Assembly (NCBI RefSeq): GCF_900099815.1
Contig: NZ_FNCW01000003.1
Span: 181,756 to 245,755 of the forward strand
Source: Psychroflexus sediminis
GTDB lineage: Bacteria; Bacteroidota; Bacteroidia; Flavobacteriales; Flavobacteriaceae
Direction: 5' to 3'
Length of the DNA: 64,000 nucleotides
In this document: positions 1 through 64,000 of the stretch, in pieces
Numbering within the stretch: the first letter of the stretch is position 1
How the letters are laid out: each line of letters opens with the position of its first letter
Notes under the pieces: model-generated
Told to the model about the DNA's origin: nothing
The model's database searches: none
What the model saw: the letters and a program-made list of their open reading frames with translations, nothing else
Made by a program: the position numbers and the translations under genes

Positions 1-320
1 TTAATGCTTTTCGATAGTAGAGATTCATCAGTCGACTGTAGTCTCCTTCTGAATGACAGTGATGCATGTCATTCCGACAATAGGAGGAATCTTTTCATAC
101 CGAATTCTTTTATGTTTCACGACAGTAGAGATTCATCAGTCGACTTTAATCTCCTTCAGAATGACAATGTTGAGTGTCATTCCGAGGGAAGAGAAACGAC
201 GAGCCTGCCTGCGTTTCCTTGGCAAAGGCAGGGAATCTTTTATATCGAATCTTTAATGCTTTTCGATAGTAAAGATTCTTCATTCCGTTTCACTATATTC
301 AGAATGACAAATTATTTGTA
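1..320. repeat. Degenerate intergenic repeats, no gene
   Basis: No credible gene is present. A unit of about 110-130 bases recurs about three times: a block resembling TTTTCGATAGTAGAGATTC (near 7, 119 and 259) followed by a block ending in CAGAATGACA (near 48, 157 and 300). A hairpin CCTGCC (204-209) / GGCAGG (227-232) lies inside the second copy. The short open frames across it merely read the repeat. Short interspersed repeats of the TTCAGAATGA type are common between genes in Flavobacteriia. Confidence 0.7.
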
Positions 321-360
321 AACCAGTGAACCAGTGAACCAGTCAACCAGTCAAACAGTC
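321..360. repeat. Short tandem repeat, five 8-bp units
   Basis: Five head-to-tail copies of AACCAGTS; the first two end in G, the next two in C, and the fifth is AAACAGTC. The array ends exactly on the first base of the reverse-strand stop codon of the PepD gene. It lies 3' of that gene, so it is more likely a length-variable spacer than a regulatory element. Confidence 0.85.
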
Positions 361-1823
361 TATCCTTTTACCGGTATTTGCTTCAACACCTCTTTCGTCA
401 GTTTCCAGAATTTTTGGGTACTGGAAATGCTGGCGCGTTCGTCCGGCGAGTGCGCCCCGCGAATGGTAGGTCCAAAGGAAATCATATCCATTTCGGGATA
501 ATGACTGCCTAAAATCCCGCATTCCAGACCGGCATGGCAGGCAGCGACATTGGCTTTTTCATTGTTTTGTTCCTGGTAAATGCGGTCGACGACCTTTAAA
601 ATATCTGAAGACGGGTCGGGTGACCAGCCTGGATAATCCCCGGATAGGTCGACCTGAAAACCAGCCAGATCAAAAGCAGAAGATAAGGAATTAACCAGAT
701 TGTCTTTGGACGACGCCAGGGAGGATCTCGTCAGGCATAAAATTTCAATCTTTCCTCCCCCCAGCGAGATTTTAGCGATATTATTGGAGGTTTCTACCAA
801 ACCTTCAATCTCAGGACTCATTCGGTAGACTCCGTTATGCGCGGCGTAAATGGATTTCAAAACGGCATCTTGCACATCGCTGCTCATGATTTTCTTAGGC
901 AGTTCGGTTTGCTGTAAATCAAATTTCATCTCCGGCTCAAGGCTGGCAAATTCAGATTTGATCTCATGAAAAAGAGTATGCAGGGCGTCTTCAAATTTGT
1001 CTTTGTGGTCCTGATGTACGATGACCACGGCTTCGCTTTCACGTGGAATCGCATTTCTGAGTCCTCCGCCTTCAATGCTTGCGACTCTGGAGTTTACCGT
1101 TGTATAGGCGGTGTACAAAAGCCGGTTTATCAGCACATTGGCATTGGCCAGGCCTTTGATGATGTCCATTCCGGAATGTCCGCCCTGCAGGCCCATAAGC
1201 TTGAGTTTGTATGCCAGCGAATTTTCGGGAATCGATTCTTCGATATAAAAACGCGTGGCGGTCATATCAACGCCCCCGGCACAGCCAATCCCGATTTCGT
1301 CATCTTCCTCGGTATCGAGGTTGAGTAAAATTTCACCGTCCAGAATACTGCCATCCAGCTCTTTGGCACCGGTCATGCCCGTTTCCTCGTCGATGGTAAA
1401 TAAAGCTTCCAGCGCGGGATGCGACAGATCCTTGCTTTCCAAAATAGCCATGATCGTGGCCACGCCAAGTCCGTTGTCGGCGCCAAGCGTGGTCCCCTCG
1501 GCTTTTACCCAGTCGCCATCCACATACATGCGGATGCCCTCGGTATCAAAATCGAAATCTGTATCCTTATTTTTTTGATGAACCATATCCAGGTGTGACT
1601 GTAAAACCGTGGTTTTGCGGTCTTCCATGCCGGAAGTCGCCGGTTTTTTGATGATCACATTTCCAATGCTATCCTGAAGGGTTTCGAAACCCAAAGATTT
1701 CCCGAACTGCATCATAAATTTGATGACGCGTTCTTCTTTTTTGGAAGCTCTTGGCACGGCGTTTAAGGCTGAAAAGTGTTTCCAGATCGCTTTAGGTTCA
1801 AGGTCTTGTATAGGACTGCTCAT
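360..1823 (-). CDS. pepD: Aminoacyl-histidine dipeptidase (M20 family)
   Basis: A 487-residue cytosolic metallodipeptidase that releases amino acids from Xaa-His and other dipeptides. The M20 di-zinc ligands are all visible: H77 and D79 in SHLDM, D116 in GADNG, E146/E147 in IDEETG, D170 in LNLDTEE, and H458 in GAHSPDE. The length matches PepD of enterobacteria (about 485), and the GIGCAGG stretch after D170 is typical of this subgroup. The ATG at 1823 gives the full N-terminus. The gene is transcribed away from the SDR gene across a 400-base spacer and appears monocistronic. Family assignment is firm; the exact substrate range is inferred. Confidence 0.95.
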   Translation of the reverse strand: MSSPIQDLEPKAIWKHFSALNAVPRASKKEERVIKFMMQFGKSLGFETLQDSIGNVIIKKPATSGMEDRKTTVLQSHLDMVHQKNKDTDFDFDTEGIRMYVDGDWVKAEGTTLGADNGLGVATIMAILESKDLSHPALEALFTIDEETGMTGAKELDGSILDGEILLNLDTEEDDEIGIGCAGGVDMTATRFYIEESIPENSLAYKLKLMGLQGGHSGMDIIKGLANANVLINRLLYTAYTTVNSRVASIEGGGLRNAIPRESEAVVIVHQDHKDKFEDALHTLFHEIKSEFASLEPEMKFDLQQTELPKKIMSSDVQDAVLKSIYAAHNGVYRMSPEIEGLVETSNNIAKISLGGGKIEILCLTRSSLASSKDNLVNSLSSAFDLAGFQVDLSGDYPGWSPDPSSDILKVVDRIYQEQNNEKANVAACHAGLECGILGSHYPEMDMISFGPTIRGAHSPDERASISSTQKFWKLTKEVLKQIPVKG

Positions 1824-2224
1824 GTGTATATTTTTTTTTACAAAGTTAAGACCCTAAGTACAATTGGATGGTAAGGAAGTGATAAAATTGTGTTGGGGTT
1901 TTAGTTCTTCTGATAGTATCATTTGATACTATTGAAAATAGGTCTCGACTTTCAGCTTGTTTTTTGTTTAGGTTCGAGCCTGCCTTACTAAGCGGAACGC
2001 AGGCAGGCCTGCCTTCCAAGGGGACCGCAGGCAGGCGCAGTCGGGAGGTCGACCCAAGAGGGGCTTCAGCTGTAGAAACCGCATCTGGATACTTCAGGTG
2101 AACGTTCACATGAATACTCAGCTGCAACTTCAAACTACCTCTAAAACCCGGTTCCCGGCATCAGGTCAGCGTTATGGTTTTAAGCTGGTGATATCGCATA
2201 ACCTGAAAGCCAGCAGGGGTAAAA
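1824..2224. other. 401-base intergenic stretch with repeat hairpins
   Basis: The spacer between PepD and the SDR gene. It holds two adjacent GC-rich hairpin units (1978-2036) and the sequence GGTCGACC near 2050. A 95-codon reverse frame (1846-2133) exists, but its protein is low-complexity, rich in Pro and Arg, and simply translates the hairpins, so I do not call it a gene. Confidence 0.6.
1978..2036. repeat. Double GCCTGCC/GGCAGGC palindromic repeat
   Basis: GCCTGCC at 1978-1984 pairs with GGCAGGC at 2002-2008; a second GCCTGCC (2007-2013) overlaps its end and pairs with GGCAGGC at 2030-2036. Related hairpins occur at 204-232, near 24896-24919 and at 47921-47951, so this is a dispersed repeat family of the genome. 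Confidence 0.7.
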
Positions 2225-2986
2225 TCAATCTTGACTGGACTTGTTGATCATTCCGCTGCCGGCCTGGGCTGTGGGCATAACGACCAGATCGGCGATGTTG
2301 ACGTGGTAGGGCCGGGTGACCGTGAAAAGGATAATGTCGGCGATGTCCTCGGGCTGCAGGGCTTTGTAGCCTTTGTAAACCTGCTCGGCGCGATCTTCAT
2401 CGCCTTTGAATCTGACTTTGCTGAATTCGGTTTCGACCATTCCGGGATTGATGGCGCCCACGCGTATGCCGTGCGCATTCAAATCCATACGCATGCCTTT
2501 ATTGATTGCATCTACGGCGTGTTTGCTGGCGCAATAAACGTTGCCTTTGGGGTAAACTTCCTTGCCTGCCGTAGAGCCGATGTTGATGATATGGCCGTCA
2601 TTATTCTTGATCATGGTCCGTATGATCGGCTGAGAAACATAGAGTAAGCCTTTCACATTGATGTCCAGCATAGCATCCCAGTCGGTGGAAGAGCCCTCCT
2701 GTATGTAATCCAGACCGTGGGCGTTACCGGCATTGTTGATAAGAATTTGAATGGCTTTGAATTCAGTCGGGAGGGATTCCAGGGCCTCATTGACCGCTTG
2801 CTGATCCCTTACATCAAAATTGAGGGTGGTGACTTCCGTCTGTGAAGACAACTCTGATTTTAAGTCATCCAGACGTTCCTGCCGACGGCCACAGAGAATA
2901 AGTTTGAAGCCTTCTTTGGCAAATCGTCTAGCGGTGGCCAATCCTATTCCGCTGCTGGCTCCAGTGATGAGTACTGTTTTGGACAT
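2225..2986 (-). CDS. SDR-family NAD(P)-dependent oxidoreductase (YdfG-like)
   Basis: A 253-residue classical short-chain dehydrogenase/reductase. The N-terminal Rossmann motif TGASSGIG is at residues 8-15, NNAG at 84-87, and the catalytic Ser138, Tyr151 and Lys155 fall in GST and YCASK. An Arg-Arg pair near 34-35 after the second strand favours NADP(H). Length and motif spacing match the YdfG group (3-hydroxy acid / serine dehydrogenases), but that substrate is inferred from similarity only. It is divergent from the antiporter gene at 3089, with about 100 bases between the two starts. Confidence 0.92.
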   Translation of the reverse strand: MSKTVLITGASSGIGLATARRFAKEGFKLILCGRRQERLDDLKSELSSQTEVTTLNFDVRDQQAVNEALESLPTEFKAIQILINNAGNAHGLDYIQEGSSTDWDAMLDINVKGLLYVSQPIIRTMIKNNDGHIINIGSTAGKEVYPKGNVYCASKHAVDAINKGMRMDLNAHGIRVGAINPGMVETEFSKVRFKGDEDRAEQVYKGYKALQPEDIADIILFTVTRPYHVNIADLVVMPTAQAGSGMINKSSQD

Positions 2987-3088
2987 ACATTTGTTTTTTG
3001 ATAAATGTAAGAAAAAGCTTTTAAATTTATGAGTTGAGTTGCTTTTTGAATGGAAATTCAGATTAATTTCACTTCATAAAAATTTAAG

Positions 3089-4048
3089 ATGTTAGTCGAA
3101 ATCCTTTTGGTAATCTTAGGCTTTGTCCTGTTGATTTTCGGAGCGGATGCTTTGGTGAAAGGAGCCTCAGCCCTGGCCAGACGGCTTAACATGTCTGATC
3201 TTGCCATTGGACTTACCATAGTGGCTTTCGGCACATCGGCCCCTGAACTGGTGGTGAGTTCTGTGGCTTCCCTGCAGGGAAAGTCAGATTTGATTTTGGG
3301 CAATGTCCTGGGCAGTAATCTGTTTAACCTGATGATGATTTTGGGCATTGTAGGCCTCATCAAACCCATTAGGGTTCAAAAAAGCATGGTATGGATAGAA
3401 ATCCCTATTTCCCTGGCTGTAATCATCGTCCTTTATGTTTTGTCAAACGCATGGTTTGGAAGCAGCACCGCCGAAGTGTCCTGGGGTGATGCCCTGGTTT
3501 TACTGCTTTTATTCCTAGGATTTATGTATTATATCTATCGGGGGCTTTCTTCCGAATCAGTTATGGAAACGACCGATAGCCCTCCTGCTCAGGATTACAC
3601 GACGACAAAAATGACGCTTTTGATGGTCTTTGGTTTAGCGGGCCTAGTTTACGGCGGACACCTGGTGGTGACCAATGCAACGGAAATGGCCCTGGAATTT
3701 GGAATCAGTGAAAAAGTGATAGGCTTAAGCATTGTTGCCGCCGGTACCTCCCTGCCGGAGCTGGTGACTTCCATAGTTGCCGCCTTAAGGAAAAATGCCG
3801 ACATCGCCATCGGTAACGTGATTGGGTCCAATATTTTCAACGTGCTTTTGATTGTACCGGTGAGTGCCCTGATCAGACCTATTGCTTACAATGCGTCTTT
3901 CAATTTTGAAATGTATCTGCTTGTGGGGGCTACCTTGTTTTTGTTTATCGCTATGTTCAGTGGTAAAACCAAACGCCTGGACCGCTGGGAGGCTCTCCTG
4001 CTGCTTGTCGGTTTTGTGGTTTACACCGGCTATATGATTTCAAAATAA
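3089..4048 (+). CDS. Calcium/sodium antiporter (CaCA family, YrbG-like)
   Basis: A 319-residue inner-membrane cation antiporter of about ten helices. The two internally repeated alpha motifs of the Ca2+/cation antiporter family are visible: VAFGTSAPELVVS near residue 52 and VAAGTSLPELVTS near 215. Each is followed by a matching GNVLGSNLFN / GNVIGSNIFN segment. The acidic residue in each GTSxPE motif is the expected cation ligand. Length and duplication match bacterial YrbG-type proteins (about 325). Calcium/sodium exchange is a family expectation, not proven here. The start codon follows an AT-rich stretch with no Shine-Dalgarno sequence, as is usual in this phylum. Confidence 0.94.
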   Translation: MLVEILLVILGFVLLIFGADALVKGASALARRLNMSDLAIGLTIVAFGTSAPELVVSSVASLQGKSDLILGNVLGSNLFNLMMILGIVGLIKPIRVQKSMVWIEIPISLAVIIVLYVLSNAWFGSSTAEVSWGDALVLLLLFLGFMYYIYRGLSSESVMETTDSPPAQDYTTTKMTLLMVFGLAGLVYGGHLVVTNATEMALEFGISEKVIGLSIVAAGTSLPELVTSIVAALRKNADIAIGNVIGSNIFNVLLIVPVSALIRPIAYNASFNFEMYLLVGATLFLFIAMFSGKTKRLDRWEALLLLVGFVVYTGYMISK

Positions 4049-4106
4049 ACCCGGATTTTGAAAGTACTGTGTGATTTCTTTAACTTGTCAGCCAAAATTG
4101 AATCCT

Positions 4107-5213
4107 ATGAAATTGACTTGTGTTGTTTTACTGTCTTTAGCGTTCTGGAGTTGTCAGAAATCACCGGATACCAAAGGCGGGACCAAATCTCCATTCGAGA
4201 CTCATTCTTTTCCTGAATTTGGCATAGAAGAAGCGGAAAAACTGGTAGAACTTCCTCTGGAGTGCATCACTCAGGAATTCCCGAACAAACTTGGACAGGT
4301 GCTGGGTTCGGAAGAGGATTTGGCCAGGCCTAAAGATCTGCGCCCTGCCTTTTATGGCTGTTTCGACTGGCATTCTGCAGTGCACAGTCAGTGGTCTTTG
4401 GTGAAACTGCTCAAAGCCTTTCCGGAACTTAAGCAGGCGGATAGTATCAGAAGTGCTTTATCGCAAAGGCTTACCGCAGAAAACATTCAAACCGAAATCG
4501 AGTTTTTTGAAACCGAACATAATACAAATTTTGAACGCACTTACGGCTGGGCCTGGCTGTTTACCCTGGCCAGAGAGCTCAAAACCTGGGAAGACCCTGA
4601 GGCACAGGAATGGCTCACTAATCTGATGCCGCTTGTCGAGCTGCTTGAAGACAAAATGATGGCATTTCTGCCCAAACTGGTGTATCCCATTCGGGTGGGA
4701 GAACATCCCAACACCGCCTTTGCCTTGTCCATGACTTTAGACTATGCGAAGACTTTCGAAAAAGAAGCGCTCAGGGCACTCCTCATCAAGCGTTCCAGGG
4801 ATTTTTACCTCGGGGATGAAAATTGCCCGATCGGGTGGGAGCCAGGCGGCTACGATTTTTTATCGCCATGTCTGGAAGAGGCCTCTTTGATGGCCAAAGT
4901 GTTGCCTGAAAACGAGTTTCAAGTTTGGGCCAAAGATTTTATGCCGGGTTTGTTCTCAAAATATTTTTCCTTAGAGGTTGCTGAAGTAAGCGACAGGAGC
5001 GATGGAAAGCTGGTGCATCTGGATGGTCTTAATTTCAGCAGAGCCTGGAACCTCTATGAACTGGCCGATACCTACGAAGCCTTTTATCATCTGAAAACCA
5101 CAGGGGATAAACATTTTGCCAAAGCCTATCCGAATTTATTTGGCGATACCTACGAGGGCTCGCACTGGCTGGGAACATTTGCGCTTTATGCACTCGAAAA
5201 GCGTCCTGAATGA
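4107..5213 (+). CDS. DUF2891 family lipoprotein
   Basis: A 368-residue protein starting at the ATG at 4107. An upstream in-frame start at 4071 would bury the signal peptide, so it is rejected. A short hydrophobic signal ends in a Cys at about residue 16, consistent with a lipoprotein. The mature part carries the conserved DUF2891 block HPAFYGCFDWHSAVH-like (here RPAFYGCFDWHSAVHSQW region, near residue 80), then helical repeats and a GGYDFLSPCLEEA motif. An alpha/alpha-toroid fold is likely from the repeated Trp- and His-rich helices; function is unknown. Its stop overlaps the start of the Nramp-like gene by four bases (ATGA), indicating translational coupling with a transporter. Confidence 0.85.
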   Translation: MKLTCVVLLSLAFWSCQKSPDTKGGTKSPFETHSFPEFGIEEAEKLVELPLECITQEFPNKLGQVLGSEEDLARPKDLRPAFYGCFDWHSAVHSQWSLVKLLKAFPELKQADSIRSALSQRLTAENIQTEIEFFETEHNTNFERTYGWAWLFTLARELKTWEDPEAQEWLTNLMPLVELLEDKMMAFLPKLVYPIRVGEHPNTAFALSMTLDYAKTFEKEALRALLIKRSRDFYLGDENCPIGWEPGGYDFLSPCLEEASLMAKVLPENEFQVWAKDFMPGLFSKYFSLEVAEVSDRSDGKLVHLDGLNFSRAWNLYELADTYEAFYHLKTTGDKHFAKAYPNLFGDTYEGSHWLGTFALYALEKRPE

Positions 5214-6433
5214 TCAAAAAACTCACTTCCTATTTCGGTCCGGGGACTTTTGTAGCGGCAGCCTTTATCGGTCCGGGTACCATTACCATTTGTTCCATTG
5301 CCGGCGTTAAGTTTGGAACCGATCTGATCTGGGCGCTGGTCTTATCGATTCTGGCCACCATCGTTTTACAAAACATGTCTGCCAGAATTGGCCTGGTCAC
5401 TCAAAAAGACCTGGGCACGGCCATGCGACATGTGGTGAGGCATCCCGTCCTCAAAAGCATTCTCATGTTTCTGGTGGTCGTTGCCATCGTCTTTGGAAAT
5501 GCGGCTTACGAAGCGGGAAACATCAGTGGCGCTGTGATGGGCTTTTCGGTGATTTATGCAGACACCCTGGTTAGTATCGGTGGTTTCCAGCTGGATTATC
5601 TGCCCCTGCTCATCGGTGTGATTTGTTTCTTCATCCTGAATATGAACAGCTATAAAAAAATCGAAAACGTTTTGATTGTCCTGGTGGTTTTGATGAGTTT
5701 ATCCTTCTTGACCACAGCCATCATAACCCAGCCGAGTTACCTGGCTTTATTACAGGGCGTTTTTCTTTTTAACATGCCTTCCGAATCTTTAACCACCGTT
5801 CTGGCTATTGTCGGGACAACCATTGTCCCTTACAATTTGTTTTTGCATTCCTCCATCGTACAGGAGAAATGGAATGGCGTAAAGGCTTTGTCAGCGGCCA
5901 AATGGGATTCTGCCATCGCCATAGGCCTCGGCGGGATAGTTTCCATTGCCGTGGTGGTAGCGGCTTCCCGATTACCCAAGGCAGAACTGTTGTCGATTCT
6001 GGACATGGCCGAAACCCTGGAGCCTTTGTATGGGGTGTATGCTAAGTATTTGCTGGGCTTTGGTTTTTTTGCCGCAGGGATTACATCCACACTCACGGCA
6101 GCTTTGGCTGCTGCTTACGTGTTGAAAGGCTGCCTGGGCTGGAAGATAGCTAAGTCGCACCCAAAATTCAAATGGACCTGGCGAGGTATTCTTTTTCTCG
6201 GCGTCTTCTTTTCTTCCCTGGGTATCAATCCGATTGAGTTGATTCAAATTGCCCAAGTGAGTAATGCTATATTATTGCCGTTTATTGCCATCCTCCTGCT
6301 GGCTATTGTCTCTAACCAAAAACTGATGGGTGAATTTAAAAACACCTGGTTACAAAATGCCGTCGGAATTTTGATCGTGCTGTTTTGCCTGTTTTTAAGC
6401 TTCAAGAGTTTTTTTATGATGTACAGCAGTTAG
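5210..6433 (+). CDS. Nramp-superfamily transporter with atypical metal site
   Basis: A 407-residue inner-membrane protein of about 11 helices in the Nramp (SLC11) superfamily. The N-terminus GPGTFVAAAFIGPGT aligns with the first Nramp helix, but the hallmark DPGN is replaced by GPGT. In helix 6 the usual MPH motif reads VPY (TTIVPYNLFLHSS). The Asp, Asn, Met and His that normally contact Mn2+/Fe2+ are therefore all absent. Substituted homologues exist, such as the Nramp-related magnesium transporters that lack the Met, so this protein may carry another substrate. It is translationally coupled to the DUF2891 lipoprotein gene upstream. The superfamily is confident; a manganese/iron transport label would not be justified. 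Confidence 0.85.
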   Translation: MIKKLTSYFGPGTFVAAAFIGPGTITICSIAGVKFGTDLIWALVLSILATIVLQNMSARIGLVTQKDLGTAMRHVVRHPVLKSILMFLVVVAIVFGNAAYEAGNISGAVMGFSVIYADTLVSIGGFQLDYLPLLIGVICFFILNMNSYKKIENVLIVLVVLMSLSFLTTAIITQPSYLALLQGVFLFNMPSESLTTVLAIVGTTIVPYNLFLHSSIVQEKWNGVKALSAAKWDSAIAIGLGGIVSIAVVVAASRLPKAELLSILDMAETLEPLYGVYAKYLLGFGFFAAGITSTLTAALAAAYVLKGCLGWKIAKSHPKFKWTWRGILFLGVFFSSLGINPIELIQIAQVSNAILLPFIAILLLAIVSNQKLMGEFKNTWLQNAVGILIVLFCLFLSFKSFFMMYSS

Positions 6434-6513
6434 TTAAGAAATATAAAAGGATTTAACTTTACAGGACATGTTAACTCAAAAATAATATAGTTTACACTTA
6501 AAACATACATCTT

Positions 6514-8247
6514 ATGAATTCATATCTAAAGCATTTAAGCAGTTTATCACTAGGTTTGTTAATGACAGGCTTCACTTTTGCTCAAGCCGATCGGGAAGCG
6601 GATGGACTTAATTTTGCTTCAAGATCTGAAGTCATAGGGCAGCATGGCATGGTGGCCACCAGTCATCCCTTAGCCACTCAAATCGGACTGGATATCCTGA
6701 AGCAGGGCGGAAACGCCATGGATGCAGCCATTGCTGCCAATGCGGCCACCGGTCTTATGGAACCCACCGGAAACGGGATCGGGGGAGATTTGTTTGCCAT
6801 TATCTGGCATGAGAAAAGTCAGAAATTATACGCTATTAATGCCAGCGGGCGTTCGCCTCTGGGCTTGTCGTATGAGGATTTACTCGCTGAGCTAGATGCA
6901 ATCGATCGCGAAAGCATACCGCCATATCACCTGCTTTCGGTTTCCGTTCCTGGTGCAGTCGACGGCTGGTTTGAGCTGCATAAAAAATTTGGTTCCTTAC
7001 CGATGAAGGACATTCTGAAATCACCAATCGACTATGCTGAAAATGGATTCCCGGTGACTGAAGCGATTTCCATGCGATGGAGATCCAGTGTTCCTTTTTT
7101 GAAGACACAGCCCGGTGCTTTTGAATCCACATTCACTATCGATGGCCGGGGTCCACGGAAAGGTGAAATTTTCAAAAACCCTGATCTCGGCAACACCCTG
7201 CGCATACTGGCTGAAAAAGGCAGAGATGCGTTCTATGAAGGCGAAATCGCTCAGGAGATAGATCGATGGATGAAAAACAATGGCGGCTATCTGCGCTATG
7301 AAGATTTTAAAAACCACCATTCCGAATGGATTGAGCCTGTTACCACCAATTACCGCGGTTATGATGTGTATCAAGTGGGAGGAAATGTCCAGGGTACAGC
7401 AGTTTTACAAATGCTGAATATTCTGGAAGGCTTCGACCTGGCGTCCATGGGGTACGGGACAGCAGAAACCCTGCACGCCTTTATCGAAACCAAAAAGCTG
7501 GTTTACGAAGACCGAGCCAAACATTACGCCGACCCTGATTTTCAGGATGTGCCTTACGACATTTTACTTTCCAAGGATTATGCGGCCAAGCGAAGAAAAC
7601 TCATTGGAGAAACGGCGATGAGTGATGTGAGTACAGGGGTTGAGGTGATTGAAAATGGAGATACGGTTTATCTGACAACAGCAGACAATGAAGGCAATAT
7701 GGTATCCTTGATTCAAAGTAATTTTAGAGGCATGGGCACAGGCTTTGTGGTCCCCGGACTTGGATTTAGTTTTCAAAACCGGGGGGAATTATTCTCTACA
7801 GACCCCAGACATCCCAATGTATATCAGCCGGGTAAACGGCCTTTTCATACGATCATCCCGGGCTTTGTGATGAAAGACGGGAAGCCGTTTTTCAGCTATG
7901 GCAATATGGGAGGCGCCTACCAGCCTATAGGTCATGTGAGTATCCTGACCAATATAATCGATTTTGGGATGAATGTTCAGGAAGCCGGGGATGCTTCCCG
8001 ATGGGACCATTCCGGCTCATCGGAACCTACCGGCGCCGTAACGGATTATCTCAGTACTACAGGTCAGGTGAATGTCGAATCTGGAATTCCTTACGAAGTG
8101 GTGCGCCAGCTCCGTGCCAGAGGACATAAGGTAGAGGTGGGCAATAGTTTTTTCGGAAGGTACCAGGGCATCCTAAAAGATCAGAATAACGGGGTGTATT
8201 ACGGGGCTTCAGAATCTCGGGTAGACGGACAGGCAGCCGGTTATTAG
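6514..8247 (+). CDS. Gamma-glutamyltransferase family hydrolase (YwrD-like)
   Basis: A 577-residue secreted Ntn-hydrolase of the gamma-glutamyltransferase family, which acts on glutathione and other gamma-glutamyl amides. A cleavable signal peptide occupies about residues 1-23. The large-subunit signature GGNAMDAAIAANAA lies near residue 68, with EPTGNGIGGD following. Autocleavage should occur before Thr384 (GDTVYLTTAD), giving the nucleophile of the small subunit. The small subunit shows NEGNMVSLIQSN and YGNMGGAYQPIGH. The usual TTH at the cleavage site is replaced by TVY, which places the protein with YwrD-like GGTs rather than the classical enzyme. It is separated from the amine-metabolism cluster by an opposite-strand gene, so any link is speculative. 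Confidence 0.92.
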   Translation: MNSYLKHLSSLSLGLLMTGFTFAQADREADGLNFASRSEVIGQHGMVATSHPLATQIGLDILKQGGNAMDAAIAANAATGLMEPTGNGIGGDLFAIIWHEKSQKLYAINASGRSPLGLSYEDLLAELDAIDRESIPPYHLLSVSVPGAVDGWFELHKKFGSLPMKDILKSPIDYAENGFPVTEAISMRWRSSVPFLKTQPGAFESTFTIDGRGPRKGEIFKNPDLGNTLRILAEKGRDAFYEGEIAQEIDRWMKNNGGYLRYEDFKNHHSEWIEPVTTNYRGYDVYQVGGNVQGTAVLQMLNILEGFDLASMGYGTAETLHAFIETKKLVYEDRAKHYADPDFQDVPYDILLSKDYAAKRRKLIGETAMSDVSTGVEVIENGDTVYLTTADNEGNMVSLIQSNFRGMGTGFVVPGLGFSFQNRGELFSTDPRHPNVYQPGKRPFHTIIPGFVMKDGKPFFSYGNMGGAYQPIGHVSILTNIIDFGMNVQEAGDASRWDHSGSSEPTGAVTDYLSTTGQVNVESGIPYEVVRQLRARGHKVEVGNSFFGRYQGILKDQNNGVYYGASESRVDGQAAGY

Positions 8248-8250
8248 GGC

Positions 8251-8787
8251 CTAGCTGTATCCGCCTCGTCTTTTAAGAGATTCACCGAGTTGTATTTGAG
8301 CACTTAGCAGTTGTACGCTTGATTCCATACCATTTAAAGCATTGCTTAAAACCTCAGATAAAGGAAAAGCTTTCTCTCGCAATGGACTTATACCCGTCAG
8401 GTCATTATTCTCTGAAGTTTTATCTATTGACTTTTGAATATCTTTATTTTCAAAAAGGGAGATGGCGTCATCAATGGAGTCGACTGGCGTGAATTTTTCA
8501 CCATTCTCGACCATATTTAAGATGCTTAGGAAAGCATTGACTTTGTTAGGTAAATCAGAATTAAGGCTGTGTTTTGCAGTTTCCAGAATATTTTGAGACA
8601 ACACATCGGAATAATTATCGGTTATTTGCTTATTAAGTTCCTTTCCGGTTGTCAGCAATTTGAGTATTTCAGTTCTCATGTGTTCGATTATTTTAATTAT
8701 GTCCTTTAAAATTAAATAAAAGATCTTAGTTAGATAAGCAATTAACGTTTCATAAATAAAATTAATCGGAGGTAAAAATTGTATCAT
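8251..8787 (-). CDS. Hypothetical protein, 178 aa
   Basis: I do not recognise this protein. From the ATG at 8787 it begins with a hydrophobic stretch (residues 5-35) that could be one membrane helix. An alternative ATG at 8679 would remove it and give a 142-residue soluble helical protein starting MRTEILKLL. The rest is charged and helical with no Cys and a short Gly/Arg-rich end (RRGGYS). It ends three bases after the GGT gene in convergent orientation. Codon use looks ordinary, so it is probably real, but the start is uncertain. Confidence 0.55.
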   Translation of the reverse strand: MIQFLPPINFIYETLIAYLTKIFYLILKDIIKIIEHMRTEILKLLTTGKELNKQITDNYSDVLSQNILETAKHSLNSDLPNKVNAFLSILNMVENGEKFTPVDSIDDAISLFENKDIQKSIDKTSENNDLTGISPLREKAFPLSEVLSNALNGMESSVQLLSAQIQLGESLKRRGGYS

Positions 8788-9361
8788 TCTACATGTTTTA
8801 AAATTGCTTAAAACAGATTGTTTACTCAGGTCTCATTATTCATCTTTTATCAATTGTCAAAAAAACCAAGCCGTATAAGGCCTAAAATATCTTCCTAGGT
8901 TTTAAGAAATCTGTTTTGGACTGGTTTATAAATTATAGGTAAATGGTATAGGATTCTAAGTAAATCCCTGGTTGAATTCTAAAAGGAATGATAAATCTCC
9001 GGCAGGATTTTTCTGTTAAAAATATTAACTTTTTTTAGTTAAGTTTTTTAACAATAGAGACGACTCTTTAAGTGTTAAAATTGAATTTGTTTAATGTGAG
9101 TTCTTCATTTATAATGTTGACGATAAAGCAGATAGCCTTTTTATAGTTTGTTTTCATGCGGATTAATTAATAATTTTATTAGTATAATTTTAATATTTTA
9201 TCGCTTTCGTTCCTGATTTAAAGCGGAAAAGCCATTTTGATTAATAAAATATAATCGTATATTGAGAAGCGCTGAAAGGGTGTTAAGGTTCCTTTATAAA
9301 GAGCTTTGATTGTGAGCTTTTCAGACCAGCATAGAACACTATATAATAATTTAAATTTTTT
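8788..9361. other. 574-base AT-rich regulatory spacer
   Basis: This long gap lies between the hypothetical gene on the minus strand and the aminotransferase that opens the amine cluster. No open frame here looks coding; the 190-codon reverse frame at 9218-9790 mostly runs antisense through the aminotransferase gene. The notable structure is the near-palindrome at 9015-9052, described separately. The length suggests that promoters and operators for both flanking units lie here. Confidence 0.5.
9015..9052. promoter_or_regulatory. Near-palindrome upstream of the amine cluster
   Basis: GTTAAAAATATTAACT (9015-9030) and AGTTAAGTTTTTTAAC (9037-9052) are inverted copies matching at 14 of 16 positions around a T6 loop. 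It lies about 310 bases before the first gene of the cluster. It could be an operator for a dimeric regulator or a transcript hairpin. There is no GC-rich stem, so an intrinsic terminator is less likely. Confidence 0.4.
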
Positions 9362-10669
9362 ATGACTCAAGAGTACACGAAATCTCAGGAGCTCCTCGAA
9401 AGGAGAAAAAACATCGTCGCTAATGGCGTTGGTGTTTTTAATACAGCAACCGTACAAAAAGCCAAAGGGGCCATCATTACAGATGTAGATGGTAATGAGC
9501 TTATAGATTTTGCCGGAGGTATTGGAGTTGTCAATGCAGGGCATTGTCCGGCTCCTGTCGTAAAGGCGATCCAGGAACAGGCCGAGAATTATCTTCATAC
9601 CAGTTTCAATGTAGTGACTTATGAACCTTATATCAGGCTGTGTGAAGAACTTGCAGATATTCTTCCTCACGGCGATAAAACCAAAGTCATGCTCATCAGT
9701 ACCGGGGCTGAGGCTGTAGAAAATGCTATAAAAATTGCACGTCAGGCCACCCAGAGACCAGCCGTTATTTGTTTTACTGAAGCCTATCACGGTCGTACAT
9801 TGATGGGAATGAGTCTTACCAGTAAGGTAAATTATAAGTTTTCATCGGGTCCTTTTGCGCCTGAAGTGTACCGGATCCCTTTTCCTAACTTCTACAAATA
9901 CCACGGTTCCCAAAGCATGGAAGAATTTGTGGAAACAGAGCTTAGAAGGTTAAAGGACAGTGCGCATAGTATTGTTGACATCAATAGTGTTGCTGCAATC
10001 ATTGTGGAACCCATTCAGGGTGAAGGCGGATTTAATCCGATTCCACAAAAATATATGGAAGGACTTCGCTCTTTTTGCGACGAACACGGGGTGATGTTGA
10101 TTTTTGACGAAATCCAGAGCGGTTTTTGCCGAACAGGACACTGGGCCAGCTGGCAGCACTACGGAGTGCAACCAGATTTGAGCACCTATGCCAAATCCAT
10201 GGGTTCTGGTCTTCCTATCGCCGCTGTTGTGGGCAGGGCCGAGGTTATGGATGCGGCTGGACCAGGTACGATTGGCGGCACTTATATAGGAAGCCCCGTG
10301 TGTTGCGCCGCAGCACTGGCCACCATTCAGTTTATGAAAGATGAAAACCTGAATGAACGCGCCATACATGTTGGTAAACTGATTACCAGCCGCATGGAAA
10401 AATTAAGCAGGCATTATCCTGAAATTGGTGATGTAAGAGGTATAGGGGCTATGATAGGTATAGAATTTATAAAAAATAATGATCCTGCAGATCCTCATAC
10501 GGACCTATGTTCTAAAATTGTCAAAGGTTGCGCTGAAGAGGGTCTGGTTCTCTTAAGTGCCGGAACTCACAAAAACGTTATACGCATTTTGTGTCCGCTT
10601 GTCATTACCGATGAACAATTGAACAAAGGTTTGGACATTATCGAAAATCAAATCAGAAAACATACTTAA
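9362..10669 (+). CDS. gabT: Class III aminotransferase, 4-aminobutyrate type
   Basis: A 435-residue PLP-dependent aminotransferase. Length and motifs fit GABA transaminase, which converts GABA and 2-oxoglutarate to succinate semialdehyde and glutamate. Visible are FAGGIGVVNAGHC near residue 50, STGAEAVENAIKIAR for cofactor phosphate binding, EAYHGRT, the Asp in IFDEIQSGFCRTG that contacts the pyridine nitrogen, and the Schiff-base Lys278 in AKSMGSGLP. It is the first gene of a seven-gene co-directional run ending in a succinate-semialdehyde-type dehydrogenase, the expected partner. Other omega-amino donors such as putrescine, cadaverine or 5-aminovalerate are possible, because class III enzymes are broad. 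Confidence 0.88.
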   Translation: MTQEYTKSQELLERRKNIVANGVGVFNTATVQKAKGAIITDVDGNELIDFAGGIGVVNAGHCPAPVVKAIQEQAENYLHTSFNVVTYEPYIRLCEELADILPHGDKTKVMLISTGAEAVENAIKIARQATQRPAVICFTEAYHGRTLMGMSLTSKVNYKFSSGPFAPEVYRIPFPNFYKYHGSQSMEEFVETELRRLKDSAHSIVDINSVAAIIVEPIQGEGGFNPIPQKYMEGLRSFCDEHGVMLIFDEIQSGFCRTGHWASWQHYGVQPDLSTYAKSMGSGLPIAAVVGRAEVMDAAGPGTIGGTYIGSPVCCAAALATIQFMKDENLNERAIHVGKLITSRMEKLSRHYPEIGDVRGIGAMIGIEFIKNNDPADPHTDLCSKIVKGCAEEGLVLLSAGTHKNVIRILCPLVITDEQLNKGLDIIENQIRKHT

Positions 10670-10802
10670 AACTCAAGTCTCAAGGATTGTCAATATAAGG
10701 ATAATTAACAATCCCATTGCGTATTGATTTTACGCCAGGATTAAATTAGGCATTAATAATTTGAAAACATAGGTTTTCAAATAACACGAAATAAATAAGA
10801 TT

Positions 10803-11735
10803 ATGAATCCATTTGCAATAGCAGGAATACAAATGAAGATTTCAGCGGTTAGTTCCAATGTGGAAATGATGAAGCTGAAACTCGATATCACGATGAGTCT
10901 CTACCCCTGGGTAGACATGGTTCTTTTTAGTGAGTTATGTGGTTATGGTCCTTTAACCCACAATGCCCAGGAAATCCCGGGAGAATTTGAAAAAGAGATG
11001 CAGGCCATGGCCAAGAAACACGGCATCTGGCTCTTGCCAGGCTCTATATTCGAAAAAAGTGAAGGCAAGATCTATAATACGGCTACAGTGATTAACCCGG
11101 AGGGTGAAATCGTTACGCGTTACAGAAAAATGTTCCCGTTTTATCCTTACGAAGTAGGGGTGACCCCGGGCTCAGAATTTTGTGTGTTCGATGTGCCGGG
11201 TGTCGCCAGATTTGGTTTGTCCATTTGTTATGACATGTGGTTTCCGGAAACCGTGCGTACGCTGGCAGTCATGGGCGCAGAAGTAATTTTGCACCCTACG
11301 ATGACAGGAACCATAGACAGAGATGTGGAATTATCTATCGTAAGAGCGATGGCAGCGGTTAACCAATGCTATTTCTTCGATGTGAATGGACTGGAATCCG
11401 GAGGTAGTGGCAGATCCATCGTCTGTGGACCTGATGGCAGGGTCATTTATCAGGCCGAAGGTAATGAAGAGATTTTCCCGCTGGAACTCAATATCAATCG
11501 GGTGAAAAGAAGTCGGGAACTGGGAATTTTACGATTAGGACAGCCTTTAAAAAGTTTTAGAGATCACATCGGCCAGTTCGGTATATACCAGCAGGGTGCT
11601 CAACTGCCTTATCTGAATTCGTTAGGGCCGCTTATCAAACCGACAAAGCTAGGTAATCTGGCAGAGTTAAAAATGAAAGAACAAGGCTATCAGGCCCCTC
11701 AGGATCCGGCAGGTTACAAAGGATTTGGGGGATAA
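10803..11735 (+). CDS. Carbon-nitrogen hydrolase (nitrilase superfamily)
   Basis: A 310-residue cytosolic amidase of the nitrilase superfamily. The catalytic triad is complete: Glu44 (FSELCGYG), Lys109 (RYRKMFPFYP) and Cys142 (SICYDMWFPE). The family hydrolyses amides, N-carbamoyl compounds or nitriles. Within this cluster a role in freeing an amine from an amide or carbamoyl intermediate is plausible, as N-carbamoylputrescine amidase does in the agmatine route, but no agmatine deiminase is encoded nearby. The WFPETVR motif after the Cys recalls amidases rather than true nitrilases. It is 133 bases downstream of the aminotransferase and 20 bases before the VOC gene. Confidence 0.88.
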   Translation: MNPFAIAGIQMKISAVSSNVEMMKLKLDITMSLYPWVDMVLFSELCGYGPLTHNAQEIPGEFEKEMQAMAKKHGIWLLPGSIFEKSEGKIYNTATVINPEGEIVTRYRKMFPFYPYEVGVTPGSEFCVFDVPGVARFGLSICYDMWFPETVRTLAVMGAEVILHPTMTGTIDRDVELSIVRAMAAVNQCYFFDVNGLESGGSGRSIVCGPDGRVIYQAEGNEEIFPLELNINRVKRSRELGILRLGQPLKSFRDHIGQFGIYQQGAQLPYLNSLGPLIKPTKLGNLAELKMKEQGYQAPQDPAGYKGFGG

Positions 11736-11755
11736 TAAAAATTTAAAGCAAAACT

Positions 11756-12154
11756 ATGGGAGGAACATCACCAAAAGTTAAACGACAGCAAAAAGATTTT
11801 ATAAGTTGGTTTGAGATTCCAGCGATCAATTTTCAGCAATCTGTAAATTTTTACAATCAGATCTTTGGAATTGACATGGAAACCAATATTGATGACAATT
11901 ACGCCATGGCCTTTTTTCCAGTGAGTAATGGTATAGGGGGCTCAATTGTAGCGGGTCCCGGTTCTACGCCCGGAGACTCTGGTCCTCTCATTTATTTAAA
12001 TGCCGGTAAAGATCTCAATCTGGTTCTTGGAAATGTTGAAAACGCAGGAGGAAGAATTGTAATGCCTAAAACGCTTATCAGCGAAGAATCTGGTTATTTC
12101 GCCATTTTCATTGATTCAGAAGGAAACAAATTAGCACTTTATTCAAGCCAATAA
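11756..12154 (+). CDS. VOC family protein (glyoxalase/bleomycin-resistance fold)
   Basis: A 132-residue single-domain vicinal-oxygen-chelate protein. The opening ISWFEIPAINFQQSVNFYNQ is the typical first strand and helix. The C-terminal FAIFIDSEGNKLALYSS is the typical last strand pair with the expected acidic residue region. The short N-terminal tail MGGTSPKVKRQQKD is basic. Such proteins bind metals or small molecules; the exact role here is unknown. It ends five bases before the decarboxylase start, so it is very probably co-transcribed and may be an accessory protein of the cluster. Confidence 0.82.
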   Translation: MGGTSPKVKRQQKDFISWFEIPAINFQQSVNFYNQIFGIDMETNIDDNYAMAFFPVSNGIGGSIVAGPGSTPGDSGPLIYLNAGKDLNLVLGNVENAGGRIVMPKTLISEESGYFAIFIDSEGNKLALYSSQ

Positions 12155-12159
12155 TACGT

Positions 12160-14904
12160 ATGATAAATTCAAAACTTCAAATTTCAAATTGTTATAATAT
12201 TAATCAACTTCGACTCGAATCCTGGAATTCATTAAAGTTAGAATCTTCTATACTTAGTGAGAATTCTAAGGGTTCAACCGAAGAGAAGAAGCAGATTGAA
12301 AAAGTCAAAAACATTCTAAGAACGCTGGAAAGCATCGAAAGTTACTTTGCTCTTCCAGGAATTCATCGGTTAGGATTATTGTTTGAAATGATGGAAAGGC
12401 AAGAATACACTGCTTTTGCTCACAAAATTTCTGAAATCACTAAACTGCTTGTCAGTGATAAATACAGGAGTAATCCTAATGCTTTAGAAGATGAGGATTT
12501 AAAGATAGATCAGCTGGAAGACATTGATAAATACGATGGTAAGGGTAAAAATTATTTTGAGGTTCTTTTTGTGGAGGATATTTCTTTGCAGGAAGAGAAT
12601 AAACTACGAAGTGACTTAAAAGAGGTTGGTACTAGCAGTGATCAATTCAATTATGGGGTCGTGGTCCAAAAAACCTTTGAGGATGCAATGATAGCTTTGA
12701 AATTCAATAGTAATATTCAGGCTGTAGTGATACGTTATGCACCGCCTTACAAATCCAAGAAAATCAGTCCGGTATTGAAACCGTTTGTTCAGAGCATTAT
12801 CGATTTGGACATGAATTCAAAATCAGAAATACGTTTAGGTCCGGTTTTAGGTCGTTTGGTTAAGAAATTCAGACCTGAGATCGATACGTATTATGTTACA
12901 GATACATCCTTAGCAAATCTGAAAGACAATACCTTAAAAACTTTTGACAGAATTTTTTACCGGGCAGAAGATGTTCAGGAATTACACCTGACCATTCTTA
13001 GAGGAATTTATAAGCGTTACGAAACTCCGTTTTTTTCAGCTTTGAAAGAATACAGTAAAAAGCCTACTGGAGTATTTCATGCGATGCCGATCTCTCGCGG
13101 GAATTCAGTTTTTAAATCCAGATGGATTAATGATTTTGGAAATTTCTATGGCAGAAACATGTTTTTAGCGGAAACGTCTTCGACAAAAGGAGGCCTGGAT
13201 TCATTACTTCAGCCAACAGGAACTCTGAAGACCGCTCAAAAAATGGCCAGTAAAGCCTATGGTTCGTTGAATACTTTTTTTGTGACTAATGGAACTTCAA
13301 CATCCAATAAAATTGTTGTACAAGCTTTGGTGAAACCGGGGGATATTGTTTTAATCGACAGAGATTGTCATAAATCACATCATTACGGGTTAGTGCTTTC
13401 CGGTGCTTATCCGGTGTATCTGGATTCCTACCCGATAGAAAAATATTCAATGTATGGAGCAGTTCCACTGCAACAAATAAAAGATAAGCTGCTGCAATTG
13501 AAAGAAGCTGGGAGAATGCAGCTGGCAAAAATGCTATTACTTACCAACTGTACATTTGATGGATTTGTTTACAATGTAGAAAAAGTGATGGAAGAAATCC
13601 TGGCGATCAAACCCGATATGATTTTCCTCTGGGATGAAGCCTGGTTTGCTTTTGCAGGTTTCACCTACAATTATAAGCAAAGAACCGGAATGTATGTAGC
13701 AGATAAACTCAGCAAAAAATATAAGACGGATAAATATAGAATTGAATACGAAGAACATATAAAAGGCCTCAAGAAAGGGGAGGTATCAAAGCTTCCAGAC
13801 CCAGATAAGGTTCGGATAAGAGTCTATTCAACACAAAGTACGCACAAAACACTGAGCAGTTTTAGACAGGGCTCAATGATTCATATATGGGATCAGGATT
13901 TCAGGAAGAAAACGCAAAATACGTTCATGGAAGCCTATATGACTCATACCTCTACATCACCGAATTATCAAATTCTTGCCTCGCTCGATGCAGGAAGACG
14001 GCAAGTACAATTTGAGGGTTATGAACTCGTAGAAAAAAGCATCGAATTAGCCATGGTTTTTAGAGCCAAGGTCAACGATCATCCAAAATTAAAAAAATAC
14101 TTTGATGTCTTAACTGTAGGTGATTTTATTCCAAAGGAATACAGATCCTCTGGGTTATCGGAATATTATAATCCAAAGACAGGCTGGAATCGAATGGATA
14201 AAGCCTGGGAAGCGGATGAATTTGTATTAGACCCCACAAAGATCACTATACATATTGGAAGAACAGGCGTGGATGGAGATACCTTCAAGAACAAATACCT
14301 GATGGATCAATTCAATATCCAAATCAACAAAACATCACGGAACACCGTTTTATTGATGACTAATATTGGTACAACCAGAGGTAGTATTACATACTTGACT
14401 AACGCATTGCTTAAAATTGCAGATGAATTGGACAGGGAGGAATTGTCTCTTACTACCGAAGAGAATAAAATTCATCAGGCTAAAATCAATTCTTTAACCC
14501 AGGATTTTCCTCCATTGCCAGACTTTAGTTATTTTCATCACTCTTTTCAAGCGGTTCCAGGAGTTCCAGGCGGAAACATCAGGGAGGCCTTCACCTTAGC
14601 TTACAGTGAAGAGAATTACGAATTTGTGCCATTATCAGAATGCAGACCTACCATGGAAGGAGGAAGAACTCTGGTGGCCTCTTCATTTATAATTCCGTAT
14701 CCTCCAGGATTTCCTGTTTTGGTACCTGGACAGGTAGTGAGTGAAGAAATTATTCACTTTTTAACCGTTTTGGATGTCACCGAAATTCACGGTTATGCAC
14801 CAGAACTCGGGTTGAGAGTATTTAAAGACAGTGTATTGAACAGGCAACAAACAGTTACCTCCATGGGGAGTAATAAAAAGAAAAATTTAATTGATAAAAA
14901 ATAA
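12160..14904 (+). CDS. Large Orn/Lys/Arg decarboxylase-family PLP enzyme
   Basis: A 914-residue fold-type I PLP enzyme of the Orn/Lys/Arg decarboxylase group, which makes putrescine, cadaverine or agmatine from basic amino acids. The core shows FVTNGTSTSNKIV (cofactor phosphate contacts), DRDCHKSHHYG, the Asp in LWDEAWFAFAGF, and the Schiff-base Lys563 in STHKTLSSFRQGS. The first 250 or so residues contain an extra helical region, followed by a receiver-like wing domain. Family members are usually 710-760 residues, so about 150 residues at the N-terminus are additional. The C-terminal domain (GGRTLVASSFIIPYPPGFP) is the standard one. It starts five bases after the VOC gene. Which amino acid it uses cannot be read from the sequence, and a non-decarboxylating reaction is possible. 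Confidence 0.88.
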   Translation: MINSKLQISNCYNINQLRLESWNSLKLESSILSENSKGSTEEKKQIEKVKNILRTLESIESYFALPGIHRLGLLFEMMERQEYTAFAHKISEITKLLVSDKYRSNPNALEDEDLKIDQLEDIDKYDGKGKNYFEVLFVEDISLQEENKLRSDLKEVGTSSDQFNYGVVVQKTFEDAMIALKFNSNIQAVVIRYAPPYKSKKISPVLKPFVQSIIDLDMNSKSEIRLGPVLGRLVKKFRPEIDTYYVTDTSLANLKDNTLKTFDRIFYRAEDVQELHLTILRGIYKRYETPFFSALKEYSKKPTGVFHAMPISRGNSVFKSRWINDFGNFYGRNMFLAETSSTKGGLDSLLQPTGTLKTAQKMASKAYGSLNTFFVTNGTSTSNKIVVQALVKPGDIVLIDRDCHKSHHYGLVLSGAYPVYLDSYPIEKYSMYGAVPLQQIKDKLLQLKEAGRMQLAKMLLLTNCTFDGFVYNVEKVMEEILAIKPDMIFLWDEAWFAFAGFTYNYKQRTGMYVADKLSKKYKTDKYRIEYEEHIKGLKKGEVSKLPDPDKVRIRVYSTQSTHKTLSSFRQGSMIHIWDQDFRKKTQNTFMEAYMTHTSTSPNYQILASLDAGRRQVQFEGYELVEKSIELAMVFRAKVNDHPKLKKYFDVLTVGDFIPKEYRSSGLSEYYNPKTGWNRMDKAWEADEFVLDPTKITIHIGRTGVDGDTFKNKYLMDQFNIQINKTSRNTVLLMTNIGTTRGSITYLTNALLKIADELDREELSLTTEENKIHQAKINSLTQDFPPLPDFSYFHHSFQAVPGVPGGNIREAFTLAYSEENYEFVPLSECRPTMEGGRTLVASSFIIPYPPGFPVLVPGQVVSEEIIHFLTVLDVTEIHGYAPELGLRVFKDSVLNRQQTVTSMGSNKKKNLIDKK

Positions 14905-14908
14905 ACGT

Positions 14909-16600
14909 ATGAAATCAGCAAAAAATAAGGATTCAGATAATAAAAAAGCGAAAGAGCAATCTCATTCTAAACAGGCAACGATTACGGGAAAGGATGAAAC
15001 TAAAATCCCGGTTCGCGGAAATCAAAAGTCCAAAAGTAAAAAAGCCTCTACTTCAACTAAAGCCGGTTCATCTCCCAAAAGTAAAACCCTTACAAAACCA
15101 AGTAAAGCTTCTCCTGGGACTGCACCAAAAAAACGGGGAAGACCTAAAAAAGTAGAATTGAACGGCATATCTGACATCAGAAGGGCTTTTCATAAAAATG
15201 AAGAACCCTTATATTTCATAAGTGCTACCAATTTTAATCTCTTGGGAGCAGATGAATGGATAAAAGGTTTCAGATTTATTACTTATATAGAATGTTTTGA
15301 TGGCCAGCACCCAAACGTTTTCTCTCCTAAAAATGAAATACCCCATGACGATTTTGAAGGGATAGAAGATATCAACAACTACCTGCTACAGCACCCTGAA
15401 GTACAAGACTATATAAAAACCAGAAGTGTCGATGGAAGAGCAGGAAAGGCTATGTTTCTTATGTTTAATGAAGAAACTGAAAGACTTGCCGAAAAACTGG
15501 GCTTGGAGATTATGTTTCCCAAAGCTGAAATGAGAACCTTTCTGGATAATAAAGTCAATACCAATAGAATTGCGGAAAAAGCTGGCGTTGCCTGTGTTCC
15601 TTATGTCCTTTCAAAAGTTAAAAATTACGATCACCTGTGTGAAGTTTCTAAGCATTTAGGCAATGAACTCGTTATACAGACTCCTTTTGGAGATTCTGGT
15701 CATACGACTTTCTTTATTTCTAATGAAGAAGAATACCTTGAATATGCAGATGAAATCGAAGAAGAATCAGAGGTTAAAATCATGAAACGTATTCGTTGCA
15801 GAGGAACAGCGATTGAAGCCTGTGTGACCAGACATGGTACCATTGTTGCACCACTTATGACCGAGCTGGTTGGTTTCAAACAATTAACACCTTATGAAGG
15901 GGGCTGGTGTGGTAACGAAATTTATCCGGATGCATTTACGCCGGAGTTGAGACAAAAAGCAGTGGATTACACCCAGCTTTTTGGAAACCAGCTAAGAGAA
16001 GAAGGTTATAAAGGATATTTTGAATTGGATTTTCTTATAGATCAAGACAATGGAGAAATTTACTTAGGAGAGCTCAATCCGAGAGTTACCGGTGCTAGTT
16101 CGATTACCAACCACGCCGTTTTCGCCCTGGCAGATGCTCCACTATTTGTATTTCATATTTTAGAATGGATGAACATCGATTATGCTTTGGATGTAGAAAA
16201 ACTAAACAAGCGCTGGTCCAATCAGCAAAATATAGACAGCTGGAGCCAATTGATTGTGAAGCATACCGAAGACACCATTGAATATGTTACTGAATCTGCG
16301 AAATCTGGTATTTGGAAAATGTACGATACAGGACACATTCAATTTGACAGGATGGATACGCATAGACGTGCTGTGCAAAATGAAAACGAAGCTTTTTTCA
16401 TGAGAATAGCTAAAAATGGTGATTATCTCTATGAGGGTGCAGACATGGGTATTTTGGTGACCAGAGGTCGAATGATGACAGACGATTTTAAACTGAATGG
16501 CAGAGCTAAAAAATGGATCAAGGCTATTCGATCTAAGTTTTCCTCGGTTGTAGTTGAAGATAAACGCAAACCAAATTTGTCCGGATCTTTAACCAAATAA
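14909..16600 (+). CDS. ATP-grasp ligase with lysine-rich AT-hook N-tail
   Basis: A 563-residue protein beginning at the ATG at 14909, four bases after the decarboxylase stop; an in-frame TTG at 14891 would overlap that gene and is less likely. Residues 1-83 are a Lys/Ser/Thr-rich tail with an AT-hook-like PKKRGRPKK at 73-81. The remainder is an ATP-grasp domain of the biotin carboxylase/carbamoyl-phosphate synthase kind, with TPFGDSGHTTFF (phosphate loop), EACVTRHG and the Mg-binding GELNPRVTGASS. No biotin carrier domain or biotin-dependent partner lies nearby, so joining a carboxylic acid to an amine through an acyl phosphate is more likely than biotin carboxylation. Substrate unknown. The DNA-binding-like tail on an enzyme is unusual. 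Confidence 0.82.
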   Translation: MKSAKNKDSDNKKAKEQSHSKQATITGKDETKIPVRGNQKSKSKKASTSTKAGSSPKSKTLTKPSKASPGTAPKKRGRPKKVELNGISDIRRAFHKNEEPLYFISATNFNLLGADEWIKGFRFITYIECFDGQHPNVFSPKNEIPHDDFEGIEDINNYLLQHPEVQDYIKTRSVDGRAGKAMFLMFNEETERLAEKLGLEIMFPKAEMRTFLDNKVNTNRIAEKAGVACVPYVLSKVKNYDHLCEVSKHLGNELVIQTPFGDSGHTTFFISNEEEYLEYADEIEEESEVKIMKRIRCRGTAIEACVTRHGTIVAPLMTELVGFKQLTPYEGGWCGNEIYPDAFTPELRQKAVDYTQLFGNQLREEGYKGYFELDFLIDQDNGEIYLGELNPRVTGASSITNHAVFALADAPLFVFHILEWMNIDYALDVEKLNKRWSNQQNIDSWSQLIVKHTEDTIEYVTESAKSGIWKMYDTGHIQFDRMDTHRRAVQNENEAFFMRIAKNGDYLYEGADMGILVTRGRMMTDDFKLNGRAKKWIKAIRSKFSSVVVEDKRKPNLSGSLTK

Positions 16601-16625
16601 ACAAATATTAATTATAAATCTCTAT

Positions 16626-17768
16626 ATGCAGATTAATTTTAAGACGATTTCAGAACCTGGTTTACCTGGATCAAAATGGCAAAACCTGTTCTTTACGCAT
16701 TGGGAGGCTTATGAAAAGTGGTTAATTGAAAATGAGAAAGACGTTCCAACTGCAGATTTGGAAACCTCTCAATTAGCGCTCAAAACTTACATGCCAGAAT
16801 TATGGCCAACTTATGAACGACTTTGCCATCTTGTGGATGCAAATGCATTGGGAGCTAAATTTCTCACTGGTTATCAGCCTCCATTTTACGTAAGCGGATG
16901 TTCAAACGCGATTTTGGAAGGGGATGATTTTCAGCTCGTTCGGAATTACGATCATCATCCAGACCTATTTGAAGGTGTACAGATCCTTACCCGATGGAAT
17001 CAAAAAAAAGTAATCGCTACCAGTGATTGCTTAATTGGTGTTCTGGATGGTATAAATGAAGACGGTTTGGTGGTTTCATTAACCTTTGGGGGAAGAAAAA
17101 TTACAGGCCAAGGATTTGGCATCCCCTTCATTTTAAGGTACATACTTGAATTCTGTTCTAATGTGGATGAGGCCGTCGAAGCCTTAATCAGAATACCATC
17201 CCATATGGCTTATAATGTAAGTGTTGCAGACGAGTCGGGAAGTTATAAAACGATAAGAGTCGCTCCCGGCGAAAAAGCTGTCATAACAAACTCTGCGTAC
17301 ACGACAAATCATCAAAAAAAGGTGGACTGGCCAGAGAATGCCAGATTTAATAAAACAGTTGAGCGTTCTTTGTTTTTAAGCCACTTATTGGAAGAGGATG
17401 GTCTTTCATCGGAAGAATTAGTATCAGCTTTTCTTAGGAAACCTCTTTATAATGATCTTTTCAAAGAAGGTTTTGGAACGCTATTCACTGCATCGTATTA
17501 TCCAAAATCAGGTCGGGTTGAATTGCACTGGCCAAATAAAAAAATCAGTCAAAGTTTTGATGATTTTCAGGAAAGAGAAGAAAACATTCAACTCCTGCAG
17601 AGAAGAAAACGACGACCAAAAAACAATCAGTTTGCGATGCCATATAAAGGCCATACTGCCAAAATTATTACATATTCAACTCCTCTTTTGGACAAAGCAA
17701 CCCCTAAAAAGCCTAAAGAAATAACTAAAGAGTTTTTGAAAGAAGTCTGGTCAGATACAAAATCGTAA
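16626..17768 (+). CDS. C45-type autoproteolytic acyltransferase/hydrolase
   Basis: A 380-residue Ntn-hydrolase of the C45 group (acyl-CoA:6-aminopenicillanate acyltransferase-like). These enzymes cut their own chain before a Cys, which becomes the N-terminal nucleophile; here the site is Gly91-Cys92 in YVSGCSNAI, followed by LVRNYDHHP, the conserved RNxD motif. SMAYNVSVADESG and VITNSAYTTNH are further family blocks. There is no signal peptide, so it acts in the cytosol. It makes or breaks amide bonds between acyl groups and amines, which fits the ligase directly upstream (25 bases). A penicillin substrate is very unlikely here. Confidence 0.85.
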   Translation: MQINFKTISEPGLPGSKWQNLFFTHWEAYEKWLIENEKDVPTADLETSQLALKTYMPELWPTYERLCHLVDANALGAKFLTGYQPPFYVSGCSNAILEGDDFQLVRNYDHHPDLFEGVQILTRWNQKKVIATSDCLIGVLDGINEDGLVVSLTFGGRKITGQGFGIPFILRYILEFCSNVDEAVEALIRIPSHMAYNVSVADESGSYKTIRVAPGEKAVITNSAYTTNHQKKVDWPENARFNKTVERSLFLSHLLEEDGLSSEELVSAFLRKPLYNDLFKEGFGTLFTASYYPKSGRVELHWPNKKISQSFDDFQEREENIQLLQRRKRRPKNNQFAMPYKGHTAKIITYSTPLLDKATPKKPKEITKEFLKEVWSDTKS

Positions 17769-17836
17769 TTAAATTAGAAATTAAAAATTTCCTTTCAAAT
17801 TTTAATTTTGAAGAGGTGTAATAAAATGATAGACAA

Positions 17837-19195
17837 ATGAAATTTCAAAGTATAAATCCTTATAACGGAGAGCAATTTGCAGAATATGATTCACTTACTC
17901 CCGAAGAACTTACTGCTAAACTCAAAGCTTCTTCTGAAGCCTTTAAGCAGTGGAAAAAGACGCCACTATCAGAAAGAGCAGTACTTCTCAAAAAAGCTGG
18001 ACAAATCCTGAGAGACAATGTTGACGAATATGCTGAGATAATTACTTTAGAAATGGGCAAGCCCATTTCTGAATCCAGAGCTGAGGTTAACAAATGTGCC
18101 TGGGTGTGCGATTATTATGCTGACCATGCATCAGAATTTTTGGCAAACGAAGTGATAAAAACTGATGCTACTCACAGTTACGTAAGACATGATCCTATCG
18201 GAACTGTTTTTGCAGTGATGCCCTGGAATTTTCCTTTTTGGCAGGTCTTTAGATACGCAGCGCCTACGCTGACGTCCGGAAATACAGCCCTGTTAAAACA
18301 CGCCCCCAATGTGTTTGGATGTGCGCTGAAAATTGAAGAGGTATTTAAAAAAGCAGGTTATCCGGAAGGTGTTTTTCAGAATTTGATTGTTCACCATGAC
18401 ACCTCAGAGCAAATTATAGCTCACGATACTGTTCAGGCGGTGACTTTAACAGGAAGCGGTGGAGCTGGAGCAGCGGTGGCTAAACTTGCTGGACAACATC
18501 TTAAAAAGAGCTTACTGGAACTAGGGGGCAGTAACTCCTTTATTGTATGGGAAGACGCCGACATCAATCAGGCTGTGAAAATAGCTGTGACTGCCAGAAT
18601 GATGAATTGTGGGCAAAGTTGTATCGCAGCGAAGCGGTTTATTGTTTTAGAAGGTGTTTACGATGAATTTGTTTCTAAATTTAAAAAAGCTGTTGGTGAG
18701 TTGAAACGCGGAGACACGATGGAGGATTCTACACAAATTGGACCACTCGCTAGAAGAGATTTAGCAGACCAACTTCACAGTCAGGTTGAAAGATCTCTTG
18801 AAAAAGGCGCCGAATTAATTCTGGGAGGCAAGCAGGATAACTGCTTCCACGAGCCCACCATCCTTGGACATGTGAAACCAGGCATGCCGGCCTTCGATGA
18901 GGAAACCTTTGGGCCGCTGGCGGCTATGATTAAAGCTAAAACTATTGAGGAAGCTTTTGAACTTTCTGAAAATTCCAGATTTGGATTGGGTGTGACGGTC
19001 TTTACCGAAGACATCCAAAAAGCCATGGACATGGCTGAAAAAATTAGCGACGGGGCTTACTTCATCAATGAACTGGTCAAGTCTGATCCGCGACTTCCTT
19101 TTGGGGGAACCAAAGGCTCCGGTTACGGAAGAGAACTGGCCAAAGAAGGCATGATGGAGTTTGTCAACAAGAAAACGGTCTATGTGAAGGCTTAA
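17837..19195 (+). CDS. NAD(P)-dependent succinate-semialdehyde-type dehydrogenase
   Basis: A 452-residue aldehyde dehydrogenase of the shorter succinate-semialdehyde dehydrogenase group. Catalytic Glu228 lies in LLELGGSNSF and the nucleophile Cys262 in NCGQSCIAAK. VMPWNFPFWQ (substrate tunnel/NAD domain) and the C-terminal LPFGGTKGSGYGREL are present. It oxidises an omega-oxo acid aldehyde to the diacid. As the last gene of the cluster beginning with a GABA-type aminotransferase, it would convert succinate semialdehyde to succinate. A 4-aminobutanal-type substrate is an alternative. It converges on the DUF5916 gene with only 15 bases between stops and no visible terminator. Confidence 0.9.
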   Translation: MKFQSINPYNGEQFAEYDSLTPEELTAKLKASSEAFKQWKKTPLSERAVLLKKAGQILRDNVDEYAEIITLEMGKPISESRAEVNKCAWVCDYYADHASEFLANEVIKTDATHSYVRHDPIGTVFAVMPWNFPFWQVFRYAAPTLTSGNTALLKHAPNVFGCALKIEEVFKKAGYPEGVFQNLIVHHDTSEQIIAHDTVQAVTLTGSGGAGAAVAKLAGQHLKKSLLELGGSNSFIVWEDADINQAVKIAVTARMMNCGQSCIAAKRFIVLEGVYDEFVSKFKKAVGELKRGDTMEDSTQIGPLARRDLADQLHSQVERSLEKGAELILGGKQDNCFHEPTILGHVKPGMPAFDEETFGPLAAMIKAKTIEEAFELSENSRFGLGVTVFTEDIQKAMDMAEKISDGAYFINELVKSDPRLPFGGTKGSGYGRELAKEGMMEFVNKKTVYVKA

Positions 19196-19210
19196 TTCGT
19201 CAATACAATT

Positions 19211-21424
19211 CTAAATATTAAGCCAGTAGGAAAGTTTTAAATTGAGCGATCGAAATTTAGGCTCAATGGTATTCACAAAATAATTGTCATTGTAAACGAT
19301 GAAAAGATCAGACAGGGGAGCGAATCTCCACTGTAACCTGGAGTTGATGCCTAAATTATCACGCTGGTTGCTGTATTGAACCACGCTTGACCAGAATATG
19401 GATTTGCTAAACGTGATTTCAACCCGGGGGCTTATCAACCATAAGTCGGCACTTGGATAAGGATCCGGCAATTCAATTTTATCATAATTGATATTAAGGC
19501 TAAGTCTCACTTTCGGCTGTATCCGAAGCAAGGCTTCACCGCCTAAGGAGTATCGTTTACCCGTATAGAATTCTCCTATACCCGCTCTGGTTCTAAAAGA
19601 AAATGTTTCTGCGCTATTGCTGTTATAAAAAATATCCATGGCATTAAAAGTATATGCCTGGTTAGCCGGAAGCTTTAAAGCGCCTTCTGTTCCTGTAGGA
19701 TCAAAAGGGCGAGCCAGAAATATATAATTGTTGTTATAATTAGCTCCAAATTCTGTAAAATCTTTGAGAGTGACTCTGTAACGGACTTCGAGTTCATGAT
19801 CTGTTTTCTGATAATCAAGCGTAGGTCTCCAGATTAAGGTTGGAGTAAACTCTATACTGTGGTTGTTGACCTTTCCGGATTCAGGCCAGAATAAACGCCT
19901 AACTGAAGACGTTGACCTTATGATGTCTTTTCGCCTTATAAATCCCAAATCTGAACGGAAATCATCATTGACATAAATAAGGTCTGTTGCAAAATTCCAA
20001 AATCGGGTATTTCTTCTCAGTAAAGCCCCTGCAGAATAACTGTCCTCCGATTCTCCCGGCTGAAACGATTTGTGCGTATAAAACTTACCTGACCATACAT
20101 TATTTTCGCTTGCCAGATTATAGTCAATCCCAATGACTCTATTGTAGGAATTTTCAGGTTCAAAATAATCTTCAGAACCCGTTCTTTGTCTGTTTATGAA
20201 AAACACGCCAATGTTGGACCTGCTGAACACCTTCTGTTGCAAAGCAAACATCAAATTATTATTGGAGGCAATTTCCTGTTCTATGTTTTTATCGGTTTGA
20301 ATTGTTAAAAAACCAAGCCTTAGGGTTTTGTTGAGTTTCCCGCTTAGGCGGATACCCCCCAGAATATCATTTTGAACCGTATTTCCAAGCCTGTCGGTGG
20401 CAATGCCTATTCTTCTGGAGAAAAAAGGATTAGCGTCCCCATTGTTGCCAAATCCACCAAACAAGTCATTGTTATCTATAAAAAACTGTCGCCGTTCCGG
20501 TAAATTGACTTCAAAGCGGGTAAGGTTGGTAAAGATTTCATCAACCTCAACATTAGAAAAATCCGGATTTATAGTAATGTCCAGATTCATGCCATTTCCA
20601 ATAGCCAGTTTAGCATCTCCTCCCACTTTTACGGAAGTGTTTGAGGTGTTTGTGGTAAAGTCTTTATCGGTTATACCATTGATGTAAGGAATAATCGCCA
20701 GTGGCGTTCTGGACCGGCCTAAGGGCTTTTCAAAGTACATATCTCCCATAAAGGCCAGGTTGATCACACTTTGATTTTGAGGTATTCTGAACCAATTGCT
20801 GCGTTCGTTGGACTGCATATCAAATCTATAGCTCTGAAAGCGCCATTTGGTTTCACCTTCTGCAAATTTGAAAGAGGTGAGTGGAATAGCCATTTCCGCT
20901 GTATAATACTTATCATAGATTTTGCTTTCGCCCTTCCACTTGATGTCCCATGAGGTTGTAAACCCGCTAAGGTCCTGACCTCCTCCGGAAATCAACACTT
21001 CTCTGCGAACGCCTAATGGGTTTATGCCAAAAAGGAAGGCATTGTTGCCGTCATTAAAAGTATCAAAGACCAGGCTGATGTTATCGTTGCCTGTCGCCCG
21101 GAAGTCGCGCTCCAGGGAGGATATGGTATAGTTATTCCCGGGTGTATAAACCTTTATACCAACATAAAGAATTTCGTCGTTTACCAGCATTTTTATATCG
21201 GTCTGGTAGTCGGCAGTCACATTGTCTGCAGGGAAATACTGTTGAAATTCACCAATGCTCTCGGCAGAATCCCATGCAGTTTCGTCTAAAATTCCGTCTA
21301 TAGTAAGGTATTCAGTGGTATGCTTAACAGTAAATCTTTTTTCCTGAGATTGTGCAGAACTTAGACTGACAAGTAAGACAATTGCAAGACTAATAAGTGT
21401 TTTAAGCATATTTAAGTTTTTCAT
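19211..21424 (-). CDS. DUF5916 outer-membrane protein with CBM9-like N-domain
   Basis: A 737-residue protein with a signal peptide (about residues 1-25). The start at 21424 gives MKNLNMLKTL; a further upstream TTG at 21439 is less suitable. The N-terminal third carries the carbohydrate-binding-module-9-like fold opening with LTIDGILDETAWDSAESIGEFQQ. It is followed by DUF5916 with many alternating aromatic/hydrophobic strands and a C-terminal segment ending in LSYWLNI, consistent with an outer-membrane beta-barrel. Members are found widely in Bacteroidetes near surface peptidases and transporters; function is not established. Carbohydrate binding is only inferred from the fold. Confidence 0.88.
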   Translation of the reverse strand: MKNLNMLKTLISLAIVLLVSLSSAQSQEKRFTVKHTTEYLTIDGILDETAWDSAESIGEFQQYFPADNVTADYQTDIKMLVNDEILYVGIKVYTPGNNYTISSLERDFRATGNDNISLVFDTFNDGNNAFLFGINPLGVRREVLISGGGQDLSGFTTSWDIKWKGESKIYDKYYTAEMAIPLTSFKFAEGETKWRFQSYRFDMQSNERSNWFRIPQNQSVINLAFMGDMYFEKPLGRSRTPLAIIPYINGITDKDFTTNTSNTSVKVGGDAKLAIGNGMNLDITINPDFSNVEVDEIFTNLTRFEVNLPERRQFFIDNNDLFGGFGNNGDANPFFSRRIGIATDRLGNTVQNDILGGIRLSGKLNKTLRLGFLTIQTDKNIEQEIASNNNLMFALQQKVFSRSNIGVFFINRQRTGSEDYFEPENSYNRVIGIDYNLASENNVWSGKFYTHKSFQPGESEDSYSAGALLRRNTRFWNFATDLIYVNDDFRSDLGFIRRKDIIRSTSSVRRLFWPESGKVNNHSIEFTPTLIWRPTLDYQKTDHELEVRYRVTLKDFTEFGANYNNNYIFLARPFDPTGTEGALKLPANQAYTFNAMDIFYNSNSAETFSFRTRAGIGEFYTGKRYSLGGEALLRIQPKVRLSLNINYDKIELPDPYPSADLWLISPRVEITFSKSIFWSSVVQYSNQRDNLGINSRLQWRFAPLSDLFIVYNDNYFVNTIEPKFRSLNLKLSYWLNI

Positions 21425-21520
21425 AAGACATAAACTCAAAGGCTTTTAGGAATTGAGATTTATATTCAAGTAATAGATAGACTTAATTTCCGTTAAAAAG
21501 TAAAATTAAGGGTTAAAAAA

Positions 21521-21562
21521 AATGAATCCCAGCTTGTGCGACGGATAAGCCTGGGATTCATT
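21521..21562 (-). terminator. Intrinsic terminator after the hemerythrin gene
   Basis: AATGAATCCCAGCTT (21521-21535) pairs with AAGCCTGGGATTCATT (21547-21562) with one bulged base. Runs of A on the left and T on the right make it potentially bidirectional. On the minus strand it is followed by a U tract and sits downstream of the hemerythrin gene. Confidence 0.75.
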
Positions 21563-21643
21563 TTTTTGACGATCAAACACTTCCCGAAGAATTATATCGG
21601 AGAGTGCATAAGGTGCATTTAAAAAAGGAGCAGGATCTTAGCC

Positions 21644-22078
21644 TTACCTCATCTTCTTGATTTCCTTGTTATAATCTTCAGCAAGACTGGTCTTTTGGTG
21701 ATCGGTGAGCGCTTTACCAGCCATTTGAAAGACTTCATGCTCTTCTTCATCGAGATGATGAATCACTTTATCTTCCAGGGCTTTGGCTATTTTAAGCCAG
21801 TTCGACGCATCCATTTCCGTATCTTCCAACTGTTCGATCAGTTCATCCATTTCATGGTGTTCAGCTACACTGTGCCTGGCTTTTTCCTGGGTCAGGTCTT
21901 TCTTGATTAACGGGATATAGAAATGCCTTTCTTCCGCATCCGCATGAATTTTTAATTCGTGTTTGAACTGGTCAAAAATCTTTTTTCGTTCTTCAGTATC
22001 GCCGTGGGTTTCCACCAGCTTAGCTGCCAGATGGCGTTGAATTTCGTGTTCCTGACGTAGGGCTTCAAAAATTGTCAT
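21644..22078 (-). CDS. Hemerythrin HHE-domain protein
   Basis: A 144-residue four-helix-bundle protein with the spaced His and acidic residues expected for a di-iron site: His11 in RQEHEIQRH, HELKIHADAEERHFY, HSVAEHHEMDE and the HHLDEEEHE segment. HHE-domain proteins bind O2 or NO, or have roles in iron and redox stress; the specific role is unknown. No signal peptide, so cytosolic. Upstream lies a 300-base spacer, and a clear terminator follows the gene, so it is transcribed alone. Confidence 0.9.
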   Translation of the reverse strand: MTIFEALRQEHEIQRHLAAKLVETHGDTEERKKIFDQFKHELKIHADAEERHFYIPLIKKDLTQEKARHSVAEHHEMDELIEQLEDTEMDASNWLKIAKALEDKVIHHLDEEEHEVFQMAGKALTDHQKTSLAEDYNKEIKKMR

Positions 22079-22378
22079 GATATAAGGTTTTGGTTAAAAT
22101 CCTAAGTTAAAAATTAATAGGTAAAGGAAAACTCAATTTAAGACTTAACCTGGTAGTTTAAACCCGTTCTAAAGAGAAGTTGGTTTTAAAACCTCGCCTG
22201 TTTTTCAGGATGAATCCTTTTCCTAATCGAATTTTTTGTTATGTTTAAAACTTAAAGATGAGTAGTAGTTTCATTAAGCAGGGCTATATTTTTTTAGCCA
22301 ATTTTTGGAATCGGGGTAGAAACCTTAGCCTTGTCCCTAAAACATAAATTAAGAATAGACCCCTTTATAAACAAGATC

Positions 22379-22906
22379 ATGAAAAAAGTAATTATCGCTT
22401 CAAAAAACCCCGTAAAAATAAAAGCCGCAAAACAGGGTCTGGAGCAGATGTTTCCCGATCAGGAGTTCGAATGCGTGGGTGTGTCTGTCCCCTCAAATGT
22501 GTCTGACCAGCCTATGAGTGATGAAGAAACCTTTCGCGGGGCCAAAAACAGAGCCGATAATGCTGCCAACACGCACAAAGACGCCGATTTTTACTTCGGT
22601 ATAGAAGGGGGGATAGCCCAAATCGACAATGAAATGCAGGCCTTTGCCTGGGTGGTTATCAAATCCGGTGAAAAGTACGGCAAATCCAGGACAGGAACCT
22701 TTTTTCTCCCCAAACAGGTGGTCGTCCTGATCCAGGAAGGGAAGGAGCTTGGTGAAGCCGATGATCTGGTTTTTAAACGCGATAATTCCAAACAAAAAAG
22801 CGGGGCAGTTGGTATTTTGACAGGAGATCTGATAGACCGAACCTCCTATTACACCGAGGCTGTCATTTTAGCCCTGATACCTTTTAAAAATGAGGCTTTG
22901 TATTAA
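22379..22906 (+). CDS. Inosine/xanthosine triphosphatase (DUF84, YjjX-like)
   Basis: A 175-residue house-cleaning nucleotidase starting at the ATG at 22379 (MKKVIIASKNPVK); an in-frame upstream start at 22331 adds 16 unrelated residues and is rejected. The SKNPVKIKAAKQGLEQMF opening, the DADFYFGIEGGI segment and the TGDLIDRTSYYTEAVILAL ending are typical of the YjjX/DUF84 family. The family hydrolyses ITP and XTP so that deaminated purines are not incorporated. Length matches (about 170). Confidence 0.88.
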   Translation: MKKVIIASKNPVKIKAAKQGLEQMFPDQEFECVGVSVPSNVSDQPMSDEETFRGAKNRADNAANTHKDADFYFGIEGGIAQIDNEMQAFAWVVIKSGEKYGKSRTGTFFLPKQVVVLIQEGKELGEADDLVFKRDNSKQKSGAVGILTGDLIDRTSYYTEAVILALIPFKNEALY

Positions 22907-23127
22907 AAATACAAGCTTACCTGTCACTTGAAATGCACCCTCTCCTAAACTAAAGGTTACGAATATTTTTTGTAGATTCTCTGATTTTGAGCTGTGAAAT
23001 AGTACTAATTTTCGATATTTAAATTATTAGCCTTCAATAGCAAATCAAAAAATTGGTGTAATAAATCACATGGAAATTTGTAACACATGAAGTTTTAGAT
23101 CGTTTTTAGTATATAAAACTTATTTCT

Positions 23128-24210
23128 ATGCAGTATTTTTTGTTAACAATTTCGTTATTCCTCACAGTAAGCATTACAGCATCTGCCTATCCCGATCCAT
23201 ATGTTAACAGGCAGTTCGACAGCCTTCTTGCTCAGCATCCCGAATTTAACGGAGCTATTCTGGTGATGAAAAAGGACTCAGTAGTGGCCTCTGTCGTAAA
23301 AGGTGTTGCCAATGCTCAGGGTTCCCCCTTACATCTATCATCGTCTTTCAACCTGGCAAGCCTTTCAAAACATTTCACTGCACTGTCTATAGCGCGGTTA
23401 TTGGAAAAGGATCAACTGCAACTGAAAACTTACGTTTCAGAATATCTCCCTGCTTTAAAAAACGAAAAATACAGGAATATTACTTTGGAGCATTTATTGC
23501 ACCACACCAGCGGACTTCCGGATTTTGAAAAACTATATCAGACTTATCCCACTTACGCCGAGCCTTTTGCCACTAATAAGTCCTTACTGAGATTGTTTGA
23601 AACCCAAGAGCCTGACCTGGATTTTGATCCAGGACTAAAACATGAGTATAGTAATACCGGCTATATTTTTTTAGCTTCAATTGTGGAAGAGGTCACTGGC
23701 AAAACCTTTGGGGGCTACCTTAAGGAAGAGTTCTTTGATCCTTTGGATATGAAAAACGCTTTTGGTTACACTCACGCTTATGCGGATAAACATCCTGAAA
23801 GAGTAAAAGGAATTCATCTGACCAAGGATAAAATTGTACTTAATGACCTTACTCCTATGGATGGTATTATTGGGGATGGTAATATTTATATGTCGATTCA
23901 TGATTTTATTAAATGGGAACGATTCCTGAATTCCGATAAAATTCTTTCTGAGGAATGGAAAGAAAAGTATTTCAAACCCGGTAGAAATTTACCTAAAGGA
24001 TCTGTTCCTTATGGTTATGGCTGGGTGGTTTATGAAGACAGGCAGGTCATGCAGCATGCCGGAGGCTGGGTGGGATTTAGCACAATGTATTACCGCGACC
24101 TCAAATCTGGATACTCCTTCGTAGCTTTAAGCAATGGTAGCATGGAAAATGAGCAGTTTAAAAGCCTGCTTATGGATGTTCTGGCTATGATTAAAAAGAA
24201 TATGAGTTGA
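23128..24210 (+). CDS. Serine hydrolase, beta-lactamase/class C PBP fold
   Basis: A 360-residue secreted serine hydrolase. A signal peptide covers about residues 1-20. The catalytic SxxK tetrad is Ser78-Leu-Ser-Lys81, the Tyr motif is Tyr174-Ser-Asn176 (EYSNTGY), and a HAGG motif near the C-terminus stands for the KTG triad, as in the AmpC/esterase EstB/D-aminopeptidase group. It may act on peptidoglycan peptides or as an esterase; antibiotic resistance should not be assumed. It stands alone between spacers of over 200 bases. Confidence 0.9.
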   Translation: MQYFLLTISLFLTVSITASAYPDPYVNRQFDSLLAQHPEFNGAILVMKKDSVVASVVKGVANAQGSPLHLSSSFNLASLSKHFTALSIARLLEKDQLQLKTYVSEYLPALKNEKYRNITLEHLLHHTSGLPDFEKLYQTYPTYAEPFATNKSLLRLFETQEPDLDFDPGLKHEYSNTGYIFLASIVEEVTGKTFGGYLKEEFFDPLDMKNAFGYTHAYADKHPERVKGIHLTKDKIVLNDLTPMDGIIGDGNIYMSIHDFIKWERFLNSDKILSEEWKEKYFKPGRNLPKGSVPYGYGWVVYEDRQVMQHAGGWVGFSTMYYRDLKSGYSFVALSNGSMENEQFKSLLMDVLAMIKKNMS

Positions 24211-24386
24211 CCTGACCTATTTTATTAAGGTTTATGATTGTTTCATAATTGATTTTTCCCTTCTTCAATGGATAAAAAAATGAAAGAATCTGATCTAGAG
24301 GGGAAACGGATTAAGAGTTGAAAGGGCAGGGAGGTTATAATGAAGTTATTGAGGGTATAAGTTTAAATTTTTTATTCAATAAAAAA

Positions 24387-24413
24387 CCCCCATATACACT
24401 GGGTATATGGGGG
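24387..24413 (-). terminator. Terminator of ssrA
   Basis: A perfect 11-bp stem, CCCCCATATAC (24387-24397) with GTATATGGGGG (24403-24413), and a five-base loop. On the minus strand it is followed by a T-rich tract and begins eight bases after the tmRNA 3' end. On the plus strand it could also stop reading from the serine hydrolase gene. Confidence 0.9.
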
Positions 24414-24420
24414 TTTATAG

Positions 24421-24820
24421 TGGAGTCGGGGAGACTCGAACTCCCGTCCAAACAAGCAATTCAATAGATTTCTACACGCTTAGTTTTCTCTTGGCTTTTC
24501 GTGACAAAGCTGGCTGAAAACCACCTACTTTGTCCTTATCCTCGATTAAATTTTACCAAAGCATCAAGGCCCTGCTCTGGCTATATTTACTTTACCGGTG
24601 CCTCGTGTGCAAACGCCGTAAATCAAGGCTTTTGCGAGACATCTTGGTCCCCAACCTTGTTGGGGATGAAGCATATCCTACTGAAATTCGGATTATGCAG
24701 CCAAGGCGTAGTTATCTTCGCCGTTTAAAAAAGTGTGAAATATGAGATTTACGAGCTGTATCCCAGCGCTCGGCGTGCTTACCATTCAATTGGTCTTGCT
24801 GTCAAAACCAAGTCGACCCC
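24421..24820 (-). ncRNA. ssrA: Transfer-messenger RNA (tmRNA)
   Basis: A 400-nt tmRNA that rescues stalled ribosomes with SmpB. The 5' end GGGGTC pairs with the 3' GACTCC, with one G-U pair. The T-arm GGACGGGAGTTCGAGTCTCC and the 5' GACTTGGTTTTGACAGC block are characteristic. The resume frame at 24722-24693 encodes the tag GEDNYALAA followed by TAA, close to the GENNYALAA-type tags of Bacteroidetes. The 3' CCA is not encoded (CTA follows the discriminator A). A CCCCAAC/GTTGGGG stem near 24650 is one of the pseudoknot helices. Confidence 0.97.
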
Positions 24821-25100
24821 AATTAAATAAGTGAAGCTGTATAACTGCTATCACGTCAAAGAACACTGTTTTGTCCCCAATGCTTTGGGGATCGGGCCTG
24901 TCTGCCGACAAAGGCAGGCTATCCGCTGTATCTTCTTGTACTGTATGTAGTACAAGAAGTATGCCACTTCTATCCCTAACGCAGGTCTGTCGTCAACTTA
25001 AGGTATCCGAAAATAACCAGGCGTTTCCTTTCCAAAACAGGAATGCAAAAATAGATATTAATCCTATATTTGAAGCTAAATTCATCTTAAAATACCTGAT
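24821..25100. other. ssrA upstream region with three hairpins
   Basis: A non-coding gap divergent between ssrA and the dehydrogenase gene. It contains TCCCCAA/TTGGGGA (24874-24890), a CTGCC/GGCAG hairpin (about 24902-24918) of the dispersed repeat family, and a perfect 11-bp hairpin at 24932-24959. A TTGAC-like box about 37 bases before ssrA with an AT-rich -7 region is a possible ssrA promoter. I find no coding frame. Confidence 0.55.
24932..24959. repeat. Perfect 11-bp inverted repeat
   Basis: CTTCTTGTACT (24932-24942), loop GTATGT, AGTACAAGAAG (24949-24959). No U tract follows on either strand, so it is not an obvious terminator. It could be an operator, a transcript hairpin or a repeat remnant. 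Confidence 0.7.
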
Positions 25101-26306
25101 ATGAAAATTGGACTTATCAAAGAGCGAAAAACTCCTCCAGACCGCCGCGTTGTGCTTTCCCCGCAAAAAGCGAAAGAAGTCCAAATGCAGTTTGAAGATT
25201 TACAGTTTGTCGTAGAGCCTTCAGACATTCGTATCTTTTCAGATGAAGCCTATGCACAACAGAATTTACATTTGGAAAGTGACCTGTCCAACTGTGATGT
25301 TTTACTGGGGGTCAAAGAAGTGCCTATAGATTCCCTGATTCCCCATACATCCTATTTCTTTTTTTCACATACCATCAAAAAGCAGCCCTATAACAGAAAT
25401 TTGCTGAAAGCGATTTTAGATAAAAACATCCAGCTGTATGACCATGAAGTGGTTACGGATAGCCTGGGAAATCGGCTTATTGGTTTTGGCCGCTATGCAG
25501 GATTAGTCGGGGCCTACAATGGATTTAGAGCCCTGGGGCTTAGAGACAGGCTTTTCAGTTTATCAAAGGTCGATGACCTCGCGGACCTGGAGGCGGTCAA
25601 AAAAGAACTGGATGCTATCCGGGTGCCCAATATCAAAATCTGTCTTTCAGGTTTAGGAAAGGTGGCCAAAGGAGCGAAAGAAATTTTAGATCATCTCAAA
25701 ATCAGACAGGTTGGTGTAGAAGAGTATCTTTCCGAAACCTTTCAAGAGCCCGTCTATACCATTATCCATGTCCTGGACTACAACAGGAGAAAAGATGGAG
25801 AGCCCGGTAAAATATCCGAATTTTTCCTGGATCCTGCACCTTACGAATCGGATTTTATGCGGTTTGCCAAAGTCACCGATTTCTTTATAGCGGGACATTT
25901 CTACGGAGATAATGCACCCTATTTATTTACCAGAAAAGATGCCAGGCATCCTGACTTTAAGATTAACCTGGTCGCTGATATCAGCTGCGATATCGATGGT
26001 CCGGTGGCTTCCACGCTGAGAGCTTCTACGATTGAAGATCCGTTTTATGGGTACGACCCGCAAACCGAATCTGAAGTCGCCTTTGATGCAAAAAATGCGA
26101 TTACGGTCATGGCGGTAGACAATCTCCCATGTGAATTGCCGAAAGATGCCAGCGAAGGCTTCGGGCAGATGTTTACAGAACATGTGATTCCCGCTTTTTT
26201 CAATGGAGATTTAGATGGAATTCTCGAAAGAGCAAGAATGACCAAAGCCGGGAAATTGACACCAAGATATTCGTATTTACAGGATTTCGTAGAGGGGAAG
26301 GAATAA
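25101..26306 (+). CDS. Saccharopine/alanine dehydrogenase-like NAD(P) oxidoreductase
   Basis: A 401-residue cytosolic oxidoreductase with the alanine dehydrogenase/pyridine nucleotide transhydrogenase N-terminal fold (MKIGLIKERKTPPDRRVVLSP), followed by FGRYAGLVGAYNGFRA and a Rossmann segment ICLSGLGKVAKGAKE. The combination resembles NAD-dependent, lysine-forming saccharopine dehydrogenase (LYS1 type) more than alanine dehydrogenase. The late motif VADISCDIDGPVASTLR is also typical. It may act in lysine metabolism; no lysine genes are adjacent, so the substrate is inferred. Confidence 0.82.
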   Translation: MKIGLIKERKTPPDRRVVLSPQKAKEVQMQFEDLQFVVEPSDIRIFSDEAYAQQNLHLESDLSNCDVLLGVKEVPIDSLIPHTSYFFFSHTIKKQPYNRNLLKAILDKNIQLYDHEVVTDSLGNRLIGFGRYAGLVGAYNGFRALGLRDRLFSLSKVDDLADLEAVKKELDAIRVPNIKICLSGLGKVAKGAKEILDHLKIRQVGVEEYLSETFQEPVYTIIHVLDYNRRKDGEPGKISEFFLDPAPYESDFMRFAKVTDFFIAGHFYGDNAPYLFTRKDARHPDFKINLVADISCDIDGPVASTLRASTIEDPFYGYDPQTESEVAFDAKNAITVMAVDNLPCELPKDASEGFGQMFTEHVIPAFFNGDLDGILERARMTKAGKLTPRYSYLQDFVEGKE

Positions 26307-26366
26307 TTAATTTCTAAAAAGGGCTCTGCCTGGTCTTTAAATGACCCGGTAGCCGCATTTAAACTT

Positions 26367-27131
26367 TTAAGCTTCGTGTCTGTCCAGAGATTCAATTTCA
26401 GCTTTGTATGCAGAAGGGAGAATTAACAATTTTATAAGCTTGTCTATTTTTAAACCTCTACTGATTTTGTAAACCGGTATGAGGAAGTTTAAAATGGAAT
26501 GCTTCTTTAATTTTAGATACTCACAAACCAGTGGAGGTGCGATTAGCTTTTGAGCTTCCAGCAAAAGCCGGTAGCGAAATTCACCCAAATGTTTTCGATA
26601 CTGCTGGTACAGGTCCTTGGTGTAGTTTCCGTAATTTAAGTCTTCGCGAAGATGACTTTGACGATGTTTTACAAATTCTTCAAAATTTTCGGGCAGGTCT
26701 TTTATGTTCATGTGTTTCCCAAGTCGGCTAAACACTTCAAAAACCTCTTCTTTTTCAGAAGCCTTAAGTTTACGTTCAAGGATCTCAAAAGATCTGATGG
26801 AGTAGTCTATCAGCATAAAAAGGACATCTCTGTAGGCCCACTCTGGAATATTTTTTCCACGTTCGGTTTCCAAAGATCCATGAATGGAATTGATACGATG
26901 TATGGCTTTTATAGCAGATTGTTTTTCGGAAAAGACAATTTGGCGCGCATAAGAAACAGTCGAGAATAACCTACCAAGGGGATCGCTGGGTAAGCGACCC
27001 GTATAATAAAGCCAGTCTACAGCTTTATTTAGGGCAAACTCTGCGGATGCTCCGGCGAAAACAAATAAAATGGTATCACCTTTTCCCCAGATCTCACGAA
27101 CAATCGAATCTTGATCTACGAAATATTCCAT
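26367..27131 (-). CDS. MpaB/DUF2236 family oxygenase-like protein
   Basis: A 254-residue, mostly helical protein. The pattern DPLGRLFSTVSYARQIVF followed by AIKAIHRINSIHG and EWAYRDVLFMLIDYSIRSFE matches the DUF2236 family, which includes the latex-clearing protein Lcp and fungal MpaB. Those are b-type heme oxygenases with a buried His ligand; His118 or His140 regions could serve here, but I cannot assign a ligand. No signal peptide. Physiological role unknown. Confidence 0.75.
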   Translation of the reverse strand: MEYFVDQDSIVREIWGKGDTILFVFAGASAEFALNKAVDWLYYTGRLPSDPLGRLFSTVSYARQIVFSEKQSAIKAIHRINSIHGSLETERGKNIPEWAYRDVLFMLIDYSIRSFEILERKLKASEKEEVFEVFSRLGKHMNIKDLPENFEEFVKHRQSHLREDLNYGNYTKDLYQQYRKHLGEFRYRLLLEAQKLIAPPLVCEYLKLKKHSILNFLIPVYKISRGLKIDKLIKLLILPSAYKAEIESLDRHEA

Positions 27132-27157
27132 AATTCAATTTGAAAGTAGCTTATACT

Positions 27158-27787
27158 TTAATACTCAATAATCGTTTCCTCCTGAGGGCGTCTTACTTTT
27201 TTAAAGTCAGCAAACTTATCGTCTTTAGCCCGATAGCCTATGGGAAGAACCAAAGCGGAGGAAACTCCTTTTTCCTTTAAATTCAGAATGTCATCATAAG
27301 CTTTGCTTTCAAAACCTTCCATCGGACAGGCATCTATTTTCTCGGCAGCACAAATGGTCAGTAAATTTCCTAAAGCCAGATAGGCCTGATTAATGCCCCA
27401 GGCTTTGATGTTTTGATCACTTCTGTTCTTGAAATCTTTAATCAAAAACTCCCGAAAGGGATTGATGATTTCCTCCTTCGCATTTCTTATTTCTTTCTGT
27501 AATTCAAAATTATGCTTGATGAATTTTTCATCCACCGTATTTTCTATACATATCACTAAAACATGCGAAGCCGTCTTGACCTGAATTTGATTATAACTGT
27601 GCTCAAAAAGCCGGTCTTTAAGCTCCTGATTTTTTATAATGACCAGTCGTAAAGGCTGCAGGCCGTAGGATGTAGGCGTCAAATTAAAAGCTTTTTTTAA
27701 AAGTTCAATCCTGCTGGAGTCCACGGTTTTGGAATCGTCAAATTTCTTGGTGGCGTATCTCCATTCTAAAGCATCAATCATATTCAA
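27158..27787 (-). CDS. Nitroreductase-family NAD(P)H oxidoreductase (NfsB-like)
   Basis: A 209-residue flavoprotein of the nitroreductase family. WRYATKKFDDSKTV near the start (the RRS-like FMN-phosphate contact, here RYATKKF), TPTSYGLQPLRLVII for the FMN ring and CAAEKIDACPMEGFESKAY are typical of NfsB/FMN-dependent NAD(P)H dehydrogenases. It reduces nitroaromatics or quinones in vitro; the natural role is unclear. The second Met (27781) is an equally possible start. Confidence 0.9.
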   Translation of the reverse strand: MNMIDALEWRYATKKFDDSKTVDSSRIELLKKAFNLTPTSYGLQPLRLVIIKNQELKDRLFEHSYNQIQVKTASHVLVICIENTVDEKFIKHNFELQKEIRNAKEEIINPFREFLIKDFKNRSDQNIKAWGINQAYLALGNLLTICAAEKIDACPMEGFESKAYDDILNLKEKGVSSALVLPIGYRAKDDKFADFKKVRRPQEETIIEY

Positions 27788-28031
27788 TTCTATTTATTTT
27801 GACAAATATAGAATTATGATTCTTCGGATGTTTAACTTCCGAAATAATTAACTCAACTTTTGTTAATGCCAATTTGACTATTAAATGTCGTTAAGAGAGC
27901 GAAATTGCTTTTTTCATATATAACGCTGTGAATATTTTTGCATAGCTAGGCTATGGAAATTGTGAACAAGGAAATATATGGAAAAATGAATGAGCTATAT
28001 AGCGTCATTTGATGGTTAAATTGGTATAAGA

Positions 28032-28316
28032 TTAGGCGGAAATGATTTCTTCAATCTTTTCTGCCAGTTTAAAATCTTTGTCGGTTACTCCATCGGCATC
28101 GTGGGTCGATAATGAGATTTCCAGGGTATTATAAACATTATACCATTGCGGATGATGCTGTTGTGCTTCGGCTTCAAAGGCAATTCTGGTCATGCCTGCA
28201 AAAGCTTCTTTAAAGTTTTCAAACTCAAGAGTCGTATGGATAGCATTTTCATTGAAGGTCCAGCCTTCCATTTTTTCTAATCTGGATTCGATTTCTGCGT
28301 TTTGTAGTGGTTTCAT
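28032..28316 (-). CDS. 4a-hydroxytetrahydrobiopterin dehydratase (PCD)
   Basis: A 94-residue pterin-4a-carbinolamine dehydratase, which regenerates pterin cofactor for aromatic amino acid hydroxylases. The catalytic motif region QQHHPQWYNVYNTLEI and the THDADGVTDKDFKLA strand-helix are clear, and the length is standard. No hydroxylase gene lies within the window. It stands 50 bases before the sugar-nucleotide reductase-like gene on the same strand. Confidence 0.93.
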   Translation of the reverse strand: MKPLQNAEIESRLEKMEGWTFNENAIHTTLEFENFKEAFAGMTRIAFEAEAQQHHPQWYNVYNTLEISLSTHDADGVTDKDFKLAEKIEEIISA

Positions 28317-28369
28317 GTCTTTTTTATTTTAAGCTGAATTTACAATTTTGATAGTAGATATATTCAGGT

Positions 28370-29176
28370 TTATGAAAGTTTTACAGAGTTTTGCACCACT
28401 TCATCGATACTGATCTGCAAATTTTTGGGTAAAAGATTGTCTTTTGGGATCACAGCTATATAGCGGTCTTCGTTGGAGTTATAGACGTTTTTAAAAATAG
28501 GATTTTCCAGTTCGAGTCCTTTTAAAATCTCATAGACCAGTTCTTTGTGATGAATTAAATCCCTGCTGCCCAGATGATAAACGCCTTCCAATTCTCTATT
28601 GATGATATAATGTATTTGCTGGGCAAATTTATCATGAGTAGTGGCATTCATCACGACATTGGGGAAGACCTCAATAGCTTCTTTTAAATCATGCATAATC
28701 TTCAGCTCTTTGACTCTCGGTGAATTGTGCCCGTAAATCATCGGTAGTCTGACGATGTTGTAAAGCGGGTTGGGAAGTCTGAGCAAAGCATTTTCAATTT
28801 TGATTTTAAATCTTCCATACACACTCTCAGAAAGCGTTTTGTCATATTCGTAGGAGGGGTAGTTGGTAAACACATCGAATACGTTTGCGGATGAGATAAA
28901 AATCAATTTCTTCTGAAACTTAATCAGGTAATCTATCATGTCAAAATGCGCATAAGTTTGAGCAGAAAAATCACCCCTGATGGCAGAAATGATTAAATCT
29001 GGAGCTAGTTCCTGTAACAAAAGGCTTATGCTTTCGCTTTCTGCATCCCATTGGAACATGCGTTTGTTCTGGGCTAAAACCGCATGATCTCTTGCGTAAG
29101 TGCCATACACGTCATAATAAGGAGATAATTCTTTATAAAGAACATTTCCTAAGAAGCCACTGGCACCGAGAATCAA
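28370..29176 (-). CDS. RmlD-like sugar-nucleotide-binding reductase
   Basis: A 268-residue extended-SDR Rossmann protein. The dinucleotide-binding GASGFLG is at the N-terminus, LIFISSANVFDVF and the Tyr-xxx-Lys-like YGRFKIKIEN follow, and the pattern is closest to dTDP-4-dehydrorhamnose reductase (RmlD). The only usable start seen is a TTG at 29176; the frame is open further upstream without an ATG. The length is somewhat short for RmlD (about 290). No other rhamnose genes are adjacent, so the sugar substrate is not established. Confidence 0.75.
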   Translation of the reverse strand: MILGASGFLGNVLYKELSPYYDVYGTYARDHAVLAQNKRMFQWDAESESISLLLQELAPDLIISAIRGDFSAQTYAHFDMIDYLIKFQKKLIFISSANVFDVFTNYPSYEYDKTLSESVYGRFKIKIENALLRLPNPLYNIVRLPMIYGHNSPRVKELKIMHDLKEAIEVFPNVVMNATTHDKFAQQIHYIINRELEGVYHLGSRDLIHHKELVYEILKGLELENPIFKNVYNSNEDRYIAVIPKDNLLPKNLQISIDEVVQNSVKLS

Positions 29177-29271
29177 TATTTTTTTTGAGTGTTTAATAAG
29201 TCTTCTTTTTTCAAAATGAATTGAGCCCTTTCTAAACTAGAAACGGCTCAATACACTAGCTAATTATAGGT

Positions 29272-30354
29272 TTAAGCTTTGTAAAATGGTGGCTTTACAA
29301 TAACAGCTTTGACCTGTTTTTTTCTGATTTGGATCAAAATTTCAGTTCCAAATTTGGCATATTCTGTTTTTACATACCCCATGCCAATGGCTTTTTTAAG
29401 GCTTGGTGACATGGTCCCGGAAGTCACATGGCCAATGGCTTCACCTTCAGTATTAAGCACATCGTATCCGTGTCTTGGGATACCTTTCTCAATAACTTCA
29501 AAGGCGATTAATTTTCTTGATGGGCCTTCTTCTTTTTCTTGCTTTAATGCCTCTGCATTGATGAAATCCTTTGTGAATTTGGTAATCCAGCCCAGTTTAG
29601 CTTCAATAGGAGACGTGGTCTCATCGATATCATTGCCATACAGACACATGCCCATTTCCAGTCTTAGGGTGTCGCGGGCAGCCAGTCCGATGGGCTGGAT
29701 GCCAAAGTCTTTACCTGCTTCAAGAACGGCCGACCAGATTTGTTCAGCATCTTTGTTTTTGAAATAAATTTCAAATCCACCGCTTCCCGTGTAGCCCGTT
29801 GCCGAAATGATAACATCCTGGGCACCGGCAAACTCGCCAACTTCAAAGTGATAAAATTTGATTTCAGATAAATCCAAAGGTGAAATGCTTTGCATAGCTT
29901 CTACTGCTTTGGGACCTTGAATAGCCAAAAGCGAATACGCATCCGATAAATCGGATAGTTTAGCATCAAATGAATTATGGGAATTGATCCAGTTCCAGTC
30001 TTTTTCAATATTGGAAGCATTCACGACCATCATGAATTTTTCAGCATTGAATTTGTAGATGATTAAGTCATCTACAATTCCTCCGGTTTCATTGGGCATA
30101 CAGGTGTACTGAGCTTGACCATCCACAAGTGTGGATGCATCATTGGTAGTTACTTTTTGAACAAGATTTAAAGCTTCTTTGCCCTCCACAAAAAATTCGC
30201 CCATATGGGAGACATCAAATACACCAAGATGCTGGCGAACGGTTTCATGTTCTTCATTAACCCCTGTATAAGAAACGGGCATTTCGTATCCTGCAAAGGG
30301 AACCATCTTGGCTCCGAGCTGATGATGAATATGATTAAGTGCTGTTGATTTCAT
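29272..30354 (-). CDS. gcvT: Glycine cleavage system T protein (aminomethyltransferase)
   Basis: A 360-residue T protein that transfers the methylene group from lipoyl-H protein to tetrahydrofolate. The start is the ATG at 30354 ([26 protein letters not shown]); a longer upstream frame adds a non-conserved tail and is rejected. [37 protein letters not shown] and [20 protein letters not shown] are all T-protein signatures, the Asp in DVSHMG being near the folate site. The other cleavage genes are elsewhere. No glycine riboswitch is visible upstream. Confidence 0.97.
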
Positions 30355-30528
30355 AGTTGTTTTTTTCGTGTGCAAATTTAAGATTAAAATCAAGATTCAG
30401 CCCTTTTGGAAGCTTATTTAGTTTCCAGGTAAACCTTATTTAAAGTTTAATCAAGTATTTAAAATAATTTTTGTAGTATTAAGACTACTTTTTTGTAGAT
30501 TAGCATAAGATTTAACCAATTTTTAATT

Positions 30529-31176
30529 TTGAAAAAAATCTCTAAAATTATTTTGGCAGATGATCATGATGTTGTAAAACACGGTGTTGAGGCTGTTGTA
30601 CGTCAGAATTTTGCCAGTCCGGAGATTATAAAAGTATCTTCAACCAATGAGTTAAGAAATCAACTTCTAGCCCATAAGAATGTAGATCTTGTTATTTTGG
30701 ATATTAAAATGCCTGGTGGGAATACGGTAGATATTGTAAAGGACATAAAAGCCAATTATGCGGATATCAAAATACTGATGTATTCTGCGCACGAAGAACC
30801 ACAATATGCTGTCAACTTCATAAGAAATGGGGCAGATGGATATCTAAGTAAATCTCAGCCTTTGCAAAAAATTGCTTTAGCTATCAAAGTTTTGGAAAAT
30901 GGAAAACGCTTCATTGATGAAAGTTTTCAAGAGACTCTTTTTGATAAAAAAGGTGAAAGTGATTTATCTCTCTCCAATTTGCTTTCACATAGAGAATTTC
31001 AAATACTTTCATTACTTGCTGACGGAAAATCTAATATAGATATCTCGGAAGAACTCAATTTGCAAAAATCCACGGTTAGCACTTATAAGAAAAGAATCAT
31101 GCAGAAGCTAAACATCAATACTAATATCGGACTGGTTGATGCGTACAGGACTGATTTTAAAATTACGGCTAGTTAA
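30529..31176 (+). CDS. NarL/FixJ-family response regulator
   Basis: A 215-residue two-component regulator starting at a TTG (30529). The receiver domain has the acidic pair in LADDHD, phospho-acceptor Asp58 (LDIKMPGG), Ser86 and Lys108 (YLSKSQP). The LuxR-type helix-turn-helix is at about 150-205 (LSHREFQILSLLADGKSN). It converges on, and overlaps by four bases, the histidine-kinase-like gene on the opposite strand, which may be its partner. The non-ATG start could limit expression. Bacteroidetes regulators of this type often pair with orphan kinases. Confidence 0.92.
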   Translation: MKKISKIILADDHDVVKHGVEAVVRQNFASPEIIKVSSTNELRNQLLAHKNVDLVILDIKMPGGNTVDIVKDIKANYADIKILMYSAHEEPQYAVNFIRNGADGYLSKSQPLQKIALAIKVLENGKRFIDESFQETLFDKKGESDLSLSNLLSHREFQILSLLADGKSNIDISEELNLQKSTVSTYKKRIMQKLNINTNIGLVDAYRTDFKITAS

Positions 31177-31859
31177 AGAGAAAGGATCAGATTTAATCTA
31201 ATGCTTTTATTTTCCCCTTTTGAAATAAGAATTTCCGCTTTCAAATAATTCATCACAGAACTTAAAAGCTCTTTATTAATCATAGTGCTTACTTCTCTTT
31301 TTATTCTCAAAACCTCCACTGTACTGTGCTCAAAAAAATCTAATTTGACATTGAGGTCATTTTGGCATTTTTCTATAGCAATGGTATGTATATCTAATTC
31401 CAGGTTCCTGATGACTTGCATCAAAGCACTAAACAAATACTTATAAGCGTCCGCATTTTTTTTCAATACTGTTTCATAACGCCCTTGAAGCATTTCAGGA
31501 TTGAGCTTGATTCCCAACAGGGCTGAACTGAATAGTAAGTTGGTTTTTACAGTAGAAGGTGTTTCAGGAGCTTTCAGCTTTGATTTACTGTGTTCAACTA
31601 TTTGTTGTGCTTCCTCATTTAGTTTTGAAGTGGAAGACGATATAACTCTTACGGTTTCTTTTAAATCAGGATCAGCATTTGGGTCAATTTGACTTTGTAA
31701 GATATCCGTGGAAAGTTTAAGATAATTCAGTGGAGTAGAAATATCGTGAGAAACTTCAGAAAGGAGCATTTTATAGTCGCTTTGAAGTCTGATATATTTC
31801 ATCAACACATCTACTTTTTCCTCCAAATGCTGAAAGCTTTTCAAATATGCAGAAATCAA
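31173..31859 (-). CDS. HisKA protein with degenerate ATPase domain
   Basis: A 228-residue protein. Residues 20-75 are a histidine-kinase dimerisation domain with phospho-acceptor His38 in SEVSHDISTPLNYL. The second half follows the outline of a HATPase domain (ALMQVIRNLEL in place of the N-box), but the G-box motifs DxGxG and GxGL are absent; the last segment NYLKAEILIS looks like the remnant. This resembles Spo0B-type phosphotransferases, which keep the His but cannot bind ATP. It shares a four-base ATGA overlap with the S41 protease gene upstream, so the two are coupled. No membrane segment. Confidence 0.75.
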   Translation of the reverse strand: MISAYLKSFQHLEEKVDVLMKYIRLQSDYKMLLSEVSHDISTPLNYLKLSTDILQSQIDPNADPDLKETVRVISSSTSKLNEEAQQIVEHSKSKLKAPETPSTVKTNLLFSSALLGIKLNPEMLQGRYETVLKKNADAYKYLFSALMQVIRNLELDIHTIAIEKCQNDLNVKLDFFEHSTVEVLRIKREVSTMINKELLSSVMNYLKAEILISKGENKSIRLNLILSL

Positions 31860-33280
31860 AATGAGATGGAATTTGGGCTGACATACATTCTTTGAAAAAC
31901 CGGAGAATACATCTGGCTTTCACCTATAATAGCTGAAGGCCTGTAACCTGTTTTTTCATCAGAGGATTGTCTTTCAAATTCTGGACTTATTTGTTTAAGG
32001 GCAAGATTGAGCAAGGTTTCCTGAGGATCGCCTAAAACACCAAGATTTGAAAAAATTTCACCTTGCTGAAGGTCTGGTTCAAGCCCGTCAAAAAAACCGG
32101 TAAAACCCACTTTATTAGCCGTTTTCAAAATTAAAGGCTGTATGGCATAAGTGTGCTCTAAACTTACATTGTTTCTAGTAAAATTAGGGGAATCGTATAG
32201 GGTAACGGAACCTTCAAATTTTCCAGCCGTAGTTGTACCTATTTGTATAACTTCTATATAAGGATTTAGAGCATTGATGACCAGTTCACTGGCTGAAGCT
32301 GAAGAACTGGTGGTTAAAACATACACTCTGGTAAGGTTTAGGCTGCTAATTGCTTCGCCAGTTGAAATTTCATTATCAAAAATCAAGTTTTCAGTTTCAA
32401 AATTTTCATTATAAATCTGTTTTGCGAAGACTTCTCCATTAAACTGTCCCGTGATCATGCTGGATAAATCTTTGGCAGTCTCTATGCTTCCTCCAGAATT
32501 ATACCTCAGGTCTAAAACCAAGTCAGTTATACCTTCGGCAGAGAAATTTGCGAATACCGTATTGAGTTCTGTGTTGAACGTTGTTCTGAAGTTATTATAC
32601 ATCAGGTAACCCACTTTTTGTCCATTGACATCGATGATTTTTTGCTCATGTATAGGGTTTTCTGTAAGTTGAATTTTAGCCAAACTCACTTCCTGATTCA
32701 GGGTCACTAAGTTTCCTTCCTGAAATTCTGCTAGACCAATCGTGTAACTAGCTTGAGACAGAAGTGAATTAAAATCGGTATCCGGAGTGAAAAACACACC
32801 ATCTATTCTATTGAATATAAATCCTCGCTCAACTCCGGCAACATCTGCAGGAGATCCTGGAACCACATATCTGACGTAACCGAATACGGTTTCAGTATTG
32901 GTAAATCTTATCAGGCCAAAAGCCATACCATTGGATAAGGAAATTCCATCCAGATTCTGCTCCAATTCAACAAAGTCGGATACGATAAAACTAAATCTGT
33001 CTTGATCTGCGAGCAGGGAATAAAAGAAATTTATCGGAGAATCTATGTTGGAAAGAAAGCTTATATACTCCTGTGTGCTGTCAAACCTATTGTCTGCCAG
33101 GTCTGGAGAATCGCTTTTATAGAGATAGAAAATGTTCATGGCTTTCCAAATGAAATCTTTTATCTCTTCCTGGTCTGCGAGTGCATTTATGTTTGTAATA
33201 TTATCATCAATATCATCCTGACATGACACGAAAACTACAAGGGAAATACTTATAAAAAAGAAAAGTTTTAATTTTTTCAT
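31856..33280 (-). CDS. S41-family tail-type protease, lipoprotein
   Basis: A 474-residue periplasmic or outer-membrane-anchored serine protease. A signal peptide ends at the lipobox Cys20 (VFVSCQDD). A PDZ-like region lies at about 125-180 (VRYVVPGSPADVAG), and the S41 core shows LDLRYNSGGSIETA and the nucleophile-bearing SSSASASE at 325-332. Similar Bacteroidetes proteins are annotated as S41 peptidases of unknown target. It is translated immediately before the HisKA-like protein, suggesting linked roles, possibly envelope signal processing (inference). Confidence 0.9.
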   Translation of the reverse strand: MKKLKLFFFISISLVVFVSCQDDIDDNITNINALADQEEIKDFIWKAMNIFYLYKSDSPDLADNRFDSTQEYISFLSNIDSPINFFYSLLADQDRFSFIVSDFVELEQNLDGISLSNGMAFGLIRFTNTETVFGYVRYVVPGSPADVAGVERGFIFNRIDGVFFTPDTDFNSLLSQASYTIGLAEFQEGNLVTLNQEVSLAKIQLTENPIHEQKIIDVNGQKVGYLMYNNFRTTFNTELNTVFANFSAEGITDLVLDLRYNSGGSIETAKDLSSMITGQFNGEVFAKQIYNENFETENLIFDNEISTGEAISSLNLTRVYVLTTSSSASASELVINALNPYIEVIQIGTTTAGKFEGSVTLYDSPNFTRNNVSLEHTYAIQPLILKTANKVGFTGFFDGLEPDLQQGEIFSNLGVLGDPQETLLNLALKQISPEFERQSSDEKTGYRPSAIIGESQMYSPVFQRMYVSPNSISF

Positions 33281-33378
33281 TTAAAATAATTTTTGATAAA
33301 AATAATCAAAATTAAAATAGAAAAGAGATCAATGTAACAAATCCTTTCTTGTATCGTCTTCATTAAAACAGGCTACCT

Positions 33379-33888
33379 ATGACTTCTGAATTTTATGCTC
33401 AGCACGTTATACCCCTACAAGATAAAATCTTTAGGTTTTCCCGACGTCTCTTATCTTCAGAAGATGCTGCGAAAGATGCTACTCAGGAAGTTTTACTGAA
33501 GTTGTGGAGGTTGAGAAAAAAACTTGCAGGCATAAAAAATATTGAAGCTTATGCCATGACAATGACTAAAAATATGTGTTACGATGTTTTGAAGTCTAAA
33601 CACAGCAAAACCCTGGAACTTGTGCATAGCAATTATTCAGTACAATCTTCCAGCCTTTCTTCAGAAATAGAAGCCAGGGATGAAGTGAGTTTGGTGGCTA
33701 AATTTATCAATGAATTACCGGAACAGCAGAGGGCTGTTATACAGCTAAGGGATGTGGAGCAGTTTACGAACAAAGAGATTGAAGAGATTATGGACATGAA
33801 CTCGACCTCGGTAAGAGTCGCTTTATCGAGAGCAAGAAAAAAAATTATGAGTGAATTAAAAAAAACATCAGCACATGGAATTGGATAA
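33379..33888 (+). CDS. ECF-type RNA polymerase sigma factor
   Basis: A 169-residue group IV sigma factor. Region 2 is visible in RFSRRLLSSEDAAKDATQEVLLKLWR and AYAMTMTKNMCYDVL. Region 4 contains ELPEQQRAVIQLRDVEQFTNKEIEEIMDMNSTSVRVALSRARKK, a classic helix-turn-helix for -35 recognition. The last 14 bases overlap the next gene, a small membrane protein likely to be its anti-sigma factor. Bacteroidetes ECF factors typically answer envelope or nutrient cues; target genes are unknown but include, by position, the two DUF4252 genes. Confidence 0.93.
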   Translation: MTSEFYAQHVIPLQDKIFRFSRRLLSSEDAAKDATQEVLLKLWRLRKKLAGIKNIEAYAMTMTKNMCYDVLKSKHSKTLELVHSNYSVQSSSLSSEIEARDEVSLVAKFINELPEQQRAVIQLRDVEQFTNKEIEEIMDMNSTSVRVALSRARKKIMSELKKTSAHGIG

Positions 33889-34306
33889 AACTTACGTGGA
33901 AAAGCTCCTGAAGCTTTACGAAGAAGGAGAAACTACTCTGGAGCAGGAGAGAGCACTGAAGTCTTATTTTTCGAATGAAAACTATGACTCGGATTTTGAA
34001 GCTTACGCCCTTCTTTTTCAGTTTTTTGAAAAAGAATCTACATCTCAAAGTCCTCCTCTTAAAACCAAAGAGAAAAAAACAACTCATCAGTTTTGGATCA
34101 ATATAGCCGCAAGTATTTGTATTGTTTTAGGCGGGGTGTGGTTTTATAACTTTTATGAAAACCAACAAGAATTAGAAGAAGCAAGACTTGCCTTTGAAAC
34201 CACTCAAAATGCGCTTAATTATTTATCTATTAATATGAATGAAGGTCTCGAGAAATTGGAATATGTAGAAGTATTCAGCCAGCAAAAAAACAAATTAATA
34301 AAATAA
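33875..34306 (+). CDS. Small membrane protein, probable anti-sigma factor
   Basis: A 143-residue protein with an acidic helical N-terminus (LLKLYEEGETTLEQERALK), one membrane helix at about 80-97 (INIAASICIVLGGVW) and a coiled-coil C-terminal part. It overlaps the sigma factor gene by 14 bases, so the two are translationally coupled. The N-terminal motif is seen in small Bacteroidetes proteins paired with ECF factors; it is not a FecR-type or zinc-binding anti-sigma. Function inferred from context. Confidence 0.75.
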   Translation: MELDKTYVEKLLKLYEEGETTLEQERALKSYFSNENYDSDFEAYALLFQFFEKESTSQSPPLKTKEKKTTHQFWINIAASICIVLGGVWFYNFYENQQELEEARLAFETTQNALNYLSINMNEGLEKLEYVEVFSQQKNKLIK

Positions 34307-34310
34307 AGCT

Positions 34311-34844
34311 ATGAAACAAATTAAATTAATGGGTCTTGTAATGGCCATCGCTATTATGAGTTCAACAGCAGTTGCTCAGGATTTTACCAAGTATGACAAT
34401 GTGAGAGAAATCACTTCTATAGTGATAAGCAAAAGTATGTTCAAGTTCATGAGTAAATTGGATTTGGACAGTAACGATGAAGATGTAAAAGCCTATTTGG
34501 ATCTGGTAGAGAACCTCGATGATATTAAAATTTACACGACAGAAAGTATAAAATACGGGCAACAACTTCAATCTGATTTTAATATTTTAAAATCAAAAAG
34601 TAATTTAGAAGAGTTGATGAAGGTGAATAGCGAAGGTAAAAATGTAAATTTTTACATCGAACCTGGTAAATCAGATGATTATGTCAACCAGCTTTTGATG
34701 TTTATCAATTCGTCTGAAGCCTCAGATCCTCAGTCGGTTTTGATGATAATAAAAGGAAATATTGATTTGAAAAACATTTCCAAATTAACCAGTCAGATGA
34801 ATATTCCTGGAGGTAAATCCCTGGATAAACTTAAAGATCAATAA
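34311..34844 (+). CDS. DUF4252 protein 1, secreted
   Basis: A 177-residue protein with a signal peptide ending near residue 23 (SSTAVAQ). The body matches DUF4252 (VISKSMFKFMSKLDLDS, LDDIKIYTTES region), which occurs almost only in Bacteroidetes. Function unknown. It follows the presumed anti-sigma gene by four bases and precedes a second DUF4252 gene by two bases, forming a four-gene unit with the sigma factor. Confidence 0.85.
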   Translation: MKQIKLMGLVMAIAIMSSTAVAQDFTKYDNVREITSIVISKSMFKFMSKLDLDSNDEDVKAYLDLVENLDDIKIYTTESIKYGQQLQSDFNILKSKSNLEELMKVNSEGKNVNFYIEPGKSDDYVNQLLMFINSSEASDPQSVLMIIKGNIDLKNISKLTSQMNIPGGKSLDKLKDQ

Positions 34845-34846
34845 TC

Positions 34847-35383
34847 ATGAAAAAGATATTTTTAATGACACTTCTAGGTATTTCGCTGCTGGCTTGCAAT
34901 ACAAAGCCAAGCCTTCAGGAATACCTTGTAAAAAAGGAAAATTCAACTGCGTTTATTACAGCCAGTTTACCAACAAGTCTGTTATTTCAAAATCTGGACA
35001 GCTTATCTTCCAAAGAGCAGACGAGTCTTCAGAAAATTGAAAAGATCAATTTGTTGGCATTGACAAAGTCAAAAGGCGAACCTATTCTTGAGAAGGAGCG
35101 AAGCGAATTAAGAACTATTCTCGATCAGCCTGATTATGAATCTATAATTAATTTCAGCAGTGGCGGTAGAGAAGCCCGGTTAGTCTTTCTTGGGACAGAA
35201 GAACAGATAGATGAGCTTATCTTCTTTGGATATGATGCTGAAATGGGTCTATTACTTCTCAGAATGAGAGGAAGTGATGTGAATGTAAATGATATTGTAC
35301 AAATCTCACAATCTGCACAGCGCCTGGATATGAATTCTTTGCCTGGTGGTTTTGGAGATCTCCTCGGAGATTTGGGTGAATAG
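34847..35383 (+). CDS. DUF4252-like lipoprotein 2
   Basis: A 178-residue lipoprotein with Cys17 in ISLLACNTK. Sequence and position match the second DUF4252 gene commonly paired with the first. The domain is more divergent than in the upstream gene (IDELIFFGYDAEMGLLLLRMRG replaces the second strand pair). Likely periplasmic or outer-membrane-anchored. Last gene of the sigma-factor operon; a spacer of 80 bases follows. Confidence 0.78.
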   Translation: MKKIFLMTLLGISLLACNTKPSLQEYLVKKENSTAFITASLPTSLLFQNLDSLSSKEQTSLQKIEKINLLALTKSKGEPILEKERSELRTILDQPDYESIINFSSGGREARLVFLGTEEQIDELIFFGYDAEMGLLLLRMRGSDVNVNDIVQISQSAQRLDMNSLPGGFGDLLGDLGE

Positions 35384-35463
35384 ATTGATTTTTCACATTA
35401 AATTTATGTTAGAGTATCTGCGGGCTTAATTATTTTTAAGATATTTAACAAAAATAATTACTT

Positions 35464-35832
35464 ATGGATACTCTGATTTTAATTTTTAAAGTAGTGATTG
35501 CCCTTGGCATTCTAAACGTCTGGTTACTGAGGTTTAACAAGCAAACCGAATGGAGAGGAGCCGGAGCCGGAAACATGAATGAAGAGTTTACCAAATACGG
35601 CCTTCCTGTCTGGCTTGTACCCGTGATCGGATTTCTAAAACTCGGATTTGCAACCTTATTGATTATAAGCATTTTTCAGGACGGCTATAATCTTGGCTTT
35701 ATCGGTGCAGTAGGCATGGGAATCCTTATGATAGGGGCCATTGCCATGCATATAAAAATAAACGATCCGTTAAAACGCTCGTTACCGGCATTTTTAATGC
35801 TTGTGATGTCAGCTTTTATCGCCTTTGCTTAA
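35464..35832 (+). CDS. DoxX-like membrane protein
   Basis: A 122-residue inner-membrane protein with four predicted helices (about residues 5-20, 46-66, 72-93 and 103-120) and the family pattern YGLPVWLVPVIGFLKLGFA. DoxX-like proteins have uncertain roles, some in redox or quinone-related processes. It converges on the next gene on the minus strand with a four-base overlap of their ends. Confidence 0.8.
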   Translation: MDTLILIFKVVIALGILNVWLLRFNKQTEWRGAGAGNMNEEFTKYGLPVWLVPVIGFLKLGFATLLIISIFQDGYNLGFIGAVGMGILMIGAIAMHIKINDPLKRSLPAFLMLVMSAFIAFA

Positions 35833-36521
35833 CGCGAAGTTTTCAGGTTTGTAATTTCTATAGGAATTCCAAAAACCGATTTTTTAGTGGAAAGTATCAT
35901 ACCAGACTGGGTTTCGACCCAGTCTTTCCATTTAGCTTCAATCCCGCCTACAGGAATAATAGACACCCACATTTCAAAAGCAGTGGGCCTGTAATTTTCA
36001 TCTACCTTCCATAAGTACGAATCGCCGGGAGTGCTACCGCCAGAAGTAAAGGTAACCAGTAAGCTCTTTTCTCCGTCTTTAGTTACAAGCCGCCTTTCTA
36101 CATGGTCTTCCATGATTTTGTAGGGTGCAATCAGCCAGTACGAATCGTTGTTGAAATTTTTGATGGAGGTTTGTATGATTTCCGTAGAATCCTGGTCTTT
36201 AGAGGAGATGACCTCGCTTTTGTCATAATCCTTTAGGTTTAGTTTTACTTTATAATTATCAGAAGTTACCAGGACATAGTTTTTGTCTTTATGCCATTCA
36301 TACGAATGCAAGTCTGCAAACGTCCAGCTTATAATTTCGGTGTTTTGGAAAGCTTCGTAATTCAGCTCTTTTAAGATCTGCTGTGCAAACCGATCGGCTT
36401 CCGGGCCTTGTTTCCCCTCTGGCAGGTCCTCAGACATGAAAAAGCCAATGAGCGTCACGACTATTATTAAACCTAAAACGCCCAGGCCTATTATTTTTAA
36501 GATCTTCAAAAATCGCTTCAT
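35829..36521 (-). CDS. Hypothetical protein with N-terminal membrane helix
   Basis: A 230-residue protein starting at 36521 (MKRFLKILKIIGLG), which forms a four-base overlap with the AcpH stop; a longer frame adds 12 residues of unlikely sequence. A single membrane helix at about 9-30 anchors a periplasmic domain of mixed strands and helices. I recognise no family. Coupling with the AcpH-like gene suggests it is co-expressed with it. Confidence 0.7.
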   Translation of the reverse strand: MKRFLKILKIIGLGVLGLIIVVTLIGFFMSEDLPEGKQGPEADRFAQQILKELNYEAFQNTEIISWTFADLHSYEWHKDKNYVLVTSDNYKVKLNLKDYDKSEVISSKDQDSTEIIQTSIKNFNNDSYWLIAPYKIMEDHVERRLVTKDGEKSLLVTFTSGGSTPGDSYLWKVDENYRPTAFEMWVSIIPVGGIEAKWKDWVETQSGMILSTKKSVFGIPIEITNLKTSR

Positions 36522-37114
36522 ATATTCTGGTTTAGTGCTTTGATTTTTAAGTTGCAAAACTTCCGGATATCCTCAAAAAAGCTGGTGAATTCTGAGTCAA
36601 ATTCAGATTGAAAAGCCAGGTAAATGTCGGCGCCTTTATGCAGTTGGGTGTCATGTTTGGTTTTATGATTCATTTGCCTGAGAATAAGTCTTAAATCGTC
36701 TAATTTAGAATAACTCAATAACCAGTTATGTTCGATCATATAAGGAACCACCTTACCTATTTTCTTAGGCAGCAGATGCTGATTGCTCTCCAGTAAAAGG
36801 TAGAAATCTTCAGCAAAAACAGGTAGTTCTATATCGGAATATTCCTTCCAGCGTTTAGCCAAAATGTGATCATAAATCATGTCGATCACAACGCTGTTGT
36901 AATGTCCAAGTTCATCAAAAAACCGATGGGCCCCTTGAGATACCAAAGGATGGTGATCTGTAAAGTCATCAATAGCCCGATGCAGTAAAATGCCTTTCTG
37001 AATCTCCGGTGGGTAGGTCCTGTACGAACTTCCTTTTATTTCATCCGCCATGAAGTTTCCCAGTTTCAGGAATTCATCATCGCCGGAAAGAAATATGTGA
37101 GCCAGGTAATTCAT
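36518..37114 (-). CDS. Acyl carrier protein phosphodiesterase (AcpH-like)
   Basis: A 198-residue protein of the AcpH/HD-related family. MNYLAHIFLSG at the start, NFMADEIKGS, GILLHRAIDDFTDHHP and YNSVVIDMIYDHILAKRW carry the conserved His and Asp residues that hold the metal in ACP phosphodiesterase, which removes 4'-phosphopantetheine from acyl carrier protein. Length matches AcpH (193). It stands 102 bases upstream of, and divergent from, glmM. Confidence 0.88.
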   Translation of the reverse strand: MNYLAHIFLSGDDEFLKLGNFMADEIKGSSYRTYPPEIQKGILLHRAIDDFTDHHPLVSQGAHRFFDELGHYNSVVIDMIYDHILAKRWKEYSDIELPVFAEDFYLLLESNQHLLPKKIGKVVPYMIEHNWLLSYSKLDDLRLILRQMNHKTKHDTQLHKGADIYLAFQSEFDSEFTSFFEDIRKFCNLKIKALNQNI

Positions 37115-37216
37115 TGCTCTAAAATAGTTTATTAAGCAGTTTTAGCAAATTATTTACAGGTAAAATCTTTGGACTTGTATCTTTACACCAGAAAAATTTC
37201 TTTTAAATCCTAATTT

Positions 37217-38602
37217 ATGACACTTATTAAATCTATTTCTGGAATTCGAGGCACTATTGGCGGACAAGTTGGAGATAATCTGACACCGCTGGACGTCGTA
37301 AAATTCTCGGCCGCTTATGGGCAGTGGATAAAGACCCAGAGAAACAAGGAACACTACAAAGTTGTGGTGGGCCGGGATGCACGAATTTCCGGAAAGATGG
37401 TTCAGTCACTGGTGATGCATACGCTATCGGGGATGGGAATTCACGTGGTAGACCTGGACCTTTCCACCACTCCCACGGTTGAAATGGCAGTTAGTCTTGA
37501 AAATGCAGACGGAGGTATCATCCTTACGGCCAGTCATAATCCTAAACAATGGAACGCCCTAAAGCTTTTGAATAAAGACGGAGAATTTTTAAATGCCGAA
37601 GAAGGACAGCAGATTCTGAATTTTGTAGATCAGGAAAATTTTGAGTTTTCAGAAGTAGACGATTTAGGAGAAATCACCTATCACAATGCTTACATCGATC
37701 TTCATATTGAAGAAGTGGTGAATCTGGAACTTGTAGAAGTCGATCAGATAAAAGAAGCCAAAATCAAGGTGGTCGTAGATGCCGTAAACTCAACCGGAGG
37801 GATATCTATTCCGCCACTATTGGAAATGCTAGGGGTAGAAGTTGTGAAGCTTTACTGCGAACCTAACGGTGATTTTCCGCATAATCCGGAACCACTGGCC
37901 AAACACCTTACCGAATTGTCTAAAAAAGTAAAAGAAGAACATGCAGATTTCGGTATCGCTGTAGATCCGGATGTAGACCGGCTGGCTTTGGTCGATGAAA
38001 AGGGTGAAATGTTTGGAGAAGAATATACGCTGGTGAGCATTGCCGATTACGTATTGAGTCGCAAAAAAGGGCCAACGGTCAGCAATTTGTCTTCTTCTCG
38101 TGCTCTGCGCGATATCACCGAGAAACACGGGTGTGAGTATTTTGCAAGTGCGGTTGGAGAAGTGAATGTGGTGGCCAAAATGAAAGAAGTGAATGCAGTG
38201 ATTGGAGGCGAAGGGAACGGTGGAGTCATTTATCCGGAATTGCACTACGGCAGAGACAGCCTGGTGGGAGTGGCTTTGTTTCTAAGCTTGCTTTCAGAAC
38301 GGCAAATTAAGGTTTCTGAGCTCAGACAAACCTACACCTCCTACTTTATGGCAAAGGAAAAAATTGAACTGACTCCAGGTCTCGATGTGGATGCGCTTTT
38401 GAATAAGATACAGGAAAAATATAAAGCGGAAGACATCAAAACCATCGACGGCGTGAAAATCGATTTTGAGAATAACTGGGTGCACCTGAGAAAATCAAAT
38501 ACAGAACCCATCGTCAGGATTTATACAGAAGCTAAAAGTCAGGACGAGGCCGATGCTTTGGCTCAAGACTTTATCGATGAGCTGGAAGAAATGAGTAAAT
38601 AA
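37217..38602 (+). CDS. glmM: Phosphoglucosamine mutase
   Basis: A 461-residue phosphohexomutase that makes glucosamine-1-phosphate for UDP-GlcNAc, and so for peptidoglycan and lipid A. The phosphoserine is Ser106 in TASHNPKQW; the metal loop is DPDVDRLALVDEKG; the sugar loop is GGEGNGGVIYPELHYGRD; and the phosphate-binding RKSNTEPIVRIY segment is near the C-terminus. In Bacteroidetes this family also covers phosphomannomutase activity, so specificity is not certain. Single gene, ending in a shared terminator. Confidence 0.92.
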   Translation: MTLIKSISGIRGTIGGQVGDNLTPLDVVKFSAAYGQWIKTQRNKEHYKVVVGRDARISGKMVQSLVMHTLSGMGIHVVDLDLSTTPTVEMAVSLENADGGIILTASHNPKQWNALKLLNKDGEFLNAEEGQQILNFVDQENFEFSEVDDLGEITYHNAYIDLHIEEVVNLELVEVDQIKEAKIKVVVDAVNSTGGISIPPLLEMLGVEVVKLYCEPNGDFPHNPEPLAKHLTELSKKVKEEHADFGIAVDPDVDRLALVDEKGEMFGEEYTLVSIADYVLSRKKGPTVSNLSSSRALRDITEKHGCEYFASAVGEVNVVAKMKEVNAVIGGEGNGGVIYPELHYGRDSLVGVALFLSLLSERQIKVSELRQTYTSYFMAKEKIELTPGLDVDALLNKIQEKYKAEDIKTIDGVKIDFENNWVHLRKSNTEPIVRIYTEAKSQDEADALAQDFIDELEEMSK

Positions 38603-38670
38603 GCCTTCAGATGAATAGATTTCTTTAGATAAGCACAGACTCAAGCTCTGTTCCAAAGAACATAAATCAG

Positions 38671-38724
38671 AACCTAAATAAATCACCTCCAGCAGATAGA
38701 TTCTCAGGGGGATTTATTTAGGTT
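38671..38724. terminator. Bidirectional terminator between glmM and acyltransferase
   Basis: A perfect 14-bp inverted repeat, AACCTAAATAAATC (38671-38684) and GATTTATTTAGGTT (38711-38724), encloses a 26-base loop, with T runs to its right. It lies between convergent genes; the right arm overlaps the stop codon of the minus-strand acyltransferase gene. Confidence 0.7.
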
Positions 38725-39590
38725 TTTCTGTGTTTCCAGCGCTTGTGCGTCCACAGGTAGTAAGCGGGTTCCTCACGAATTTGCTCTTCCAGTAACTTCA
38801 GAAAATGATCTGTGATTTCATAGTTTGGAATCGACTTAGGCTCATCGGTGATAAGTTCGAACTGACACTTGTAATAGCCGCGTTTCAGCTTGGAAATTCT
38901 GGCATAAACAACGGCATGATCCAGTCTTTTGGCAAGCATTTCGGCGCCTGTATACACAGGAACCTCAACCCCCATAAACTCCTGCCAGTGAAAAGCCTTG
39001 TCTTTCTTGGGAGACTGGTCGGATATGAAACCACTCACGGTTAACTCGCCTTTTGCAGTGACTTTGTTTAACACATGAACCGTTTCTTTGGTAGTGATCA
39101 GGTAGGTATCGTATTTAGCTCTTATCCGTTTCACTAATCTATCGAAATATTTGTTCTTCAGTTGCTTATAGACCCCATAACCTTTATGATTGATAAAGGT
39201 TTGTAAAATGAAAATCCATTCCCAGTTTCCATAATGTCCAAGGATTATAATGGCGCTTTTATTTTTGCGTTCCAAATCTGAAAAAACGGATAAATTTTCA
39301 AACTTAAAACGTTTCTCTACTTCTGCTTTGGACATGGAAATCGATTTGATCGACTCAAAGATCATATCGCATAAATGTTTATAAAATTTCTTTGCTATAG
39401 CTTCATGCTCCGACTTTGAATAGTCCGGGAATGCGAGTTTTAGATTATCCATAACTACTTTTTTACGATAGGCAAACAGATTATATACCAAAACATAAAC
39501 CAGGTCTGAAAGGAGATAAATAAGTTGAAAGGGAAGTTTTGAAATCAGCCATAAAAATGGGTAGATTAAAACATAAATCAGTAATTGCAT
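38718..39590 (-). CDS. Lysophospholipid/lipid A acyltransferase (LpxL/HtrB-like)
   Basis: A 290-residue inner-membrane-associated acyltransferase of the LpxL family, which adds secondary acyl chains to lipid A. The catalytic HX4E motif is HYGNWEW; an N-terminal membrane helix and the basic C-terminal end YYLWTHKRWKHR fit the family. The length matches LpxL (about 290-306). Substrate chain is unknown. It is divergent from the rhomboid gene with about 55 bases between starts. Confidence 0.9.
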   Translation of the reverse strand: MQLLIYVLIYPFLWLISKLPFQLIYLLSDLVYVLVYNLFAYRKKVVMDNLKLAFPDYSKSEHEAIAKKFYKHLCDMIFESIKSISMSKAEVEKRFKFENLSVFSDLERKNKSAIIILGHYGNWEWIFILQTFINHKGYGVYKQLKNKYFDRLVKRIRAKYDTYLITTKETVHVLNKVTAKGELTVSGFISDQSPKKDKAFHWQEFMGVEVPVYTGAEMLAKRLDHAVVYARISKLKRGYYKCQFELITDEPKSIPNYEITDHFLKLLEEQIREEPAYYLWTHKRWKHRKT

Positions 39591-39646
39591 TTAGCCAAAT
39601 TTTGTGCAAAGATAGGTATATTTGGCCTTTTGAGATTTAAAAAATT

Positions 39647-40294
39647 ATGGGAGGATTAGGTTTTATAGTTATTGCAATTATAGCAGCAAACGTGTTGATG
39701 TCTTTTAAGGGATTCAAGGATTCCGAATTTTTTAATCGCTATAAATTTGAGGTCTCCTCTATCAAAGCAGGGGAAAAAATTAGAATATTGAGTTCTGCAT
39801 TTCTTCATGTACATACCACGCATCTCTTAGTCAATATGCTGACCTTGTATTTTTTTGCTTCCAGTGTGTTGAATTTTCTTGGAACTGGTGGTTTTCTGTT
39901 GGTGTATTTTGGAAGTCTGATCCTGGGTAATTTACTATCCCTTCAATTTCATAAAGACGAAAGTAACTATACTGCTGTAGGAGCGAGCGGGGCCGTAGTA
40001 GGTGTTTTATATGCGGCTATTTTGCTTCAGCCAGACATGATGCTGGGTTTGTTTTTTATCATACCCATCCCCGCCTATGTGTTTGGGATAGGGTATTTGT
40101 TTTACTCGATCTGGGGGATGCGAGCTAGAAGGGATAATGTAGGCCATGATGCTCATTTTGGTGGCGCCATGGGAGGCTATTTTATTACCCTGTTACTTTC
40201 ACCCTGGGTGCTGCAGGATCATTTGCTGATGGTAATTTTACTCGCTATTCCCATTGTTGTTCTTTTCGTGCTTCAGAAAACAGGCAAACTATAA
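39647..40294 (+). CDS. Rhomboid family intramembrane serine protease
   Basis: A 215-residue membrane protease with six helices. The nucleophile is Ser114 in GASGAVVG, and the general base His170 is in GHDAHFGGAMGG. The upstream HTTHLLVNM segment (around residue 58) is the expected L1/helix 2 His-Asn region. Substrates unknown. Monocistronic or weakly linked to the PASTA gene 70 bases downstream. Confidence 0.94.
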   Translation: MGGLGFIVIAIIAANVLMSFKGFKDSEFFNRYKFEVSSIKAGEKIRILSSAFLHVHTTHLLVNMLTLYFFASSVLNFLGTGGFLLVYFGSLILGNLLSLQFHKDESNYTAVGASGAVVGVLYAAILLQPDMMLGLFFIIPIPAYVFGIGYLFYSIWGMRARRDNVGHDAHFGGAMGGYFITLLLSPWVLQDHLLMVILLAIPIVVLFVLQKTGKL

Positions 40295-40364
40295 TTTTTT
40301 ACATTCTGTCCCGTTAATTTTATTCTAGCTTCGGCATAACCTATATTTGTAATTATTTTTGTTT

Positions 40365-40919
40365 ATGAAATTCTTCAAATTTATTTTTAGCAAAATCTTT
40401 TTGCTTCAGTTAATTTTAGCAGTCCTGGTTTTAGTGGTTTTAGTCTTTAGTACGCTTAAATATCTGGATATAGCAACCGACCATAATGAAACCGTTTCAG
40501 TCCCCGATTTGTCCAAATTTCAACTGGATATCGTCGATAAAAAACTGGAGGAAATGAACTTGAGACGTGAAATTTTAGATTCCGCCAATTTCAATCCAAA
40601 TTACCCCCCGTACTCTGTTTTGGATCAGGTTCCAAAACCAGGAAAGCAGGTCAAAGAAAATCGTAAAATTTATCTCACACTTAATCCATCCGGTTATATC
40701 AATGTGGAGATTCCTGAAAATTTAATCAGAAAGACAAGGCGTCAGGTTGAGCCTACACTGATAGCATTAGGCTTTCAAATCGGTGAAATTATCAAAAAAC
40801 GAGATATTGCCAAAGGAGCAATACTCGAGTTGAGACACAATGGGGAAACCATAAAAGCTGGAGATAAGCTCCCCAAAACAAGTACTATTGACTTAGTCGT
40901 GGGTGATGGAAGCCTGTAG
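40365..40919 (+). CDS. PASTA-domain membrane protein
   Basis: A 184-residue bitopic protein beginning at the ATG at 40365 (MKFFKFIFSKIF), with one N-terminal membrane helix (about 9-31). Two PASTA repeats follow: VSVPDLSKFQLDIVDKKLEE (about 41-108) and VEIPENLIRKTRRQVEPTL (about 112-182). PASTA domains bind unlinked peptidoglycan or beta-lactams in kinases and PBPs; no kinase is attached here. Its end runs into the RluD-type gene region. Confidence 0.88.
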   Translation: MKFFKFIFSKIFLLQLILAVLVLVVLVFSTLKYLDIATDHNETVSVPDLSKFQLDIVDKKLEEMNLRREILDSANFNPNYPPYSVLDQVPKPGKQVKENRKIYLTLNPSGYINVEIPENLIRKTRRQVEPTLIALGFQIGEIIKKRDIAKGAILELRHNGETIKAGDKLPKTSTIDLVVGDGSL

Positions 40920-40959
40920 GCTTATTTTTTACCCTTCTGAGTCACAAATTTTAAACAGC

Positions 40960-41997
40960 ATGCAGGAACAAGATAATTTAGAAGATAATGATGATCTATA
41001 TGAGCATCATAGTTTTACAGCAACCCAGGGTCAAGAGCCACTGCGCGTAGATAAATTTTTAATGAATTTTATAGAAAATGCTACTCGTAATAAAGTTCAG
41101 CAAGCTGCTAAAGATGGAAATATCTACGTCAATGGTGTGGCTGTTAAGCAAAACTATAAGGTGAAAGCTGGTGACGAAGTAAAAGTGCTTTTGGCTTATC
41201 CTCCTTATGAAAACTTACTCACTCCGGAAGACATTCCTTTGGATATCGCTTATGAAGATGATTCTCTATTAGTGGTCAATAAACCTGCTGGAATGGTAGT
41301 GCATCCCGGTCATGGGAATTATTCAGGAACGCTGATCAATGCTTTGATTTATCACTTTGATAATTTACCGAATAATAGCAGCGATCGTCCCGGACTGGTT
41401 CATCGAATCGATAAGGATACCAGCGGACTTTTGGTGATTGCCAAAACCGAATCGGCTATGGCTTACCTTACCAATCAATTTTTTCATAAAACCAGCAAGC
41501 GAGAATATGTGGCTTTAGTGTGGGGAAACATGGATGATGATGAAGGAACTATCGAAGGCAATATTGGTAGAAATCCTAAAAATCGACTTCAAAACATCGT
41601 TTATCTTGGAGATGAAGCCGACCAGGGGAAACCAGCGGTTACCCACTATAAAGTGATTGAGCGTTTAGGCTACGTGACCCTGATCTCTTGTCAGTTGGAA
41701 ACAGGAAGAACACACCAGATCCGTGTACACCTTAAGCATATCGGTCATACTCTGTTCAACGATGAACGTTATGGTGGTGATAAGATTCTAAAAGGAACTA
41801 CTTTTACGAAGTATAAACAGTTTGTAGATAATTGTTTTAAAATTCTTCCGCGTCAGGCACTTCATGCCAAAACTTTAGCCTTTGAACATCCGGTGACTAA
41901 GGAATGGATGGAATTTGATTCTGAAGTCCCTTCAGATATTTCAGACTGTGTAGAGCGCTGGAGAAATTATGCCAAAAACAGCAAGGATAACATCTAA
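40960..41997 (+). CDS. RluD-family pseudouridine synthase
   Basis: A 345-residue rRNA pseudouridine synthase. The preferred start is the ATG at 40960 (MQEQDNLEDNDDLYEHH); an upstream in-frame ATG at 40903 would overlap the PASTA gene. An S4 RNA-binding domain (RVDKFLMNFIENATRNKVQ) is followed by the RluA/RluD catalytic motif HRIDKDTSGLLVIAKT with its nucleophilic Asp. It would modify 23S rRNA positions; which ones is inferred from RluD. Confidence 0.92.
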   Translation: MQEQDNLEDNDDLYEHHSFTATQGQEPLRVDKFLMNFIENATRNKVQQAAKDGNIYVNGVAVKQNYKVKAGDEVKVLLAYPPYENLLTPEDIPLDIAYEDDSLLVVNKPAGMVVHPGHGNYSGTLINALIYHFDNLPNNSSDRPGLVHRIDKDTSGLLVIAKTESAMAYLTNQFFHKTSKREYVALVWGNMDDDEGTIEGNIGRNPKNRLQNIVYLGDEADQGKPAVTHYKVIERLGYVTLISCQLETGRTHQIRVHLKHIGHTLFNDERYGGDKILKGTTFTKYKQFVDNCFKILPRQALHAKTLAFEHPVTKEWMEFDSEVPSDISDCVERWRNYAKNSKDNI

Positions 41998-42084
41998 ACA
42001 AAGCAATTCTAACAGTCTTATCTTAAATTATTAGTTAACGCGATTTTTTGCCTGCCTAATTTCCTTTATTTTTAAACTAAAAAA

Positions 42085-42846
42085 ATGAAATTAATCGTAT
42101 CTCCTGCCAAATCACTCAATCAAGAGGATCAACTACCTACAGATCGCTATACCAAGCCGGTTTTTGAAGAAACCGCCGCGCAAATCAATCGTAAACTGGC
42201 GAGAATGAGTAAAGACGACATTGCTGAACTCATGAGTATAAGCGATAAGCTCGCGGATCTCAATTATGGACGATATCAGGATTTTGAAGAAAAACATACT
42301 CCTGAAAATGCCAGACCCGCTATTTATATGTTCGACGGGGATGTTTATACAGGGATTGATGCCTATTCCATTCCAAAAGATAAGCTAGAAAATCTACAAA
42401 ATTCACTGCGAATTTTGTCAGGGATGTACGGTGTTCTTCGTCCCTTAGATCTTATTCAGCCTTACAGGCTTGAAATGGGAACAAAATTAGCCATAGAGTC
42501 AAATGACAATCTGTATGAGCTTTGGCAGGACAAAGTGACTTCTCAACTCAATTCAGAATTGGAAGCAGATGAACTGCTTATCAATTTAGCAAGTCAGGAG
42601 TACTTCAAAGCTGTCAATTCTAAAAAGCTGCATGCTGAAATCATTTCTCCCGTGTTTAAAGATTTTAAAAATGGGACATTGAAAATCATCAGTTTTTATG
42701 CTAAAAAAGCCCGAGGACTTATGGTAAGGTATATCATAGACCATGAGGTTAAAACCCTTGAAGGTATTAAAGGATTTAATTATGAAGACTATCACTTTTC
42801 TGAAGAACATACAGAGAAAGAAAGTGAGCCCGTCTTTATCAGATAA
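42085..42846 (+). CDS. yaaA: YaaA-family peroxide stress protein
   Basis: A 253-residue protein of the DUF328/YaaA family. Family hallmarks are [12 protein letters not shown] at the start, the [20 protein letters not shown] block, the [14 protein letters not shown]-like segment (here [14 protein letters not shown]), and [13 protein letters not shown]. In E. coli it lowers free iron and protects DNA during peroxide stress. Length matches (about 257). It ends directly before the PH-domain gene. Confidence 0.92.
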
Positions 42847-42852
42847 GTGAAG

Positions 42853-43305
42853 ATGAAATTCAAAAGTCGTATAGACAAAACCTTTATTTTTATTTTTTGT
42901 TTATTATCACTTCTTTTTGGCATATTGATTAGCCAGAATTTGCTGATGATGAATTTTTCAGAAACTTATGTCTTTGTTTTGGCTACTATTGTTGCTTCGC
43001 TTTGGTTACTGGTGATTTGGATTTTTTTGGATACGAGTTATAAAATAACCGATCGGAAGGTCAGTTACAGAAGCGGGCCTTTTTATGGAAATATCCCTCT
43101 GGAGCAAATCAAAAAAGTTATGCTAGATAAAACCTCATGGAAAGGTAAAAAGATCGCTTTAGCTAAAAAAGGTTTAGTCCTCATCTACAATGGGGATAAA
43201 GAAATTTATTTTGCACCAAAAACCAATGATTCCTTTGTTGAATATCTAAAAAAAGTCACTTCTGATATTGTCATTGAGCAAAATCAGTTTCATTCGTTAA
43301 AATAA
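42853..43305 (+). CDS. Bacterial PH-domain membrane protein
   Basis: A 150-residue protein starting at the ATG at 42853; a GTG at 42847, directly after the YaaA stop, is also possible. Two N-terminal hydrophobic helices (about residues 10-27 and 36-56) precede a small beta domain with YKITDRKVSYRSGPFYGNIPL, typical of bacterial PH-like domains. Function unknown. Probably co-transcribed with yaaA; its end overlaps the DUF779 gene on the opposite strand by 16 bases. Confidence 0.72.
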   Translation: MKFKSRIDKTFIFIFCLLSLLFGILISQNLLMMNFSETYVFVLATIVASLWLLVIWIFLDTSYKITDRKVSYRSGPFYGNIPLEQIKKVMLDKTSWKGKKIALAKKGLVLIYNGDKEIYFAPKTNDSFVEYLKKVTSDIVIEQNQFHSLK

Positions 43306-43649
43306 AGCTCTTCCTCTTTTGTAAGCAGTCTGGATTTAATCAAGAACCGGTAACCTTCTGGAATTTCCAAAGAAAAACTAGAACCACGGCCTTGAGTTAC
43401 ATCTACCGTAAGATGAGTATGTTTCCAATAGTCAAACTGAGCTTCATTCATATAAAATTTCACTCCGCCAATCTCTCCCATAAGAATATCAGATTCATCC
43501 AGATAAAAATCCTCTTCAGGCAGCAGCATAGGTGAAGAGCCATCGCAACAACCTCCACTTTGATGAAAAATGACTTTTCCATGTTTAGCTTTCAAGTCTT
43601 GTAAAAGTTTTTCTGCTCTTTTAGTGATATCTACTCGGGTATACACCAT
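43290..43649 (-). CDS. DUF779 protein (aldehyde dehydrogenase partner)
   Basis: A 119-residue protein of the DUF779 family. The Cys-rich HQSGGCCDGSSPMLLPE motif near residue 30 is the family signature. DUF779 genes commonly lie beside aldehyde dehydrogenases, as here (112 bases downstream of the ALDH gene on the same strand). Function is unknown; the conserved Cys residues suggest metal or thiol chemistry. Confidence 0.88.
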   Translation of the reverse strand: MVYTRVDITKRAEKLLQDLKAKHGKVIFHQSGGCCDGSSPMLLPEEDFYLDESDILMGEIGGVKFYMNEAQFDYWKHTHLTVDVTQGRGSSFSLEIPEGYRFLIKSRLLTKEEELYFNE

Positions 43650-43761
43650 GTGAAATTGGTTTAAAAGTTGAAATCAAACCTCTTAACTTCTAAATTACCA
43701 CAATCTAATTCTGGGTAACCTAAAAACTTAAGATGTATGATATTGCGGTTTTTAATCAGGT

Positions 43762-45261
43762 CTAAAAGAAACCAAGTTTGTTTCTGTCATAAGAAATCAG
43801 CATGTTTTTGGTTTGACGATAGTGGTTGAGCATCATCAAGTGATTTTCTCGGCCAAAACCAGATTTCTTGTAACCGCCAAAGGGTGCATGTGCTGGGTAA
43901 TCATGGTAACAATTGACCCAAACTCTACCCGCTTTTATGGCTCTGGGTATTTGATAAAGTTGGTGAGCATCTCGAGTCCATACACCGGCCCCAAGTCCGT
44001 AAAGTGTGTCGTTAGCAATTTCTATAGCTTCAGCTTCATCCTTGAATTTACAAACGGCAAGGACAGGTCCGAAAATCTCTTCCTGGAACACTCTCATCTT
44101 GTTATGGCCTTCCAGAATTGTAGGCTGAATGTAAAAGCCATCCGCATATTCACCGCTTGCTTTGAAAGCTTCTCCACCACAAAGCACCTTTGCCCCCTCA
44201 TCTTTACCAATGTTCATATAGGACAGTATTTTTTCATACTGGTCGTTGGAAGCCTGAGCTCCTATTTGAGTATTGGGGTCGAAGGGATCTCCCTGGATGA
44301 TAGCTTTGGTGCGTTTTACAACACGATCCATAAACTTGTCGTAAATATCTTCTTGAACCAATAGTCGAGAAGGGCAGGTACAAACTTCCCCTTGATTGAA
44401 GGCAAACAAAACGGCTCCCTCAATACATTTATCCAAAAACTCATCGTCCTGATCCATGACCGAATTGAAGAATATATTGGGTGATTTTCCCCCTAACTCC
44501 ATGGTCACGGGATTTAGATTTTTGGAAGCATATTGCATAATCATTTGTCCGGTTGTCGTTTCTCCTGTGAAAGCCACTTTATTCACCTTGGAACTTGAGG
44601 CTAAAGGTTTTCCTGCTTCAGGACCAAAACCGTGAATTACATTCAAAACCCCTGGAGGGAGTAAATGGCCTATTTTTTCCATGAGAAATGTTGCTGAACT
44701 CGGGGTTTGTTCGGCTGGTTTTAAAACCACGCAATTTCCAGAGGCTAGGGCAGGAGCTACTTTCCAGGCAAGCATAAGCATTGGGAAATTCCAGGGAATG
44801 ATTTGCGCGACTACACCAAGAGGTTCTTTTATGATGAGAGAAAGAGTGTTTTCATTCAGTTCTGTTGCACTTCCTTCTTCAGCTCTTATTACTGAAGCAA
44901 AATATCTAAAATGATCTACAGCAAGGGGAATATCTGCATTTACAGTTTCTCTGATGGCTTTACCATTGTCATAGGTATCTATGGCCGCAAACTCATCGAG
45001 GTTGTCCTGAATCACGTCTGCGATCTTTTGCAAAATAGAGGATCTGTGAGCTGCAGAAGTATTTCCCCAGGCTTCTTTTGCCGCATTGGCAGCATCTACT
45101 GCATTCTCTACATCTTCTTTTTGAGATCGGGGGTATTTGGCAATCAATTGATTATTGGTAGGTGACGTATTTTCAAAATATTGCCCACCGATAGGATCTA
45201 TGAACTCTCCATTGATATAGTTGCCGTACTTTTCCTTGAATTTTGGCTTTGTGTAATTCAT
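43762..45261 (-). CDS. Aldehyde dehydrogenase family protein (acetaldehyde type)
   Basis: A 499-residue NAD(P)-dependent aldehyde dehydrogenase. Glu255 is in [11 protein letters not shown] and the nucleophile is Cys294 in [11 protein letters not shown], with a second Cys two residues later. [14 protein letters not shown] and the [15 protein letters not shown] ending fit the ExaC/AldB group that oxidises acetaldehyde and other short or aromatic aldehydes. It forms an apparent operon with DUF779. An AraC-type regulator is divergent upstream, a layout common for aldehyde- or alcohol-inducible dehydrogenases. Confidence 0.93.
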
Positions 45262-45380
45262 AATATTATGTATTTAGAAATTAGAATTAGTTAAAATTAG
45301 TCTATAATAATTGTTTATTGTATAATAATCCTATTTTTAAATATCATTATCCTCTTTTGTTTAAGACTTTATAAAAGCTC

Positions 45381-46286
45381 ATGTTACAATCCCGTCAAAG
45401 CCCAAGAAAAATTGAAACCCTAGTCGAAAACAGAAGGGTATACTCTGCTGATTTCGCCGAGATGAATATTTATGAAACCCGTAAAAAGGCGGATCAGGTT
45501 TACCTGGAGTTTGATTTTCCCATCATAGCCAGTATGATTTCGGGTAAGAAAATTATGCATTTAGAAAACAAAGCTACTTTTGATTTTCTTCCTGGTGAAT
45601 CTGTTGTTTTACCAGCCAAGAAGAAAATGATTATTGACTTTCCAGAGGCCACAATAGATTCTCCGACGCTATGTATGGCTCTCGGTATAGATTCTCAAAA
45701 AATTCAGGAAACGATTGAAGCCTATCAAAATGCCACTGAAATTGAAGATCATTTTGTGATGAGTTCTAATCTTAATTTGTCCCCCCTCCACCTCAATAAC
45801 AATATGCAGGTGCAACAACTTATTGACAGACTCTTACAAACGTTTACAAGCGGTCATAAATCCAAAGATGCATTGCTAGATCTCATGATAAAAGAACTGA
45901 TTTTACGTTTATTGCAAACCAACGCACGAGCTGCATTACTCGATGAAACTTCCTGCCTGTTTGATAATAATAGAATGGCTTTTGTTTTAAAATATATACG
46001 TGAGAATTATAGAGAAGATATAAGCGTTGAGAATTTAGCTGATAAAGCCTGTATGAGTTCCTCTCATTTTTATAAGACTTTTAAAAACACACTTGGAGAA
46101 ACCCCGATAGAGTATTTGAATCGAGAACGCTTAAAACAAGCCAAAAAGCTTATCAGAACTTCATCTTCCAAACTCTCTGAAATTGCCTTTTCATGCGGTT
46201 TCAATAGTTCCAGTTATTTCAATACGCAATTCAAAAAACAGGAAGGAATGACTCCCAGTCAATTTAGAAAATCATTTTTTGATTAA
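45381..46286 (+). CDS. AraC-family transcriptional regulator
   Basis: A 301-residue regulator. The N-terminal half resembles the AraC_N/cupin-like effector domain (SMISGKKIMHLENKATFDFLPGE region). The C-terminal ~100 residues contain two helix-turn-helix motifs (ISVENLADKACMSSSHFYKTF and LSEIAFSCGFNSSSYFNTQFKK). It is divergent from the aldehyde dehydrogenase gene with about 120 bases between starts, so it probably controls that gene in response to an aldehyde or alcohol (inference). Confidence 0.9.
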   Translation: MLQSRQSPRKIETLVENRRVYSADFAEMNIYETRKKADQVYLEFDFPIIASMISGKKIMHLENKATFDFLPGESVVLPAKKKMIIDFPEATIDSPTLCMALGIDSQKIQETIEAYQNATEIEDHFVMSSNLNLSPLHLNNNMQVQQLIDRLLQTFTSGHKSKDALLDLMIKELILRLLQTNARAALLDETSCLFDNNRMAFVLKYIRENYREDISVENLADKACMSSSHFYKTFKNTLGETPIEYLNRERLKQAKKLIRTSSSKLSEIAFSCGFNSSSYFNTQFKKQEGMTPSQFRKSFFD

Positions 46287-46402
46287 GCTTCAAAAACTGA
46301 TATTTATCATATAATCCTGATTTTTAGTCGGTTTTGTAACTTTAGTATCTTTCCCGGTTTCATGTTCATCTTAATTTAGCTTCATACTTAAAAAAACAAA
46401 TT

Positions 46403-47818
46403 ATGAAAGTTGAACAGATTTATACAGGATGTATTGCTCACGCAGCTTATTATGTTGAAAGTAATGGCGAGGCAGCTATTTTTGACCCCCTTAGAGAAGT
46501 CCAGCCTTATATAGACCAGGCCAATCAGGACCAGGCTCAAATCAAGTATGTGTTTGAAACTCATTTTCACGCTGATTTTGTGAGTGGTCATTTGGATTTA
46601 GCCAAAAAGACTGGAGCCGATATCGTTTACGGACCTACCGCTAAGCCCAATTTTGAGGCACTTATTGCTAAAGACTCTCAAGAATTTAAAGTCGGAGATT
46701 ATACAATTAGGGCTATGCATACGCCAGGGCATACCATGGAATCCACAACCTATTTGCTGATAGATGAAAATGGAAAACCACATGGAATTATTACCGGAGA
46801 CACTTTATTTATTGGAGATGTAGGTCGACCAGATCTTGCTCAGCACGTTATTGCCGACCTAACTGAAGAAAAGCTTGCGGCACATTTATACGATTCCCTT
46901 CGAAATAAAATCATGCCTTTGCCAGATGATTTGATCGTGTATCCCAACCATGGGGCGGGGAGTGCCTGCGGTAAAATGATGAGTCAGGAAACTACAGATA
47001 CCCTGGGAAACCAGAAAAAAACAAATTATGCTTTGCGTCCGGACATGACCAAAGATGAATTTATCAACGAACTTCTTGATGGCTTAGCGCCACCTCCTGG
47101 TTATTTCCCGAAAAATGTATTGATGAATATTCAAGGTTACGAAAGTATTGATGACATCATAGCGAGAGGAGAACAGCCTTTAGAGCCCAATGCTTTCGAA
47201 GCCGCAGCGAATGAAAGCAGGGCATTGATTCTTGACACCCGAGAAGCTAAGGATTTTCACAAAGCATTTATACCAAATAGTGTAAATATTGGATTGGACA
47301 ATAACTTTGCCCAGTGGGTAGGAGAACTCATACCGGATATTAAGCAACAAATTCTTCTCGTTACAGATCCAGGAAAAGAGGAAGAAAGTATTATTCGTTT
47401 GGCCAGAGTTGGTTATGATCATGCAATTGGTTATTTGAAAGGTGGAATGGAGGCTTGGCAAGCATCTGGAAGAGAAATAGATTCAATAGACAGGATAAGT
47501 GTAAAGGAACTGGAAGATAGATTAAAGACCAATTCAGCTAAGGTATTTGATGTGCGCAAGAAAAGTGAATATCAATCTCAGCATCTTAAAAATGCAGAAA
47601 ACACACCTTTAAATGAATTGAACAAGTATTTAGCTGAATTTCCAAAAACTGAATTCATCATCTATTGTGAAGGTGGCTACAGAAGTATGATTGCAGCCTC
47701 AATCTTGAAACAACGCGGAATTGATAAGGTGGTGGATGTGATTGGAGGTTTTGAAGAAATCTTAGAGCATGAAGCTATTCCAATAACCAATTACGTTTGT
47801 CCAACAACTTTGCTATAA
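46403..47818 (+). CDS. Metallo-beta-lactamase/double-rhodanese fusion
   Basis: A 471-residue protein. Residues 1-250 are a persulfide-dioxygenase-like metallo-beta-lactamase domain with the metal motif THFHADFVSGH and further His/Asp ligands in HTPGHTMES and GDTLFIGDVGRPD. Two rhodanese domains follow. The first has LLVTDPGKEE where the catalytic Cys should be, so it is probably inactive. The second has the active loop IYCEGGYRS. It likely handles glutathione-like or bacillithiol persulfides and sulfite, fitting the nearby CysH and YtxJ genes. Preceded by an AT-rich spacer; monocistronic. Confidence 0.88.
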   Translation: MKVEQIYTGCIAHAAYYVESNGEAAIFDPLREVQPYIDQANQDQAQIKYVFETHFHADFVSGHLDLAKKTGADIVYGPTAKPNFEALIAKDSQEFKVGDYTIRAMHTPGHTMESTTYLLIDENGKPHGIITGDTLFIGDVGRPDLAQHVIADLTEEKLAAHLYDSLRNKIMPLPDDLIVYPNHGAGSACGKMMSQETTDTLGNQKKTNYALRPDMTKDEFINELLDGLAPPPGYFPKNVLMNIQGYESIDDIIARGEQPLEPNAFEAAANESRALILDTREAKDFHKAFIPNSVNIGLDNNFAQWVGELIPDIKQQILLVTDPGKEEESIIRLARVGYDHAIGYLKGGMEAWQASGREIDSIDRISVKELEDRLKTNSAKVFDVRKKSEYQSQHLKNAENTPLNELNKYLAEFPKTEFIIYCEGGYRSMIAASILKQRGIDKVVDVIGGFEEILEHEAIPITNYVCPTTLL

Positions 47819-47989
47819 GCAAAAGTTCCAAATTTTAAAAAGCGGTCTCAGAACTTTATTCCTGTTAGCCTCTGCTGGTTTCAGAGTCTTTTACAGTAGT
47901 ATACTAAGATTCTGAAAATAAACCTGCCTGCTGTGTGCAGTTAGGCAGGTTCAGAATGATAATTGGATTTATTTTTTGAGACCGCTTTA
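47819..47989. repeat. Inverted-repeat-bounded block with inner hairpin
   Basis: AAAGCGGTCTCA (47839-47850) and its perfect inverse TGAGACCGCTTT (47977-47988) bound about 150 bases. Inside is AACCTGCC (47921-47928) / GGCAGGTT (47944-47951) followed by TTCAGAATGA, the dispersed repeat pair also seen at 1-320. No coding frame lies inside. It sits 3' of both the MBL/rhodanese gene and the small ORF on the minus strand, so it may also end transcripts. Confidence 0.65.
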
Positions 47990-48115
47990 TTAATAATGAT
48001 AACGGCGTAGGCTGTTCCAGTATTTTAAGCGTGTAGTTTTGAGTTCTAATTTGTGGGCTCTTGATACTGGTTTTCTGCTGGAGTCCAATGCGTTGTTTTC
48101 TACTGTAGTTTCCAT
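47990..48115 (-). CDS. Possible small basic protein, 41 aa
   Basis: An ATG frame of 41 codons and a TAA stop encodes a basic peptide with METTVENNALDSSRKPVS at the start and the C-terminal LKYWNSLRRYHY. The amphipathic, Arg/Tyr/Trp-rich end looks protein-like. It lies 93 bases downstream of cysH on the same strand and could be part of that transcript. I recognise no family. It may also be an accidental frame. Confidence 0.4.
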   Translation of the reverse strand: METTVENNALDSSRKPVSRAHKLELKTTRLKYWNSLRRYHY

Positions 48116-48208
48116 GAGTATTCGTTTTAAAGATTAATATCTATTATATAGACGAATGAAAACTGAATTTGTTACAGTACTATGTAAAACAAAGTAGTAT
48201 TTTTAAAA

Positions 48209-48898
48209 TTATAGATGTAAGCCACATTCGGTTTTGGGGTTATTATTCCAGCGTCCGCTTCTGTCATCGCCTGGAACAGTGCAGTGTTTGCAGCCTATAG
48301 AATGATAGCCTTTGCTCACCAGAGGGTGAAATGGCAGATGATGTTTTCTAATAAAATCATCTCTTTCTTCTTTAGTGACGTCCAGAAGGGGATAAAATTT
48401 TAAGATTTCTCCGCGTTGTTCAAAAATATTCAATGTATTTCTATGGTCACTTTGCCATTCCATAAGACCGGAAACCCAGACGGTGTATTTATTTTTGATG
48501 ACCTCCAGAGGTTTAACCTTATTGATGGAACAGCAAAAATCTGGATTTTTAGACCAGGTTTTATCCTTGGTGGTGAACTCATGCTCATGAGAAAGCGCGC
48601 TAACCGATTTTACATTCAAATGATAGGTTTGACTCAGTTGTTTCTTATAGTCCAAAGTTTCTTCAAAGTGGTATCCCGTATCTATAAAGTATATGACCTG
48701 ATCCGTATTCACTTCTGAAAATAGTTTTAGTAAAAAAGCAGAGGTAGCAGCAAATGAACTGGTTACCATAACTTCAGATTGATCAAAATCTTCGTACAAA
48801 GTTTTAATACGATCAACAATGCTCAGGGATTTGTATTTTTTATTGAGTAGATGTATTTCTTTATCGGAAACACTTCTCTTTTCTGCAATTTCACTCAT
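48209..48898 (-). CDS. cysH: Assimilatory (phospho)adenylyl-sulfate reductase
   Basis: A 229-residue reductase that makes sulfite from APS or PAPS. It has the Cys pair in DFCCSINKVKP, the CxxC in GCKHCTVPGDDRSGRW, and the C-terminal KTECGLHL with the catalytic Cys. The paired CC/CxxC pattern indicates a [4Fe-4S] cluster, so it is the APS-reductase type used by many bacteria. The N-terminal VMVTSSFAATSAFLLKL is the nucleotide-binding loop. It is divergent from the YtxJ gene, with about 130 bases between starts. Confidence 0.95.
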   Translation of the reverse strand: MSEIAEKRSVSDKEIHLLNKKYKSLSIVDRIKTLYEDFDQSEVMVTSSFAATSAFLLKLFSEVNTDQVIYFIDTGYHFEETLDYKKQLSQTYHLNVKSVSALSHEHEFTTKDKTWSKNPDFCCSINKVKPLEVIKNKYTVWVSGLMEWQSDHRNTLNIFEQRGEILKFYPLLDVTKEERDDFIRKHHLPFHPLVSKGYHSIGCKHCTVPGDDRSGRWNNNPKTECGLHL

Positions 48899-49030
48899 TC
48901 TATCTCTAGATATTTTAACTTTGCGAATATAAGTAACTGATTAGTTTTAGACTTTATGTTTTAAGGATAACTTCAGAGCTTACTTCATGGCTGAAAGCAG
49001 CTAGCAGCAAATTTATAAATTAGAACTATT

Positions 49031-49453
49031 ATGGGATTTTTTGATCAACTATTTAATGTTAAGCCAACTCAAACTGCAGATAAGTCAAAAGCATCTGAAT
49101 TTACCTGGCGGACTTTAGATGAGCTTTCCCAATTGGATGCGTTGGAAAAGCTATCGGAAGAAAAACTGGTGGTTATTTTCAAACATTCTGTTTCCTGTGG
49201 AATCAGCCATATGGTTTGGCATCAGTTCCAAAATGAGATAGATTTCAATAACGATAATATAGAGATGCTTTATTTGGATCTCTTGTCACATAGAGATGTG
49301 TCTAACGAAATCACAAGACGTTTCCAGGTCTTGCATCAGTCTCCCCAAATATTAGTTATTAGAAATGGAAAGGTTTTGCACCATGCTTCCCATTCTGCCA
49401 TAAGGCTATCAGATATTAGAAAATTCTTACCTCCATCCAATGAAGTTACTTAA
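49031..49453 (+). CDS. ytxJ: YtxJ-type bacillithiol-system thiol protein
   Basis: A 140-residue thioredoxin-fold protein of the YtxJ/BrxC family, part of bacillithiol-linked redox control. The probable active Cys is in FKHSVSCGIS, with the following LYLDLLSHRDVSNEITRRF and SPQILVIRNGKVLHHASHSAI strands typical of the fold. It suggests that this organism uses bacillithiol. It ends eight bases inside the T9SS cargo gene on the opposite strand (convergent). Confidence 0.88.
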   Translation: MGFFDQLFNVKPTQTADKSKASEFTWRTLDELSQLDALEKLSEEKLVVIFKHSVSCGISHMVWHQFQNEIDFNNDNIEMLYLDLLSHRDVSNEITRRFQVLHQSPQILVIRNGKVLHHASHSAIRLSDIRKFLPPSNEVT

Positions 49454-51596
49454 TAATCAACTTTTTCGTACGGCTTTGTGTGCTGTTTGAAAGTTTAACA
49501 AGGTAAAGGCCAGTAGAAAGCGAACTCACGTTGAGTTTTACTTCTGAATTGGATACACGCTCACTGGCAACTTTCATTTTTTGACCAAGCATAGAAAAGA
49601 CTTCAACGGCTGATTCTTCGCTAGTCATGGGATCATGCCTTAAGTAAACTAATCCACGAGATGATGGATTAGGATATAATTCAAAAACCTCAGATTCAAC
49701 GCTATTTTGAGTACTTAAAGTGACTGGTTCGAATCTTAGTTCAAATCTATCCGATGAACTCGATTCTGCTATTGATTTATCTACAGTGAAGTCAATATTA
49801 TTTCCTCCATTTTCGAGTATAATCATACGGTCTAAATAATTGTCCTTCAAAAAGACCTCATAGCCTTCAATATCAGATAGCTCAATAAGCATGGTGTACT
49901 CCTGGGTAGTGTAATTTCCAATCCAAAACTTAAGTTGTTCTCCAACATCTGGATATTGTCTTTTTTCTATAGCTAAGTAATTAGCATTATTGGACACAAT
50001 ACTGAATGCTTCTTCGTTATTCCATACTTTGGTAGCATCATACTGATTGACTTCGTTGGCATAGTTTTCACTGAATTTGAAACGAACTCCATCAACAACT
50101 TGGTTGTCCTGTTTTCTGGCAAGTGTAAGATCAATTTTACCAATTTGCTCAGGAATACTGAAAACCTGGTTGGATACTGTATTTTTAGTTTTGAATTCTT
50201 CCTTAAAAATTAAAGTAGGAGGAGTCTGCTCACTCGCAGAATTTGCTGTTTCAATAAATACAGATTGATTGGGTTGAATAAACCGAAAGTTTTTTTGAGT
50301 AGTGGAAGTAAAATCTTTCCCGGCAGGAATATATTCCACTGGATTTGTATCCAAATCTACAGTCACATAGCCCCCTCGGGTCTGAAGAGCTGGAGACCAG
50401 GCATAATAGAAATTTCGTTTCAGGTGAGATGAACTTTTCTGCAGGGTTTTCTTAATATCTACTTGAGCTTGATAAGGGTTTCCAACCAAAGAAAAACCGG
50501 CTGGAGTTTTATTCAGTTGGTCTGAGAGATCCACATTACCGACAACAAGTTCTCCTAAACTGCGTAAAGTAGTAGAGCCTTCGTAAGCTGAGTTACTAGT
50601 GTAAATGTTTGTGCTTCGGTCACCTCTTACCAATAAGCTGTAAGCTTTTCCAGCTTTCAGCAGTGTTTGGTCGGTATTGGCAATTGCTTCCCAGTTTCCA
50701 GAACTGGAATTCCAGCTAAATAAAGAAGGATTCCCGGTAAGCGATGCATCAAAACCATTGTTGCCTTGTAGGTTTCCGGTAATATGAGTACCGTAACCTG
50801 GGTTTGGGTTTTTATTCGAATTATAATTATTGACGGTATTATTTACACCTTCTTGCCAGTTGTCCTGTATTGATGCTGCAGAATTCAATGAAGAACTCAG
50901 GTACCTGAATGCTCTATTGGATTTTGATAAATAACGCTCAACTCTTATTGCACCTATAATCCTATTAGAGCCAGCTACCTCTCTTAATATGGCAGTATTT
51001 ACTGAATCTGACTTGAAAGTAATCAGATTTTCTTCCGGAGTAGTTCCTGAGTGATTGGTAATCAAATTTCCGTTAAGCAATTCAATATTTCGAAATACAT
51101 CTAAATTCCCCTGAATTAATTCCACATCGTTTTGATTGTTAATGCTGAGAGAACCGATTTCGGTCCGATTCATGAAGTCAATGACCTGTCGTTCAATACC
51201 AGTAAAAGCAATTTCGCCTTGCTTCGAAAAAACTAAGGGCCTATTGTTTTTTGTGGTGAGTGAGTTGTCAAGTAAATTTAAAATACCAAAGTTGTGAATA
51301 GTTTTATCACCTTTAAAATCAATTCTATCTATATTCAGCTTAACACCTTCACCGACGCAAAGGCTTACATTTTTTCCAAGAACCTCATTCACTAAATTAT
51401 ACTCAAAGTTACCAGTAAAACAAACTGTTTTATCCTCAGTACCTTTTCCAGAATTACCTTGACTACTTGGTATGTTTTGATTTTCATTATCAATCACAAA
51501 ATCACACTCACAGTCAGCTTGTAAATTTTGAGCATACAAATCTGAACTGAACGGATGTAAAGCCATTAACACAATTGCAAGCACTAAAATTCTCAT
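49446..51596 (-). CDS. T9SS-secreted surface protein
   Basis: A 716-residue secreted protein starting at the ATG at 51596 (MRILVLAIVLMALHPFSS); a signal peptide covers about 1-23. The mature body is beta-rich and repetitive-looking without a catalytic signature. The last about 80 residues are a type A T9SS sorting domain (ELYPNPSSRGLVYLRHD, LSSLSTGLYLVKL-like, KKLIIK), which directs export by the type IX system and cell-surface attachment. Function otherwise unknown; an adhesin is plausible. Confidence 0.9.
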   Translation of the reverse strand: MRILVLAIVLMALHPFSSDLYAQNLQADCECDFVIDNENQNIPSSQGNSGKGTEDKTVCFTGNFEYNLVNEVLGKNVSLCVGEGVKLNIDRIDFKGDKTIHNFGILNLLDNSLTTKNNRPLVFSKQGEIAFTGIERQVIDFMNRTEIGSLSINNQNDVELIQGNLDVFRNIELLNGNLITNHSGTTPEENLITFKSDSVNTAILREVAGSNRIIGAIRVERYLSKSNRAFRYLSSSLNSAASIQDNWQEGVNNTVNNYNSNKNPNPGYGTHITGNLQGNNGFDASLTGNPSLFSWNSSSGNWEAIANTDQTLLKAGKAYSLLVRGDRSTNIYTSNSAYEGSTTLRSLGELVVGNVDLSDQLNKTPAGFSLVGNPYQAQVDIKKTLQKSSSHLKRNFYYAWSPALQTRGGYVTVDLDTNPVEYIPAGKDFTSTTQKNFRFIQPNQSVFIETANSASEQTPPTLIFKEEFKTKNTVSNQVFSIPEQIGKIDLTLARKQDNQVVDGVRFKFSENYANEVNQYDATKVWNNEEAFSIVSNNANYLAIEKRQYPDVGEQLKFWIGNYTTQEYTMLIELSDIEGYEVFLKDNYLDRMIILENGGNNIDFTVDKSIAESSSSDRFELRFEPVTLSTQNSVESEVFELYPNPSSRGLVYLRHDPMTSEESAVEVFSMLGQKMKVASERVSNSEVKLNVSSLSTGLYLVKLSNSTQSRTKKLIIK

Positions 51597-51614
51597 ATCT
51601 GAATTTTTTTGCAA

Positions 51615-51932
51615 AACTAAGGTTGAGAATAGATTAGCTTATTTTGTACTTGCCTTAACTATTGAATTATTGCTATTTTATAGTTAAAGTTTTATAAACA
51701 TATAATCGGAAAGCTTTTGATAGCAGGATCTAAGCTTCTATATCGATTGCGTTACTTTTTACTTCTTGGAATGGATTTCATTTTTTCTACAAAAAAAGCA
51801 ATAATTATTAACTTTAAGTATTTAGCACTGATTAGTCTTTAAAACTTGATTTATTTTCACAGGTCAAATTAGAATTAGGTTTGAAATAGAAGATTTATTT
51901 ATTTTATATTGGATTTTTAAACTCTAAAACAC
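51615..51932. other. 318-base AT-rich spacer
   Basis: The gap between the T9SS cargo gene (upstream of its start) and the ankyrin gene. It holds divergent promoters presumably, with TAnnTTTG-like elements not clearly placed. No open frame or hairpin of note was seen. Confidence 0.5.
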
Positions 51933-52397
51933 ATGAAATTAATAGAAGCAGTCAAGAATCAGGATTTTGAAGCCGTAAGGCGATTATTAGATGTTAATCC
52001 AGAGCTAATTAATCAAGCTGATGAAAGAGGCTTTACACCCTTGTTATATGCAACCTATATGGGCAACGAAGAACTGGTCAATTATTTGATGAAATTTAAT
52101 CCCAACCTAAATGCTCAGGATATCTCGGGCAATACTGCTTTGATGGGGGTGAGCTTTAAAGGGAATTTAAAAATGGCCGAATTACTTTTAAAAAAAGGAG
52201 CTGATGTGAATCTCACCAATAAAAAAGGAGCAACGGCAATAATCTATGCGGTAAGTTATAATCAGCCTGATATGGTGAAGTTATTGATGTCTCATGGAGC
52301 AGATATAAGCATTAAAGACCAGGATGGGCTATCTGCCAGGGACCATGCTCGAAACTTAGGTTTTAAGGAAATTGAAGGTTTAGTTAGTCAAGGTTAA
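51933..52397 (+). CDS. Ankyrin-repeat protein
   Basis: A 154-residue protein made of four to five ankyrin repeats, for example DERGFTPLLYATYMGNEELV near residue 30 and DISGNTALMGVSFKGNLKMA near 64, then KKGATAIIYAVSYNQPDMVK. No signal peptide or enzyme domain. It presumably mediates protein binding; in bacteria such proteins sometimes sit beside catalases or toxins, but none is here. It ends at a strong shared terminator. Confidence 0.88.
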   Translation: MKLIEAVKNQDFEAVRRLLDVNPELINQADERGFTPLLYATYMGNEELVNYLMKFNPNLNAQDISGNTALMGVSFKGNLKMAELLLKKGADVNLTNKKGATAIIYAVSYNQPDMVKLLMSHGADISIKDQDGLSARDHARNLGFKEIEGLVSQG

Positions 52398-52409
52398 ATT
52401 CTATAAAAA

Positions 52410-52441
52410 AATAAGCCGAATCTGTAAAGATTCGGCTTATT
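52410..52441. terminator. Bidirectional terminator, ankyrin gene / proteorhodopsin
   Basis: A perfect 14-bp stem, AATAAGCCGAATCT (52410-52423) and AGATTCGGCTTATT (52428-52441), with a GTAA loop. An A run lies to the left and T-rich sequence to the right, between convergent genes. Confidence 0.93.
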
Positions 52442-52462
52442 AATTCAATAAGGTAAGTTGAT

Positions 52463-53194
52463 TTATTTAGAAGATTTGATAGCTAATGAATAAATAACAA
52501 GTCCGAAACCTATTTTATTCACAGCATCTCCAATGTTGTAGACTACATTCATAAAAGAAGCATCTACTCCAAAGTCGTAACCGAATAATCCACCTGGTGT
52601 ACCTAAGATGTAACCGATAGGATAGATAGCCCATCCTACAAGTACAAACCAGCAAAGGATATTGTGAGCTTTCAGTACTTCACCACCTGCTGAGGTTGCC
52701 AATTTCTTAGCTTCACCAAACCAGATAATGTATACAATGATGAAGTAAGCAATACCTGAAGCTAGACCCCACTGCCACGAATATTCCGGAGAAACAGCTT
52801 CACCAAAATAACCTGTTACAAGCATCACAACAGACCAGAAAATCAATTTCCACATCAATGATTTTTTAGCGCCGGCAACTCTTAAGATTAAGAAGAATTC
52901 AACACACATTAATGGGACAGTTAACACCCAGTCTACATATCTAAAGAATGTAGGTGACTCTTGAAAAGCATCCCAGTAATCTCTCATGTAGAAGTAATGA
53001 ACTGCGGCAATGAAAGTAATTAAACCAGAAACTAAAACTGATGTTCTCCACTTTTTATCAAATTGGCTTAATGATAAAAAGAAAAAGGCAGAAGCGGCCA
53101 TCATAGCCATACTGCCTACAAAAAAAGTGAAACCAACATAATCGTCATTTGCGATTTTTGAGACGTCGGCCATTAAATACATAAAAGTTCTCAT
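52463..53194 (-). CDS. Proteorhodopsin, light-driven proton pump
   Basis: A 243-residue seven-helix retinal protein. Helix C carries Asp88, Thr92 and Glu99 (RYVDWVLTVPLMCVEF), the DTE pattern of outward proton pumps (Asp97/Thr101/Glu108 in the reference protein). Met96 occupies the position that tunes colour (residue 105), favouring green light. His66 matches the conserved His75. The retinal lysine is Lys227 in DAVNKIGFG. It would supply proton motive force in the light. The blh gene that makes retinal is divergent, 96 bases away, and a perfect terminator follows. Confidence 0.97.
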   Translation of the reverse strand: MRTFMYLMADVSKIANDDYVGFTFFVGSMAMMAASAFFFLSLSQFDKKWRTSVLVSGLITFIAAVHYFYMRDYWDAFQESPTFFRYVDWVLTVPLMCVEFFLILRVAGAKKSLMWKLIFWSVVMLVTGYFGEAVSPEYSWQWGLASGIAYFIIVYIIWFGEAKKLATSAGGEVLKAHNILCWFVLVGWAIYPIGYILGTPGGLFGYDFGVDASFMNVVYNIGDAVNKIGFGLVIYSLAIKSSK

Positions 53195-53222
53195 AGTACT
53201 AAAATATTTAAGTTTGTTTAAT

Positions 53223-53230
53223 CAAATGTA
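53223..53230 (-). promoter_or_regulatory. Possible -7 element of the proteorhodopsin promoter
   Basis: Read on the minus strand, TACATTTG matches the Bacteroidetes -7 consensus TAnnTTTG, about 28 bases before the ATG. No good -33 TTG box is seen at the usual distance, so this is tentative. Confidence 0.4.
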
Positions 53231-53276
53231 GTAATAAATTAAACACCATTTTTTCCTTTTAAGAAATTTTTTCATT

Positions 53277-53284
53277 TATTTTTG
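53277..53284 (+). promoter_or_regulatory. Possible -7 element of the blh promoter
   Basis: TATTTTTG fits TAnnTTTG and ends seven bases before the blh ATG (53291). Transcription would start at or next to the start codon, so the mRNA might be leaderless. No clear -33 box is visible. Confidence 0.35.
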
Positions 53285-53290
53285 TAAAAT

Positions 53291-54187
53291 ATGAAATTTA
53301 ATAAGAGTATTTTTTTTAAAACAATAATTGCTTTAACCTTTATAGCTTTGGTCCTGCCTGTGTTCTTGTCTCAAGAGGTTCAGTATGTTATAGCCTTTAT
53401 GGGAATCTTTAGTTTCGGTATTTTGCATGGTTCCAATGATCTATTCGTGATTGAAAAATTGAACGATAAGCCTAAACAAAATCAATTTATAAGATCCTTA
53501 TTTATTTATTTAGGTGTGGTCCTCGCCTTTGTGGTTGTTTTTTATGTGATCCCTTTTATAGCGCTGATCGCTTTTGTGTTGATAAGCGGGTACCATTTTG
53601 GAGAACAGCATTTTCATCATAAGATTTCTAACCAAGCATCGGCTTTAGCCTCCTTATTCTATCTGAGTTACGGCTTGCTGGTTTTATTTCTTATCCTTTA
53701 TTTTAACAGCCAAGAAGTCATTCTGATTATTCAGGACATGACGGGTTACCTTGTCTCTGAAAGTCTTCTTCTATACCTGCTTCTGAGTTCATTGCTGGGC
53801 AGCTTAATTTTTTACGTCATTCTTTCAAAGAAAAATGCAGCACTTAAATCTTCAGCTCTTCGCGATGTGCTTTACCTCATTTTGTTTTCAGGCTTATTTT
53901 ACGTGAGTGATGTGGTGTGGAGTTTTGCCGTATATTTTGTGCTGTGGCACAGCTTACCCTCCTTAAAAGATCAAGTTAATTCTCTGTATGGTGAGTTCGA
54001 TTTCAAAAACTTTTTTAAATACTTTAAAAAAGCTTTCCCGTATTGGCTGGCTTCTATTATAGGTATGGGCGTGGTGGTATGGCTATTCAAAGACTCAAAA
54101 AATTTCTTATCCTTAGTCTTTGCTTTTATTGCGGCTATCACATTTCCGCACGTATTTGTTATGAGAAAGCTTTTTGGTCGCGATTAG
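53291..54187 (+). CDS. blh: Beta-carotene 15,15'-dioxygenase, Brp/Blh family
   Basis: A 298-residue integral membrane enzyme, about eight helices, that cleaves beta-carotene into two retinals for the neighbouring proteorhodopsin. Conserved metal-binding His motifs are visible: GILHGSNDLFVIEK near residue 45, SGYHFGEQHFHH near 100 and VLWHSLPSLKDQ near 220. The family requires no signal peptide. It is divergent from the rhodopsin gene and overlaps the end of the ABC ATPase gene on the other strand by four bases. Confidence 0.95.
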   Translation: MKFNKSIFFKTIIALTFIALVLPVFLSQEVQYVIAFMGIFSFGILHGSNDLFVIEKLNDKPKQNQFIRSLFIYLGVVLAFVVVFYVIPFIALIAFVLISGYHFGEQHFHHKISNQASALASLFYLSYGLLVLFLILYFNSQEVILIIQDMTGYLVSESLLLYLLLSSLLGSLIFYVILSKKNAALKSSALRDVLYLILFSGLFYVSDVVWSFAVYFVLWHSLPSLKDQVNSLYGEFDFKNFFKYFKKAFPYWLASIIGMGVVVWLFKDSKNFLSLVFAFIAAITFPHVFVMRKLFGRD

Positions 54188-54993
54188 TCTCCACTGATTT
54201 TCATTTTAAACGTGCGGGAGTGTTCATCGAAAACGATAAAATCTTTCGGGAATAAACCATTAAATGCCCCCTTATGAATCAATTCTGAAGGGGAGCCGCA
54301 GATTACTTGCTGTTTGTCGATGAGAATAATCCTGTCACATAACTGAAGGGCCAGGTTAATTTCATGAGACGCATATAGAATGCTTTTTTGAGAGTTTTTA
54401 ACAATGGATTTCAAAAGCTTTAGGACGTAAGCCTTATGGAACATGTCCAGATGCGTGGTGGGTTCATCCATTAAGATCAGTGCTGTATCCTGGGCCAAGG
54501 CTCTTGCGATTAAGACTTTCTGAAATTGGCCATCGCTTAGGGACTGGCATAATTTATCTTTTTTCTGAAGTAAATCCACCTGGATTAGGGCCTGGTGTAC
54601 CTTTTCAACATCCTTCTGACTTAAGTGTCCCAGCCAGTTGGTATAGGGATGTCTGCCTAAAGCCACCAGTTCCATGACCGTTAATTGCTTTGAAACGTGC
54701 TCATTGGTCAAAACCAAACTCATAAAGGAACCTAAACCTTTTAAATCCAGCTCAGACAACAAATGGTTGTCAATCTTTACACTCCCTGCCAAAGCAGGAA
54801 TCTGACCGGATAAGGTTTTCAGCAAAGTAGATTTCCCGGAGCCGTTGATACCAATTAAAGCTACCAGTTCACCGGCTTTGATCTCGAAATTAATAGCCTC
54901 AGCCACAGAAATCACCTCTTTTTTTTGACTGTAGCCAATATGTAAGGAGGACGTGGAAAGTAAAATGTTATCGGGATTGAGTTCTGAAGACAT
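54184..54993 (-). CDS. ABC transporter ATPase, FecE/BtuD type
   Basis: A 269-residue ATPase of a periplasmic-binding-protein-dependent importer. Walker A is GINGSGKST, the signature is SLSDGQFQKVLIARAL, and Walker B is LILMDEPTTHLD, followed by the switch His in SHEINLA. The LSDGQ signature is typical of the iron-siderophore/cobalamin class. It forms a three-gene unit with the permease (one base away) and the binding protein, and cobalamin is the favoured substrate because of the riboswitch-controlled receptor divergent from the unit. Confidence 0.92.
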   Translation of the reverse strand: MSSELNPDNILLSTSSLHIGYSQKKEVISVAEAINFEIKAGELVALIGINGSGKSTLLKTLSGQIPALAGSVKIDNHLLSELDLKGLGSFMSLVLTNEHVSKQLTVMELVALGRHPYTNWLGHLSQKDVEKVHQALIQVDLLQKKDKLCQSLSDGQFQKVLIARALAQDTALILMDEPTTHLDMFHKAYVLKLLKSIVKNSQKSILYASHEINLALQLCDRIILIDKQQVICGSPSELIHKGAFNGLFPKDFIVFDEHSRTFKMKISGD

Positions 54994-54994
54994 T

Positions 54995-56017
54995 TTAAAA
55001 ATTGAGTTTGCGTTTTCTTAAAAGCAGCCAAATGACTACCGGCGCACCAAACAGTGATGTTACAGCATTTATTGGCAGTGTGTTTTCATTTCCCGGAAGC
55101 TGAGCGATGACATCACAAACCAGCATTAATATCGCTCCCCCCACTATAATACTGGGTAATAAAACCCGGTGATCGTTGGTGGGGATAAGTTGTCTTATCA
55201 GATGTGGTACTGCAAGACCTACAAAAGCTATTGGTCCTGCAAATGCGGTGGCGCTACCCGCCAGAACGGATGTAGAAACAATAATCAAAACCCGGTTGCT
55301 TTTCAGCTGAACCCCCATGCTCTTAGCGTAATTTTCTCCAAGAAGTAAAGCGTTCAAATTTTTAAGACAGAAAATAGCGAAGCCAAGTCCTGTAAACCAG
55401 CAGGCTGCCAAAATACCAACTTCCTGCCAGGATAAATTTCCCAGACTGCCGAAGGACCAAAAGATATAAAGCTGAAGATTATTTGAATCGCTAAAATAAG
55501 CCAAAATACTTACGATGGCAGAGGTGAGACTGGCTACCATCAATCCAATGATGAGTAAAGTCATAGTGTCTTTAACCCTTTGAGCAGTGGATAAAACCGC
55601 CAGCATGACCAGCAGACTCCCTCCGCTTGCAGCCAGAATAATGGCCCATTTGGAAAAGATAAGCTCTCCGAAAATTCCAGAAAACAAACCGGCGCCCATG
55701 ATTAAAAAGGCAACACCCAGACTGGCTCCGCTACTTAAACCAAGGACATAAGGCCCGGCCAAAGGATTTCTGAACAGGGTTTGCATCAATAAGCCACTTA
55801 CCGCAAGTCCTGAACCAATGAGGATGGCGGTAATGGTTTTGGGTAACCTGTACTGGAGAATAATATACTCCCAGGTAGAATTGTCCAGGCTTGACCCCAG
55901 CAGACTTTTTAGAATATCCAAAAAGGGGATAGAAACAGAGCCTAAGGACAGGCTCAGTATAATGCCAAGGAACAAGAGCGACAGGAGTAGAATATGATTT
56001 ATAAGTGATTTACTCAA
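54995..56017 (-). CDS. FecCD/BtuC-type ABC permease
   Basis: A 340-residue inner-membrane permease of the BtuC/FecCD family with about ten helices. It has the GSGLAVSGLLMQTLFRNPLAGPYVLG block, ALFFRNPLA-like coupling helix and the late GPIAFVGLAVPHLIRQL motif. Together with the adjoining ATPase it forms the BtuC2D2-like importer. It overlaps the binding-protein gene by eight bases at its start. Substrate specificity (B12, cobinamide or haem) is inferred from the locus. Confidence 0.93.
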   Translation of the reverse strand: MSKSLINHILLLSLLFLGIILSLSLGSVSIPFLDILKSLLGSSLDNSTWEYIILQYRLPKTITAILIGSGLAVSGLLMQTLFRNPLAGPYVLGLSSGASLGVAFLIMGAGLFSGIFGELIFSKWAIILAASGGSLLVMLAVLSTAQRVKDTMTLLIIGLMVASLTSAIVSILAYFSDSNNLQLYIFWSFGSLGNLSWQEVGILAACWFTGLGFAIFCLKNLNALLLGENYAKSMGVQLKSNRVLIIVSTSVLAGSATAFAGPIAFVGLAVPHLIRQLIPTNDHRVLLPSIIVGGAILMLVCDVIAQLPGNENTLPINAVTSLFGAPVVIWLLLRKRKLNF

Positions 56018-57146
56018 TTTCCAATGCTTTAAAAAAGGTAAACTCCTCGTTTTCCAAAAGTTCCGGATGAAATATCTTCACCAGGTCCTTCAGGACTAAA
56101 TCGGGACGGTTAGGACCGATTTCATAAAAAAGAACACCACCGGTTTCACCCGTGGTCGATGCCATGGTGTATATATTTTTTTCCTGAAAAGCTTCAAATT
56201 CCTGATAATGCATATTGCTTTCTAAAAGCTGAGCATAGGAAGTAAACTGAGCTGGCGAAATCCAAAATTCGGCCGCTTTGGCATCTTCCAGAACCTTTTC
56301 AAAAGAAAAAGCAGCGCTGCCTTTGCCTCGAGTATCTTTATATACATACTCAGCATTGGCATCTTCAAATAACTGAGCCTGCCAGCTCGTTCCATAAGGC
56401 AAATACCAGCGATCCTGGTGCATAGCTCCTGAAATAACACTGGGTTTCTCTGCAATTTCTTCAGCTTTTTCTTTCAAAGCTTTATAATCGGTTTCAACCT
56501 GATCAAATGCTTCTATGGAAAGGTCTAACTCACCCAAAAAAACACCAAAAAACTTGATCCATTCGGCTTTGCCCAGCACATCCTTTTCCAGCCAGTCCCC
56601 GTTATAGACCACAGGAATTCCGGACTTCTGGATCTGGTTTAAGGTTTTATTCTGCCCCTCAATCCCAAAACTAAAGACCACATCCGGATTTACTGAAAGT
56701 AAAATTTCAGTATTAAGGCTTTCATTTTTTCCTAATTCCTTCACCTTTCCGGCATTGATTAAAGCTCTGGCTTTTTCAGAAGAGATAAAATCAAGATTGG
56801 GGAAACCGACGAGCTTGTCAATCTTATTTAAAGTGATAAGTGATGGAATATGCGTGGTAGAGGTGGTTACCAACTTTTCAACAGGCAGATGGATGACCGC
56901 ATCATAAGATATATGTTCCGGAATGTCTCCAGGCTTATCCACAAGTATATACACTAAATCTTTTTCAGCATCGGGCCAGGGAGAGTGAACAATCACCTTG
57001 GTAAATTCCGGATACTTATGTATGGAAAATCCGGTGGCATATTTGATTTCTACCTCCTCATAATTCTCGTCTTCACTAAGCGTTTTGTCTGCTTTTTTGC
57101 AGGCGAAGAGGCTCAGGAAGATAAAGAAATAGAGTAGGGGCTTCAT
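56010..57146 (-). CDS. BtuF-like periplasmic binding lipoprotein
   Basis: A 378-residue lipoprotein with Cys16 in FLSLFACKK. The helical-backbone binding protein (FecB/BtuF fold) shows LITLNKIDKLVGFPN, NPDVVFSFGIEG and GKAEWIKFFGVFLG in the expected order. This group binds corrinoids, haem or siderophores and docks onto BtuC-type permeases, whose gene it overlaps by eight bases. Conserved, but cobalamin as the ligand is inferred from context. Confidence 0.88.
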   Translation of the reverse strand: MKPLLYFFIFLSLFACKKADKTLSEDENYEEVEIKYATGFSIHKYPEFTKVIVHSPWPDAEKDLVYILVDKPGDIPEHISYDAVIHLPVEKLVTTSTTHIPSLITLNKIDKLVGFPNLDFISSEKARALINAGKVKELGKNESLNTEILLSVNPDVVFSFGIEGQNKTLNQIQKSGIPVVYNGDWLEKDVLGKAEWIKFFGVFLGELDLSIEAFDQVETDYKALKEKAEEIAEKPSVISGAMHQDRWYLPYGTSWQAQLFEDANAEYVYKDTRGKGSAAFSFEKVLEDAKAAEFWISPAQFTSYAQLLESNMHYQEFEAFQEKNIYTMASTTGETGGVLFYEIGPNRPDLVLKDLVKIFHPELLENEEFTFFKALEIE

Positions 57147-57255
57147 TCAATACATTTTAAGCAAAAGTATGATTAATTATTTTGAATGTACTCAGCTTAA
57201 AAAATCAGTTTGAAAAACTAAGTGCGGAAAAAGTATAGTTTCTTTAAGAAAAGTT

Positions 57256-57263
57256 TACTTTTG
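57256..57263 (+). promoter_or_regulatory. Possible -7 promoter element for the riboswitch RNA
   Basis: TACTTTTG fits TAnnTTTG and lies about eight bases before the first conserved riboswitch base, consistent with transcription starting at the riboswitch. The -33 box is not clear. Confidence 0.4.
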
Positions 57264-57270
57264 CAAAGCA

Positions 57271-57460
57271 TTTTGGTTCTCAAAGGTTATTTCAACTTTT
57301 GAAGATTAAAAGGGAATTTCGTTAAAATCGAAAGCTGTTCCCGCAACTGTAAGCTGAGTACGCCATATGCGTATGCTTTGTTCCTCAACTTCAAAACCAC
57401 TGTTCGTCTTCAGCGAATGGGAAGGTTGAACAAAGACGCAAGCCAGGAGACCTGCCTCAA
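57271..57460 (+). promoter_or_regulatory. Cobalamin riboswitch
   Basis: The aptamer contains the core AAGCTGTTCCCGCAACTGTAA (57332-57351 region) preceded by GGGAATTTCG, and ends with the B12 box AAGCCAGGAGACCTGCC at 57440-57456. It precedes the TonB receptor start at 57508 by about 50 bases. High B12 should lower expression of the receptor and the propeller gene. A seven-codon ATG frame with a TAG stop (57478-57501) lies in the same frame as the receptor and could act as a leader, or be accidental. Confidence 0.97.
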
Positions 57461-57507
57461 TGTGTAAATTTTAAACAATGACTTTCGGGATAAGGGTCTA
57501 GTGGTGT

Positions 57508-59343
57508 ATGAAGTATTCGTTACGTTTTTGCGTCTTAGCGTGTTTTGTCACGTTATCAGGTTACGCTCAGTTAGATTCCATCCAGAGACTGGATGAAGTG
57601 TTTGTAGTAGATCGCCAAATTAACAGGTTTTCTACTGGGCAACTCGTGTTTACATTATCCAGCTCAATATTACGGGATTCCCCCGGAACGCTTACAGATG
57701 TTTTACAACAAAACACACCCATTTTCTTTAAGCAAAACGGCTACGGCATGGTCTCTTCTCCTGCATTTCGGGGAACTACTGCTCAGCAAACAGCAGTGGT
57801 TTGGAATGGATTCAATATCAATTCTCAGTTTAACGGCCAAACCGATTTCAACACCTTACTTGTAGATGGATTCGATGAGATTTCTGTTAGACCCGGCGGC
57901 GGAAGTGTGGTTTACGGAACGGGTGCAATAGGGGGGAGTATTCACCTTACCAACAGACTTAGGTTTGATGGAGAAACCAATCTAACTTTTAGTGCAAGAA
58001 TTGGAAGTTTTTCGACCTATCAAAATTTGCTAAAAGCGTCAACCTCCAATGAAAAATGGAGTTTATCGTTTGCTCTGTCTCGGTTTTCTTCTGAAAATGA
58101 TTATGACTGGCCAGGTACGTCTCGACAAAACCTAAATGCTGAATTCGAGCATTATAATGCCAATTTGAGTCTGGCCAGAAAACTGAATCAAAACAATAAA
58201 ATCACTTATTACGGCATGTATTTCGATGGCGATAGAAATTTCTCGCTTTTATTTCCATCCGATCCGCCATCCAGCTATTTGAATAAAGACCACAGACACC
58301 TTTTGGAATGGGAAAGTGAGTTTTCTGAAGTGACTTCAGTGTTGAAACTCGCTTTTTTTGATGAGTATTTTGAATATATTCCAGATTCGAGAACTCCAAG
58401 CCCTACCGGAGCTAGGGCTCAAACTGCTTTAGCTCGCTACAGTCTATTCTATTCTTATAAAGATTTCGACTTTAATGTTTTAAGCGAATACAATTATAGC
58501 AGTGCCAACGGTGATAACGTCTTGTCTGAAAGCAGGAGCATTGCAAGTTTTGCATTACTAACCAAGCATCACTGGAAAAAATTGACCTCAGAAGTCAGTT
58601 TTCGACAGGAATATTCAGATGTGTATGAAAGCCCGTTTTTGTTTAGCGGAGGGCTTAACTATGAGTTTTCTAAAAATTTAACTACCAAGGCTAATATTTC
58701 TAAAAATTTCAGAATACCCACCTTTAATGATTTGTACTGGGAGGGGAGTGGAAGAACTGATTTACTGCCAGAAACTTCAAATCAGCTGGAAGCTTCTGTT
58801 GTTTTTTCGGAGGTTGAAAACAAACATCAGTTGTCTTTTACAGGCCATTATAATGACATCACTAATCTCATTCGGTGGGTTCCCAATTCTACAAACACCT
58901 GGCAACCCGAAAATGTAGATGCAGTTGAAACCTATGGCCTGGAAGCACATCTCACTTCTCGGTTTGAGTGGGGTATGCATAACTTCAATTTCAGTTCTCT
59001 TTATGCTTATACCATTTCTGAAAATAAACAGACAGGCTTTCAGCTTACTTATGTCCCCAAACATAAGTTCACAAACGAATTGACTTATAAGATTAACCGA
59101 TTTTCGGTAAACCTTCAAAATTTATATAATGGAGAAGTATTTACAAGAACCAATAATTCTCCAGGTGATATACTTGAAGATTACCTGCTTTGGAATGCCG
59201 GAATGTCCTTTAAATTTCCAAAACTCCAAAATTTAAAAATCTCCGCTCGAGTCAGAAATATAGGAGATGTTGCCTATCAAACGATTGAAAACAGACCTAT
59301 GCCGGGAAGGCATTTTTTTATTCAAACCTTAATCAATTTTTAA
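57508..59343 (+). CDS. TonB-dependent outer-membrane receptor (BtuB-like)
   Basis: A 611-residue receptor with a signal peptide (about 1-20). The plug domain contains TLTDVLQQNTPIFFKQNGYG, a FRGTTAQQTAVVWNGFNIN motif and ISVRPGGGSVVYGTGAIGG, followed by a 22-strand barrel ending in FFIQTLINF with the terminal aromatic Phe. Its expression is controlled by the cobalamin riboswitch directly upstream, so it most likely imports B12 or related corrinoids. The length matches BtuB (about 614). Confidence 0.93.
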   Translation: MKYSLRFCVLACFVTLSGYAQLDSIQRLDEVFVVDRQINRFSTGQLVFTLSSSILRDSPGTLTDVLQQNTPIFFKQNGYGMVSSPAFRGTTAQQTAVVWNGFNINSQFNGQTDFNTLLVDGFDEISVRPGGGSVVYGTGAIGGSIHLTNRLRFDGETNLTFSARIGSFSTYQNLLKASTSNEKWSLSFALSRFSSENDYDWPGTSRQNLNAEFEHYNANLSLARKLNQNNKITYYGMYFDGDRNFSLLFPSDPPSSYLNKDHRHLLEWESEFSEVTSVLKLAFFDEYFEYIPDSRTPSPTGARAQTALARYSLFYSYKDFDFNVLSEYNYSSANGDNVLSESRSIASFALLTKHHWKKLTSEVSFRQEYSDVYESPFLFSGGLNYEFSKNLTTKANISKNFRIPTFNDLYWEGSGRTDLLPETSNQLEASVVFSEVENKHQLSFTGHYNDITNLIRWVPNSTNTWQPENVDAVETYGLEAHLTSRFEWGMHNFNFSSLYAYTISENKQTGFQLTYVPKHKFTNELTYKINRFSVNLQNLYNGEVFTRTNNSPGDILEDYLLWNAGMSFKFPKLQNLKISARVRNIGDVAYQTIENRPMPGRHFFIQTLINF

Positions 59344-59355
59344 AACCAAAATTAA

Positions 59356-60396
59356 ATGAACACGTATTTTAAATTTATCATGATCTCTTTTTTCGCTTCA
59401 GTTATGCTCTCCTGTACTAATGACGACGACCTGACAGAGCCCCTAGTTCCGGACGGAGATTATTTTAACGGAACGCTCATTTTAAATGAAGGGGGAAGCG
59501 CAGGAGGATCGGTTTCTTTTTTGAGTTCAGATTTTCAGGACCTTTCAAACTCTATTTATGAGGAGGTTAATCCTGATGAAGGATTAGGATTGTATCTACA
59601 ATCTATATTTTTTGATGATGACAAAGCTTTTATCATTGCCAACGGGTCCAATTTAATCAGCGTTGTGAATAGATATACTTTTGAAAAGCTTGGAACTGTT
59701 GATTCAGGACTTAGTGTTCCCAGATACGGGGTCGTTCTGAATGGTAAGGCTTATGTCACTAATCTGGCTGCTTTCGATTCAGATCAGGATGATTATGTCG
59801 CTATCATCGATATCGAAACTTTAGGAGTTGAAGAAACGGTCCTTGTGGGAGGTGTAGCAGAACATATCGTCAGTTATAACGACGACTTATTTATTCAAAA
59901 TGCTGCCTTTGGTTTTGGAAATCAAATCTCCAGGCTGAGTACGGCTTCAAATTCAATAACCGAAACCCTCACGCTAGCGGCTGGTCTTAACTCCATGCAA
60001 CTTTATAACCAAAGCCTGTATGCTTTAGATTCTGAAGGCGTTAAGAAAATTGACCCTTCCACGTTTACGGTTGAAAATCAAATCTCTAAACCTGAAAGCT
60101 TAGAGTCTGTAACTAACTTAAGAGTTGAAAATGACCAGTTTTATTATACTTCCGGTACATCGGTCTTTGCTTCACCCGTTTCAGCTACTCAACTTTCTTC
60201 AGAATTCATTTTCGATTATGGAAGCACTTCAACCTTTGGTTCATTCTATGGATTTGAGGTCAGTCAGAACCGGATTTATGTTGGCGATGCCGGTGATTTT
60301 GCTTCCAATGGGACCGTGTTAGTCTATTCTATTACTGGTGAACTTATTACTGAAAAAACCGTTGGAATTGCCCCTAATAGTTTTTATTTTCAATAA
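59356..60396 (+). CDS. Beta-propeller lipoprotein, BtuG-like candidate
   Basis: A 346-residue lipoprotein with Cys20 in SVMLSCTND. The mature part shows repeated blade-like segments (for example KAFIIANGSNLISVVNRYTFE and KAYVTNLAAFDSDQDDYVAI), consistent with a DUF5074/YncE-type propeller. It starts 12 bases after the riboswitch-controlled receptor and is thus part of the B12 regulon. In Bacteroides, BtuG is a surface propeller that binds B12 and sits on BtuB; this protein is a candidate counterpart. Sequence identity to BtuG is not known to me. Confidence 0.75.
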   Translation: MNTYFKFIMISFFASVMLSCTNDDDLTEPLVPDGDYFNGTLILNEGGSAGGSVSFLSSDFQDLSNSIYEEVNPDEGLGLYLQSIFFDDDKAFIIANGSNLISVVNRYTFEKLGTVDSGLSVPRYGVVLNGKAYVTNLAAFDSDQDDYVAIIDIETLGVEETVLVGGVAEHIVSYNDDLFIQNAAFGFGNQISRLSTASNSITETLTLAAGLNSMQLYNQSLYALDSEGVKKIDPSTFTVENQISKPESLESVTNLRVENDQFYYTSGTSVFASPVSATQLSSEFIFDYGSTSTFGSFYGFEVSQNRIYVGDAGDFASNGTVLVYSITGELITEKTVGIAPNSFYFQ

Positions 60397-60416
60397 CACC
60401 TTCTTCAATTTTTTGA

Positions 60417-60454
60417 AAAAACAGCTTTATGCAGTAATGTATAAAGCTGTTTTT
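60417..60454 (+). terminator. Terminator of the B12 receptor operon
   Basis: AAAACAGCTTTAT (60417-60430 region) pairs with ATAAAGCTGTTTTT (60441-60454) in a 13-bp stem with a 10-base loop, followed by T-rich sequence. It separates the B12 receptor unit from the flippase gene. Confidence 0.8.
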
Positions 60455-60521
60455 GTTATTGGGACTCAGTTTTTTTAAACGAACTCTATTTAAAAATTGT
60501 AATTTCGATTCTGAAATACCA

Positions 60522-61820
60522 ATGCATAGTGTGTTAAAACGTCTCAAAACTGCCATCCAGCAATCCGTTTTATTGAAGGTGACGTCCTTCAATAGTTTCT
60601 CTGTGCTCATCAAAATGATGACCGGACTTGGTGTTTCTAAGCTTACAGCGCTTTTACTAGGGCCTCAGGGCCTGGCTCTCATTGGAAATATGAGAGATGC
60701 GCTTGAGCTTTTTCATAAATTTTCCAGCGGTGGCTTAGCCAATGCAGTCGTGAAATATTCAGCTGAAAATAAATCAAACCCCAAAGCCTTTTCTTCGTTT
60801 TTATCTACTCTGGTTTGGTCGGGTATCATAGCCTGTAGTCTTGTCATGGCCATGATCTTCCTGTTTTCTGAATTTATCAATGCGTTTATTTTCGGCTCCA
60901 GAGATTTTGTTTTCATCATTCGTGTTATGGCTTTTGTATTGCCACTTCATGTGATGAATATCTACTTGATGTCTATTCTAAAAGGTTTTAGTGAATTCAG
61001 TAAAGTTATTAAAATCAATATAGCCTCGCATATCCTAAATCTTCTGTTGTTTGCCCTTCTGGTTTTTGCTGTGGATTTGAAGGGAGCCATATTGTCTGTA
61101 GTTTTGGTACCCTCGGCTATGCTTTTTTTTACTCTATACCATGTTCGCAATTATTTTGGCAGACTCAACTCCTTTTCCTGGAGTGAGTTTTCCTCGCCTA
61201 TGCTCAAAAACCTGGGGCAGTTTGCCTTTATGACCCTGATTTCTAGTGTGAGCTTCCCCTTGGTGTTTTTAGGGATCAGAAACTTCCTGATCAATACGCT
61301 GGGAGAAGCAGAGGCCGGGTACTGGGAAGCCATACTGAGGATATCCAATTATTACTTGCTCTTCGTGCTGTCCCTGCTCAATTTATACATCCTGCCAAAA
61401 CTGGCTGAAGCTCAGACTAAATCAGAGTTTAGAGAAATCATTTTTTCATTTTATAAACAGATTTTACCGCTGTTTGCTTTAGGTTTAATTGTTGTTTACT
61501 TGCTGAGAGATTTAATTGTCCGTTTAATTTTTTCAGAAGAATTCCTGCCAGCAGCAGACTTGTTTTTGTGGCAGATGTTCGGTGATTTTTTTAGAATACT
61601 AGCCTTGGTTATGGTTTATCAGTTTCATGCCAAAAAGATGATGTGGCATTATATTTTAACCGATTTATTTTTAGCTTTAGGATTGTATTTTTCGGCCTTA
61701 TACTTTATACCCAGAGTTGGTTTGGAAGGGGTAGTGATAGGACACGCTTTAACCTATGTGGTTTATTTCCTGATCATTTTATCCCTGTTTAGCAGGACTT
61801 TATTTTTCAGCAGAGTATGA
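60522..61820 (+). CDS. Polysaccharide flippase (Wzx/O-antigen translocase-like)
   Basis: A 432-residue membrane protein with about 12 helices, starting at the ATG at 60522 (MHSVLKRLKTAI); an upstream TTG at 60453 would overlap the terminator. The opening LGVSKLTALLLGPQGLALIGN is typical of O-antigen/polysaccharide translocases (MATE/Wzx superfamily), which move lipid-linked oligosaccharides across the inner membrane. The next gene's start overlaps its stop (ATGA), so a glycan operon follows. Confidence 0.9.
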   Translation: MHSVLKRLKTAIQQSVLLKVTSFNSFSVLIKMMTGLGVSKLTALLLGPQGLALIGNMRDALELFHKFSSGGLANAVVKYSAENKSNPKAFSSFLSTLVWSGIIACSLVMAMIFLFSEFINAFIFGSRDFVFIIRVMAFVLPLHVMNIYLMSILKGFSEFSKVIKINIASHILNLLLFALLVFAVDLKGAILSVVLVPSAMLFFTLYHVRNYFGRLNSFSWSEFSSPMLKNLGQFAFMTLISSVSFPLVFLGIRNFLINTLGEAEAGYWEAILRISNYYLLFVLSLLNLYILPKLAEAQTKSEFREIIFSFYKQILPLFALGLIVVYLLRDLIVRLIFSEEFLPAADLFLWQMFGDFFRILALVMVYQFHAKKMMWHYILTDLFLALGLYFSALYFIPRVGLEGVVIGHALTYVVYFLIILSLFSRTLFFSRV

Positions 61821-62632
61821 AAAGAAATTTGAATTTAGAAGTATTAATTTCAACCATGAACAGAAAAGATTTGTCTTTTCTAGATTCACTGTTTCCTAAG
61901 TTAGATACATCGCTGTATTCGATTTTGATCATCAATCAGACTCAACTTGAGGAAGACCTGGTGTCCACCAACCCGAAGATTAGAGTGATTAATTCCAGGA
62001 CCTTTGGCTTGAGCAAGAGCCGAAATCTGGCTATTGACAATGCCGTGGGGGATATCTTACTTTTTTCAGACGATGATGTTATATACTTACCAGATTTCCA
62101 AAACCTCATTTTTAAAGCTTACAAAACTTATCCAGAAGCTACATTAATTTCTTTTCAGTTTTTGAATGATCATCGAGACTTAGCTAAAGTATATCCAAAA
62201 CGAGAAGGCTACTTGAAATCTTCAAAACGCCCTTTGTCTTCAGTGGAAATAAGTTTTAAAAGAAGGCATGTATTGTCTTTTGGTATCAGGATGGATGAAC
62301 GTTTTGGGCTTGGTTCCATATTTCCTTCCGGAGAGGAACAACTTTTTAAAAATGCTGTTCTGCAAAACCATCTTAAAACTGCTTACGTCGCTGCACCTCT
62401 ATTGATTCATCCAGGGAAAACTTCGGCCTCTAGTCTTGAAAGTAAAAAGTCAATTGAAGCTACTACGGCTCAAAAATATATGCTTTACAATAACTGGACC
62501 TATTTGTGGTTAGTAAAGTATGTGTTTTTTCTCTTCAGGCATAAGTATATTTCCTTTTACGATCAGGTAAAAGCCTATAAAACCGGAATGAAAGCTATTT
62601 CTAAACTCAAAACATTAAGCGATGAAGATTAA
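61817..62632 (+). CDS. Family 2 glycosyltransferase
   Basis: A 271-residue cytosolic GT-A glycosyltransferase. LEVLISTMNRKDLSFL at the start, GLSKSRNLAIDNAVGDILLF and the metal-binding DDD in LFSDDDVIYLP fit family 2. The acceptor or sugar cannot be read. It is coupled to the flippase (four-base overlap) and to the next gene (11-base overlap), so all three should act in one surface-glycan pathway. Confidence 0.9.
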   Translation: MKRNLNLEVLISTMNRKDLSFLDSLFPKLDTSLYSILIINQTQLEEDLVSTNPKIRVINSRTFGLSKSRNLAIDNAVGDILLFSDDDVIYLPDFQNLIFKAYKTYPEATLISFQFLNDHRDLAKVYPKREGYLKSSKRPLSSVEISFKRRHVLSFGIRMDERFGLGSIFPSGEEQLFKNAVLQNHLKTAYVAAPLLIHPGKTSASSLESKKSIEATTAQKYMLYNNWTYLWLVKYVFFLFRHKYISFYDQVKAYKTGMKAISKLKTLSDED

Positions 62633-64000
62633 CCTGAAGTCACTTTTGTTTTGGATACTGCCGGTGCTTATCAGCTTTGTATTCGAATTTTTATTCACCG
62701 ATTTCAGATGGTTTAACCTTCAAAATCTGATCGAAAATCTGGTTCTTCTTTTTTTGATCTGGTTACTGCTAAGCTTTGTACAATCCCCGAGATTAAAACG
62801 GATACTCACCAAAATCCTGTATTCAGTCTTTATTCTCTTTTTGGCTTTTGAAACTTCGTTTTTCTACATGTTCAATACCTTTTTCTCTGCTTCATCCCTT
62901 TTCATTTTTTTCGAAACCAACTCAGCAGAAACGAAAGAGTTTTTGAACCTGTATGTTGACCAAAAGCTGGTCCTGTACCTTCTATCCATGTTGTCTTTCA
63001 TCAGTTTATTTATAGTTAAACCAGAGCAGCCAGCCTTTTATTCAAAGCTCAACTTAAAGCCTGTCACCAGAGTAGCACTCTTGGTCCTGCTTGTTCTGGG
63101 ACTTAAAATCAGTGGTTTTATCATCGCCAGTTTTCCCTTTCAGCTCCTGAGAGGTAGTGTGAGTTACATCTATGAAACCTATAAGTTTTCCGATCTTAAG
63201 CTGGATCAGCCTCTCGGTCATTTTGAAAACGCAGAGTTTAAAGGAGACCCTACTTCGCATACCTTTGTCCTGATCATAGGAGAGTCCAGTGCCAGACGGC
63301 AAATGGGACTCTATGGTTATGAAAGAGAAACCACTCCAGGTCTTTCGCAGATAAAAGATGAACTGATGATTTATGAAGACGTGATCAGTTCCGAATCGTA
63401 TACCATTCCTTCTTTACAGGAGGCCCTGATTTTTGAAGACCTTGAATCCGGCACGGAATCTTCTGTCATCCAGCTCATGAACCAGGCAGGTTTCAAGACC
63501 TTCTGGTTGTCCAATCAAAGGCCGATTGGTATTTATGAAACCTTTCTGACCAAGCTTTCCAAAGCTTCCGACGAGTATGTCTATACCAATACGACACGCT
63601 GGGGCTCTGTCACCCCTTTAGATGAGGTACTACTTCCTCACCTGGACAAGGCTCTGGCAGATGAGGCACCAAAAAAATTCATCGTCTTAAACCTTTTGGC
63701 AACTCATGCCAATTATGAGCTGAGGTATCCTCAGGCTTTTGATCGGTTTAATTCTGAACCTGCTACGCCATTTCCTTCTGAAGAAAATTTCAGGATCATC
63801 AACCAGTATCATAATTCTATCAGTTACGTCGATTATATGGTGAGTACAATCATAGATAAAGTCAAGGCCAAGCAAGATAAAAGCTATGTGTTATACTTTT
63901 CAGACCACGGGGAGGAAGTGTTTTTTGACAGAGATTTCGTAGGTCATAATGCTTCCGATATTCCTACCCGTTCTATGTTTGAGATTCCGTTTTTCGTTTG
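62622..64000 (+). CDS. Phosphoethanolamine transferase/sulfatase-fold protein, 3' end missing
   Basis: A gene that runs off the right edge after 459 codons. Its ATG at 62622 overlaps the stop of the glycosyltransferase. The N-terminus has about five membrane helices (residues 6-160 overall), followed by an alkaline-phosphatase-fold domain: metal-binding Glu221 in IGESSARRQMGLYGYERETTP, probable nucleophile Thr261 (SYTIPS) and Asp428-His429 in SDHGEE. This is the EptA/EptB/OpgE group, which adds phosphoethanolamine to lipid A or glycans. The usual second half of the domain lies beyond the window. Confidence 0.9.
   Translation, partial: MKINLKSLLFWILPVLISFVFEFLFTDFRWFNLQNLIENLVLLFLIWLLLSFVQSPRLKRILTKILYSVFILFLAFETSFFYMFNTFFSASSLFIFFETNSAETKEFLNLYVDQKLVLYLLSMLSFISLFIVKPEQPAFYSKLNLKPVTRVALLVLLVLGLKISGFIIASFPFQLLRGSVSYIYETYKFSDLKLDQPLGHFENAEFKGDPTSHTFVLIIGESSARRQMGLYGYERETTPGLSQIKDELMIYEDVISSESYTIPSLQEALIFEDLESGTESSVIQLMNQAGFKTFWLSNQRPIGIYETFLTKLSKASDEYVYTNTTRWGSVTPLDEVLLPHLDKALADEAPKKFIVLNLLATHANYELRYPQAFDRFNSEPATPFPSEENFRIINQYHNSISYVDYMVSTIIDKVKAKQDKSYVLYFSDHGEEVFFDRDFVGHNASDIPTRSMFEIPFFV

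What the first reader, a model, noticed from the sequence alone, without database searches (positions are those of the whole stretch)
9362..19195. Seven-gene amine/polyamine cluster with ligase, Ntn-hydrolase and decarboxylase
Seen: seven same-strand genes with gaps of mostly 4-133 bases encoding a class III aminotransferase (Lys278), a nitrilase-superfamily hydrolase (Glu44-Lys109-Cys142), a VOC protein, a large Orn/Lys/Arg-type decarboxylase (Lys563), an ATP-grasp ligase, a C45 Ntn-hydrolase (Cys92) and a succinate-semialdehyde-type dehydrogenase (Cys262). Known: the E. coli Puu route glutamylates putrescine (PuuA), oxidises it (PuuB, PuuC), frees GABA (PuuD) and converts GABA to succinate. 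Inference: here the ligase, which is unrelated to PuuA, may conjugate an amine formed by the decarboxylase; an aminotransferase and a dehydrogenase would process the free end, and C45 or nitrilase would remove the blocking group. No PuuB-like oxidase is present, so transamination would replace it. This architecture matches no pathway I can name.
Basis: partly seen in the sequence, partly recalled or inferred. Interest (0 to 1): 0.82.

Follow-up and report, generated by a model that had tools for sequence, protein, structure and literature searches.

The report
Conserved ligase-decarboxylase operon feeding GABA breakdown
A group of neighbouring genes found in scattered marine and soil bacteria looks like an undescribed way of turning amino-acid nitrogen compounds into GABA and then succinate, using an ATP-driven ligase and a decarboxylase whose real substrates are not known.

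Summary
The seven genes are real and as described. Five (aminotransferase AT, nitrilase-type NIT, PLP decarboxylase DC, ATP-grasp ligase LIG, aldehyde dehydrogenase ALDH) form a core kept together in Bacteroidota, Ignavibacteriota and an acidobacterial genome; VOC and C45 are optional. Relatives of NIT, DC, LIG and C45 also cluster on alpha- and betaproteobacterial plasmids. LIG is sporadic (7 of 395 Bacteroidota genomes over cut-off).

AT and ALDH look like an ordinary GABA-to-succinate pair. LIG is called 'biotin carboxylase' but seems to lack the bicarbonate residues. DC belongs to the Rv2531c branch, activity unknown. In Shinella, LIG and C45 sit in an arginine/ornithine-to-GABA operon with a racemase-arginase fusion; in Cupriavidus necator, NIT-LIG-C45 lie six genes after one 54% identical to PuuC.

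Best reading, not proved: LIG blocks a distal amine (ornithine, or the amine made from it), DC decarboxylates, NIT and/or C45 unblock, and GABA is burned. It works like, but is not, the Puu route. The blocking group is unknown. No structure model was obtained. Searches found no paper on the cluster.

The parts
9362..10669 (+). AT: class III aminotransferase, GABA-aminotransferase-like (Lys278)
   Evidence: PF00202 1.6e-124; TIGR00700 501.4 bits, just under its cut-off of 506.65; 44% to E. coli GabT, 42% PuuE, 34% PatA
10803..11735 (+). NIT: nitrilase-superfamily amide hydrolase (Glu44-Lys109-Cys142); core gene
   Evidence: PF00795 4.8e-32; no NCBIfam cut-off reached; 71 of 71 assessable loci
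11756..12154 (+). VOC-family protein, optional member
   Evidence: PF00903 1.3e-4; 63 of 70 assessable loci
12160..14904 (+). DC: large PLP-dependent decarboxylase of the Rv2531c branch of the OKR_DC superfamily (Lys563)
   Evidence: PF01276 4.4e-78; PDB 9n0n 1.5e-244; separate clade from AdiA/CadA/SpeC 100/100, long outgroup branches
14909..16600 (+). LIG: ATP-grasp ligase called 'biotin carboxylase' (NF005096); likely start ATG 14909 (mechanical ORF from TTG 14891)
   Evidence: NF005096 826 bits vs 684; best PDB matches of the family profile are biotin-carboxylase-type chains, 1.2e-8
16626..17768 (+). C45-family Ntn hydrolase (Cys92), optional member
   Evidence: NF040521 150.5 bits vs 85; 50 of 74 assessable loci
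17837..19195 (+). ALDH: succinate-semialdehyde-type dehydrogenase (Cys262)
   Evidence: PF00171 7.1e-136; NF006915 505.6 bits, cut-off 730; 74 of 79 assessable loci, 4 of them at 25-34% identity

Best explanation
A catabolic operon that delivers arginine/ornithine-type nitrogen compounds to GABA and on to succinate by an amine-blocking route that works like the E. coli Puu pathway but is built from unrelated parts. LIG uses ATP to join a small acid (unknown; glutamate is the obvious candidate) to the distal amine of ornithine, or of the amine that DC makes from it. DC removes the alpha-carboxyl group; its lost side-chain Glu is explained if the distal nitrogen is already an amide. The free end is deaminated and oxidised. 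NIT, helped or replaced by C45 in some lineages, then cleaves the amide and frees GABA, which AT turns into succinate semialdehyde and ALDH into succinate. Shown: conserved physical linkage. By homology: the enzyme classes, and AT and ALDH as the GABA-to-succinate end. Inferred: every substrate of LIG, DC, NIT and C45, the order of LIG and DC, the blocking group, and which enzyme deaminates the free end.
For: Core of five kept across phyla. GABA end: AT 44% GabT; the Roseobacter and acidobacterial ATs pass the TIGR00700 cut-off (542.8 and 532.2 vs 506.65); MocR-type regulators beside the clusters of both Cupriavidus plasmids. Amine/arginine context: Shinella operon with agmatinase (212 vs 174), 5-guanidino-2-oxopentanoate decarboxylase (737 vs 500), D-amino acid dehydrogenase (473 vs 383), LIG, C45 and a fusion of an ornithine-racemase-like (393, cut-off 480) and an arginase-family domain; an ALDH 54% identical to E. 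coli PuuC six genes upstream of NIT-LIG-C45 on the same strand in Cupriavidus necator; weaker, a NIT-like stretch (45% over residues 4-238, on a strand with no annotated gene) about 5 kb from another 5-guanidino-2-oxopentanoate decarboxylase in Ensifer. A S. meliloti relative of that decarboxylase has sevenfold higher activity with 5-amino-2-oxopentanoate (PMC7268258, passages), which gives 4-aminobutyraldehyde; such amino-aldehydes cyclise unless blocked (recalled). DC: the Glu of CadA/SpeC is Asn723; PGH motif replaced by P-x-[S/A]-R. At least one of NIT and C45 was found in every set that could be judged (C45 truncated in L088 and split in L091).
Against: AT looks specific for GABA and no other amine-deaminating enzyme is in the core, so the oxidation of the free end has no dedicated gene. 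AdiA, which takes arginine, also lacks the Glu (Thr there), so the DC argument is weak for arginine. Two of the 11 LIG plasmids examined carry no DC and one has it far away, so LIG does not always have DC beside it. Two DC paralogues in a separate clade, which keep the same unusual residues, sit beside aspT antiporters, hinting at an acidic substrate; they are 2 of the 4 DC genes examined that have no LIG beside them (the others are L093 and L096). The window's genome has a separate SpeA-type/agmatinase locus, and no ornithine source is shown in the Bacteroidota clusters.
Confidence: 0.35

Rival explanations
1. Glutamate side: LIG joins glutamate by its gamma-carboxyl to an amine, DC decarboxylates the gamma-glutamyl amide (or glutamine) to a 4-aminobutyryl amide, and NIT/C45 release GABA, which AT and ALDH burn. 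No amine oxidation is needed.
For: All five core enzymes fall in one line and AT/ALDH keep their ordinary roles. DC has conserved Arg313, Arg569 and Asn723, and Arg727 in all but one of the rows compared; aspT beside two DC paralogues; a glutamate-dehydrogenase-type gene within about 5 kb of DC in 3 rhizobial loci; a dicarboxylate symporter in Cupriavidus oxalaticus; the NIT profile's best PDB match is omega-amidase Nit2. Recalled precedent: BtrJ/BtrK in butirosin synthesis.
Against: Does not explain the arginine/ornithine operon in Shinella nor why a cell would spend ATP to decarboxylate glutamate.
Confidence: 0.2
2. Amide-forming route like DavBATD: DC is an O2-using oxidative decarboxylase that turns ornithine, arginine or lysine into an omega-amino (or guanidino) amide, NIT hydrolyses it, and AT and ALDH finish.
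For: NIT, AT and ALDH are the same kinds of enzyme as DavA, DavT and DavD (recalled); NIT lies among arginine genes in Shinella.
Against: No precedent known to me for such chemistry in this decarboxylase superfamily; LIG, with DC beside it in 79 of 79 assessable loci, has no role.
Confidence: 0.12
3. Citrulline route: DC decarboxylates citrulline to N-carbamoylputrescine, NIT hydrolyses a carbamoyl compound as AguB does, LIG and the rest process putrescine.
For: Best NCBIfam match of NIT is AguB (80.8 bits, cut-off 410); Asn723 in DC could bind a ureido group; an ADI-family ORF exists in the genome.
Against: NIT is far below the AguB cut-off and about as near to other amidases; no deiminase among the annotated plasmid neighbours that I read.
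Confidence: 0.1
4. Biosynthesis: LIG and DC make a small amide product (signal, metallophore or compatible solute), and NIT, C45, AT and ALDH recycle it.
For: ABC importers after LIG-C45 in Roseobacter (oligopeptide type by annotation), rhizobia (type not tested) and before NIT in Cupriavidus necator (peptide/nickel/opine type); nif genes nearby on 2 of 5 rhizobial plasmids examined.
Against: AT in 67 of 67 and ALDH in most loci point to carbon flow; outside the seven genes no family is kept in more than 11 of 80 loci, so no exporter is conserved.
Confidence: 0.1

Closest known systems
E. coli Puu pathway (gamma-glutamylated putrescine route, PuuABCDE)
   Same: ATP-dependent ligase, aldehyde dehydrogenase, amide hydrolase and GABA aminotransferase in one gene group; GABA as hub; PuuC-like ALDH near the Cupriavidus necator version
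   Different: LIG has no match to PuuA, NIT/C45 none to PuuD, no PuuB match in the window; a decarboxylase is part of the core
Rv2531c-type amino acid decarboxylase (PDB 9n0n/9n0o)
   Same: DC aligns over residues 13-899; Arg313, Arg569 and Asn723 counterparts shared in the printed alignment
   Different: In that alignment Rv2531c has Ile at the Arg727 position and Gln at Tyr603; its activity is described as not clarified (PMC12910592, passages)
NF005096 / PRK06524 'biotin carboxylase'
   Same: LIG passes its cut-off
   Different: No carrier or carboxyltransferase among the ten proteins scanned; the segment after the conserved Arg differs from biotin carboxylases in the profile alignment (residue roles recalled)
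E-64 fungal pathway: PLP decarboxylase products with amide-forming enzymes
   Same: Amines from PLP decarboxylases and amide bond formation in one pathway; includes an ATP-grasp ligase with no detectable identity to characterised ones (PMC12568646, passages)
   Different: There the polyamine is joined by an ANL-family enzyme, not by the ATP-grasp enzyme; biosynthetic, fungal
S. meliloti arginine network (CATCH-N)
   Same: Arginine/ornithine to GABA and succinate through 5-amino-oxopentanoate, 4-aminobutyraldehyde and GABA (PMC7268258, passages)
   Different: No word beginning with 'ligase' occurs in its main text; no blocking step in the passages seen

Membership tests
Puu pathway | Glutamine-synthetase-type ligase PuuA | tested here: not met
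   No blastp match of LIG to PuuA at E<=10 and no tblastn match of PuuA in the window at 1e-3; the rest of the genome was not searched for it
Puu pathway | PuuB oxidase and PuuD hydrolase | tested here: not met
   No PuuB or PuuD match in the window at 1e-3; NIT and C45 do not match PuuD
Puu pathway | Gamma-glutamyl-putrescine as intermediate | not testable with these tools
   Needs enzyme assays
GABA aminotransferase (TIGR00700) | Score over the curated cut-off | tested here: inconclusive
   Window AT 501.4 vs 506.65, not met by 5 bits; Roseobacter 542.8 and acidobacterial 532.2 pass
Orn/Lys/Arg decarboxylase (classical AdiA/CadA/SpeC) | PLP lysine in STHK and OKR_DC_1 domain | tested here: met
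   PF01276 4.4e-78; Lys563 kept
Orn/Lys/Arg decarboxylase (classical AdiA/CadA/SpeC) | PGH motif and (CadA, SpeC) side-chain Glu | tested here: not met
   P-x-[S/A]-R and Asn723 instead; AdiA itself has Thr at that Glu
Biotin carboxylase | Score over the cut-off of the NCBI model so named (NF005096) | tested here: met
   826 vs 684 bits
Biotin carboxylase | Bicarbonate-activating residues and partner carrier/transferase | tested here: not met
   Segment differs in the profile alignment; no partner among the genes scanned; residue roles recalled
N-carbamoylputrescine amidase AguB (TIGR03381) | Score over the curated cut-off of 410 | tested here: not met
   80.8 bits
DavBATD lysine route | Lysine monooxygenase DavB (flavin) | tested here: not met
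   No flavin enzyme among the seven genes; the rest of the genome was not searched
C45 autoproteolytic family (NF040521) | Score over cut-off and nucleophilic Cys | tested here: met
   150.5 vs 85; Cys92 invariant; autoproteolysis not testable

The most novel reading that the evidence does not exclude
A blocked-amino-acid catabolic route: the ATP-grasp ligase acylates the distal amine of ornithine before decarboxylation, and the Rv2531c branch of decarboxylases has changed from cationic to N-acylated (amide) amino acids, so that both the DC branch and the Shinella racemase/dehydrogenase/keto-acid-decarboxylase branch share one blocked substrate and one unblocking step. This would give a first function to a 'biotin carboxylase' family and a substrate class for an orphan decarboxylase branch.
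Probability: 0.22. Interest if true: 0.8.

Novelty: new variant of a known kind. Interest (0 to 1): 0.55.

Why it matters
If right, bacteria have a second, independently assembled way of blocking an amine to make GABA, scattered across phyla and carried on some rhizobial plasmids with nif genes. It would correct the annotation of a named 'biotin carboxylase' family whose members, in the loci examined, lie beside decarboxylase, amide-hydrolase or GABA genes, and it would supply concrete substrates to think about for a decarboxylase branch whose activity a 2026 census still lists as uncertain (PMC12910592, passages).

Tried and rejected
Rejected: LIG as a true biotin carboxylase (and no partner genes), although it passes the NCBI model of that name; DC for polyamine biosynthesis, because a SpeA-type decarboxylase, agmatinase and deoxyhypusine-synthase-like ORF lie together elsewhere in the genome (the first and third read by eye); C45 as the obligate unblocking enzyme; AT as a putrescine aminotransferase (the tree has long outgroup branches, so only the identities count). 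I first argued that loss of the side-chain Glu excludes a cationic substrate; E. coli AdiA has Thr there, so this was withdrawn for arginine. Gene neighbours kept in subsets (methionine-gamma-lyase-like, Lrp-like and dihydrolipoyl-dehydrogenase-like genes, 11 loci each, named by eye; gamma-glutamyltransferase in 4 Psychroflexus loci) follow kinship and were not used. Sigma-70-type promoter matches were no more than in shuffles (28 vs 28.7); that scan does not cover Bacteroidota promoters. Paper searches whose listings showed nothing on the cluster: (15 of 58 papers listed); of the papers listed only passages of PMC12910592, PMC4569260, PMC7268258 and PMC12568646 were seen. The cryoEM paper on Rv2531c is not held. 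In Mtb the homologue was reported not crucial for growth on arginine (heading of PMC4569260), which neither helps nor hurts here.


Full report
I call them AT, NIT, VOC, DC, LIG, C45 and ALDH. LIG more likely starts at the ATG at 14909, four bases after DC, than at the TTG at 14891 found mechanically.

Conservation was tested by choosing loci by LIG alone. Of 136 relatives in the species-level genome collection the best 80 were kept. Counting a locus if the gene was found or the contig reaches far enough (a rule that leans slightly upwards), AT is present in 67 of 67, NIT in 71 of 71, DC in 79 of 79, ALDH in 74 of 79, VOC in 63 of 70 and C45 in 50 of 74. Four of the ALDH matches have only 25-34% identity and are probably other dehydrogenases; clustering gave 70 loci with the ALDH. 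All seven genes are in 43 of 80 loci, 42 in the same order and strand. The genes AT to LIG are packed tightly (median gaps 2.5, 15, 3 and 17 bases); C45 and ALDH are looser. The 80 include close relatives, but by record title also Ignavibacteria, a Calditrichaeota, Balneolaceae and an Acidobacteria bin. All five core genes are seen in the ignavibacterial L062; the Balneolaceae locus L076 lacks ALDH, and the Calditrichaeota and Acidobacteria loci are on short contigs. As a further check, seven genomes met in two genome samplings were fetched: the five core genes lie round LIG in 7 of 7, VOC in 4 and C45 in 5; one of them is L010 again. Two same-genus genomes and one at a contig end were not fetched. 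A second genome of the acidobacterial sample has AT, ALDH, NIT, DC and LIG together at 43-56% identity, without C45; its LIG frame carries one stop codon. The module is sporadic: LIG is over its family cut-off in 7 of 395 Bacteroidota genomes, 3 of them the window's own genus, is present in 6 of 120 genomes of the same family, the window's own included, and is over cut-off in 1 of 297 genomes of the acidobacterial sample, the centre itself (2 at E<=1e-60).

Twelve genomes without C45 next to LIG were searched for it: 10 of the 24 loci counted as lacking it, and 2 whose contigs end too early to judge. Ten have no match and two only partial matches of 27-28%. So C45 is dispensable, and NIT is the amide hydrolase of the minimal set.

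On plasmids of alpha- and betaproteobacteria LIG matches 32 records. I examined 11 of these. DC is beside LIG in 8 of 11; in one it is far away on the same plasmid, in two the plasmid has none. NIT is within the stretch in 6 of 11, C45 in 11 of 11 (truncated in L088, where a second copy of the set with a full-length C45 lies nearby; split in L091). The five rhizobial ones have DC, LIG and C45 without NIT in the stretch; an ABC importer follows in those with annotation, and nif genes are near in 2 of 5. Thus at least one of NIT and C45 was found in every set that could be judged.

The informative neighbourhoods are these. Roseobacter ponti: gabT, NIT, DC, LIG, C45, oligopeptide-type importer. 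Cupriavidus oxalaticus: a MocR-type regulator, NIT, DC, LIG, C45, a dicarboxylate symporter. Cupriavidus necator N-1: an ALDH 54% identical to E. coli PuuC, six transporter and other genes, NIT, LIG, C45 and a MocR-type regulator. Shinella: a NIT/Lrp pair facing an amino acid permease, agmatinase, 5-guanidino-2-oxopentanoate decarboxylase, ALDH, LIG, C45, D-amino acid dehydrogenase, a 595-residue protein that joins an ornithine-racemase-like half to an arginase-family domain, and RidA. The 'Roseateles' XES5 plasmid has the same annotated order. I read this operon as arginine to ornithine to D-ornithine to 5-amino-2-oxopentanoate to 4-aminobutyraldehyde to GABA; a S. meliloti relative of the decarboxylase has sevenfold higher activity with 5-amino-oxopentanoate (PMC7268258, passages). 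A weaker case is Ensifer L111: a NIT-like stretch about 5 kb from such a decarboxylase, on a strand without an annotated gene. NIT relatives below 41% identity lie among genes of no clear bearing in the two loci read (L112, L113), and a C45 relative in Sulfitobacter (41%) has no LIG, DC or NIT annotated nearby.

What the parts are. AT is closest to GabT and PuuE (44 and 42%) and further from PatA (34%); it scores 501.4 against the GABA-aminotransferase cut-off of 506.65, and its Roseobacter and acidobacterial counterparts pass. ALDH is of the succinate-semialdehyde type, though under every curated cut-off shown. LIG passes NF005096 'biotin carboxylase'; its profile's best PDB matches are biotin-carboxylase-type chains (1.2e-8, mostly over the pre-ATP and early ATP-grasp parts), with carbamoyl-phosphate synthase chains weakly (0.0048), and the stretch after the conserved Arg, which in biotin carboxylase holds bicarbonate (recalled), differs. 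NIT reaches no curated amidase cut-off; its profile's best PDB match is Nit2 (omega-amidase role recalled). DC is a full-length relative of Rv2531c, whose activity is described as not clarified (PMC12910592, passages). A tree puts DC and its relatives apart from AdiA, CadA and SpeC (100/100, with long outgroup branches). Where CadA and SpeC have Glu, DC has Asn723; AdiA has Thr. The PGH motif of all three is P-x-[S/A]-R in the DC rows shown, and Ser before Gln is Arg569. Two DC paralogues of a separate clade, with the same changes, lie beside aspT antiporters; the other two DC genes examined without LIG beside them (L093, L096) group with LIG-linked ones and have no aspT in the stretch.

Interpretation. 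AT and ALDH alone would take GABA to succinate, so DC, LIG and NIT should deliver GABA. The ornithine/arginine operon in Shinella and the PuuC-like gene in Cupriavidus necator favour a blocked-amine route: LIG blocks, DC decarboxylates, the free end is oxidised, NIT and/or C45 unblock. Against it stand the missing enzyme for the free amine, the plasmids without DC, and the aspT neighbours, which fit a glutamate-type substrate better. I hold the best reading at 0.35 and list four rivals.

Membership. It is not the Puu pathway: no PuuA, PuuB or PuuD match in the window. It is not a DavBATD set, nor an AguB cluster by score. No paper on the cluster appeared in the listings; the library holds only open-licence papers. 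Structure models could not be obtained, so the ligase's nearest fold remains untested.

Noticed in passing
L087:13779-15563 (Shinella zoogloeoides plasmid); a gene of the same length and annotation in L086: A 595-residue fusion of an ornithine-racemase-like domain (1-354) and an arginase-family domain (415-564), annotated as alanine racemase.
   Followed up: partly
L094:8962-11688 and L095:8944-11685: DC paralogues without LIG beside two aspT aspartate-alanine antiporters each, in one case with an aspartate 4-decarboxylase: a possible antiporter-coupled decarboxylation system.
   Followed up: partly
L089:641-4475 and L091:1133-4960: Nif11-type leader peptide with radical SAM methyltransferase and epimerase genes upstream of the DC-LIG genes on rhizobial plasmids.
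   Followed up: no
window:6514-8247 +: A gamma-glutamyltransferase gene upstream of the cluster, found there in only 4 loci, all Psychroflexus.
   Followed up: partly
window:43762-45261 -: A second aldehyde dehydrogenase, 38% identical to PuuC and 36% to GabD, far from the cluster.
   Followed up: no
L107:51-3562 (own genome, C26): SpeA-type arginine decarboxylase, agmatinase-family gene and a deoxyhypusine-synthase-like ORF together (first and third read by eye): a separate polyamine biosynthesis locus.
   Followed up: partly
plasmid hits H24-H30, L088, L091: Partial or split LIG, DC or C45 copies on rhizobial plasmids, suggesting gain and decay.
   Followed up: no
window:8700-19400: Terminator-like hairpins are more common than in shuffles (17 vs 8.7, sd 3.5), but nearly all lie inside genes.
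   Followed up: no
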